Shown piece by piece: positions 1 through 41,663 of a stretch of 41,663 bases of DNA. The stretch is from Candidatus Cloacimonadota bacterium. GTDB lineage: Bacteria > Cloacimonadota > Cloacimonadia > Cloacimonadales > Cloacimonadaceae. Position 1 is the first letter of the stretch. Each line of letters opens with the position of its first letter. The notes below the pieces were generated by a model, which saw nothing but the letters and a program-made list of their open reading frames with translations, did not search any database and was not told the origin of the DNA. Position numbers and translations under genes: made by a program. The stretch lies in contig JARRCD010000004.1 of assembly GCA_029982875.1 (NCBI GenBank), positions 1 through 41,663 on the forward strand, given 5' to 3'.

Positions 1-3
1 ATA

Positions 4-22
4 CGGTGGCTAAAGCCGACCG
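4..22. repeat. REP-like imperfect palindrome CGGTGGCTAAAGCCGACCG
   Basis: Seen directly; the same sequence or covarying versions recur at 28.76-29.07 kb and 40.82-40.90 kb. A truncated half copy (cggtggctaaag) lies at 74-85. Confidence 0.8.
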
Positions 23-95
23 CCTATCATCTTATCTGCTTATTTGATAATCCCGGATACTCCTTGCATTTGCCGGTGGCTAAAGTTCCTATACT

Positions 96-221
96 TATTT
101 TGAGTTAATCCATCCAGTGCTCCTGCATCATCCTGGATATTTTGAGTTAATCCATCCAGTGCTCCTGCATCATCCTGGATATTTTGAGTTAATCCATCCA
201 GTGCTCCTGCATCATCCTGGT
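96..221. repeat. Three tandem copies of a 42-bp repeat (tattttgagttaatccatccagtgctcctgcatcatcctgga)
   Basis: Copies at 96-137, 138-179 and 180-221 are essentially identical by eye. Confidence 0.95.
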
Positions 222-232
222 AATTTTGCGAT

Positions 233-250
233 ACCCCTCGCGAGAGGGGT
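233..250. other. Perfect hairpin ACCCCTC-GCGA-GAGGGGT (7-bp stem, GNRA-type loop)
   Basis: Inverted repeat read directly; function unknown. Confidence 0.6.
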
Positions 251-480
251 TGTAGATACCTGTTAGCGCCGGATTCCGTTCCACCAAAGACAGCGTAGTT
301 GCATAGCACTCTGCAATTTGTCTCCTTCCAATTCGTCTTGGCTTTAAGTCCTGATAAAGTCGGCTTCGGGACTTGATCTGGACTTGAACCTGACACAGAA
401 TCAAATTTCAGAACCAATTGTCAGGGAAGTGTCCAGGTCTAAGATAGTGAGGGCAAAATAACGAAGGAAAGGAGAAGGAA

Positions 481-918
481 ATGAAGGTCAAATTCAAGAA
501 TCTACTCATGGGATACACTGGCAAGGCGGATGACTCGGTAATCTATTTCAGTCCCAAATTAGGACGTTACATCATCCGCAGAGCGCCGAAATATGTGGAG
601 GGCGAGCATCACCGGAGATTTGCGCAAATCCAGAAGGCGATTTTTGCGATCGCGCCTTCGACAGCTTTTAAGCAGGATCTAAAAGATTATTTGGTGCTAT
701 ATAACGGTCTCAGGTCCCAGCGCAATGCTCCGATTCAGAGCTGGAATATGTTATATAGCAAAATGATGTGGAATATGCATCATATCTATAAGGTGGATCT
801 GAGCAGCATCCGTCGGGAAGATTTACCAGATTTGCCCTGTCAAAGCGTGGCCAGGGCAGTGGAAGCGGGATTGCTGCCCAAAGTAAAAGGCTATGAGGCT
901 TTTCAGAGCGAGATCTAA
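481..918 (+). CDS. Uncharacterised 145-aa protein
   Basis: Intact ORF with purine-rich RBS (aaggaaaggagaaggaa) immediately upstream; no family recognised. Confidence 0.7.
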   Translation: MKVKFKNLLMGYTGKADDSVIYFSPKLGRYIIRRAPKYVEGEHHRRFAQIQKAIFAIAPSTAFKQDLKDYLVLYNGLRSQRNAPIQSWNMLYSKMMWNMHHIYKVDLSSIRREDLPDLPCQSVARAVEAGLLPKVKGYEAFQSEI

Positions 919-1116
919 GGCCCACTTATAGTACTGCTCCTGAATAGGATGCTATCGCAAAGCACATCCCGCCGGGACTCTTTGCTGATAATATGTTATC
1001 CAGAGGGGCTCCGGTCTCGCGCATTGGATAGACAGCGCCCTATAGATTGAGCTTAGGGAGAGGGATGCAAATTTGCTTGACATCAAAGGCGGGATAAAAG
1101 ATCTTGCGTTTACCGA

Positions 1117-1192
1117 GCGGGCATAGCTCAGTTGGTAGAGCATTAGCTTCCCAAGCTGAGGGTCGCGGGTTCGAGTCCCGTTGCCCGCTCCA
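1117..1192 (+). tRNA. tRNA-Gly (anticodon CCC), CCA encoded
   Basis: Cloverleaf: acceptor GCGGGCA/TGCCCGC, D arm GCTCAGTTGGTAGAGC, anticodon arm TTAGC-TTCCCAA-GCTGA, T arm GCGGGTTCGAGTCCCGT, 3' CCA. Confidence 0.95.
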
Positions 1193-1255
1193 TTTTTTAT
1201 CGCGGAAGTCAATCTCGCTTGGGATGAAGTCTATAAGCTCAAGTGTGCCTACATC

Positions 1256-2266
1256 TTATAGCAATCTGGTGCCTTTTTGGGAGGTGGCATTCACCGAGAG
1301 TGGCGCAAAAAGACCGGCTTTATATTTGGGGATGGCTGCAGCAGCTACCATGGCAGCATTATCCATGCAGAGTTGGAGCGAGGGATAGAAAACGCGGATA
1401 TGATGAGCTTTTGCTTTTTGAGTTAGTCCTTCCCTCAAGGCTGAATTTGCCGCCACCCCTCCGGCGATGAGGATTTTATCGAGTTTGAGCTTTTGCGCTT
1501 TGCGGATGGATTTTCGGATGAGGGGACCCACGATGGCAGCTTGGATGCTGGCCGCAATATCCTTTTGATGAGTTTGCAAAAAAGCCGGACTTTGCTGCTG
1601 AATGTAGTTTCTGATGGCGGTTTTCAGGCCGCTATAGCTAAAATCATAGTTATCTTTATCGGCCATGGGATTGGGTAAATTCACAAAAGAGGTATCTCCT
1701 CCTTGAGCCAGGTTATCTATAATTGGGCCTCCGGGGAAGCCCAGACCGAGAAGTTTGGCAGCCTTATCAAAGGTTTCACCGGCGGCATCATCCAAGGTCC
1801 GGCCTACAATCTCAAAGACCGTGTCTGTCTCAAAATGTACCAGTTCTGTATGTCCTCCGGAGACTACCAGCGCCAAAAAGGGCGGGTTAAGCTCTGGATG
1901 ATCGATATAATTTGCAAAGATATGACTTAAAAGGTGATTCACGGTTATCAGGGGTTTTTGCAAGCTCCAGGCCAGAGCCTTAGCAAAGGAGAGACCCACG
2001 AGCAGAGAGCCGATCAGGCCGGGATTGATCGAAACGGCGATCGCGCTGATATCCTGCAATTCCAGATGGGATTTTGCAAGGGCTAATTGACTGAGCTGCA
2101 TGATGTTTTTCATGTGCAAGCGGGAAGCCAATTCCGGCAAAACCCCGCCGAATTCCAGATGCTCGGGTTGACTTGAGATGAGATTGACCAGAATCTGGTA
2201 GTCAGTATCCAGGATGGCTACAGAAGTATCATCGCAAGAGGATTCAAAAGCGAGGATGAAACTCAT
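1256..2266 (-). CDS. tsaD: tRNA N6-adenosine threonylcarbamoyltransferase TsaD
   Basis: Full-length 336 aa; N-terminal ILAFESSCDDTSVAIL, HLLSH and SGGHTEL motifs. Confidence 0.96.
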   Translation of the reverse strand: MSFILAFESSCDDTSVAILDTDYQILVNLISSQPEHLEFGGVLPELASRLHMKNIMQLSQLALAKSHLELQDISAIAVSINPGLIGSLLVGLSFAKALAWSLQKPLITVNHLLSHIFANYIDHPELNPPFLALVVSGGHTELVHFETDTVFEIVGRTLDDAAGETFDKAAKLLGLGFPGGPIIDNLAQGGDTSFVNLPNPMADKDNYDFSYSGLKTAIRNYIQQQSPAFLQTHQKDIAASIQAAIVGPLIRKSIRKAQKLKLDKILIAGGVAANSALREGLTQKAKAHHIRVFYPSLQLCMDNAAMVAAAAIPKYKAGLFAPLSVNATSQKGTRLL

Positions 2267-3129
2267 TTACGAGCTCGGACTTTATCCGGCGTGAGAGCAA
2301 TGATCTTGATTCCTTCAGGAGGATTGGCCAGCACGCGGAAGAGACTATCTTCGTTTGCTGCGACGCTGATGAAAGCACTCAAATATGCGGGTGACAAAGT
2401 ATCCAAAATAGCCGCAGGAGCCTGGACTCTGATCGCTATTTGAGCTGGGATATAGCCGGGAGGTAAGGAAATATTGGGAAAGACTTTGGTCAGCTCCTGG
2501 ATCCCGGAAATGCTCAGTAAAACCTTGGTATCGGAAATCGTGATATCTGGTGAAGGCGCTTGCAGAGATAGTTCCACGCTGCTTTGATTAATATCCTCTG
2601 GGTGCAATTTGGCAGTATTGATATGTTCAATGCCCTGGATTTTGCTTTGGGGTCCGAAGATCGTTACCTGTTTAGGATTGATGGTATAGCGCAATTCAGA
2701 TAATCTGCTGCGGGTATAGGGACTGGCAAAATCAAGTTGGACGGGAACCGTCTTTTGATGGAACACATCGGCTTGGATAGAGAATTGTTCGGCTTCTGCG
2801 GGAGACAAGGAAGTGAGCTTGATATTTTCCGGCAGATCGATGAAATAATCCTGCAGCATGATAGTCTTGGTATTGGGAGTGATATTGCTTCCATCCACGT
2901 TCACTTTGGGTTTAGCCACCTGTAATCTGATGATATCCATCCCTTTCCCCCGCACTGCAAAGGGAATGGTTTCAGGGATATTTTCCAGAGTAATATCTGC
3001 AGGCAGGGAACTGAGATTCAGAGGTAAATCTACAACACTGCGTTGCTCTGACACCAGCACAAATTGGAGCCAGAGTACAATCGCCAACAAGATGGATATA
3101 AGGCGGAGACCGATATCACCTTTGAGCAT
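2263..3129 (-). CDS. YbbR/CdaR-like domain protein
   Basis: N-terminal TM followed by YbbR-type repeats (LRLISILLAIVLWLQFVLVSEQ...VDLPLNL); overlaps tsaD start. Confidence 0.8.
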   Translation of the reverse strand: MLKGDIGLRLISILLAIVLWLQFVLVSEQRSVVDLPLNLSSLPADITLENIPETIPFAVRGKGMDIIRLQVAKPKVNVDGSNITPNTKTIMLQDYFIDLPENIKLTSLSPAEAEQFSIQADVFHQKTVPVQLDFASPYTRSRLSELRYTINPKQVTIFGPQSKIQGIEHINTAKLHPEDINQSSVELSLQAPSPDITISDTKVLLSISGIQELTKVFPNISLPPGYIPAQIAIRVQAPAAILDTLSPAYLSAFISVAANEDSLFRVLANPPEGIKIIALTPDKVRARK

Positions 3130-3132
3130 GAT

Positions 3133-4554
3133 TCAGATTTCTTCGTTTTCTGCGGGATAAATTCCCAATTGCTTGATTTTCTTGTATAAAGTAGACCGCT
3201 CAATGCCTATCTCACGAGCCGTCTTGGAAACTTGCCAATGATTGCGCTCGAGATGATAGGAAAAATAATCCCTTTCATATTCAGCGATGCTGTCTTTGTA
3301 ATTCCGGATTTGCAGGTATCTGGCAGTATCCATCTCATTTGCTTCATTGAAGCCGGCTTTACGCTGTTCCAGATGCTTCAAGATAATGGCATTGCTGATA
3401 TTTTTTTCGTTGATCATGATGAACTTGCAAAAATTTCTCAATTCCCTGATGTTTCCCGGCCAAGGATAGCTGAGAAGATCGTCTTTGAGGGTGGTGAGAT
3501 CCAATTGTTCGTTAATATTATATCGACTTGAAAAGCTGGTGAGAAAAAAGCTCATCAGCAGAAGGATATCTTCTTCACGCTCCCGCAAAGGTGGCATCTC
3601 CACTATATTGCCTTCAATGCGGTAAAAGAAATCCTGTCTGAATCTATCGCGATTTGTAAGTAGATTCATATCTGCATTGGTGGCAAAAATAAGGCGGGTA
3701 TTTACTTTTTTCATGGCACCACCTACTACTTGGATCTCTTTGTTTTCAATGGCACGCAGGATCTTGGATTGAGAGATCAAGGAGAGATTGGTAATTTCAT
3801 CTAAAAAGAGCAAACCATCACTGCATTCCTCAAAGAAACCGGCTTTACTGCGATCTGCGCTGGGAAGGCTGCCTTTGGCATGGCCAAACAGCTCACTTTC
3901 GATGATAGTTTCGGTTAGTGCCGAGCAATTCAGGGTGTGAAAAGGTTTGCCAAAACGGCGGGAACTGATATAATAGAAATTTGCCGCCACTTCTTTTCCG
4001 GTGCCTGTCTCCCCGATCAAAAACACATCTTCATCCACTTCTGCCAATTTGTGAATCTGTTCACGAACTCGTTTGATGGCAGCACTTTCACCGATGAAGG
4101 GAAAGGAGCGGTTAAATTGTTTTTTGAGATTGATATACTCAATCTGCAGGCCGATATGCTCCTCTTCCTGACGTTTCAGGGTAATGGCGTTTTCGATATG
4201 TAGCAGCAATTGATTGATGCTGAAATTGCTACCTTTCTCAATGAAATGATAGGCACCCAAAGCACGGATTTCTTTGACTTGGGAAGAAGAAACCTCACCT
4301 GAGATCACGATCACCTTGTAATTCAGATCCATTTTTTCCTTGAGCTGTTTGAGCACCTGAACGCCATTTAGCTTGCTCCCTACCAAGTACACATCCAAGA
4401 GAACCACATCCGGATTAAAGAGCCTGAGTTCCTCAAAAAAGAGATCGGAATTTGCCGTGATCAATACTTCATAAGAATAGCGTTTCAGGACCAATGCGAT
4501 CTGATCCGCTAAGACTATATCATCTTCCAAGATTAATACTTTGCCTTTGGACAT
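3133..4554 (-). CDS. NtrC-family response regulator (REC + AAA+ + Fis-type HTH)
   Basis: REC domain (VLILEDD, VVLLDVYL), Walker A GETGTGKE, Walker B GLLFLDEI, FFYRI, C-terminal HTH (SKTAREIGIERSTLYKKIKQLGI). Confidence 0.93.
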   Translation of the reverse strand: MSKGKVLILEDDIVLADQIALVLKRYSYEVLITANSDLFFEELRLFNPDVVLLDVYLVGSKLNGVQVLKQLKEKMDLNYKVIVISGEVSSSQVKEIRALGAYHFIEKGSNFSINQLLLHIENAITLKRQEEEHIGLQIEYINLKKQFNRSFPFIGESAAIKRVREQIHKLAEVDEDVFLIGETGTGKEVAANFYYISSRRFGKPFHTLNCSALTETIIESELFGHAKGSLPSADRSKAGFFEECSDGLLFLDEITNLSLISQSKILRAIENKEIQVVGGAMKKVNTRLIFATNADMNLLTNRDRFRQDFFYRIEGNIVEMPPLREREEDILLLMSFFLTSFSSRYNINEQLDLTTLKDDLLSYPWPGNIRELRNFCKFIMINEKNISNAIILKHLEQRKAGFNEANEMDTARYLQIRNYKDSIAEYERDYFSYHLERNHWQVSKTAREIGIERSTLYKKIKQLGIYPAENEEI

Positions 4555-4559
4555 AGCTT

Positions 4560-5759
4560 TTACCTCAAAAGTCTTTCTTCGAGCTCTGCGAGAGCATTAA
4601 TATAATATATGTAAGCTTGATCCGGCGAATCATAGGGAGAGAAATATTTGTGCACGTCACCATCCTGGAAATATTTGGAGGCCATATAATAAAAGTGATC
4701 CGAAGTACTCAGCATCCGGGCCAGTTTGAGCAGGTCCTCATCCCCCTTGGCTTTGATGCGGTCAAAAAGCTGATACAGGGTCTCGATGGCATTGCGTTGC
4801 ATATCATTCTCCAGCCATGCGGAAAGGTCACGTTGCTCGTCGGCCCAGGATACGGCTTCGGGGAAAGAAATGGATTCCTGCTGATAATTTGCCAACGCAG
4901 AGGTCTGACAGGGATTCGCAAAGCCCAGATGATCATGCTTGAGCACTTCTGCAGGGAAATGCCGCATAAACTCAAAGATCCCGCTCTCCGCCCACTGATG
5001 CTCGCCGAAAGTCTCGTAATCCATAAAAAGATTGAGAAATTGATTGTGTCCCTTTTTCTCGTTCAGCGTCAATTTGTCTATCCAATTTACGAATTTATCC
5101 ACAGTAAGTGGGTATTCAGGCCAATCCCGATTGGAAAAGCGGAAGGCAATGTCATCCGCCAATTGATAGTACTTGAGCAGGAGATTGATGCGTTTGCTAT
5201 AGTTTTTGTAAGCATACAAAGGAGAACGCCATTGCAGGATACGGTCCACACCTTCCGTGAGGATGGTCTTAAAGCCCTCTACTTCAAAGATCAAATCCGA
5301 AAGCCGGTCTTGATAGATAAGCTCTGTATTGCGAAAGGTCTCGGTATAGTAAGAGAATTCTCTCTGCATCAAGTCACGATGCATGGATACCTGATCCAGG
5401 AATTCATTGGAATCATACAAAAAAGCCAAAGAGTGGTAATATGTTTCACCCAAAAGCTCCACACACCCAGTATCCACGAGGGCTTTGAAGGAATCCAGGG
5501 TCTCGGGGCTATAGAGCTTAAATTGCTCGATGGCGGTACCGGTGATGCTAAAGGCAATCTTAAACCTGCCTTCGTGCTTTAAGATGAGCTCCAGCAAGAG
5601 TTTATTTGTGGGCAGGTAACATTTCTGGGCGACCTTTTTCATCACATCACTATTGAGCTTATCATCAAATATAGGGGTTCCCTGCCCGATATCCAGGACA
5701 TTGTAATGTCTGAGGCGGTAGGGCTGATGGACCTGAAAGTAAAATACGATATTCAGCAT
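4560..5759 (-). CDS. Glycoside hydrolase family 57 alpha-amylase-like protein
   Basis: N-terminal IVFYFQVHQPYRLR; MDYETFGEHQW; glycogen-gene neighbourhood. Confidence 0.9.
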   Translation of the reverse strand: MLNIVFYFQVHQPYRLRHYNVLDIGQGTPIFDDKLNSDVMKKVAQKCYLPTNKLLLELILKHEGRFKIAFSITGTAIEQFKLYSPETLDSFKALVDTGCVELLGETYYHSLAFLYDSNEFLDQVSMHRDLMQREFSYYTETFRNTELIYQDRLSDLIFEVEGFKTILTEGVDRILQWRSPLYAYKNYSKRINLLLKYYQLADDIAFRFSNRDWPEYPLTVDKFVNWIDKLTLNEKKGHNQFLNLFMDYETFGEHQWAESGIFEFMRHFPAEVLKHDHLGFANPCQTSALANYQQESISFPEAVSWADEQRDLSAWLENDMQRNAIETLYQLFDRIKAKGDEDLLKLARMLSTSDHFYYMASKYFQDGDVHKYFSPYDSPDQAYIYYINALAELEERLLR

Positions 5760-5768
5760 GAGAATCTC

Positions 5769-7112
5769 CTAATTGGTCTGCTGGCGCCGATGTGCGGCTA
5801 AGGTTGCGGAATATAGCTGGCGGATCTCTTCGGCAGCTTGTTTCCATTGAATGCGGTTCACTTCGCGCATGCCTTCCAGTCCCATTTTCCGCCTTTTATC
5901 GGGGTTTTCTATCAAGTGATTGATGGTCTCTACCCAGAGGTCTACATCCCAAAAATCTATCTTAAAGGCATGGTTTACCACCTCCGCTACCCCGGATTGT
6001 TTGGAGATGATGGCGGTAATGCCATAGGCCATGGCTTCCAAGGGGCTGATCCCAAAGGGTTCAGAAACTGAGGGTAAAACATATATATCTGCTGCTCGCA
6101 GGATACGTTCTACTTGTTTGCGATTGAGAAATCCGGTAAACAAAAAGCGATTTCTCAGCTTTAACGAAGCAGAGCGGCGCAAGAGTTTCCTGCTCATATC
6201 ACCAGTCCCCGCCATGATGAATCTGGCATCGGGATGAACGGCCAATACCTTTTGTGCCATCTCCAGGAAATAGTCAGGTCCCTTTTGGAGGGTGATTCTG
6301 CCCAAAAACAGGATCACCGGCCCCTTGAAGATGCGTTCCTGGCTCATCACCGCATTTTCGGAAATGGAAAAAGCATTGTGCACGATCCGAATTTTGGCAG
6401 TATCTATGCGATAGCGACTCATGATCATCTGAGCGGTATACTTTGAAACTGCGATGACCAGATCGGCATAGGTCATACCGGCATGCTCGATTTTGTGCAC
6501 CCGTTCATCACCAGGTCCACCAGCTCTATCGAATTCTGTCGCATGGATATGCACCAGTAAAGGCTTTTTGCTGATCTTGCGGGTAATCATCCCCGCGGGA
6601 TAACAAAGCCAATCATGAGCATGAATGAGGTCGTAATCCAGCAATTTGGCAATGCGTTCTGCTCGGAGTGTGAATTCCTGCACCTTTTTGATGAGGTCTT
6701 CTTCCCCGATCAGGTTGTTGGTCAGGTCTTGCCACAATTCTTGTTCCTCAGTCGTCCTTACTTGAGAGAGCCAATACTCCTTTCTGGTAGAAATAGTGAA
6801 GCGTTTGAGATCTGCTACCTGGAAATAGGATTCGGGTCTTTCGCTTATGCCGATGTATTCCAGTCTCTCTCTCATATTGGCAAAGACCTTACTCTCAAAA
6901 ATACTTTGCTTTTTTTGGTCAAAAAATACGGCGGGCAAAGAATCCGCATCGCGTACCTGACGTAAGGGAAAATAGACCATTTCGCGGGTAGGCAACACCA
7001 GATCTATTTGGATGCCAAAGCTCAAAAGAGCTTTCACCATCCCATAGCAAGCCATCCCTAAGCCACCGGAGATCAGAGGTGGAAATTCCCAAGTAAACAT
7101 CAGTATCTTCAT
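5769..7112 (-). CDS. GT4/GT5-like glycosyltransferase (glycogen synthase-like); start trimmed from ORF 7220 to MKILMFTWEFPP
   Basis: MKILMFTWEFPPLISGGLG, HAHDWL, SVSEPFGISPLEAMAYG; trimmed start gives an ATGA overlap with the upstream gene. Confidence 0.9.
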   Translation of the reverse strand: MKILMFTWEFPPLISGGLGMACYGMVKALLSFGIQIDLVLPTREMVYFPLRQVRDADSLPAVFFDQKKQSIFESKVFANMRERLEYIGISERPESYFQVADLKRFTISTRKEYWLSQVRTTEEQELWQDLTNNLIGEEDLIKKVQEFTLRAERIAKLLDYDLIHAHDWLCYPAGMITRKISKKPLLVHIHATEFDRAGGPGDERVHKIEHAGMTYADLVIAVSKYTAQMIMSRYRIDTAKIRIVHNAFSISENAVMSQERIFKGPVILFLGRITLQKGPDYFLEMAQKVLAVHPDARFIMAGTGDMSRKLLRRSASLKLRNRFLFTGFLNRKQVERILRAADIYVLPSVSEPFGISPLEAMAYGITAIISKQSGVAEVVNHAFKIDFWDVDLWVETINHLIENPDKRRKMGLEGMREVNRIQWKQAAEEIRQLYSATLAAHRRQQTN

Positions 7113-9142
7113 AGCTTCACCTCCAGCGAATCGATAAAGCTCTCGATATTGTATAAAGCTGCCACACTCCAGGCCTGAGCGGGTGCACCTTTGGGAAAGT
7201 GGGGATTCTCTCCATCCCATACTTCGGCCACTGAGGCGATGTGACCCCTCATAAAGCCATTACGCAATACCTGCACAAAATCTCCCAAGCTCTCGGCCAA
7301 TTCCTGCTCGGATTTTTCCGTTCCGTAAACCTTGAGATAGAGTCCGCAAAAAGGTCCCAGCAACCAAGCCCACACACTTCCATTGTGATAGCTGAGGTCA
7401 CGTTCTCTCTGAGTTCCGTAATACTTTTTACGAAAGCGGGGATCTTTGGGACTCAGAGTTCTGATTCCATAGAAGGTATAGAGCTCACTGAAGCAGCGTT
7501 GAAAAACTTGTTTCATGATAGCTTTATCCACTATCTGCCAAGGCAGGGATAAGGCAATCAGAACATTAGGGCGCATCTCATTGATAGGCTTATCCCCTTC
7601 CAGGCGATCGGCCAGCTCCGTGCCATTCCAGAATTTGGCAAACGCAGATTTCACCTTATCCTTGAGTTTGAGATACTGCTGCTTGGCCTTGTATGATTTG
7701 GCGGTCCCGCTATATCTTTGGCACATATCTTCATAAGAGGCAAGCGCATTGTACCACAGAGCGTTGATCTCCACCGGAGCTCCCCAGCGGGGGGTGACTG
7801 CTTTGCCATCAATGCGAACGTCCATCCAGGTAGCATGCGCAAAATTCGGTTGCAGCTCGATTAGGCCGTCCTCACGGATATCAAAGGGATGTTCCTTTTG
7901 CGCTAAAAGGGATTTGAAGATATTCTCAGTCAGGTGTATCACTTCTTTCCAATATCCGGGACTCTGCTTTTTCTTCCCCAACTTCCACAGCAGAATGATG
8001 TACCAAAGAGTGGCATCTATGCTATCATAATTTGCCTCTCGGCCCGTTTCCGCAAACATATTGGGAATCAAGCCATCTTTGATATGACGACTGTAATTGC
8101 GGAGGATTTTTTCCACTTTATCAAGGTTATTGGGCGTGTGTAAAAGCGCATTGAGAACCACCATAGTATCTCTGCCCCAGGGACCGTAAAAGGGATAACC
8201 AGCCACGATGTCGTCATCAGTAACAAAATCCAACAAGGCAAATTCCAGAATCTGCAGATAGCTCTTGCGCTCAAAGAGGATATTATCATTATAATCCAGA
8301 CTTGAAAGGAGGCTCCCCTCCGCATTGCTTTGCTTGGGATAATCACAGGCTTTGGGGAGCCCGGCATAGCGGTCGGTGATGCGGGAGATTACTTTTTGAG
8401 GGTCTTCAATCTCAGAGTCTGAAAATAGCAAAGCATTGGATTCGTTCGGAGCCAGATCAAAGCTTACCTGAAAGAGACTGATCTGATCGCCAATGCCCTC
8501 ATATCCGCTCATTACTTCCCAAGGATAATAGACGTTATAATATACATAGCGGTTGGAGATTACTTCCCCGTGCATCACGGCGCAATGAACGGCAAGTCCG
8601 GTATCGGAACGCTGAGCAGAAAAGGTGCTGAATTCCTTATCATTCTTGATATCAGTAAAAAAGTCGAGGTAATCCAGACTTCCGTGGGGATTGATGTCAT
8701 GATGCGAACAGAGCGTATATTTGGGATGAAATTCGAAGTGCAAACGGTGTTGACCCAAATTGGTATATTTCACCATCGTGGTATTTGTCTCTTGGTCCAT
8801 CATGATTTCTTTGAGAATAAGGATCTCATCCTGATGCGGAAGAGCCGAATATAAGAAGCCAGGATATGGCCGCAGCCAGGGTTTTACTAAGTGCAAAAAT
8901 CCCTCTGGATAGATGCAATTGCTATAGTTATTACTATCCAAATGAATGGTTTCGCCTCGCCATTCCACGGTCTCTTCGATCCCTGCCACCAGATGATGGC
9001 GATTGAATTTGCTGTCACTGGAGATTAACAAACCATGATACTTACGCTGATTGATCAAATTTCCAGTTCCCAACGCATAAGCTCCAAACTTGTTCGTTAA
9101 AATCCATTCATGGTGATGGGTCTCCATGAAGTAGTTATTCAT
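7109..9142 (-). CDS. Amylo-alpha-1,6-glucosidase / glycogen debranching enzyme
   Basis: WILTNKFGAYALGTGNLINQRKYHGLL, GYPFYGPWGRDTMV, YHNGSVWAWLLGPF. Confidence 0.92.
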   Translation of the reverse strand: MNNYFMETHHHEWILTNKFGAYALGTGNLINQRKYHGLLISSDSKFNRHHLVAGIEETVEWRGETIHLDSNNYSNCIYPEGFLHLVKPWLRPYPGFLYSALPHQDEILILKEIMMDQETNTTMVKYTNLGQHRLHFEFHPKYTLCSHHDINPHGSLDYLDFFTDIKNDKEFSTFSAQRSDTGLAVHCAVMHGEVISNRYVYYNVYYPWEVMSGYEGIGDQISLFQVSFDLAPNESNALLFSDSEIEDPQKVISRITDRYAGLPKACDYPKQSNAEGSLLSSLDYNDNILFERKSYLQILEFALLDFVTDDDIVAGYPFYGPWGRDTMVVLNALLHTPNNLDKVEKILRNYSRHIKDGLIPNMFAETGREANYDSIDATLWYIILLWKLGKKKQSPGYWKEVIHLTENIFKSLLAQKEHPFDIREDGLIELQPNFAHATWMDVRIDGKAVTPRWGAPVEINALWYNALASYEDMCQRYSGTAKSYKAKQQYLKLKDKVKSAFAKFWNGTELADRLEGDKPINEMRPNVLIALSLPWQIVDKAIMKQVFQRCFSELYTFYGIRTLSPKDPRFRKKYYGTQRERDLSYHNGSVWAWLLGPFCGLYLKVYGTEKSEQELAESLGDFVQVLRNGFMRGHIASVAEVWDGENPHFPKGAPAQAWSVAALYNIESFIDSLEVKL

Positions 9143-9202
9143 TAAACCCCCTAATGCTAAGAATCATACTTTATGTGTAAATTATTTCAATAGTATCAAA
9201 TC

Positions 9203-9208
9203 CGTCAA
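9203..9208 (-). promoter_or_regulatory. Possible -35 (TTGACG) of a promoter for the debranching-enzyme gene
   Basis: TTGACG N17 ATAATT on the minus strand upstream of 9142; eye-only match. Confidence 0.35.
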
Positions 9209-9237
9209 GTTAAATTATCTTTACATGCAGTAAAGTA

Positions 9238-9420
9238 CAACTGAGTCTGTTCAAAAGCACAACCATCTTCAGCTTCCCTGGTTTTCTTGGTGCAAAGCAG
9301 GTCGGCATTCCGTTATCCGTTATCCGTTATCCGTTATGCGTTATCCCCGAGTCCCATCGGGACGGCATATTTATCTGCATAATGCACAATATCTAAAATA
9401 CCGTTCCTCCAGAACTCAGG
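9238..9420 (+). repeat. Composite intergenic repeat, copy 1 (module A 9243-9309, heptamers 9312-9346, module C about 9347-9420)
   Basis: Aligns by eye with the reverse complement of 40921-41274 in the same module order. Confidence 0.85.
9312..9346 (+). repeat. Heptamer array, 5 units (GTTATCC/GTTATGC)
   Basis: gttatcc x3, gttatgc, gttatcc. Confidence 0.9.
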
Positions 9421-9474
9421 CTTGTCAAGTCTGCACTTGGGGTCGATATTTGCGCCCTTCGCATCATCAAACAA

Positions 9475-9500
9475 ATAAGGCGAGATTTCTCCCGCCTTAT
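9475..9500 (-). terminator. Hairpin terminator downstream of gdhA
   Basis: ATAAGGCG...CGCCTTAT stem with T-rich tract on the minus strand; T-run also on the plus side. Confidence 0.7.
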
Positions 9501-9519
9501 ATGCTTTTTAGAGGATTAA

Positions 9520-10875
<1,356 letters not shown>

Positions 10876-10892
10876 TTATTTTGTTTTTTACC

Positions 10893-10920
10893 AAAATAAA
10901 TTCAGGCACTTTTATGTCAA
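10893..10920 (-). promoter_or_regulatory. Candidate sigma70-type promoter for gdhA (TTGACA N16 TATTTT)
   Basis: tgtcaa at 10915-10920 and aaaata at 10893-10898 on the plus strand. Confidence 0.5.
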
Positions 10921-11109
10921 GCAAATCCAGACTATTTATCCCTTTTATATCGGGAAAGCAGGGGCATCTTCTGATTGTAAATTTGTTTAACGATTGCTAA
11001 ATGCAATCTCCTTGCATCTTGGGATCAAATTTTTCAGCACCAAATCTGGAGATTTTTCTTGACCTGAGAGCTGCTGATTGGTTCTTGTCACATAGTAAAT
11101 ATATGGAGA

Positions 11110-11877
11110 ATGAGCATGAGAAAGATCGATATCGCTACAGAAATTGATAAAATATCGGCGTTTTTGCGAGACTATCTGCAGGCCAGTGGATTGGGGAAGT
11201 ACATCATTGGGATTTCTGGTGGAATTGATAGCGCTTTATCTGCCGCTCTGGCCGTACAAGGACTTGGCCCGGAAAATGTATGCGCAGTTTTGATGCCTTA
11301 TAAAGGCAGCCATCCCGATAGTACTGCAGATGCCATCTTGCTCTGTGCACACCTAAATATCCACTATGAAACTGTAGATATTTCTCCTCTGGTGGATGCC
11401 TATTTTGACCGTTACGAACCGAAAGCAGATAATCTGCGGCGAGGGAACATGATGGCACGCCTCCGAATGTGTGTGCTATACGATCTCTCTGCCAAATATC
11501 ATGCTTTAGTCTTGGGCACCAGCAATCAAAGCGAGCTGATGACAGGGTATTTTACTCAATATGGAGATTCTGCCGCCGCCATAGAACCGCTTGGCCAGCT
11601 CTATAAATCCGAGGTCAAAGCTATGGCAAAAAGCCTGGGATTGCCCGCCAAGATTATCGATAAGACTCCCACCGCAGATTTATGGCCCAATCAATCTGAT
11701 GAGGCTGAAATGGGCCTTAGCTATGCCGAATTGGATGAAATCCTCTGGGCAATTAGAAATAAGGCTGAGCTGGGAAGCTTTGATCAGTCTCAGGTGCAGA
11801 TAGTAAACCGTCTGATAGCACGCAGTGCTTTCAAACGCTGTCCAGCTCCGATGCCGGAGGCTCCATGCTCTCTTTAA
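11110..11877 (+). CDS. nadE: NAD+ synthetase, ammonia-dependent short form
   Basis: IIGISGGIDSALSAALA, LGTSNQSELMTGYFTQYGDSAAAIEPLGQLYKSEV. Confidence 0.95.
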   Translation: MSMRKIDIATEIDKISAFLRDYLQASGLGKYIIGISGGIDSALSAALAVQGLGPENVCAVLMPYKGSHPDSTADAILLCAHLNIHYETVDISPLVDAYFDRYEPKADNLRRGNMMARLRMCVLYDLSAKYHALVLGTSNQSELMTGYFTQYGDSAAAIEPLGQLYKSEVKAMAKSLGLPAKIIDKTPTADLWPNQSDEAEMGLSYAELDEILWAIRNKAELGSFDQSQVQIVNRLIARSAFKRCPAPMPEAPCSL

Positions 11878-13040
11878 GCCGCAAAGACCGTTGCAAGAAT
11901 TGTCATACCGAACGGGCATTAAGACTCTGCCCCAGAAAGAACAAGGGTCTGTGCTGGAAATGTTGCAATGAATTGCGAATTGATCTCAATTGCCCCGAAA
12001 GCTGCCCGTATGCTCCAAAACTCGAAAAAGAAAGCCTCTTCCCGTCCTTTAAGGCGGATAACAATCACGAAGCCGTGCAAGCCATCAGATACTACATCGA
12101 TATCTGGATCAACAAGCCCAGCAAGGCGTTCCAGGATCTCAGCCCCAAAGAACTGGCCGATAAGGATCAAACTGCGGTTTTGGAGCTCCTGAGTGACTAT
12201 CAATATCCGGGGAACTTTCCGGTAGATTATCTGATGCAAAAGCTGGGACTTGCCTATGAAACTGAAGCTGAGGTTCATAGCGCGGAAGATATCGCTGCTC
12301 AATACCTTGATCTGATCATCGCACTGGATTTTGACAAGCTGCGTGAGCTAACCTTGAACCAAGCTCAGATCAAGGACTTGGATACTAGATATGCGAGGCT
12401 GATCCAAGCCATCCCCTTTTACAAAAAGCTCCGGCACTATAGCTTCATTCATAGCGGGCTTTCCGAAGATGGAGCTCAGAGCATTGTCTTTGTGGAGTTT
12501 AATTACCGCACGGAATACTGCTTCATCCTCCGCAACGTAGACAAGACCTGGTATATGCGGCAGAGTATAAATGGCAATCCCGGCTTATATTTCAAACAGA
12601 ATGAACTCTATCAAAAAATAGCCTCTCTTTTGGGGCAAGGGAAAGACGAAAGTGCATACAATGAGATCTCGGAAGCCTTACGCAGTTTCCCGGATAGCGC
12701 AGATTTGTACTATTACAAAGCTCTGTATTGGCTTCTGGTAAAACAAAATGCGAAGGCAAAGGAAGATTTTCTGAATTCCATTGCTTTGGACAATACATTC
12801 ACCCCTCCCTATATGCATCTGGGTCTGCAATATCTAAATGAGAAAGACTATAAAGAAGCAAAACTCTGGTTTGCCGCTCTGGTGCAGCTCGAACCTGATA
12901 ATGCCGATGCCATCAATAACCTGGCTATTGCACATCTGGCCGATGGTGATAAAGCACATGCTCTTAGACTTTGGCAAGAAATCCTGAAAAAATTCCCTGG
13001 CCATGAGATGGCAAAGAAGAATCTGGAACTATATGGATAA
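11865..13040 (+). CDS. Cys-rich N-terminus plus TPR repeat protein, uncharacterised
   Basis: CKNCHTERALRLCPRKNKGLCWKCCNELRIDLNCPESCPY; C-terminal TPR-like repeats; overlaps nadE by 13 bp, with GGAGG RBS. Confidence 0.85.
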   Translation: MLSLSRKDRCKNCHTERALRLCPRKNKGLCWKCCNELRIDLNCPESCPYAPKLEKESLFPSFKADNNHEAVQAIRYYIDIWINKPSKAFQDLSPKELADKDQTAVLELLSDYQYPGNFPVDYLMQKLGLAYETEAEVHSAEDIAAQYLDLIIALDFDKLRELTLNQAQIKDLDTRYARLIQAIPFYKKLRHYSFIHSGLSEDGAQSIVFVEFNYRTEYCFILRNVDKTWYMRQSINGNPGLYFKQNELYQKIASLLGQGKDESAYNEISEALRSFPDSADLYYYKALYWLLVKQNAKAKEDFLNSIALDNTFTPPYMHLGLQYLNEKDYKEAKLWFAALVQLEPDNADAINNLAIAHLADGDKAHALRLWQEILKKFPGHEMAKKNLELYG

Positions 13041-14115
13041 GTATTATCTCAAATTGGCTATCCATGCGGCTGAACGCTCACGCGGCAAATGCTCCCCCAA
13101 TCCATTTGTCGGTGCTGTGATCGTAAAAGACGGCAAGATCGTGGGCGAAGGCAATACCCAACCCTATGGCTATGACCATGCTGAAATGGTCGCGATCAAG
13201 CAAGCTAAAGATCAATGCCGGGGTGCCACGCTGTATGTAAGCCTCGAGCCTTGCTGTCACTATGGCAAGACCCCGCCTTGTACCGATGCCATCATTCAAG
13301 CGGGCCTTGCGAGGGTGGTAATCGGCATTATGGACCCCAATCCCCTGGTATCGGGAAAGGGGATCAAGGCTCTCAAAGATGCGGGAATCGAGGTTGAATA
13401 TGGCTATTTTGAACGAGAGATTACAGAACAACTCGAATACTATCTCTGTTATATCAAGCAACATCGGCCTTTTGTGATCTGGAAATGCGCTCAATCCTTG
13501 GATGGTAAATACGCGGCCAGCGATGGCAGTTCCCAATGGATATCCAATCCCGCAGCACGCAAGTATGTACACAAAGTCCGCTCTCAGGTAGAAGTAGTGC
13601 TGGCGGGGCTCAAAAGTGTGAGTGAGGACGATGCCATGCTCAATGTCAGAGGTCTGCGCCAGGCCAAACAACCTTTGAGACTAATATTGGATCCCTTTCT
13701 GGAGATTTCGCTCTCTTCCCGATTCGTAGCCAGCGCTAAGGAATATCCCGCCATGATCATGTATCATCAAGCAGACCCCGCTAAATGCGAAGCCTTAAAA
13801 GCAGCGGGGATTGAACTGAAACAGATCAAAGCTTACAAAGACGAATTGGACCTGCAGGAAGTGATGGCTGCACTATTTGAAATGAAACTCTATTCCGTAT
13901 TGCTGGAAACTGGGAATCGCTTGAGCGAGGCTTTCTGGAAAGCTGGCTTGGTAGATAAATGCATGATCTTTTACGGCAATATGATCCTGGGAGGCGATAA
14001 ATCCCTCTTCCGTAATTTTGACAGACACAATATCGATCACGCAATTCATCTGGAGAGAATTAAAGTCAAACGTCTGCAGGATAATATACTCGTTACCGGA
14101 TATCCTCTTCTGTAA
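13033..14115 (+). CDS. ribD: Bifunctional riboflavin biosynthesis deaminase/reductase RibD; start trimmed to MDKYYLKLA
   Basis: HAEMVAIKQA, LYVSLEPCCHYGKTPPCTDAII, C-terminal reductase domain; start overlaps the preceding stop. Confidence 0.95.
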   Translation: MDKYYLKLAIHAAERSRGKCSPNPFVGAVIVKDGKIVGEGNTQPYGYDHAEMVAIKQAKDQCRGATLYVSLEPCCHYGKTPPCTDAIIQAGLARVVIGIMDPNPLVSGKGIKALKDAGIEVEYGYFEREITEQLEYYLCYIKQHRPFVIWKCAQSLDGKYAASDGSSQWISNPAARKYVHKVRSQVEVVLAGLKSVSEDDAMLNVRGLRQAKQPLRLILDPFLEISLSSRFVASAKEYPAMIMYHQADPAKCEALKAAGIELKQIKAYKDELDLQEVMAALFEMKLYSVLLETGNRLSEAFWKAGLVDKCMIFYGNMILGGDKSLFRNFDRHNIDHAIHLERIKVKRLQDNILVTGYPLL

Positions 14116-14308
14116 ATCATCCGGACTCTTCAGACATATAGTTTGCATAGCATTTGACTCTCCTCCAAACTATGAAGCTTGGGCAATTCACCCCATACCT
14201 GTAACGCAACCAAGCCCGGCATCTCAAAACATATGGCTCAATCCGGCTTGATGAACCAGTTTCCTCTGCTGGCTTATGCAGCTCCTATGCACCTCCTGAG
14301 CACCTCTT

Positions 14309-14320
14309 GAGCCGGGGCTC
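14309..14320. repeat. Palindrome GAGCCGGGGCTC, shared with 35431-35442
   Basis: Direct match (GAGCCGGGGCTCAGGA) in two intergenic regions. Confidence 0.7.
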
Positions 14321-14389
14321 AGGAAGTCTTTGAGTAGTGCTTGGGAGGGACCCAGGAAAGCGGCTATGATCAGAGGGAGGGGGCGTTGC

Positions 14390-14431
14390 ATTATCCGTTA
14401 TGCGTTATCCGTTATCCGTTATGCGTTATGG
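14390..14431 (+). repeat. Heptamer array, about 6 units (GTTATCC/GTTATGC)
   Basis: attatcc gttatgc gttatcc gttatcc gttatgc gttatgg. Confidence 0.88.
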
Positions 14432-14512
14432 ATCGCGGGGTTCATATCCTGAGCTATAAGCTGCCACCCTCATTTGGTTTTTGACCCACTCACAACTCTA
14501 CCACTCACCACT

Positions 14513-16672
14513 TTATTTGCGCGAAAACTCAAAGATATCGTAATCATAGCCTAAGGATAGCATCGCGTTGACCTTGTGTCTTTCATTGATCGCGAATTGA
14601 ACGCGCAGGGGTGCTACCATAGTTTTATAACCGATTCCGGCATAGACGCAGTATTCGCTTTCTATGGGTTGATCCAAAAGGCGCTCTTCATCATAAGTAA
14701 GACCCTGAATTCCGGTCTGCAGATGCAGATTCCTGATCGGTTGCAAAGTAAAACCCAATTCATAAACCAAATAATGCGACGCACTAACTTCATAGCGGGA
14801 ATAGCCTTTAAAGCCATCAATACCACCGATGGCAAAGGGATCAAACTTATCAGAGGGCGTGGAATCAAAATATGTAGCGCCATTGAGGCCCAGCTTGAGA
14901 CTCAGGTTTTTTATGATCGGGATATATCCATCTGCCTCGGCACGCAAGCTGTTATACACATAATCGGAAAGCTCGTCATCTCTGGCAAAATTTAGCTTCC
15001 CCATGACCCTTGCCCCGCTATAGGGAAAATTGTAGTCATCCAAACTCTCATGGTATGCCTTTAGTCCGATTCCACTCACAGCATACTGTCGCGGTGGCAT
15101 ATTAGATTCTGAAATCCCGCGATATAATCTGGTATTGCTATGATAGAAAAAGAACTCTGCAATAGCGATATTATTTGTAAAGAGTCCTAATCCTGTAGTA
15201 GCTCCCCATTCCAAGGACCTCACGCTATTGATCTGGTAGTGATCTGAATTGTAACCATATAAGGTTTTCTCATTGATGTAAGGGAAAATGCGGTAATAAA
15301 TACCCCAAAAATCGCCGAAGTTTTTTACATAGTCTATATTCAGTTCGTTTTTCCCGCCCAGGAGTACAGCCGCCAGAAATTTGGAATTTTTGAGGAAAAC
15401 ATTATCTATACTAAGGATGGCACTGGCAGTGAGTTTTTCTACATCGTTGTAGGTAGTATTGAGAGCGATAGTTTTCGGCTCGCGTTCACGGACATGGATA
15501 TTTAATAAATAGCTTCCTTCGTCTAAGGGTTTGAGATCGGGATACAGGACATTGAAATACTGTGAATTCCAAGCTGTGCGGCAAGCTTGGATCAGCTCTT
15601 GGCGGGTGTAAGTATTTCCTGTATGTAATCCTGAATATTCTCTGATCTTGGCTGAGCTAAGATTGGTATTTCCAATCACTTCGATCTGGCTGATCTTAAA
15701 ACTATCCCAGTGAGGATCAAGCTTTTCTTTAGCTTCGGCGAAAGAGATCCCGGCCATAGACTTAAAAGCCCTGATCTCGGCAAGATGCTCGCGGGCATAG
15801 TTTTCTCCAATGCTGATAATCTCATCGATATAGCGAAAATCACTGGAAGAATACTGCAAGAGGTCAGGCTCGAGCAAGAAGTCGCATTGATCAAGATCTA
15901 CACTTAGATTTCGGGTAACTCCGATATTAATGGTTTGATCCAAAATATCTACAAAGCTTTTAATTTGGTCTGCGGTCCTCAGGGAAGAATTTACCTTGAT
16001 GCCAATTACCAGCTCGGCCCCCATGTTTCTAACCTGTTCAATGGGCAGATTCTGGGAAATCCCTCCATCAATATAGAAGTTATCACCCACTTGGAAGGGA
16101 GGGAGGATACTTGGAATAGATACAGAAGCTCGTAAAGCTTGCAAAAGAGAGCCGTTATTAAAGACTTTAGGCTCTCCGGTAACCAGATCTGTAGCCACGC
16201 AATTAAAAGCAATGGGAAATTGAGAAAAATCCTGAATTGTAGCGGCCCCAGCGACAAGCTGAAAGAGCTGGAGATTGAGGGAATTTACCTTAAATACGGC
16301 CGAAGGGAGCTGGGGAGTCCACCTGTTATCGAGTTCAAATACCACATTTCCGTATTCTGACCATCTTTTCTGACCTATATACAGATTTCGTCTACTGATC
16401 GTATCTTGAAAGAGCTCTGTCCAATCAATTGAGGTAGCGATTTCCTCAATCTCTGATGCCGAATAACCCATGGCATACAAAGCTCCGATAATCGCCCCGA
16501 TACTGGTGCCGGATATACACTCAGGGCGCAATCCCTCTTCTTCCAGAACCTTCAATATGCCGATATGAGCAAAGCCGCGCGCCCCGCCCCCCGATAAAGC
16601 GTAACCCACCTTTTGGGCAAAAACGCTGCTTAGGATCATCAATATGGTGATAACAAGGCTTATTTTTTTCAT
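14513..16672 (-). CDS. Patatin-like phospholipase with POTRA-like and C-terminal beta-barrel region (PlpD/type Vd-like)
   Basis: Signal peptide, GGGARGFAHIG, GTSIG, DGG dyad; POTRA-like FKISQIEVIGNTNLSSAKIREYSGL; barrel-like C-terminus. Confidence 0.9.
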   Translation of the reverse strand: MKKISLVITILMILSSVFAQKVGYALSGGGARGFAHIGILKVLEEEGLRPECISGTSIGAIIGALYAMGYSASEIEEIATSIDWTELFQDTISRRNLYIGQKRWSEYGNVVFELDNRWTPQLPSAVFKVNSLNLQLFQLVAGAATIQDFSQFPIAFNCVATDLVTGEPKVFNNGSLLQALRASVSIPSILPPFQVGDNFYIDGGISQNLPIEQVRNMGAELVIGIKVNSSLRTADQIKSFVDILDQTINIGVTRNLSVDLDQCDFLLEPDLLQYSSSDFRYIDEIISIGENYAREHLAEIRAFKSMAGISFAEAKEKLDPHWDSFKISQIEVIGNTNLSSAKIREYSGLHTGNTYTRQELIQACRTAWNSQYFNVLYPDLKPLDEGSYLLNIHVREREPKTIALNTTYNDVEKLTASAILSIDNVFLKNSKFLAAVLLGGKNELNIDYVKNFGDFWGIYYRIFPYINEKTLYGYNSDHYQINSVRSLEWGATTGLGLFTNNIAIAEFFFYHSNTRLYRGISESNMPPRQYAVSGIGLKAYHESLDDYNFPYSGARVMGKLNFARDDELSDYVYNSLRAEADGYIPIIKNLSLKLGLNGATYFDSTPSDKFDPFAIGGIDGFKGYSRYEVSASHYLVYELGFTLQPIRNLHLQTGIQGLTYDEERLLDQPIESEYCVYAGIGYKTMVAPLRVQFAINERHKVNAMLSLGYDYDIFEFSRK

Positions 16673-16685
16673 TATTTAAGTAAAC

Positions 16686-17270
16686 TTAGAACTTGGTAGA
16701 TGCTCCGGATGGCTTCTTTCCTGGGTCAAAAGCTCCCGTGGTGTCCGGGCTTACCACTTCCTGAAACACAAAATCTATCCTGCCGAATATACAAGACGAT
16801 TCGATATGGGTCGATTCTCCCGGATTTGTGCCCCGGTGGTAGTGGCTATCGCCAAACCCGTATTGATGCTTATTGGGCAATACAGTAGCGCCAAAAATAG
16901 TGCTGGGCTCGATATCATAATTCAAGTGCGCCGGGAGGATTACTTTTGCCGAACCGAAGATCACATTGATCTCTATATCATGGGCATATTGATCCAGATC
17001 AGTGAGGTCGATCTTACCACTGGAAAAGATCATATTATATTCGCCACTATTATTCACTCGGATATCCGATTTTCTTGATGCTTTGCTGCGAGAGACGTGG
17101 CTGGAACCTGTACCGATGAGTAACTTGATGCCAAACATGATGATGATCACAGCCAAAAAGATCTTGGCCAAAGGCAGATGGATATTGAATGTCTTCAAGA
17201 TCAAAGAGACGCCCCACAATACTAACAAAGTGCCCCAGAAGATATTACTAAAGAAAAAGTTCATTCTCAT
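16686..17270 (-). CDS. LiaF/DUF5668-like membrane protein
   Basis: N-terminal TM helices followed by beta-rich domain (NVIFGSAKVILP...STIFGATVLP...SSCIFGRIDF). Confidence 0.75.
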   Translation of the reverse strand: MRMNFFFSNIFWGTLLVLWGVSLILKTFNIHLPLAKIFLAVIIIMFGIKLLIGTGSSHVSRSKASRKSDIRVNNSGEYNMIFSSGKIDLTDLDQYAHDIEINVIFGSAKVILPAHLNYDIEPSTIFGATVLPNKHQYGFGDSHYHRGTNPGESTHIESSCIFGRIDFVFQEVVSPDTTGAFDPGKKPSGASTKF

Positions 17271-17286
17271 TTCCTCTCCGTGGTTA

Positions 17287-19491
17287 TTAGATGTTTAGAG
17301 CCTGTTCGTAAGCGCTCCTGAGTTCAAGAGCACAGACTGCGATATCCTCATTTATAATAAATTCTTGGGATGCTGTCACTTCGCCCAGTTCATGCACTTC
17401 TATCTGATATTCATCTGCCAATTTCATTATCCCGGCTTGATCCTGAGGTCGGAAGGAGATGATGATATTGGCGCCACTTTCCCCAAAATAGCTAATCGCC
17501 GGATGCTGCGGTATGGTAAAGCTGCCCTTGAAGCCAAAGGTCTGTTGAGGATGAAAACATGCTTCGGCCAAAGCAATGGCGAGGCCGCCTTCACTCAGAT
17601 CATGAGCACTGTGAAGCAAAGACAGTTCATTGAGCTGGATTATACATTGTTGCAGCCGTTTCTCCAAATCAAGATCAATTGTTGGAGGTCTGCCCGCTAC
17701 TTTTTGGTGAATCTGAGCGAGGTATTCACTGCCCCCTAAAGTCTTTGCCATCCCTCCCAAAAGCAGGACTTTGTCCCCACTTTGCTTGAAGTATTGGCTT
17801 TGGGCCTTGCGAAAATCCTGCATCAACCCGAGCATGCCTATTACGGGGGTTGGGTATATGGCGGCATGAGGGTTCTCATTGTAAAAGCTGACATTCCCGC
17901 CGGTAACCGGTGTTTCCAAAACCAGGCAGGCATCTTTCATCCCGCGAATGCACTCGGCAAACCCATAATAAACTTCGGGTTTATAGGGATTACCGAAGTT
18001 TAAGCAATTTGTGATAGCAATCGGGGTAGCGCCACTACAGGCTACATTCCGGGCAGATTCGGCAACAGCGGCTTTGGCCCCTTCATAAGGATCGAGGTAA
18101 CAATAGCGTCCATTGCAATCAGTAGCCGCAGCAATAGCTTTGTCGCTGTTTCGGATCCTGATTACGGCAGCATCGCTGCCGGGCTCTACGGTGGTGCTGA
18201 TACCCACCATATAATCATATTGGGAAAAAACCTTATGCTTGGAAGCAATATTCGGGCTCTGGAGCAATTTGAGCAGGACCTCGTTAAGATCATGATCAAG
18301 TGTGAGCTGGCTAAGGTCTTCATTCTGAAGCTTATCCATGTAAAGGGGACGTTTACTTGTGCGGGAATAAACCGGAGCCTTGCCCCCCAAAATCAGGTAT
18401 TCGGCCGGGATCTCTGCTTCGATCTGCCCTTGGTTTTTCACCCGCAGGAGTTTATCTGCAGTGATTTCACCTATCTGCACTGCATCCAGATCCCATTTCG
18501 CAAAAATCTTTAGTACCTTTTCGATATTATCCGGCTCCACAATCACCAGCATGCGCTCTTGAGATTCGGAAAGCATGATCTCGTAAGTAGTCATATCGCT
18601 TTCCCGTTGTGGCACTTTGCTCACATCAATCTCAATTCCTACTTCACCTTTCCCGGCCATTTCACTACAACTGCAGGTGAGTCCGGCAGCGCCCATATCC
18701 TGAATCCCTATGACTAATCCCGCTTGAATTATCTCCAAAGTTGCCTCTAAAAGCAGTTTTTCATAGAAAGGATCACCTACCTGAACTGCAGTTCGCTTTT
18801 CTTCGGATGCCTTGGAAAGCTCCAAAGAAGCAAATGTGGCTCCATGAATCCCATCCCGTCCGGTCTTCGCTCCTACGATGATGACAGCATTTCCCACTCC
18901 TTCAGCGGCTGATTTGGCGAGATTATCATGCTCCAGGAGCCCAATCGCCATAGCATTGACCAGTGGATTCCCCTCGTAGCAATCATCAAAATAGATCTCG
19001 CCCCCCACCGTGGGTACTCCAAAGCAATTGCCATAATCCGCAATCCCCCGCACCACTTCTGCCAGCAGGTGCTTTACTGCGGGTGTCTCAGGATTGCCAA
19101 AACGCAGCGAATTCAAAGCCGCAATTGGCCGTGCTCCCATCGTGAAAATATCACGCAGAATCCCGCCCACACCTGTGGCTGCACCATGATAAGGCTCTAA
19201 GGCTGAGGGGTGGTTATGACTCTCGATCTTGAAGCTGATAGCCAGATTGTCTCCGATATCAACAACGCCGGCGTTTTCTTCTCCGGCTTTTGCCAGCATC
19301 ATCTTGCCCTCTTTGGGCAGAGTCTTGATCTGCAAGATTGAATTCTTGTAACTGGCGTGTTCGCTCCACATCACACTGAAAATCCCCAGCTCCACCAGAT
19401 TGGGATCACGTCCCAGAATCTCCTTGATCGAGGCATATTCTTCTTTTGATATACCATGGTCGGCTATTACCTGATCTGTAATCTGAATCAT
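17287..19491 (-). CDS. purL: Phosphoribosylformylglycinamidine synthase subunit PurL
   Basis: 734 aa; [52 protein letters not shown]. Confidence 0.97.
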
Positions 19492-20603
19492 TATCTACCT
19501 TTTACTAAACTTATCTTTTTGTTCATAATCTTATCCAAGAGAATCTGGAGGCGTTCTTCAATGATTTGGTAAGTCTTTTGGTAAACCTCAATATCGCTCT
19601 CATAGGGATCATCTATATCGCCCTCATAGCCTGTGATCTCATTAAGGGTCAGGATCTTGTGTCTGGAATCCGGATTTGCTTCCCGCAAGAAATTCCGCTG
19701 CCGCTCTTCCATCGTTAAAACCAACCAGGATGCCGCCACCATTTGCTGAGTGATCTGCTTGGAGACGTGTTCCTGAGCTTCTGTGATGCCATTTTCCATC
19801 AGTAATTGCAGCGCGGGGAGCGACATCATATGCCCCCCTTCCAAAAGTCCACAGCTATCACAGCTCAAGCTCAGATTGTGTTCCTGGATCATCTTACGAA
19901 AGAGCTTCTCGGCTATGGGACTACGACAGATATTGGCAGTACAAACAAACATGATGAGCGGTTTGTAAAATGATCGTTTGATCTCGTAATAGGGAACAGA
20001 ACCCTCCCGTAGACATTTGATAGCTTCCTCTCCAGAATCTGTGGCTTCGATATATTCCACCAAAGTAGAGGCCACGGCACCGGGTTGGATCGCTTTTGGA
20101 TGGGGATAGAGGGCAAAATCAAACCATGATGCAAAAACCCTTTCCAAGCGTCCCACATCATTTTCAGCCGGAAGTTGGGAATAATTTACAGAAGTGCTCA
20201 CAATGGGTTCATCCAGTAGCTCTATAAATAGCCTTAACAAAGGGTCTGTGGGCACTCGAAAGGCAACTTTGCCATCTACAGCAACATGCTCAAAACGGCT
20301 ATCATCTACTTTGAAGGCTATGCTGAGATTGCCGGGGAAATATTGCTGCATGAGCGCGTAAACCCGCTCCGGAACTTTGATATTATCCTCGTTAAACCAG
20401 AGGATATCCGGCACCAATACTATCATTCCGGGATTTCCCCGCTGTTTATTTGCGTTGATTCTCTGTATTGCGGCATGAGCAGAAACCCTGGCCCCGATGC
20501 CCCACATATTTCCGGTATAATGGAGGATAGTGGCATCAGTTAAAGGGTTTTTCTGCAGTATGCTATTCAATTTCTTGGGCGAGGGATTTTTCACTTTCAA
20601 CAT
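19491..20603 (-). CDS. Fusion protein: Sua5/YrdC-like N-terminus plus low-molecular-weight protein tyrosine phosphatase
   Basis: C-terminal [16 protein letters not shown] (CX5R) and DDPY; N-terminal YrdC-like region ([13 protein letters not shown]...STSVNYS). Confidence 0.85.
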
Positions 20604-20652
20604 CTTTTTCCTTTATTATCAATTCCTGGACTGAGAGTCATGAGGTCCTGCA

Positions 20653-21756
20653 TCATCTTGCTTCAAAGAATGGTAAGGGGTTGATGGCGACGCCATCTTT
20701 ACGCAGTTCAAAATGCAGCGACGGTTCGGCAGCGGAACCTGTCATGCCGCTACGAGCAATAACCTGACCTCGGGTTACGCTTGCTCCGCGGCTTACCAAA
20801 AGATCACTATTATAACCATATAAGCTGAAAAAGCCGTTTTTGTGATCTATTATGATCATCTTCCCCTGTCCCCCATAGCGATCAGAAAAAACCACTTCTC
20901 CATCATCAATGGCAACTACATTGCTGCCTTCTCTAACGGCAATATCTATGCCATTGCTGACTACCGAAGTGTTGTAATCCCGAGTCTCTTGTCCAAAATT
21001 GCGGATGATAGTCCCTCGCACCGGCCAGGCAATCTTCGCTTGCGTAAACCTGTATGAGGATGGCAATCTCCCGCTTTCTTCCATCAGCCTGGAGATAAGG
21101 GTCTCCAATTCCGCTGCATCTTTCGTGAGTTGCGCAATTCTATCCCGGAGTTCCTGCTCTGCTTTACTCAATTCTTTGCTTTGATTATCCAAAGAGCGGA
21201 TCTGGGTTGCATAGCGGCGGGCTTGTTGATCCTCGTTTCTGAGGTTGCGGTTTATCTTGGTGGACATCGTACTGGTAAGCTGCTGCGCCCGTTCCAGGGA
21301 GACTTTATGCCCGCCCATCACGGCTATTTCAGTGCAGTTTAGCTTAATCAATTCTTGCAAATAGTGATGATCCCGGTGTTGGATTTGTTGGCCTTTGTAG
21401 CTGCGGTCCACTCGCAAAAGCAATTGGATCTGCGCATTTTGCACGCGGTGCAGATGCTCCAATCTCTCTGCTGCGAGCTCTATCTGCCGCTCTACATGAG
21501 TCAGGGAATCCCTCAATGTTCTTGCTTCTGCTTTGTACTTTTTCAGGTTTTTTTCCGATAATTGTTTAAGCGAGGAGGTTCGTTGAATCTCGGAAACAGT
21601 TTGTTGCAAGCGGGCTGCGGTCTCTTGCGCTTTGGCTTCTGTACTTTCAAGCTCGGATTGCAGCCGCTGCAATTCACGTACTTTATCGTCCAATTCATCT
21701 GCACAAAGTATATTTACTGAAATTAGTATCAATATAACTATCAGTGTCTTGGACAT
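20653..21756 (-). CDS. EnvC-like murein hydrolase activator (coiled coil + degenerate LytM/M23)
   Basis: Signal peptide, long coiled coil, LytM domain with FSLYGYNSDLLVSRG resembling EnvC. Confidence 0.88.
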   Translation of the reverse strand: MSKTLIVILILISVNILCADELDDKVRELQRLQSELESTEAKAQETAARLQQTVSEIQRTSSLKQLSEKNLKKYKAEARTLRDSLTHVERQIELAAERLEHLHRVQNAQIQLLLRVDRSYKGQQIQHRDHHYLQELIKLNCTEIAVMGGHKVSLERAQQLTSTMSTKINRNLRNEDQQARRYATQIRSLDNQSKELSKAEQELRDRIAQLTKDAAELETLISRLMEESGRLPSSYRFTQAKIAWPVRGTIIRNFGQETRDYNTSVVSNGIDIAVREGSNVVAIDDGEVVFSDRYGGQGKMIIIDHKNGFFSLYGYNSDLLVSRGASVTRGQVIARSGMTGSAAEPSLHFELRKDGVAINPLPFFEAR

Positions 21757-21847
21757 AACTCACTCCACCATGTTTTTGAATAATCAAATATTTATGTCGG
21801 GCTATCTGTGTCAATCAGAATCTTATGCAAAGAGGAAGCTGCTGTGA

Positions 21848-23416
21848 TCAAAGATCCTCATATACTATTTCTCCATCGATCATGGTAAGCAAACTTTTAG
21901 CGTCAATCCAGTATTCAACGGGAAGCTGTCGATAGTCCTCGATTATTATCAGATCAGCCAAATATCCCTTTTCAATTCTTCCTCTGATCTGCTCGGAGCA
22001 GGAAGCCATCGCAGCACCAATCGTATATCCATCAATAGCTTGCTGTACAGATATCGCTTCCGCAGGATTCAGCGCTTCTTTATCAGGATCAACCTTGTGC
22101 CTGCGTTGAAGCGCACTGTAGATACCGTGGAATGGGTTCATAGTCTCTATCGGTGCGTCCGAACCAAAGGCATAGGGAATCCCCGCCTCGAGCATGGATT
22201 TGAAGGCATAAGCTTCGTGTTCTACATGAGGCCAGCTTTCATGTATCATGGGAATATCATTGGCAATGTGAACCGGCTGCAAACTGGCAAAGAGCCCACT
22301 CCGCTTGAGGTCTGGAATATCGCTGAGCCGGATGGATTGTACATGCTCGATCCGCTGGAAGAGATCGTGGTAGGCAGGATTCTCGTTTAGTTTGAGAGTG
22401 CAATCGATCAATTGTCTCACACTACGATCCCCGATGGCATGGACAGTGCTGGCAAATCCCCTTTGGGCAGCTTTTTCCATTACCGCAAAGAGCTCTTCAT
22501 CCTGATATCTCAAGATACCAAAGTTATCCGGTTGATCAGGATAGGGCTCAAACATAGCGCCCGTTCTGGAACCCAATGAGCCATCGCCAAAGAGCTTCAA
22601 TCCGCCCAGTTTAAAGAATTCATCCCCATCATAGCTGCGCATTTCCCGAGCTATCATCTCATCCAGTTCCGGAGCTTGAAAATGCCAGCAAAACCGGAAT
22701 TTTGAGCCATGATTTTGCGCCTGTAGCAGCAGCTCCTTGCTGGCTTTGTATTCCATTAAGTGAAAACCGGTTAGACCCCATCGATGTATATCTTTTACCG
22801 TCTCTTCTATGCTATTTAGCACCTCGGTTTCCGGAGCTGGGATAATATAGGGATCAATCAGTTCTGCTGCGGTTTCAAATAGAACTCCACTGAGCTTGCC
22901 ATCTGCCATGCGTTCAAATTTCCCCCCAGCCGGTGCCAATGAATCTTCTCTGATCCCGGCTATTTTTAGTGCTTTGCTATTGCAGAGTTTGGCATGATAA
23001 TCACGGCTGTACAAAGCCACTGGAATATCGGGAAAGATCTTATCCAAAACAAATCTGTTCAAATCCATGGGATTATCCAGCACATTCCGGTTCCATCCTC
23101 CGCCAATGATCCACTTAGCCTCCCAAGACAGATGATCCCGATAGTTCTGCAGATAATCCTCTATCTGAGGGATGCTATGGCACTTGAGCAAATCTACCAG
23201 GAGTCTGGATTTTGAGTATTCCACAAAGTGAGTGTGAGCATCTGTGAAGGCGGGTAACAGCATTCTGCCCTTGAGGTCTATTTCCTGGATGGCGTGAGTA
23301 GTCAGATTCCGGCATTCCTGTAATGTCCCCAAATGGTAAATCATATCGCTTATAACCAATACGGCATCTGCTTCCGGATGACCGTATATGGGGCCGTTAA
23401 AAAATATAGTATTCAT
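21848..23416 (-). CDS. Amidohydrolase family 3 (YtcJ-like)
   Basis: LLPAFTDAHTHFVEYSKS, STVHAIGDRSVRQ, AFGSDAPIETMNPFHGIYSA. Confidence 0.9.
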   Translation of the reverse strand: MNTIFFNGPIYGHPEADAVLVISDMIYHLGTLQECRNLTTHAIQEIDLKGRMLLPAFTDAHTHFVEYSKSRLLVDLLKCHSIPQIEDYLQNYRDHLSWEAKWIIGGGWNRNVLDNPMDLNRFVLDKIFPDIPVALYSRDYHAKLCNSKALKIAGIREDSLAPAGGKFERMADGKLSGVLFETAAELIDPYIIPAPETEVLNSIEETVKDIHRWGLTGFHLMEYKASKELLLQAQNHGSKFRFCWHFQAPELDEMIAREMRSYDGDEFFKLGGLKLFGDGSLGSRTGAMFEPYPDQPDNFGILRYQDEELFAVMEKAAQRGFASTVHAIGDRSVRQLIDCTLKLNENPAYHDLFQRIEHVQSIRLSDIPDLKRSGLFASLQPVHIANDIPMIHESWPHVEHEAYAFKSMLEAGIPYAFGSDAPIETMNPFHGIYSALQRRHKVDPDKEALNPAEAISVQQAIDGYTIGAAMASCSEQIRGRIEKGYLADLIIIEDYRQLPVEYWIDAKSLLTMIDGEIVYEDL

Positions 23417-24486
23417 TGCATCCTCTTCAAAGCTTTACGCAGCAGAGCACTATCCACGGCATAGTTTATTCTGATCCAGTCTCTTGATACCGACCCAAAG
23501 GCACTACCGTTAAGTGTTATTACACCCCTTGCCAGGTATTCTCTTACTTGCCGGTCAGGCTCCTTAGCTTTAATCATAATATAAGGTGTGCAGGAAGGAA
23601 TGTGAAGTTCTTTTTTGCCTAAAAACTCTCGCACCAAGTCTTGGTTGGCTTGCAGTTGGGTTTGTACCATTAAGGGAATCTCAGCCTGGTCTAAAGCATA
23701 TAAAGCCAATTCTTGCGAGATCCAGGCCGAGCAGGTAGAAATGTATTGCTTTAGTTTTGTGGCGGCTTGGATCACTTGAACATCAGCATAGATCCAGCCG
23801 ATGCGCCACCCACTCATAAGATGAGATTTGGACAGACCGCCAATTACTATACATCGCTTTACGCTTTGATAATCAGGATCATATGGCTTTTCGCTATACA
23901 CATCTCTATAGATAGTATCTACTATCAAGGTGATGTCGTATTTATTAAGTAAATTGCACAGCCTTGCAAAACCACTTTCGTCAAAACAAAAACCCGTTGG
24001 ATTTGAGGGATGGCTCATAAGCAGGACTTTTGCTTGTTTGAGGTGCTTTTCCCACAAGTCCCAGTCAATGCTCGTAAAATCTGCTCCGAAAGGTAAACTG
24101 CTAACCTCAGCCCCGGCTAAATGTGCCAGAGTGGGATAGGCCGGATAATCAGGATCAGTAATTGCGACCAAATCGCCGGGATTAACGCAAGCTTGCAGGC
24201 TGATATACAGTGCCTCCTCTGCTCCATTACAGATACAGATATTTTCGGCGTGAGCGTTGTATAATAACGCGAGTTTTGCCCTCAAATCCGGATTTCCCGC
24301 ATTGGGCGTATAGGTCGGTTGGGCATCTGCCATCAACCTGATGACCTGATCGGCAAGTTGCCTGGGAAAGGGAAAAGCCAGCTCTCCCAAGGCGAGATTT
24401 ATGCTGTCTGAAGGCGCTTCTGCCAATATCTGCCGCAGGGTAGACAGCCGGACATTGTGCAATCTTTTTGCTTCACTCCAAGGCAT
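23413..24486 (-). CDS. Class I/II PLP-dependent aminotransferase; start trimmed from ORF 24678 to MPWSEAKR
   Basis: YTPNAGNPDLRAKLA, SHPSNPTGF, VDTIYRD, SKSHLMSGWRIGW; upstream extension lies antisense-free but within dapD in another frame. Confidence 0.9.
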   Translation of the reverse strand: MPWSEAKRLHNVRLSTLRQILAEAPSDSINLALGELAFPFPRQLADQVIRLMADAQPTYTPNAGNPDLRAKLALLYNAHAENICICNGAEEALYISLQACVNPGDLVAITDPDYPAYPTLAHLAGAEVSSLPFGADFTSIDWDLWEKHLKQAKVLLMSHPSNPTGFCFDESGFARLCNLLNKYDITLIVDTIYRDVYSEKPYDPDYQSVKRCIVIGGLSKSHLMSGWRIGWIYADVQVIQAATKLKQYISTCSAWISQELALYALDQAEIPLMVQTQLQANQDLVREFLGKKELHIPSCTPYIMIKAKEPDRQVREYLARGVITLNGSAFGSVSRDWIRINYAVDSALLRKALKRMQ

Positions 24487-25306
24487 TTCTGAGTTCACAT
24501 TCCAGCGCCAAGGCCGCATCGGTCTTGGCATCTCGATATTTGATGATGATCGGACAATATACCTGAAAATCCGGGTTTTGGCGCAGACGCCGTGAACCTG
24601 GCACCACCACTGCATTGGGGGGGATGGTAAAAGAGCCATCTTCATCCCGCGGCAGAAAATTCCCGGCCACGCTATCATACACGGGAGTGGAATTGTTCAT
24701 TATTGTTCCGGAAGCTATCACCACTCTTTCACTTACGATGATACCTTCATAGATGCCACTATTGCCACCAATAAAGGCATCATCCTCGATAATCACCGGC
24801 CGTGAGCCAATCGGCTCCAATACTCCCCCGATCATCGCCCCGGCAGAAAGATGCACCCGTTTCCCGATCTGCGCGCAGGAGCCTACCAGGGTATGAGAAT
24901 CCACCATTGTGTGTTCATCAACCCAGGCCCCGATATTGATATATGCCGGTGGCATGAGCGTGACCCCTTTTGCGATAAAGCAACCGCTACGGATCGAGCT
25001 GCCCCCTGGTACGATGCGGATCTGATCTTCAAGTCGGATGGATTTGAGAGGCAAAGTATCTTTATCAAAAAAATGCCAGAGTTCTCCTGCATTATATTCT
25101 TGCAAGACACCCAATCGAAACCCCAATAATATCCCTTTTTTGATCCATCTATTTACTTTCCAAAGAGAGTTTTCTTTATAACAAGCGCGGATTTCGCCTT
25201 TATTCAGAGCTTGCACAAAATCCTCAAAGATCGCTTTATCTTCTTCTGAGTATTTAGGCTTGGGGTTTGCATAGAGGGCAGTAATCCGGGACTCGAGTTT
25301 ATTCAT
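24473..25306 (-). CDS. dapD: 2,3,4,5-tetrahydropyridine-2,6-dicarboxylate N-succinyltransferase
   Basis: 277 aa with hexapeptide repeats; GAWVDEHTMVDSHTLVGSCAQIGKRVHLSAGAMIGGVLEP. Confidence 0.95.
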   Translation of the reverse strand: MNKLESRITALYANPKPKYSEEDKAIFEDFVQALNKGEIRACYKENSLWKVNRWIKKGILLGFRLGVLQEYNAGELWHFFDKDTLPLKSIRLEDQIRIVPGGSSIRSGCFIAKGVTLMPPAYINIGAWVDEHTMVDSHTLVGSCAQIGKRVHLSAGAMIGGVLEPIGSRPVIIEDDAFIGGNSGIYEGIIVSERVVIASGTIMNNSTPVYDSVAGNFLPRDEDGSFTIPPNAVVVPGSRRLRQNPDFQVYCPIIIKYRDAKTDAALALECELRNALE

Positions 25307-26466
25307 ACCGTCTCCATTGCAGCTTTGATTTTTGCTAAGGCTTTTTGCAGCACTGAGCGAGGACAGGCAAAATTGAGACGCATAAAACCACTGCCTTCAT
25401 CGCCAAAAGTATTCCCGGCATTGAGAGCCAAACCGGCCTGATCCCGCATCACGGACATCAATTCTTCATCGCTTAATGCATAATCACGAAAATCCAGCCA
25501 GGCCAGATATGTCCCTTCACAGGGACTCATCTTCACTCTTGGAAGCTCTTTAGCCAGATAATTTGCAAGCAAGTCCCGATTTTCTTGAAGATATGCTTTG
25601 AGGGCTTTCAGCCAATCTGCAGATTCGGTATAAGCAGCGATCAAGGCTGTGATGCCAAAGGTATTTCCCATAAAGGTATGCATGCTGTTATTTAGCTCGT
25701 TAACCTTTTGGAAAAGCGCCTCGTCTTTGATAATCATTATCGCTGTAGCCAGACCGGCCAGGTTGAAGCTCTTCGCCGGCGAAACTCCCGTGATCACGCC
25801 TGAGCTTTGGATAGAAGCTATAGAATGGTGCTTCAGAGGAGGATACACGATGTCTGCGTGAATCTCATCACTGAAAATCAGCACATCATTCTGGGTACAT
25901 ATCTCGCTCATCCGCTGCAATTCAGCCGGAGAAAAGACTTTACCCACCGGATTGTGGGGATTACACAGCACAAAGAGCTTGGCCTGAGCTGCTTTTTCCG
26001 CAAAATCTTCCCAATCAATCTCATATTTCCCGTCTTTATTGATCAGAGGATTTTTAAGCAGCTGGCGGGAGTGTTCTTTCACGATGGCATGAAAAGGAGG
26101 ATAGACGGGAGTCTGGATCAAGATCTTATCACCCTGGTCTGTCAAGCTGAGCACACAAATCGCCAGAGCTGTCATCAGGCTGGGAGTAGTAACGATTTTG
26201 TAAGCACTGATATCCCAGTCATACTGAGATTTTTGCCAATGCTCAATCGCTGCTGAGAAATCGGAAGTCCTGAAATTGTATCCAAAGATCGGATGCTGGA
26301 GTCTCTTTGCCAAAGCCCGTTGGATGGCTTCGGAAACCGCAAAATCCATATCAGCTACCCAGAGTGGAAGGAGCTCCTCCTTCTGATACATCATCTGCAA
26401 ACCGTCATATTTAAAGCAACCGGTACCTTTACGATTTATTATGGTATCAAAGTTGGTCATTTGCAT
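25303..26466 (-). CDS. MalY/PatB-type aminotransferase (cystathionine beta-lyase-like)
   Basis: LPLWVADMDFAVSEAI, LCNPHNPVGKVFS, SDEIHADIVYP, SPAKSFNLAGL. Confidence 0.92.
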   Translation of the reverse strand: MQMTNFDTIINRKGTGCFKYDGLQMMYQKEELLPLWVADMDFAVSEAIQRALAKRLQHPIFGYNFRTSDFSAAIEHWQKSQYDWDISAYKIVTTPSLMTALAICVLSLTDQGDKILIQTPVYPPFHAIVKEHSRQLLKNPLINKDGKYEIDWEDFAEKAAQAKLFVLCNPHNPVGKVFSPAELQRMSEICTQNDVLIFSDEIHADIVYPPLKHHSIASIQSSGVITGVSPAKSFNLAGLATAIMIIKDEALFQKVNELNNSMHTFMGNTFGITALIAAYTESADWLKALKAYLQENRDLLANYLAKELPRVKMSPCEGTYLAWLDFRDYALSDEELMSVMRDQAGLALNAGNTFGDEGSGFMRLNFACPRSVLQKALAKIKAAMETV

Positions 26467-26974
26467 TTGCCTTTAGATAATCCAGCACTCCCTGCATTTT
26501 TTCAGGTATTTCTGCTTCTTCTGCCAAATCAGCAAGATTGAGAATAATCTCCAGGATATGAGGGAAGGAAGCTGGCGTTATCAATAGTTTTGCTTTGCCA
26601 TTTTCATCTGTATAACTTACCTGCATATAATAAGTTATCTTTTTCTGTAAATCTATACTCTGAATCTTGGAATAGGGAATTAGCTTGGTTCTTTTCGCAA
26701 TATAACCCAATCTGAGATGATCCTGGGTGAAGGTAACGCTATTCAGGCTGGTCACCTTTCGTAGGATGGAATCCAAACCTACAAAGCAGATTATCAACGG
26801 CAAGATTTTGAAGAATAACGGAGTTTCGTATTGCACAAAGTTAAATAGGAAATACAGGCTATAGACCACCATCAAAAATGAGATTATGATCATAAACCAT
26901 CTAAAGCCCAGGTGATAGCGATATACTACCGGCAGCCGGTCTCGAATGTAGCTTACTTTTAAAGGTTTCGGCAT
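26447..26974 (-). CDS. Membrane protein with bacterial PH-like domain
   Basis: Two TM helices then LRLGYIAKRTKLIPYSKIQSIDLQKK; overlaps both neighbours. Confidence 0.7.
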   Translation of the reverse strand: MPKPLKVSYIRDRLPVVYRYHLGFRWFMIIISFLMVVYSLYFLFNFVQYETPLFFKILPLIICFVGLDSILRKVTSLNSVTFTQDHLRLGYIAKRTKLIPYSKIQSIDLQKKITYYMQVSYTDENGKAKLLITPASFPHILEIILNLADLAEEAEIPEKMQGVLDYLKANANDQL

Positions 26975-27822
26975 CTGTATTCCTCGTAAAGCTGGCGCAC
27001 ACTTGCCAAGACCAATTCCGATGCGGGCACAGCATCAGAAAGCAGAGCATCCTTGTTTTCTCCATGAAAATCGCTGCCTGCCGTCATATACAGACCATTA
27101 TTTTGCGCGATCTCGATGAAGTCATCTACTTGATATTGATAATGATCCGGATGCCATACCTCCAGACCATCAATACCGTAACCGATAAATTCTTCTACAA
27201 AAGCGGGTTCCTCCAGTTTTCCGGGATGTGCAATCACCGCAAAACCTCCAGCCTGATGGATCACCGAGATCACATCCGGTACAGTGCGTTCTGGTTTGGG
27301 CACATAAGCGGGCTTAAAATTCCCAATATACTTGTCAAAAGCTTCGTTTTTGCTGCTTACATAGCCTTTTTGCACCAATACTTGGGCAATATGAGGCCGC
27401 ACAATCAATTCACCTCGGCCAGCTTTTGCCACCACATCTTCCAGTTTGATCTTTATTCCTAATCCAGCTAATAGCTCGATCATCTTTTTGGCTCTTTCTC
27501 TCCTACCGATCAGATACATGGCAGTCAAGTCTTTAAGAGCCTTGTTTTCAAAATCACACCCATAAGCCAGGATGTGTACGTCGTGTCCTTGGTGCAGAGA
27601 GCTGATCTCCATTCCAGGCAGGATGCGAAGCGGCGTCAGGTCTGCAGGTAATTCCCCGTATGCATCTGAGGTATCGTGGTCTGTCAGGGAGATCAAATCC
27701 AATCCAAGGCTTTTGGCTTGTTTTACCAATTGTTGTGGACTGAGTGCTCCATCTGATGCTCGGGTATGTAGATGCAGGTTGATACGTCTGATATCTTTTA
27801 TTTCTTTTACTATCATACTCAT
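26959..27822 (-). CDS. PHP-domain phosphoesterase
   Basis: INLHLHTRASDGALSPQQLV, LTDHDTSDAY, IAHPGK, AGSDFHGENK. Confidence 0.93.
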   Translation of the reverse strand: MSMIVKEIKDIRRINLHLHTRASDGALSPQQLVKQAKSLGLDLISLTDHDTSDAYGELPADLTPLRILPGMEISSLHQGHDVHILAYGCDFENKALKDLTAMYLIGRRERAKKMIELLAGLGIKIKLEDVVAKAGRGELIVRPHIAQVLVQKGYVSSKNEAFDKYIGNFKPAYVPKPERTVPDVISVIHQAGGFAVIAHPGKLEEPAFVEEFIGYGIDGLEVWHPDHYQYQVDDFIEIAQNNGLYMTAGSDFHGENKDALLSDAVPASELVLASVRQLYEEYRCRNL

Positions 27823-27832
27823 ATTTTATTAG

Positions 27833-28669
27833 TTGACTAAAATGCACAACCCCAAAAATCGTCAATATATTTCTTTTCGGGAGATGGATATGCTTTATGA
27901 TCCCCTCAAAGATCGCATCGCCGGACTTATCAAGGTGTTTCCGGCTTGCCGCCGCCTTTTTTATCTGATGCTTAATTTCCTGCTCTTGCGTCAGCGTTAC
28001 GTCTTTGCTGAAATCCGCCGCTATTTTCGCGATGGTATGCGTTTTTACGATGCCGGGGCCGGATTTTGCCAATACAGCGATTTTGTCCTCAGACACTATC
28101 CCCACGCTCGAGTCTTTGCCACCGATCTGAAAAGTGAATACCTCTCGGATTATAAGGCTGTGGCCGGTTCCAGATTTTTCTATCAAACTGCCGATCTCCA
28201 GGTCTTTTGTCCTCAATACCACTATGACATGGCGATTGCCATTGATATTTTGGAGCATATCCCCGACGATGTAAATGCCATGAAAAATATCTATCAAGCC
28301 CTGGCGCCAGATGGTATCTTGATCATCTCCACGCCAAGTGATCTGGATGAAGCTGCCAAATTTACTGAAGAACACGTTCGCCCCGGATATAACAAACTCG
28401 AGCTGGAAACCAAGCTGACCAAGATCGGCTTCACCATCCTCTCTTCCCGATATAGCTACGGCCACTGGGGAGCTCTAAGCTGGAAACTCCTGATAAAATA
28501 TCCTTTAGCCCTTTGGGCCAAATGTAAGCCTTGCAGTTTGCTTTTACCCTTTTGGTATCTAATTCTATTCCCCTTGGCCCAGCTCTTGATGTGGCTGGAT
28601 ATGAATACCAGGGTTAAGCAAGGCACTGGAATCATTGTGGTAGCTCAGGCGAAAAAGGGTGAGGGGTAG
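27833..28669 (+). CDS. Class I SAM-dependent methyltransferase with hydrophobic C-terminus
   Basis: FYDAGAGFCQYSDFVL, ATDLKSEYL, AIDILEHIPDD. Exact start uncertain. Confidence 0.88.
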   Translation: MTKMHNPKNRQYISFREMDMLYDPLKDRIAGLIKVFPACRRLFYLMLNFLLLRQRYVFAEIRRYFRDGMRFYDAGAGFCQYSDFVLRHYPHARVFATDLKSEYLSDYKAVAGSRFFYQTADLQVFCPQYHYDMAIAIDILEHIPDDVNAMKNIYQALAPDGILIISTPSDLDEAAKFTEEHVRPGYNKLELETKLTKIGFTILSSRYSYGHWGALSWKLLIKYPLALWAKCKPCSLLLPFWYLILFPLAQLLMWLDMNTRVKQGTGIIVVAQAKKGEG

Positions 28670-28740
28670 AGTGGTAGAAGGTAGAGTGGTAGAAGGTAGA
28701 GTGGTAGAAGGTAGAAGGTAGAAGGTAGAGTGGTAGAGCT
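28670..28740 (+). repeat. Short tandem repeat of GGTAGAGT/GGTAGAA units
   Basis: gtagagtggtagaaggtagagtggtagaaggtag... directly visible. Confidence 0.9.
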
Positions 28741-28760
28741 TGGTTAACTACATCTATTGC

Positions 28761-29074
28761 CGGTGGTTAAAACCAACCGGAATTCATCTTGGTCTGCAAT
28801 CCATAATCCGGAGCACGGTGGTTAAAACCACCGCCTATCATCTTACCATATCTCCAGCAATCTGATCCCGTAAATAAGATGATAGACGGTCGGCTTTAGC
28901 CACCGTATCCGAGCGAACAGATCCCGGAGATAAGATGAATTCCGGTCGGCCTGAGCCACCGTATCCCATGCAATATGAACCTGGGAATAAGATGATAGGC
29001 GGTCGGCTTTAGCCACCGTATCCGAGCGAACAGATCCCGGAGATAAGATGAATTCCGGTCGGCTTTAGCAACCG
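28761..29074. repeat. Cluster of six REP-like palindromes (28761-28779, 28816-28833, 28887-28905, 28943-28961, 29000-29018, 29056-29074), including a 113-bp tandem duplication
   Basis: cggtggttaaaaccaccg, cggtcggctttagccaccg and variants; 28887 to 29000 and 28943 to 29056 both offset by 113 bp. Confidence 0.9.
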
Positions 29075-29238
29075 GCAAAAGCAGTAATTATTACACCTGA
29101 TTCCTGCCAAGCCCGGTCCTTACTCATCGCCGCAAGACTTACCCTGCTGTGGGTGGACATTCTTGCCCTCACGGGTTGACGTGATAGAGTGGTAGACTGG
29201 GCGCGAGATAGGGAGTTATGAGGTGTTAGCCCCGCAAT

Positions 29239-29388
29239 CCATAACGCATAACCCAATAACGCATAACGGATAACGGATAACGGATAACTGATAACTGATA
29301 ACGGATAACGCATAACGGCTAACGCATAACCCCATAACGCATAACGCATAACGCATAACCCCATAACGCATAACGCATAACGCATAAC
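29239..29388. repeat. Heptamer array, 21 units (GCATAAC/GGATAAC/TGATAAC, three 8-mers)
   Basis: Hand parse: 18 seven-base and 3 eight-base units filling 150 bp. Confidence 0.93.
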
Positions 29389-29447
29389 AAACTCCTCATA
29401 TCTCCACGCTCTATCCTCAATCTGCATTTCAAGTCTGGTTAAAGTCC

Positions 29448-29486
29448 AGATCAAGTCCTGTTCAGGAGAGAATCTGGACTTGATCT
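29448..29486. repeat. Inverted repeat AGATCAAGTCC ... GGACTTGATCT
   Basis: Arms 29448-29458 and 29476-29486; 17-bp GGACTTGATCTGGACTT also at 369-385. Confidence 0.75.
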
Positions 29487-29600
29487 CATGATAAAATCAA
29501 CTCTGCGCCACAAACGAGTGAGCATGACCAGGGGCGCGATCACGGGTTCTCATCCAGGGTAATATGCTATCACTATCGCAGGTTCAGAGCTGTTTCACGC

Positions 29601-29632
29601 AAAAAAAGGACATCCCGCATGCGGGAGGCCCT
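29601..29632 (-). terminator. Rho-independent terminator of argF
   Basis: Minus strand GGGCCTCCCGCATGCGGGATGTCC followed by TTTTTTT. Confidence 0.88.
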
Positions 29633-29656
29633 TATATGCTTTTTTACTTCTTCTCT

Positions 29657-30658
29657 TTATTGACCCAGAGTTGCCACCATCACAGCTTTGATAGTGTGCA
29701 ACCGGTTTTCGGCTTCATCAAAGACCACGGAATTGGGACCTTCAAATACTTCATCGCTCACTTCCATGGCGGTGAGGCCATATTTCTCGTAGATTTCTTT
29801 GCCGATGGTGGTATTGAGATCGTGAAAAGCGGGCAGGCAGTGCATAAAAAGGGTATGTGCTTTGCCGGTTTTATCCATCATTGCCGCATTTACCTGATAT
29901 GGTTTGAGTAATTTGATGCGCTTTTCCCATACACTATCCGGTTCGCCCATGGAGACCCAAACGTCGGTATAGATCACATCTGCGCCTTTAACGCCTTTGT
30001 CGATATCATCCGTGATGGTGATCTTGCCACCAGTTTCATCTGCCGCGGCTTTACATTGATTGAGGAGTTTCTTTTCCGGGAAAAGAGATTTTGGTGCAAC
30101 TATCCGAAAGTCCATTCCGGTTTTTGCTGCTCCGATCATCAGAGCATTTGCCACGTTATTGCGCCCATCGCCCACATAGACGAAGGTCATCTCGCGGCAA
30201 GGTTTATGGAGATGTTCCCTGGCGGTGAGAAAATCAGCCAGAACTTGCGTGGGGTGGTCTTGATCGGTCAAGCCGTTCCAAATTGGGACTCCGGCGTATT
30301 TAGCAAGGTCTTCCACGATCTCCTGACCAAAGCCGCGATACTCGATGCCATCATACATTCTGCCCAATACTCTGGCGGTATCTGCAATAGATTCTTTTTT
30401 CCCCATCTGGCTACCGGTAGGACCTAAATAGGTAACATGGGCGCCTTGATCCAGAGCTGCAACTTCAAAAGCGCAGCGGGTTCTGGTGCTGGCTTTTTCG
30501 AAGATGAGAGCGATGTTCTTTCCTTTCAATTTCTGTTGTTCAGTTCCAGAATACTTTGCTTTTTTGAGATCCAAAGAGAGATCCAGCAGGAAGTTCACTT
30601 CTTTGGGACTAAAATCCATCAAAGTGAGGAAGTGTCTGTTTCTGAGGTTGTAAGCCAT
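29657..30658 (-). CDS. argF: Ornithine carbamoyltransferase
   Basis: [43 protein letters not shown]. Confidence 0.96.
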
Positions 30659-30873
30659 GATAAGCTCCTTTATATGTATTTAAGTTAATCAGGAGCCAGT
30701 TTTAAAAACCCTCAAATAAGGGCAAGTTTTTTCCTTGCCGGATTTTGTGCTTTGAGAACTTTTGTTTTTAAAAGGAAGTTACTATTGTTTTTCACGCTTT
30801 TATGCAGGAAAAGCAGGGATATAGAGTATAAAGGGAAACGAGTAACCCCGGAAATTAAGCTACAAGAGGAAAT

Positions 30874-32118
30874 ATGAAACACTATCTCATTCTGATCATG
30901 TTGCTACCGATAGTATTAGCAGCCAATGTGTATACCCTTGATCAGTTGATCGAATACGGCTTGGGTAACAGCTTTCAGATCCAAAGAGCGGAACTTTCGA
31001 ATAACGGCAGTCAGAGCTCGTTACGAAGTGCTAAATGGAATCTGGTGCCGGAAGCAAATCTCTTTGCCGGAATGAATCAGGATCTGGATCCAATCTCCGG
31101 AAATAGCGACCTTACCAGCAATACAGGCTTTGAAATCCGTAAAAACATTAGCCTCAATGACGCAGCATATTTCAATTACCGTTATGCCAATTTGGATGCT
31201 CAAACGGCGGATATGGAATTGGAGCAGAGTTATAGTTCTTATGCCTATCAGGTCTTTCAGGCGTATGTAGAGACTCTTTCTGCCACAAAACGGAAAAGTG
31301 CTCTGGAAGAAAACCTTGCTATTCAAAACAGAGTGTGGGAACAAAGCAAGGTGCTCCTCCGTCTGGGCAAGACTACAACTTTTGAAGTTAAGCAAAATGA
31401 AATCGCCGTGATGAATTCCCAGATTAGCATCATCCAGTTGGAGAATACCATTGAAAATGCCCGTTCGCGTCTCTTTGCCTTGGTGCAAATCGAGGATCTT
31501 GGTTACCCTCTGGCTGAACTCGAGATTGAGATCGACAAAAGCGTGCCCGAATTTTCCACCGAGGATATGCGGGAGCTTAAGATCCTGAAGCAAGAGCTCA
31601 AGCGCAACGAGATCAACCTCAAGCAAAACTTTTTGAATCACTTCCCTACTACTTCTCTGGGTTATTCCTACTCCCGGCAGGTTAGCGGTCCGGATTTTGA
31701 TTTTGACACATATAATACCGTGCATGGCGTGAGTCTCAACCTCTCATACTCGCTGTGGAATCTTTTCACCAATCGCGAAGAAGTTACTCGCGCCAAGATC
31801 AATCAACAGCTGGCTGAACTCAGTATCTCGGATAAAATTGATACAAGCAGACGAGATTATGATAACATCCGCAAAGAACTCACATATTTGCTGCGCTTGG
31901 ATGAACTGTATAGTGAACGTCTGCAACAATCAACCGAACAGATTCGCATCGCCGAAGAACGCTATCGACTGGGCTTGATTCAGCTTTTGGAATTGGATAA
32001 AACCCGCACAGATTATATTGCAGCAGATATCGAATTCAATGCCAATCGCTACCAAATTATCTCAAAACAGGAAGCGCTGAACTTTCTGCTCTCCAAACAA
32101 ATCTTAGGAAAATGGTAA
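30874..32118 (+). CDS. TolC-family outer membrane efflux protein
   Basis: Signal peptide; coiled-coil pattern typical of OEP; followed by MFP and ABC genes. Confidence 0.9.
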   Translation: MKHYLILIMLLPIVLAANVYTLDQLIEYGLGNSFQIQRAELSNNGSQSSLRSAKWNLVPEANLFAGMNQDLDPISGNSDLTSNTGFEIRKNISLNDAAYFNYRYANLDAQTADMELEQSYSSYAYQVFQAYVETLSATKRKSALEENLAIQNRVWEQSKVLLRLGKTTTFEVKQNEIAVMNSQISIIQLENTIENARSRLFALVQIEDLGYPLAELEIEIDKSVPEFSTEDMRELKILKQELKRNEINLKQNFLNHFPTTSLGYSYSRQVSGPDFDFDTYNTVHGVSLNLSYSLWNLFTNREEVTRAKINQQLAELSISDKIDTSRRDYDNIRKELTYLLRLDELYSERLQQSTEQIRIAEERYRLGLIQLLELDKTRTDYIAADIEFNANRYQIISKQEALNFLLSKQILGKW

Positions 32119-32121
32119 ATA

Positions 32122-33396
32122 ATGAAGAAATACATCAAATACATCATCATCCTGATCTTGATAGTGGCTGCTATCATCATCTGGAATCACTACAGGAAGG
32201 CAAAATATGCGCCTGAATGGCGCACCATGACTCCCTCCCCCGGGGCAGTGCGCGAGGTTGTGACCGCTACCGGCTCCCTTAATCCTTATGTATTGGTCAA
32301 TGTAGGCACGGAAGTAAGCGGCAAAATTGAGAAGATCTACAAAGATTATAATGACAGAGTAAAACGCGGCGACCTCTTGGCCAAGCTCGATACCGAGATT
32401 TTGGCTACCTCCCTGGAAGTAGCTCGCGGGAATTTAAGTAAAGCCATCACTGCTTTGCAGGAAGCTGAATTGGATTACAATCTTCTACAAGAGCTCTATG
32501 AGCAGGGTATGACTCCGGAATATGACCTCACCAAAGCTGGATTCAAGGTGGATACCGCCCAACAGAATGTGGCCAATGCACGTCTCGATCTCCAACGCGC
32601 CGAAAAAAACCTGGCTAATGCGCACATCACCAGCCCGATAGATGGCGTAATCGTTTCCCGGGCGGTGGATGAAGGTCAAACTGTGGCCGCCAGCCTGAAC
32701 TCCCCCACTCTCTTTATCATTGCCAACAACCTGGATCAGATGCAGATTACCGCCGGAGTAGATGAAGCTGACATCGGAAAGATAAAAATGAACCAACCGG
32801 TGGAATTTACGGTAGATGCTTACCCGGCTGACAAATTTTGGGGGCAAGTAAAGCAAATCAGACTCAATCCAACCACCGAATCCAATGTGGTGACTTATGA
32901 CGTGATTATCGATGCCCGCAATCCGGAAGGAAAGCTTTTGCCGGGGATGACTACAAACGTTACTTTCATCATCAACTCCAAAGAAAATGTGCTCCGTGTC
33001 CCTGAAGCTGCCACCAGATTCAATCCCAGCAAAGAACTCTGGGAACTATTTGGTCTCAAATGGAGTGATGATCTCTTAACTGCCGGCCGCAATGCTATTA
33101 AAGAACTCTCGCTGGCCGGAAACACGGGCTCCAGGCAGCCGAATCCCGCCAACAATCCTGGTTCAACCTTAGAGCAAACCAAACCCAGCGCAGGCACTCC
33201 CGGAAGAATTGCCGTTGTGTGGATGCTGAATAATGGTATACCTGAGGCTAAAGCAATTCGCGTTGGCATATCAGACGGCGCCTATGTGGAACTCATCGAG
33301 GGACTGGATGAAAACGCAATCCTGGTAACCGGCGTTATCTACAAAGACCCCAAACAAGCCATTAATGCCGGTAGTCCCACTATGAGAAGATTCTAA
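32122..33396 (+). CDS. MacA/HlyD-like periplasmic adaptor
   Basis: N-terminal TM, ATGSLNPYVLVNVGTEVSGKIEKIY, AHITSPIDGVIVSRAVDEGQTV. Confidence 0.93.
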   Translation: MKKYIKYIIILILIVAAIIIWNHYRKAKYAPEWRTMTPSPGAVREVVTATGSLNPYVLVNVGTEVSGKIEKIYKDYNDRVKRGDLLAKLDTEILATSLEVARGNLSKAITALQEAELDYNLLQELYEQGMTPEYDLTKAGFKVDTAQQNVANARLDLQRAEKNLANAHITSPIDGVIVSRAVDEGQTVAASLNSPTLFIIANNLDQMQITAGVDEADIGKIKMNQPVEFTVDAYPADKFWGQVKQIRLNPTTESNVVTYDVIIDARNPEGKLLPGMTTNVTFIINSKENVLRVPEAATRFNPSKELWELFGLKWSDDLLTAGRNAIKELSLAGNTGSRQPNPANNPGSTLEQTKPSAGTPGRIAVVWMLNNGIPEAKAIRVGISDGAYVELIEGLDENAILVTGVIYKDPKQAINAGSPTMRRF

Positions 33397-34157
33397 TGTC
33401 AGATACGTTGTTAAGCACAAAAGCTATATCCAAGACCTACGCGATGGGAGATATCCGCGTGCATGCGCTGCGTCATGTGGATTTGGATGTCACCAAGGGG
33501 GATTTCATCGCTATTATGGGCGCCAGCGGAAGCGGTAAGACTACCTTCATGAACCTGTTAGGCTGCCTGGATAAACCCACCACCGGCTCTTACATTCTGG
33601 ATGGAATTACCGTTCATGATATGGAAGATGACAAACTCACTCAGATCCGAAATCAAAAGATCGGATATGTCTTTCAGAGTTTCTATTTGCTGCCACGAAC
33701 CACAGCCCTGGAAAATGTGGAATTACCCCTGTTATACAGGCACGGTCTGAGCTTGCATGCGCGGCATGAAAGAGCAATGAAAGCACTAAAAACAGTCGGC
33801 CTTGAGGATAGAGCCAAGCACTTCCCCAATCAACTCTCCGGTGGACAACAACAACGGGTAGCAATTGCCCGGGCTATCGTGAATGACCCTTCCTTCATCC
33901 TGGCAGATGAACCTACTGGAAATCTGGACACCCGCACCAGCATCGAAGTGATGTCTGTATTGCAAGAACTCCATGCTCAGGGTAAAACCATTATCATGGT
34001 TACTCATGAACCGGATATCGCTCAATATGCCCACCGTCTCATTACCTTTAGAGATGGCAAAATCATCCAGGATAAGATCAATAAGAATCGCAAAGACGCC
34101 TTACAGGACCTGGCCCAACTCCCGCGTATCGAAGACGAAGAAGAGGAAGAAGAATAA
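33396..34157 (+). CDS. MacB/LolD-type ABC transporter ATPase
   Basis: [40 protein letters not shown]. Confidence 0.96.
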
Positions 34158-35365
34158 TGTCTGTACTCGGAATCTTGAGAATTGCACTAAAATCGCTCCT
34201 GCGCAACAAAACCAGAACCTTCCTCACTATGCTGGGCATCATCATCGGCGTTGCGGCTGTCATCACCATGCTCGCCATCGGACAAGGAGCCAAGAATATC
34301 GTGGAAGAGCAGGTGAATTCTATGGGCACAAATGTGGTGATGGTATATTCAAATTTCAACCGCAGCACCGTTCGTCAAGCTGCTGGAGAAGGTAACCTGC
34401 TCTCAGTGGAAGATGTACAGGCTATCAAAGCCTTGGATCAGGTGCTATATGCTTCTCCGGTATATAATAGTTGGGGGCAATTGAAATATGAAGGGAATAA
34501 CTGGCGGGGTAGCATTATGGGTGTAGATGCGGATTACTTCTTTATCCGGGAGATGACTACCAGCCGTGGAGACCTATTCTACCCCTCCGATGTGGAAAAC
34601 GGCTCCAAAATCTGCGTGATCGGTAAGACTGTGGCCGATAATCTCTTCCCTGATACCGACCCGATAGGTAAGATCATGCGCATCCGCAATATCCCCTTTA
34701 CCATAACAGGTGTGCTCACTCCGAAAGGGCAAAATGTGATGGGACAGGATCAGGATGACATCGTGATTGCACCCTATACCACAGTATATCAAAGGCTCTT
34801 GGGACACCGTTGGCGTGTGATGAGCATCATCGTTTCTGCCCGTAGCAGAGATTACATCCACATCCTGCAACAGGATATCCTGGACCTATTACAAACCCGG
34901 CATCACGGGACTACCGCTGAAGAATTTGTCGTAAGCTCTCAGACCGAATTGGCAGAGACCGCCAGCAGTGTATCCGATACCATGACCATTCTTTTGGCTT
35001 CTATAGCGGGGATTTCCCTTTTGGTAGGAGGTATTGGCATCATGAATATCATGCTGGTATCCGTCACAGAGCGGATCAAAGAGATCGGTATCCGTAGAGC
35101 TGTGGGAGCAGGGAAACGTGATGTGCTCCTGCAATTCATCATTGAAGCAGTAGCCATCAGCTTTTTGGGTGGTTTACTTGGCATTGCTCTGGGTGTGGGT
35201 GCTTCCGAAGCCTTGGGAAACATGATGAACTGGAGCGTAGCCGTTACCCTGTGGTCAGTGTTACTATCGGTGGGATTCTCCATGGCAATAGGGATTTTCT
35301 TTGGCTGGTATCCCGCCCGGAAAGCTGCCAATCTAAACCTCATCGATGCCCTTAGATACGAGTGA
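34157..35365 (+). CDS. MacB-type ABC transporter permease (FtsX domain)
   Basis: LRNKTRTFLTMLGIIIGVAAVI; GGIGIMNIMLVSVTERIKEIGIRRAVGA. Confidence 0.95.
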   Translation: MSVLGILRIALKSLLRNKTRTFLTMLGIIIGVAAVITMLAIGQGAKNIVEEQVNSMGTNVVMVYSNFNRSTVRQAAGEGNLLSVEDVQAIKALDQVLYASPVYNSWGQLKYEGNNWRGSIMGVDADYFFIREMTTSRGDLFYPSDVENGSKICVIGKTVADNLFPDTDPIGKIMRIRNIPFTITGVLTPKGQNVMGQDQDDIVIAPYTTVYQRLLGHRWRVMSIIVSARSRDYIHILQQDILDLLQTRHHGTTAEEFVVSSQTELAETASSVSDTMTILLASIAGISLLVGGIGIMNIMLVSVTERIKEIGIRRAVGAGKRDVLLQFIIEAVAISFLGGLLGIALGVGASEALGNMMNWSVAVTLWSVLLSVGFSMAIGIFFGWYPARKAANLNLIDALRYE

Positions 35366-35516
35366 CATACTGCGCTTTCCGGAGTTCCTGCCCCCCCGGG
35401 CTGGTTTAGGCGGCACTTATACTTCTCATGGAGCCGGGGCTCAGGAGACCCAGCGCTTATAGCCCCAAGAATGAGGTATATGGGGGAGCTTGGGTTAGTA
35501 TGAAAGCCATAAATTA

Positions 35517-35541
35517 AGCCCGTAAGTGATGCTTACGGGCT
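35517..35541. terminator. Hairpin between convergent macB-type permease gene and trpS
   Basis: Perfect 10-bp stem AGCCCGTAAG tgatg CTTACGGGCT; weak T-tract. Confidence 0.65.
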
Positions 35542-35572
35542 ATCAATTCTAAAGCATTAGTCTGGCTATAGC

Positions 35573-36568
35573 TTAGTCAATGCCAATGATCTTCCTGAGG
35601 GACGCTATTTTTTGGGCTGCAAGCGCTCTGGCTTTTTGCGAGCCTTCGGCCAGCACCTGGTAGATATAATCCTGATTTTGCATCAGTTCTTCATAGCGCA
35701 AGCGGTAGGGACGCAGCGTTTCATTCATCAATTCAAAAAGCTGTTGCTTGGCATACCCCCAACCCATGCCGCCAGCAAGATATTTCTCTCTTAAAGCCTC
35801 TACCTGTTCTTCCTTGGCAAAGCATTTGTATAGGGCAAAGACATTGCAGCTATCGGGGTCTTTGGGCTCGGCGATGCTTTGGGAATTGGTAACGATCTTC
35901 ATTACCAACTTCCGCAATTGCTTCTCTGAGGCAAACAGGGGAATGATATTGCCATAGCTCTTGCTCATCTTCCTGCCGTCAAGCCCGACAACAGTCTTAT
36001 AATTATCTTGGGCCACAGCCTGAGGGAGCTTGATGGCCTGAGTTGCATAGATGTGATTAAAACTCTGAGCGATATCCACTGCCATTTCAACATGCTGAAA
36101 CTGATCGTTGCCCACCGGCACATAGTCTGTATCAAAGAGCAAGATATCCGCAGCCATCAAGACCGGATAGGTATACAAGCCCATATTGACCCCTTCATCC
36201 GGGTCTTTGCCGCTTGCAGCATTGGCTTGGATCATGGCTTTGTAAGCATGCGCCCGATTCATCAAGCCCTTGGGTGTGAAAGCAAGCAGGATGGTTAAGA
36301 GCTCAAAGGTCTCCGGAACCCCGCTTTGCCGATAGAAGAGTACTTTTTGCGGATCAAGTCCACAGGCCAGCCAGGCTGCGGCAATTTCTACTGTCATCCT
36401 CTTGATCACGGCAGGGTCTTTTGTGCTATTGAGGGCATGATAATCTGCGATAAAATAGCGTGCTTCGCAGCTTTCGCTTAATTTGAGGGCCGGTTGTATG
36501 GCCCCCAGATAATTACCAATATGCGGTATCCCGGTAGGTTTGATGCCGGTTAGGGCTACTTTCTTCAT
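35573..36568 (-). CDS. trpS: Tryptophanyl-tRNA synthetase; start trimmed to MKKVALTGIKPTG
   Basis: TGIKPTGIPHIGNYLGAIQPAL, GLDGRKMSKSYGN. Confidence 0.96.
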   Translation of the reverse strand: MKKVALTGIKPTGIPHIGNYLGAIQPALKLSESCEARYFIADYHALNSTKDPAVIKRMTVEIAAAWLACGLDPQKVLFYRQSGVPETFELLTILLAFTPKGLMNRAHAYKAMIQANAASGKDPDEGVNMGLYTYPVLMAADILLFDTDYVPVGNDQFQHVEMAVDIAQSFNHIYATQAIKLPQAVAQDNYKTVVGLDGRKMSKSYGNIIPLFASEKQLRKLVMKIVTNSQSIAEPKDPDSCNVFALYKCFAKEEQVEALREKYLAGGMGWGYAKQQLFELMNETLRPYRLRYEELMQNQDYIYQVLAEGSQKARALAAQKIASLRKIIGID

Positions 36569-36593
36569 TGATGATTCCTTTTTGTCTTGCGGG

Positions 36594-37898
36594 TCAAGAG
36601 GGTGAGGCATCGCACCACAATTCATCTGCCAGCGCGTCCGTTACTTCCACTTCGACGAGTAATGGGCTATCGGAAGGGAGATTGTCCACATATACTATCC
36701 CATCAATCTCGGGAGCTTGAAACCACAATCTACCCACAAAAGCTTCCATAAGGGGATCATAGCCTTCGATCAAGACTTGCTGCCTGGTATTTACAAATCT
36801 CTGCATCTTTTCCCCTTTGGCTTTGGCAATTTTCATCGCCAGAGCAGTCTCCAGTTTTTCTCCTTTGTGCCAATCAAAATCCTCAGGCGGATTGTATGGA
36901 GTACCTTCTTTTTCGGGTGAATAAGCAAATACCCCGGCATGCAGGATATCCACTTCCTGCAAGAATTTTTCCATCAGCTTGTATTCCTCTTTGGTCTCAG
37001 TAGGATACCCCACCATCAGGGTTGTGCGAAACACCGCATTGGGCACCTCAGTTTTGATATGATCAAAGAGATGCTTAAGCTGATCATAACCCTTTTTACG
37101 GTTCATTAAATGGATGATCCGATCTGAGACATGTTGGATAGGCATATCGAAATAGGGCAGCAACTTCGGATACTTATGCCAGAGCTCGGTCCAGCTATAT
37201 TCAAAGTGATCCGGATGCATATACAGGATGCGAATCCAATCAAAGCCAGGGATATCATGCAGGGCTTCGATCAAGCGCGGCAGAGCTTTTTCCTGATAGA
37301 GATCCAGGCCATACATACAGGTATCCTGGGCTACCAGGACTAATTCCCGACCGTATTTTTGCAGAGCTTTGGCTTCTTTGACCAGGTTCTCTATCGGTTC
37401 GGATACCATTTTACCCCGGATCTCCGGAATCGTGCAATAGCTGCAGTGGTTATCGCAACCATCAGCAATCCTCAGATAGGCGAATTGACCATCCTGAAGC
37501 TTCACTCTTTTATCAAAACTTATGCTTTTCTTGCTTGAGCCTTTGGGTAATACATAGCGCAGCAGATACTTCTCAAACGCAGCAAAATCTTTGAGAGCTA
37601 TCCAGTAATTTACTTCCGGGAAGAGTTCTTTAAACTCCTCAAGTCCCCGTTTAGTAACACAACCGGTAACTATCACTTTAACCTTTCTGCCTTTGGTTTC
37701 CATCAATATCTCAAACAGAGTATCATCCAATTCACCTAAAGCTGAGCAGAGAAAAGCACAGCTATTTACTAATACGATATCGGCTTTATCTATATATTCT
37801 GTAGGCTTGATCCCGTAAGCTTGCATGATAGCAGCGAATTTCTCGCTATCTACCAGATTCTTGGAACAACCCAGGCTTAAGAGTAAGTATTTCATCAT
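36594..37898 (-). CDS. rimO: Ribosomal protein S12 methylthiotransferase RimO
   Basis: LSLGCSKNLVDSE, radical SAM ADGCDNHCSYCTIPEIRGKMVSEP, MVGYPTET. Confidence 0.95.
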   Translation of the reverse strand: MMKYLLLSLGCSKNLVDSEKFAAIMQAYGIKPTEYIDKADIVLVNSCAFLCSALGELDDTLFEILMETKGRKVKVIVTGCVTKRGLEEFKELFPEVNYWIALKDFAAFEKYLLRYVLPKGSSKKSISFDKRVKLQDGQFAYLRIADGCDNHCSYCTIPEIRGKMVSEPIENLVKEAKALQKYGRELVLVAQDTCMYGLDLYQEKALPRLIEALHDIPGFDWIRILYMHPDHFEYSWTELWHKYPKLLPYFDMPIQHVSDRIIHLMNRKKGYDQLKHLFDHIKTEVPNAVFRTTLMVGYPTETKEEYKLMEKFLQEVDILHAGVFAYSPEKEGTPYNPPEDFDWHKGEKLETALAMKIAKAKGEKMQRFVNTRQQVLIEGYDPLMEAFVGRLWFQAPEIDGIVYVDNLPSDSPLLVEVEVTDALADELWCDASPS

Positions 37899-39145
37899 TT
37901 CAGCAGATGGATAAAGAGTCCGCTCCGCAGCTTGGGCTCAAACCAGGTTGATTTTGGAGGCATGATCTTGCCTGCGTCGGCAATCCCGATCAGCTCCGCC
38001 ATAGAAGTCGGATACATGGCAAAGGCCAGCTTTTCACGACCACTATCCACTCTCTTCATCAATTCACTCAGACCTCTGATTCCGCCCACAAAATCGATGC
38101 GATTATCGGTTCTGGGGTCTTCTATACCCAAAATGGGCTGCAAAAGGTTGTCCTGCAGGATCGAGACATCCAGGTTTTCTACCTCATCATTTTCATCCCA
38201 GCTTCCCACTTTGGGGCTGAGATAATACCAAATACCATCGAGATACATGCTGATTTGATGCAAATGCGTGGGAGCAAAATGTTTACCCGCAGGCACTTCC
38301 TGAAGATCCCATTTTTCCTTGACTTGCTCGAAAAAGTCTATCACGCTCAAGCCATTGAGGTCTTTGACCACCCGATTGTAATCGAAGATCTTCAGCTGAT
38401 TATCCGGAAAGATCACGGTCATAAAGAAATTGAATTCCTCTTCACCGGTATAATCCGGATGCTGCTCCCGACGCAAGAGACCGACCTTGGCCGCACTGGC
38501 AGTACGGTGGTGTCCATCTGCCACATAGAGATAAGGCAAGTCTGCAAAAGCCTGCTCAATCTTTTTGAGATCCTGTTCCTCACTCATCAACCACAAGCTG
38601 TGCCCGATGCCATCATCAGATACAAAATCGTAAACCGGAATAGTGCTTTTTACCACCTTAGCTACCACTTTATCTATCTCTGCTTTATGAGGATAGGTAA
38701 AAAAGACCGGGGAGGGATGGGCATCGCAGGCATCAATGAGACGGATCCGGTCTGTTTCCTTTTCCGGGCGGGTGAGTTCATGTTTCTTGATGGTCCCATC
38801 CATATATTCATCTACCGAGCAGAGACCCACCAAGCCATATTGATCCCGACCGTCCATTCTCAGCCGATAGATATAATACATCGGCTTATCATCCTGGACC
38901 ATCAAGCCATCAGAGATGTATTTGTATAGATTTTCCTTAGCTTTGGCGTAGACGGCTGGATCATAGAGATCGGTGCCCTCGGGCAAGTCTACTTCGGGCT
39001 TTTCCACATGAATAAAGCTCAGCGGATTCTTTTGCACTTCAATCCGTGCTTCTTCTGAATCCATCACATCATAAGGCAGGGAAGCAATGTCCCGGGCTTT
39101 TTCCGGAACTGGACGGACAGCTTTGAATGGTCTAAAGACTGACAT
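37895..39145 (-). CDS. DUF1015 family protein
   Basis: FKAVRPVPEKARDIASLPYDVMDSEEAR, FYVADGHHRTASAAK-like YVADGHHRTASA. Confidence 0.9.
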   Translation of the reverse strand: MSVFRPFKAVRPVPEKARDIASLPYDVMDSEEARIEVQKNPLSFIHVEKPEVDLPEGTDLYDPAVYAKAKENLYKYISDGLMVQDDKPMYYIYRLRMDGRDQYGLVGLCSVDEYMDGTIKKHELTRPEKETDRIRLIDACDAHPSPVFFTYPHKAEIDKVVAKVVKSTIPVYDFVSDDGIGHSLWLMSEEQDLKKIEQAFADLPYLYVADGHHRTASAAKVGLLRREQHPDYTGEEEFNFFMTVIFPDNQLKIFDYNRVVKDLNGLSVIDFFEQVKEKWDLQEVPAGKHFAPTHLHQISMYLDGIWYYLSPKVGSWDENDEVENLDVSILQDNLLQPILGIEDPRTDNRIDFVGGIRGLSELMKRVDSGREKLAFAMYPTSMAELIGIADAGKIMPPKSTWFEPKLRSGLFIHLLK

Positions 39146-39214
39146 TGATCTTACCTCTATCCTGGATATTTATTCTTTGTTTAATCCTATTTTTGAGTTT
39201 ATGACACTGATTCT

Positions 39215-40486
39215 TCACGAGAAATACGCTTTCATAACTTTGATTAGATTCAGGTGATCCAGAGTTCCCGCGGTTTCACGCACAGAGTGCATAGCCCACA
39301 TGGGATTGCCAATATCCACGGTCAGGATCCCCAAATTGGCTGCCACCACCGGACCCACCGTGCTTCCGCATGGCATATCGCTGCGCACCAGAAATTCCTG
39401 ATGAGGCACCTTTTGCTTATCACAAAGCTGGATAAAGCGGAGACTGCTTTCAGAGCTGGAGGCGTAACACAAATTTGCATTTCGTTTGATGACCGGACCC
39501 TGATTCATCTTGGGGCTATAATCGGGATCGTATTTCTCGGCATAAGCGGGGTGATAGGCATGAGCCATATCCGCAGATATCATATAGGAATTTCTGAGCG
39601 CCCGATAAAAACCTTCCCGCGAAGCTCCCTGAGCCAGGCTTATCCGCTCCAAAAGCTCAGAAAGCAGGGAAGATAAGGCGCCTTGCGGACTTTGGCTCCC
39701 CACCTCTTCATGATCAAAAAATACCGCTACTGATGTCTGAACGGGGCTTTGCGCTGAGCATATACCGCTCAGCAGCGCATGAGTCATGGCCAGATTATCT
39801 AATCTTCCGCTTACAATCAATTCGTTTTCAATACCCGTCAAACTCGCCGGCTGGGGGTCATATAAGTAAAGGTCCATCTCAAGGATGGCATCCTCATTGA
39901 TCTCCAGCTCTTTTGCCACCAAGCTCTTGAGGGGATCGCCATGATGCTTTGCCACGCTCAATATCGCTTGCAAATGGTTTTGTTTATTGTATTCAAAACC
40001 CTTGTTGATCTCACGATTGATATGGATAGCAGCATTGGGGATGATCGCTACTGCTTGACGCAGATCTATCAATTTGCTCTGGTATTTATTTTTATCCTGA
40101 AAGGTAACTTGTCCGGAAATGCTGAGCTCCCGATCCACCCAAGTATGCACGATGGGGCCTCCATAGACCTCCACTCCAATCCGGCAGATATCTTTATCCA
40201 GCTTGATGCTTTCCGGTTTTAGCTTCAAGGCAGGACTATCAATATGGCTCGCAGCCAAGGCATATCCGGAATTACAAGCTGCCTGACTGCCAATTACGAA
40301 GGCTACAATCGCCGTATCCATCCTGCGAATGTAATACCTCCCCCCCGCTCTCAAGGAAAACTCATCCCTTTCATCGAGTTGCGAAAATCCAGCAGCATCC
40401 AATATCTTGCTGATCTGAGCACTGGCCATAAAGCGTGAATTACTCTGATCAAGAAACTTCATAAAGTCTTTAATCTGTTTATGCAT
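39215..40486 (-). CDS. M18 family aminopeptidase
   Basis: AASHIDSPALKLKP, AVFFDHEEVGSQSPQGA, SADMAHAYHPAY, DIGNPMWAMHSVRE. Confidence 0.95.
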   Translation of the reverse strand: MHKQIKDFMKFLDQSNSRFMASAQISKILDAAGFSQLDERDEFSLRAGGRYYIRRMDTAIVAFVIGSQAACNSGYALAASHIDSPALKLKPESIKLDKDICRIGVEVYGGPIVHTWVDRELSISGQVTFQDKNKYQSKLIDLRQAVAIIPNAAIHINREINKGFEYNKQNHLQAILSVAKHHGDPLKSLVAKELEINEDAILEMDLYLYDPQPASLTGIENELIVSGRLDNLAMTHALLSGICSAQSPVQTSVAVFFDHEEVGSQSPQGALSSLLSELLERISLAQGASREGFYRALRNSYMISADMAHAYHPAYAEKYDPDYSPKMNQGPVIKRNANLCYASSSESSLRFIQLCDKQKVPHQEFLVRSDMPCGSTVGPVVAANLGILTVDIGNPMWAMHSVRETAGTLDHLNLIKVMKAYFS

Positions 40487-40823
40487 GCTTGTATCTCCTA
40501 AACTGAGTATGAGTCGATTTTTTTAAACTTGCTATTTGTGTCAAGCTGCTTTGCTGAGTCGGGAAAGAATCTGCACAAAACTCAAAGACCAGGCTTCAGT
40601 GGTTCACACGGCGCATAATACCAAACTATAGGCGTATGATTCGAAAACTTTGGAGTCGTTTTTGTTTTGGGGATGGGGGTGCCATAGCAGAACAGAAGAA
40701 CAGGTATCATGAGTTCACTCTTAATCCATTGTTACCATATCAATTTCGAGAACTCTTTGTTAAGTTAACGTAGAGACTGGTTGTATGAATGTGTGCTTGG
40801 ATATCTCGTCCCATAATTATTGC

Positions 40824-40899
40824 CGGTGACTAAAGTCGACCGGTATTCATCTTATTTACACGTTCTTATTGCATGGAATACGGTGACTAAAGTCGACCG
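40824..40899. repeat. Two REP-like palindromes (40824-40842, 40881-40899), CGGTGACTAAAGTCGACCG
   Basis: Exact pair; stem positions covary relative to the GGCT/AGCC version. Confidence 0.85.
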
Positions 40900-40920
40900 C
40901 CTGTACAGGCAGACACCACC

Positions 40921-41274
40921 CCTGAGTTCCGGAGAAACGGCATTTTAGATCTTATGTATAATGCAGATAAATATGCCGTCCCGCTGGCACTCGGGAATGG
41001 TTGGAGCGTCTTACGTGATGCTATCTAAATGCCGTCCCGCTGTGACTCAACGATAACGCATAACGGATAACCTCTCCTTATAAAAATATCTGTGCAATCC
41101 GTGTAATCTGTGTGAGACCTTCGCTGTGTGTATAACGCATAACGGATAACCCATAAATAATCTGTGAAATCCGTGTAATCTGTGTGAGACCATCGCTATC
41201 TTCAATGTCGACCTGCTTTTCTCCAAGAAAACACGGAAAACGGCTGAAGATGGTTGTGCTTTTTGAACAGTCTC
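40921..41274 (-). repeat. Composite intergenic repeat, copy 2 (module C 40921-about 41048, heptamer/37-mer block 41051-41197, module A 41204-41274)
   Basis: Reverse complement aligns with 9243-9420 in module order. Confidence 0.85.
41089..41197 (+). repeat. Direct repeat of a 37-mer (41089-41125 and 41161-41197), interleaved with heptamers
   Basis: tctgtg(c/a)aatccgtgtaatctgtgtgagacc(t/a)tcgct. Confidence 0.9.
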
Positions 41275-41308
41275 ACTTACCATCGTAATACAGATGTCAA
41301 AATAATCA

Positions 41309-41338
41309 TTGACACAAATCTCAAGCCTTCATTATATT
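41309..41338 (+). promoter_or_regulatory. Candidate sigma70-type promoter (TTGACA N18 TATATT) for Sel1 gene
   Basis: ttgaca 41309-41314, tatatt 41333-41338. Confidence 0.6.
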
Positions 41339-41426
41339 GTTTAAGGAATGTGATAAACAAAATATAATCATATCGTTGCATAGCATGGTCAGGCACTAAG
41401 CAGCAATGATAATGGAAGGAGACATT

Positions 41427-41663
41427 ATGCGTAGTATGATTGTGGCACTGCTGATAGCAATGCTTGTTATCCCATTGTTTGCAAATGACAGTACTGACAT
41501 TAATAAGTTAATCCATGATGCGTTGAGGGGAAATGCGGAAGCTCAATACATTCTTGGTGTTTGTTATGACATTGGCGAAGGTGTGGATAAGAACCCTAAA
41601 CAAGCTGTGTATTGGTATGAAAAGGCAGCAAATCAAGGAAATGCGGAAGCTCAATACATTCTT
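41427..41663 (+). CDS. Sel1-repeat secreted protein, truncated by window end
   Basis: Own translation MRSMIVALLIAMLVIPLFANDSTDINKLIHDALRGNAEAQYILGVCYDIGEGVDKNPKQAVYWYEKAANQGNAEAQYIL; signal peptide; GGAAGGAG RBS. Confidence 0.88.
   Translation, partial: MRSMIVALLIAMLVIPLFANDSTDINKLIHDALRGNAEAQYILGVCYDIGEGVDKNPKQAVYWYEKAANQGNAEAQYIL

What the first reader, a model, noticed from the sequence alone, without database searches (positions are those of the whole stretch)
9238..9420. Composite intergenic element (A - heptamer array - C) present twice in inverted orientation
Module A (9243-9309), a heptamer array (9312-9346) and module C (about 9347-9420) recur as the reverse complement at 41204-41274, 41051-41157 and 40921-41048, in the same order, about 31 kb apart. 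Flanks match closely (e.g. cgggacggcatatttatctgca; cttcagc...gttttcttgg...aagcaggtcg(g/a)catt) while the centre differs in length and content. No transposase or long ORF lies inside. This looks like a modular non-coding dispersed repeat with a variable heptamer core rather than random low complexity.
Basis: partly seen in the sequence, partly recalled or inferred. Interest (0 to 1): 0.78.

Follow-up and report, generated by a model that had tools for sequence, protein, structure and literature searches.

The report
Promoter-seeking transposon remnants with variable cores
The two matching elements are stripped-down copies of a little-known bacterial jumping gene that lands a fixed 32-34 bases in front of other genes' promoter "-35" box and has filled up with short repeats; promoter-seeking jumping genes are known, but this lineage, its landing distance and the promoter-like box in both of its own ends appear new.

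Summary
A / heptamers / C occurs at 9243-9420 and, inverted, at 40921-41274. Module A is repeated about 40 times in the host genome, a Candidatus Cloacimonadota MAG.

A is not a free-standing repeat. It is the right end (last transposase codons plus terminal repeat GAGACTGTTC) of a ~1.9-kb insertion sequence that is intact in related genomes. Its ~515-aa transposase is Mutator-like but misses the curated IS256, ISLre2 and ISKra4 models. The host genome keeps only transposase-less, MITE-like derivatives: left end (~113 nt), a variable core (REP-like palindromes = C, ATCTGTG units, CCGTTAT heptamers), then right end A. Some copies still have an 8-bp target duplication.

The strongest result: 66 of 83 non-redundant right ends lie 31-35 nt (63 of them 32-34) from CTTGACA, the -35 box of a neighbouring gene, always in one orientation (chance mean 7.7). 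Both window copies fit, at 33 nt. Relatives have the same promoters without the element.

Oriented insertion upstream of promoters is known for TnGBS/ISLre2/ISKra4, at 15-17 bp. Here the distance is double, the transposase lineage differs, and both IS ends carry an inverted subterminal TTGACA. That suggests, without proving, that the transposase itself reads TTGACA. New variant of a known kind.

The parts
9243..9309 (-). Copy 1, right end (module A): terminal repeat GAGTCTGTTC plus the remnant of the transposase C-terminal codons
   Evidence: Homologous to the right ends of intact ISs in same-family genomes; about 40 copies in own genome
9310..9346 (-). Copy 1, CCGTTAT/GCGTTAT heptamer array (core)
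9347..9420 (-). Copy 1, module C: REP-like palindromes GAGTCCC..GGGAC and CCGTTCCTCCAGAACTC (core)
9415..9462 (-). Copy 1, truncated left end (left-end positions 66-113; the tip is lost)
   Evidence: 94% to the left-end consensus, E=1e-14
9203..9209 (-). Target -35 box CTTGACG of the glycogen debranching enzyme gene, 33 nt from the element's end; TTGACG conserved in three same-genus relatives without the element
7109..9142 (-). Gene downstream of copy 1: glycogen debranching enzyme, 677 aa
   Evidence: Pfam GDE_C / GDE_N
9520..10857 (-). Gene on the other side of copy 1: Glu/Leu/Phe/Val dehydrogenase (GdhA type)
   Evidence: Pfam
41195..41274 (+). Copy 2, right end (module A)
   Evidence: 95% to consensus, E=1e-30
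41051..41197 (+). Copy 2, core: two heptamer blocks (41053-41073, 41132-41152) and two ATCTGTG units (41083-41125, 41155-41197)
40921..41048 (+). Copy 2, REP-like palindromes (module C). No left end detected beyond them; CGGTGACTAAAGTCGACCG hairpin repeats follow instead
41309..41314 (+). Target -35 box TTGACA downstream of copy 2, 33 nt after the element's end up to ATTGACA; candidate -10 TATATT at 41333-41338
41427..41663 (+). Start of the gene downstream of copy 2; the repeated 'NAEAQYILG' text looks like Sel1-type repeats (read by eye, not tested); runs off the contig
14395..14429 (.). Heptamer array without an A or left end nearby (shows the core repeats are independent)
29241..29390 (.). 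Longer heptamer array without an A or left end nearby

Best explanation
Both window elements are non-autonomous (MITE-like) derivatives of a Mutator-like insertion sequence of Candidatus Cloacimonadota. The IS inserts in a fixed orientation, right end toward the gene, 32-34 nt upstream of CTTGACA, that is upstream of the -35 box of a working promoter. Shown here: the IS anatomy, the 8-bp duplication in some copies, the fixed distance and orientation, and that the promoters tested exist in relatives without the element. Inferred: the transposase itself reads TTGACA. The same hexamer stands inverted about 80-100 nt inside both IS ends, so one DNA-binding surface could serve end recognition and target choice. 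After insertion the transposase gene was lost or replaced, and the core became a place where heptamers, ATCTGTG units and REP-like palindromes pile up, turn over and probably recombine between copies. The fixed upstream site leaves the promoter core intact, so even copies before purA, polA, fba and tRNA genes are tolerated.
For: IS origin: A-like right ends in 11 of 50 same-family genomes. Intact ORFs of 514-526 aa, Pfam MULE PF10551 and Transposase_mut PF00872, invariant D276, D335, E437 and a C-x2-H motif. Own right end 82% to that of G039 and own left end 75% to that of a G043 IS. Target duplications CTTGATTT and TCCGCCCT in intact ISs (compared by eye) and ATAACCTT in an own 352-bp element. 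About 33 left ends in the own genome and 8 left-right pairs of 135-817 bp. Targeting: 66 of 83 non-redundant right-end flanks have a >=5/7 CTTGACA match at 30-36 nt (31:1, 32:10, 33:32, 34:21, 35:2), against a shuffled mean of 7.7 (maximum 15 in 200 shuffles). TTGAC is 66/64/65/64/66 of 66 and the A-rich block AARAWW lies at -9..-4. The same peak appears separately in own and other genomes, with no peak for the reversed motif. Promoters of gde, purA, por, fba and tRNA-Asn are conserved in same-genus genomes without the element. purA was hit separately in two species, at 33 and 34 nt. Direct-reading idea: exact TTGACA at 95-99 nt inside the left end and 80-91 nt inside the right end in the intact ISs, including 30-34% identical relatives, the right-end copy lying in transposase codons. 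TATAAT (>=4/6) is only modestly enriched, 33/66 against 22/132 in controls.
Against: No transposase is found in the own assembly (92% complete), so mobilisation in trans is inferred. Most own copies have lost the left tip or lack a target duplication. TTGACA in the left end could instead belong to the transposase gene's promoter (no clear -10 seen by eye, not tested statistically). The A-rich block upstream of the target -35 equals an UP-element position and is not seen in the ends, which would fit RNA polymerase recruitment. The structure model was too poor (pLDDT 44) to test a -35-binding fold; HTH hits to sigma region 4 are not significant.
Confidence: 0.85

Rival explanations
1. Same element, but the target is chosen by contact with RNA polymerase, sigma or alpha-CTD bound at the promoter (the model proposed for TnGBS), not by the transposase reading TTGACA.
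For: A-rich block at -46..-41, the UP-element position, and some -10 enrichment in targets; model proposed for TnGBS in PMC3942029; sites lie before transcription starts of housekeeping and tRNA genes.
Against: TTGAC is close to invariant while the -10 is weak, the reverse of what promoter strength would give; the same TTGACA is kept in both IS ends, where no promoter is evident.
Confidence: 0.35
2. Module A is a regulatory site (distal operator or enhancer) of a regulon of about 40 promoters, not a transposon end.
For: Fixed phase relative to the -35 box and high conservation within the genome.
Against: A encodes a transposase C-terminus, has an inverted partner end, target duplications and intact IS relatives; the downstream genes are unrelated; relatives lack A at the same promoters.
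Confidence: 0.04
3. Insertion is random and the fixed distance is what selection left.
For: Insertions in genes would be purged; intergenic survivors are expected.
Against: A 3-nt-wide peak over more than 60 sites in many genomes, and one orientation only; selection is unlikely to resolve single bases.
Confidence: 0.03
4. The whole composite, core included, is one repeat spread by recombination or a REP-type (RAYT) system.
For: C looks like REP palindromes; heptamers and palindromes also occur without ends.
Against: No Y1 transposase in the own genome; ends and core vary independently, e.g. one shared insertion with different cores in G000 and G045.
Confidence: 0.08

Closest known systems
[quoted passage not shown]
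   Same: Mutator-like DDE transposase, 8-9-bp duplications, oriented insertion with the right end toward a sigma-A promoter at a fixed distance upstream of the -35 box
   Different: Distance 15-17 bp there, 32-34 nt here; our transposases do not hit the ISLre2 model even at E<=1; Firmicutes mostly versus Cloacimonadota; a subterminal inverted TTGACA in both ends is not mentioned in the sections of that paper that I read
ISKra4 group (p-MULT 4), PMC3942029
   Same: Insertion upstream of promoters, Mutator-like
   Different: The ISKra4 model gives no match in the genomes that carry our IS nor to our proteins, while a true ISKra4 member in the same phylum scores 226-252 bits
IS256 family (p-MULT 1)
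   Same: Among the best-scoring curated models, 42-52 bits, catalytic half only
   Different: Far below the 150-bit cut-off; IS256 insertion is reported as random (PMC3942029)
BrickBuilt MITE of Porphyromonas gingivalis, PMC4596501
   Same: MITE with leader and tail around a variable tandem-repeat core, always intergenic
   Different: 23-nt repeat; no promoter-distance rule is stated in its abstract; unrelated sequence as far as described
TAACTGA heptamer repeats of Beggiatoaceae, Cyanobacteria and Bacteroidetes, PMC4679880
   Same: Intergenic heptamer arrays of nearly the same unit (here TAACGGA/TAACGCA, some TAACTGA)
   Different: There mostly next to start codons; here inside MITE cores and other intergenic sites
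REP/BIME palindromes with RAYT transposases
   Same: Module C looks like paired inverted palindromes
   Different: No Y1 transposase found in own genome

Membership tests
[quoted passage not shown]
   PF10551 and PF00872; invariant D276, D335, E437 (102 aa apart) and C356/H359 over 6 sequences; criteria. The C-x2-H lies 21 aa after D2, slightly beyond the 11-19 aa stated in the paper
[quoted passage not shown]
   CTTGATTT (L149), TCCGCCCT (L155), ATAACCTT (L096); absent or degraded in many copies
[quoted passage not shown]
   needs an experiment or reads
ISLre2 / TnGBS | Transposase over the ISLre2 model cut-off | tested here: not met
   no ISLre2 hit at E<=1 for 5 transposases
ISLre2 / TnGBS | Oriented insertion 15-17 bp upstream of the -35 box | tested here: not met
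   oriented, but at 32-34 nt
ISKra4 | Transposase over the ISKra4 model cut-off | tested here: not met
IS256 | Transposase over the 150-bit model cut-off | tested here: not met
   41.9-52.1 bits
MITE | Short, no transposase, terminal inverted repeats of an autonomous relative | tested here: met
   8 paired elements of 135-817 bp; autonomous relatives
MITE | Target duplication at copies | tested here: inconclusive
   perfect 8 bp at L096, about 7 bp at L182, near match at L177, none at most others
REP/RAYT | Y1 (PF01797) transposase in the genome | tested here: not met
   assembly 92% complete

The most novel reading that the evidence does not exclude
An unrecognised family of Mutator-like insertion sequences whose transposase carries a -35-box reader: it binds TTGACA in its own two ends and the same hexamer in host promoters, so a transposon has copied the sigma-factor recognition code to find safe sites, about 1.7 helical turns further upstream than TnGBS/ISLre2.
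Probability: 0.4. Interest if true: 0.78.

Novelty: new variant of a known kind. Interest (0 to 1): 0.62.

Why it matters
How bacterial transposons find promoters is an open question; the published model is contact with RNA polymerase. A lineage with a different, precise distance and the target hexamer built into both ends makes the alternative, direct reading of TTGACA, directly testable with purified protein. It also offers a way to map strong promoters and transcription starts in uncultured Cloacimonadota, since each right end points at a -35 box, and it explains a class of intergenic repeats as landing pads for tandem repeats.

Tried and rejected
Rfam scan: only a tRNA in the window. RAYT search for the palindromes: none. 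The 71-aa C-terminal piece alone hits no Pfam or NCBIfam model. Viral contigs and plasmids: no relatives of the transposase. Genome contigs: only Cloacimonadota, a probably misbinned contig and one weak match. PDB by sequence: only a marginal Mutator-family transposase, E=0.25. AlphaFold2 model with 3 sequences: pLDDT 44, not used for a fold search. I first read L182 as an element nested in another element's left end; it lies before a tRNA-Asn promoter. A regulon reading of A was dropped after the IS relatives and empty sites were found.

Full report
Observation. The window is contig C31 of a 2.08-Mb, 135-contig assembly. The transposase of related genomes is found in records named Candidatus Cloacimonadota, so the organism most likely belongs to that phylum. 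The full query has 103 matches in the own genome and an A consensus has 40.

What A is. Searching 50 genomes of the same family with A gave matches in 11. In several of them the sequence continues as an open frame, and translating A backwards gives a C-terminus...NADLLFSKKTRKAA. A 71-aa piece from a relative leads to intact ORFs of 514-524 aa. The protein hits MULE and Mutator transposase models; it has an invariant D, D, E and a C-x2-H motif. It reaches only 42-52 bits on the IS256 model (cut-off 150) and nothing on ISLre2 or ISKra4, while a genuine ISKra4 transposase of the same phylum scores 226 bits in the same scan. It occurs in 16 of 125 phylum genomes, 10 genera.

Anatomy of the IS. Left tip GAGACTGTTCA, a non-coding stretch of roughly 200-400 nt, the ORF, then TTGAACAGTCTC. 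Target duplications of 8 bp: CTTGATTT, TCCGCCCT (compared by eye). In every intact copy examined TTGACA stands 95-99 nt inside the left tip and 80-91 nt inside the right tip, pointing inward. Relatives with only 30-34% protein identity to the first sequence keep it. In the right end it falls in codons for the invariant Cys-Gln of the transposase.

Anatomy in the own genome. There is no transposase. There are about 33 left ends and about 40 right ends, with eight pairs 135-817 bp apart. One, 352 bp, has a perfect 8-bp duplication ATAACCTT. The own left end is 75% identical to that of a G043 IS, the right end 82% to that of G039. Between the ends lies a variable core: palindromic GAGTYCC..GGRAC units (module C), ATCTGTG units, and heptamers. 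One insertion shared by G000 and G045 (identical promoter side and near-identical end) has different cores. Copy 1 of the window keeps part of the left end (9415-9462); copy 2 has none.

Target rule. I took all non-redundant right-end flanks from the fetched loci. Of 83, 66 have a CTTGACA-like 7-mer at 30-36 nt, with the peak at 32 (10), 33 (32) and 34 (21); shuffled flanks give a mean of 7.7 and a maximum of 15. Several of the 17 exceptions are left ends or chance matches to the tip pattern (read by eye). Own and foreign genomes show the peak separately and the reversed motif shows none. Within the 66, TTGAC is almost invariant, an A-rich block lies at the UP-element position, and the -10 is only modestly enriched. 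The 66 were picked with a >=5/7 threshold, which inflates the -35 conservation somewhat, but not the sharpness of the distance. Of 60 sites with enough sequence, 52 have a same-strand ORF start 30-400 nt after the box, against 161 of 400 random positions. Genes hit include purA, polA, por, fba, a polyprenyl synthetase and a tRNA. In same-genus relatives the promoters tested, including the one before copy 1's gene, are conserved without the element. The purA promoter was hit in two species, by an IS-type end at 34 nt and by the MITE at 33 nt.

How it works. Shown: an oriented, distance-measured insertion upstream of pre-existing promoters by a Mutator-like element. Inferred: the measuring device. 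The published idea for TnGBS/ISLre2 is contact with RNA polymerase (PMC3942029). Here the near-invariant TTGAC in targets, the weak -10, and the TTGACA kept in both ends favour a transposase that reads TTGACA itself. The A-rich block and the possibility that the left-end TTGACA is a transposase-gene promoter argue for caution. I put direct reading at about 0.4-0.5 and RNA polymerase recruitment at about 0.35. The core repeats probably accumulate because the interior is under no constraint once the transposase is gone; exchange between copies is inferred from missing target duplications and mosaic cores.

Comparison with the known. Promoter-upstream targeting by Mutator-like elements is known at 15-17 bp (PMC3942029). 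A MITE with a minisatellite core is known (BrickBuilt, PMC4596501). Near-identical heptamers are known in other phyla (PMC4679880). I found no report of this lineage, this distance, or the subterminal TTGACA, but the library searched is open-access only and ISfinder was not available.

Noticed in passing
window 1-35, 28745-29090, 40824-40914: Dispersed hairpin repeats GGTGGCTAAAGCCGACCG / CGGTGACTAAAGTCGACCG with an ATAAGATGATAGGCGGT spacer, another REP-like family; they replace the left end of copy 2.
   Followed up: no
L027, L029, L049, L176, L195 (outer flank of the left ends): Several left ends share the same outer flank (...TTACACTTTTTTTAATAAACCGCATGGAGGTAATAGACCATGCCTTGGAT), so they sit beside or inside another dispersed repeat.
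   Followed up: no
L235 (G043:C13) and L052 (own genome): The purA promoter carries an intact-IS-type end in one species and the MITE in another, at 34 and 33 nt, while five other same-genus genomes have none.
   Followed up: yes
L145: A contig labelled Methylotenera encodes a transposase 100% identical over 340 aa to the Cloacimonadota G011 one; most likely a misbinned contig.
   Followed up: no
L230 (G098:C92): An ISKra4-family transposase beside an IS110-like transposase in another Cloacimonadota genome; used as a positive control for the family models.
   Followed up: partly
window 96-228: 42-bp tandem repeat, 3.2 copies, 97% alike, overlapping an ORF.
   Followed up: no
window 28665-28737: GGTAGAGTGGTAGAA tandem repeat (15-bp unit, 4.9 copies) in an intergenic repeat island that also holds heptamers and hairpins.
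   Followed up: no
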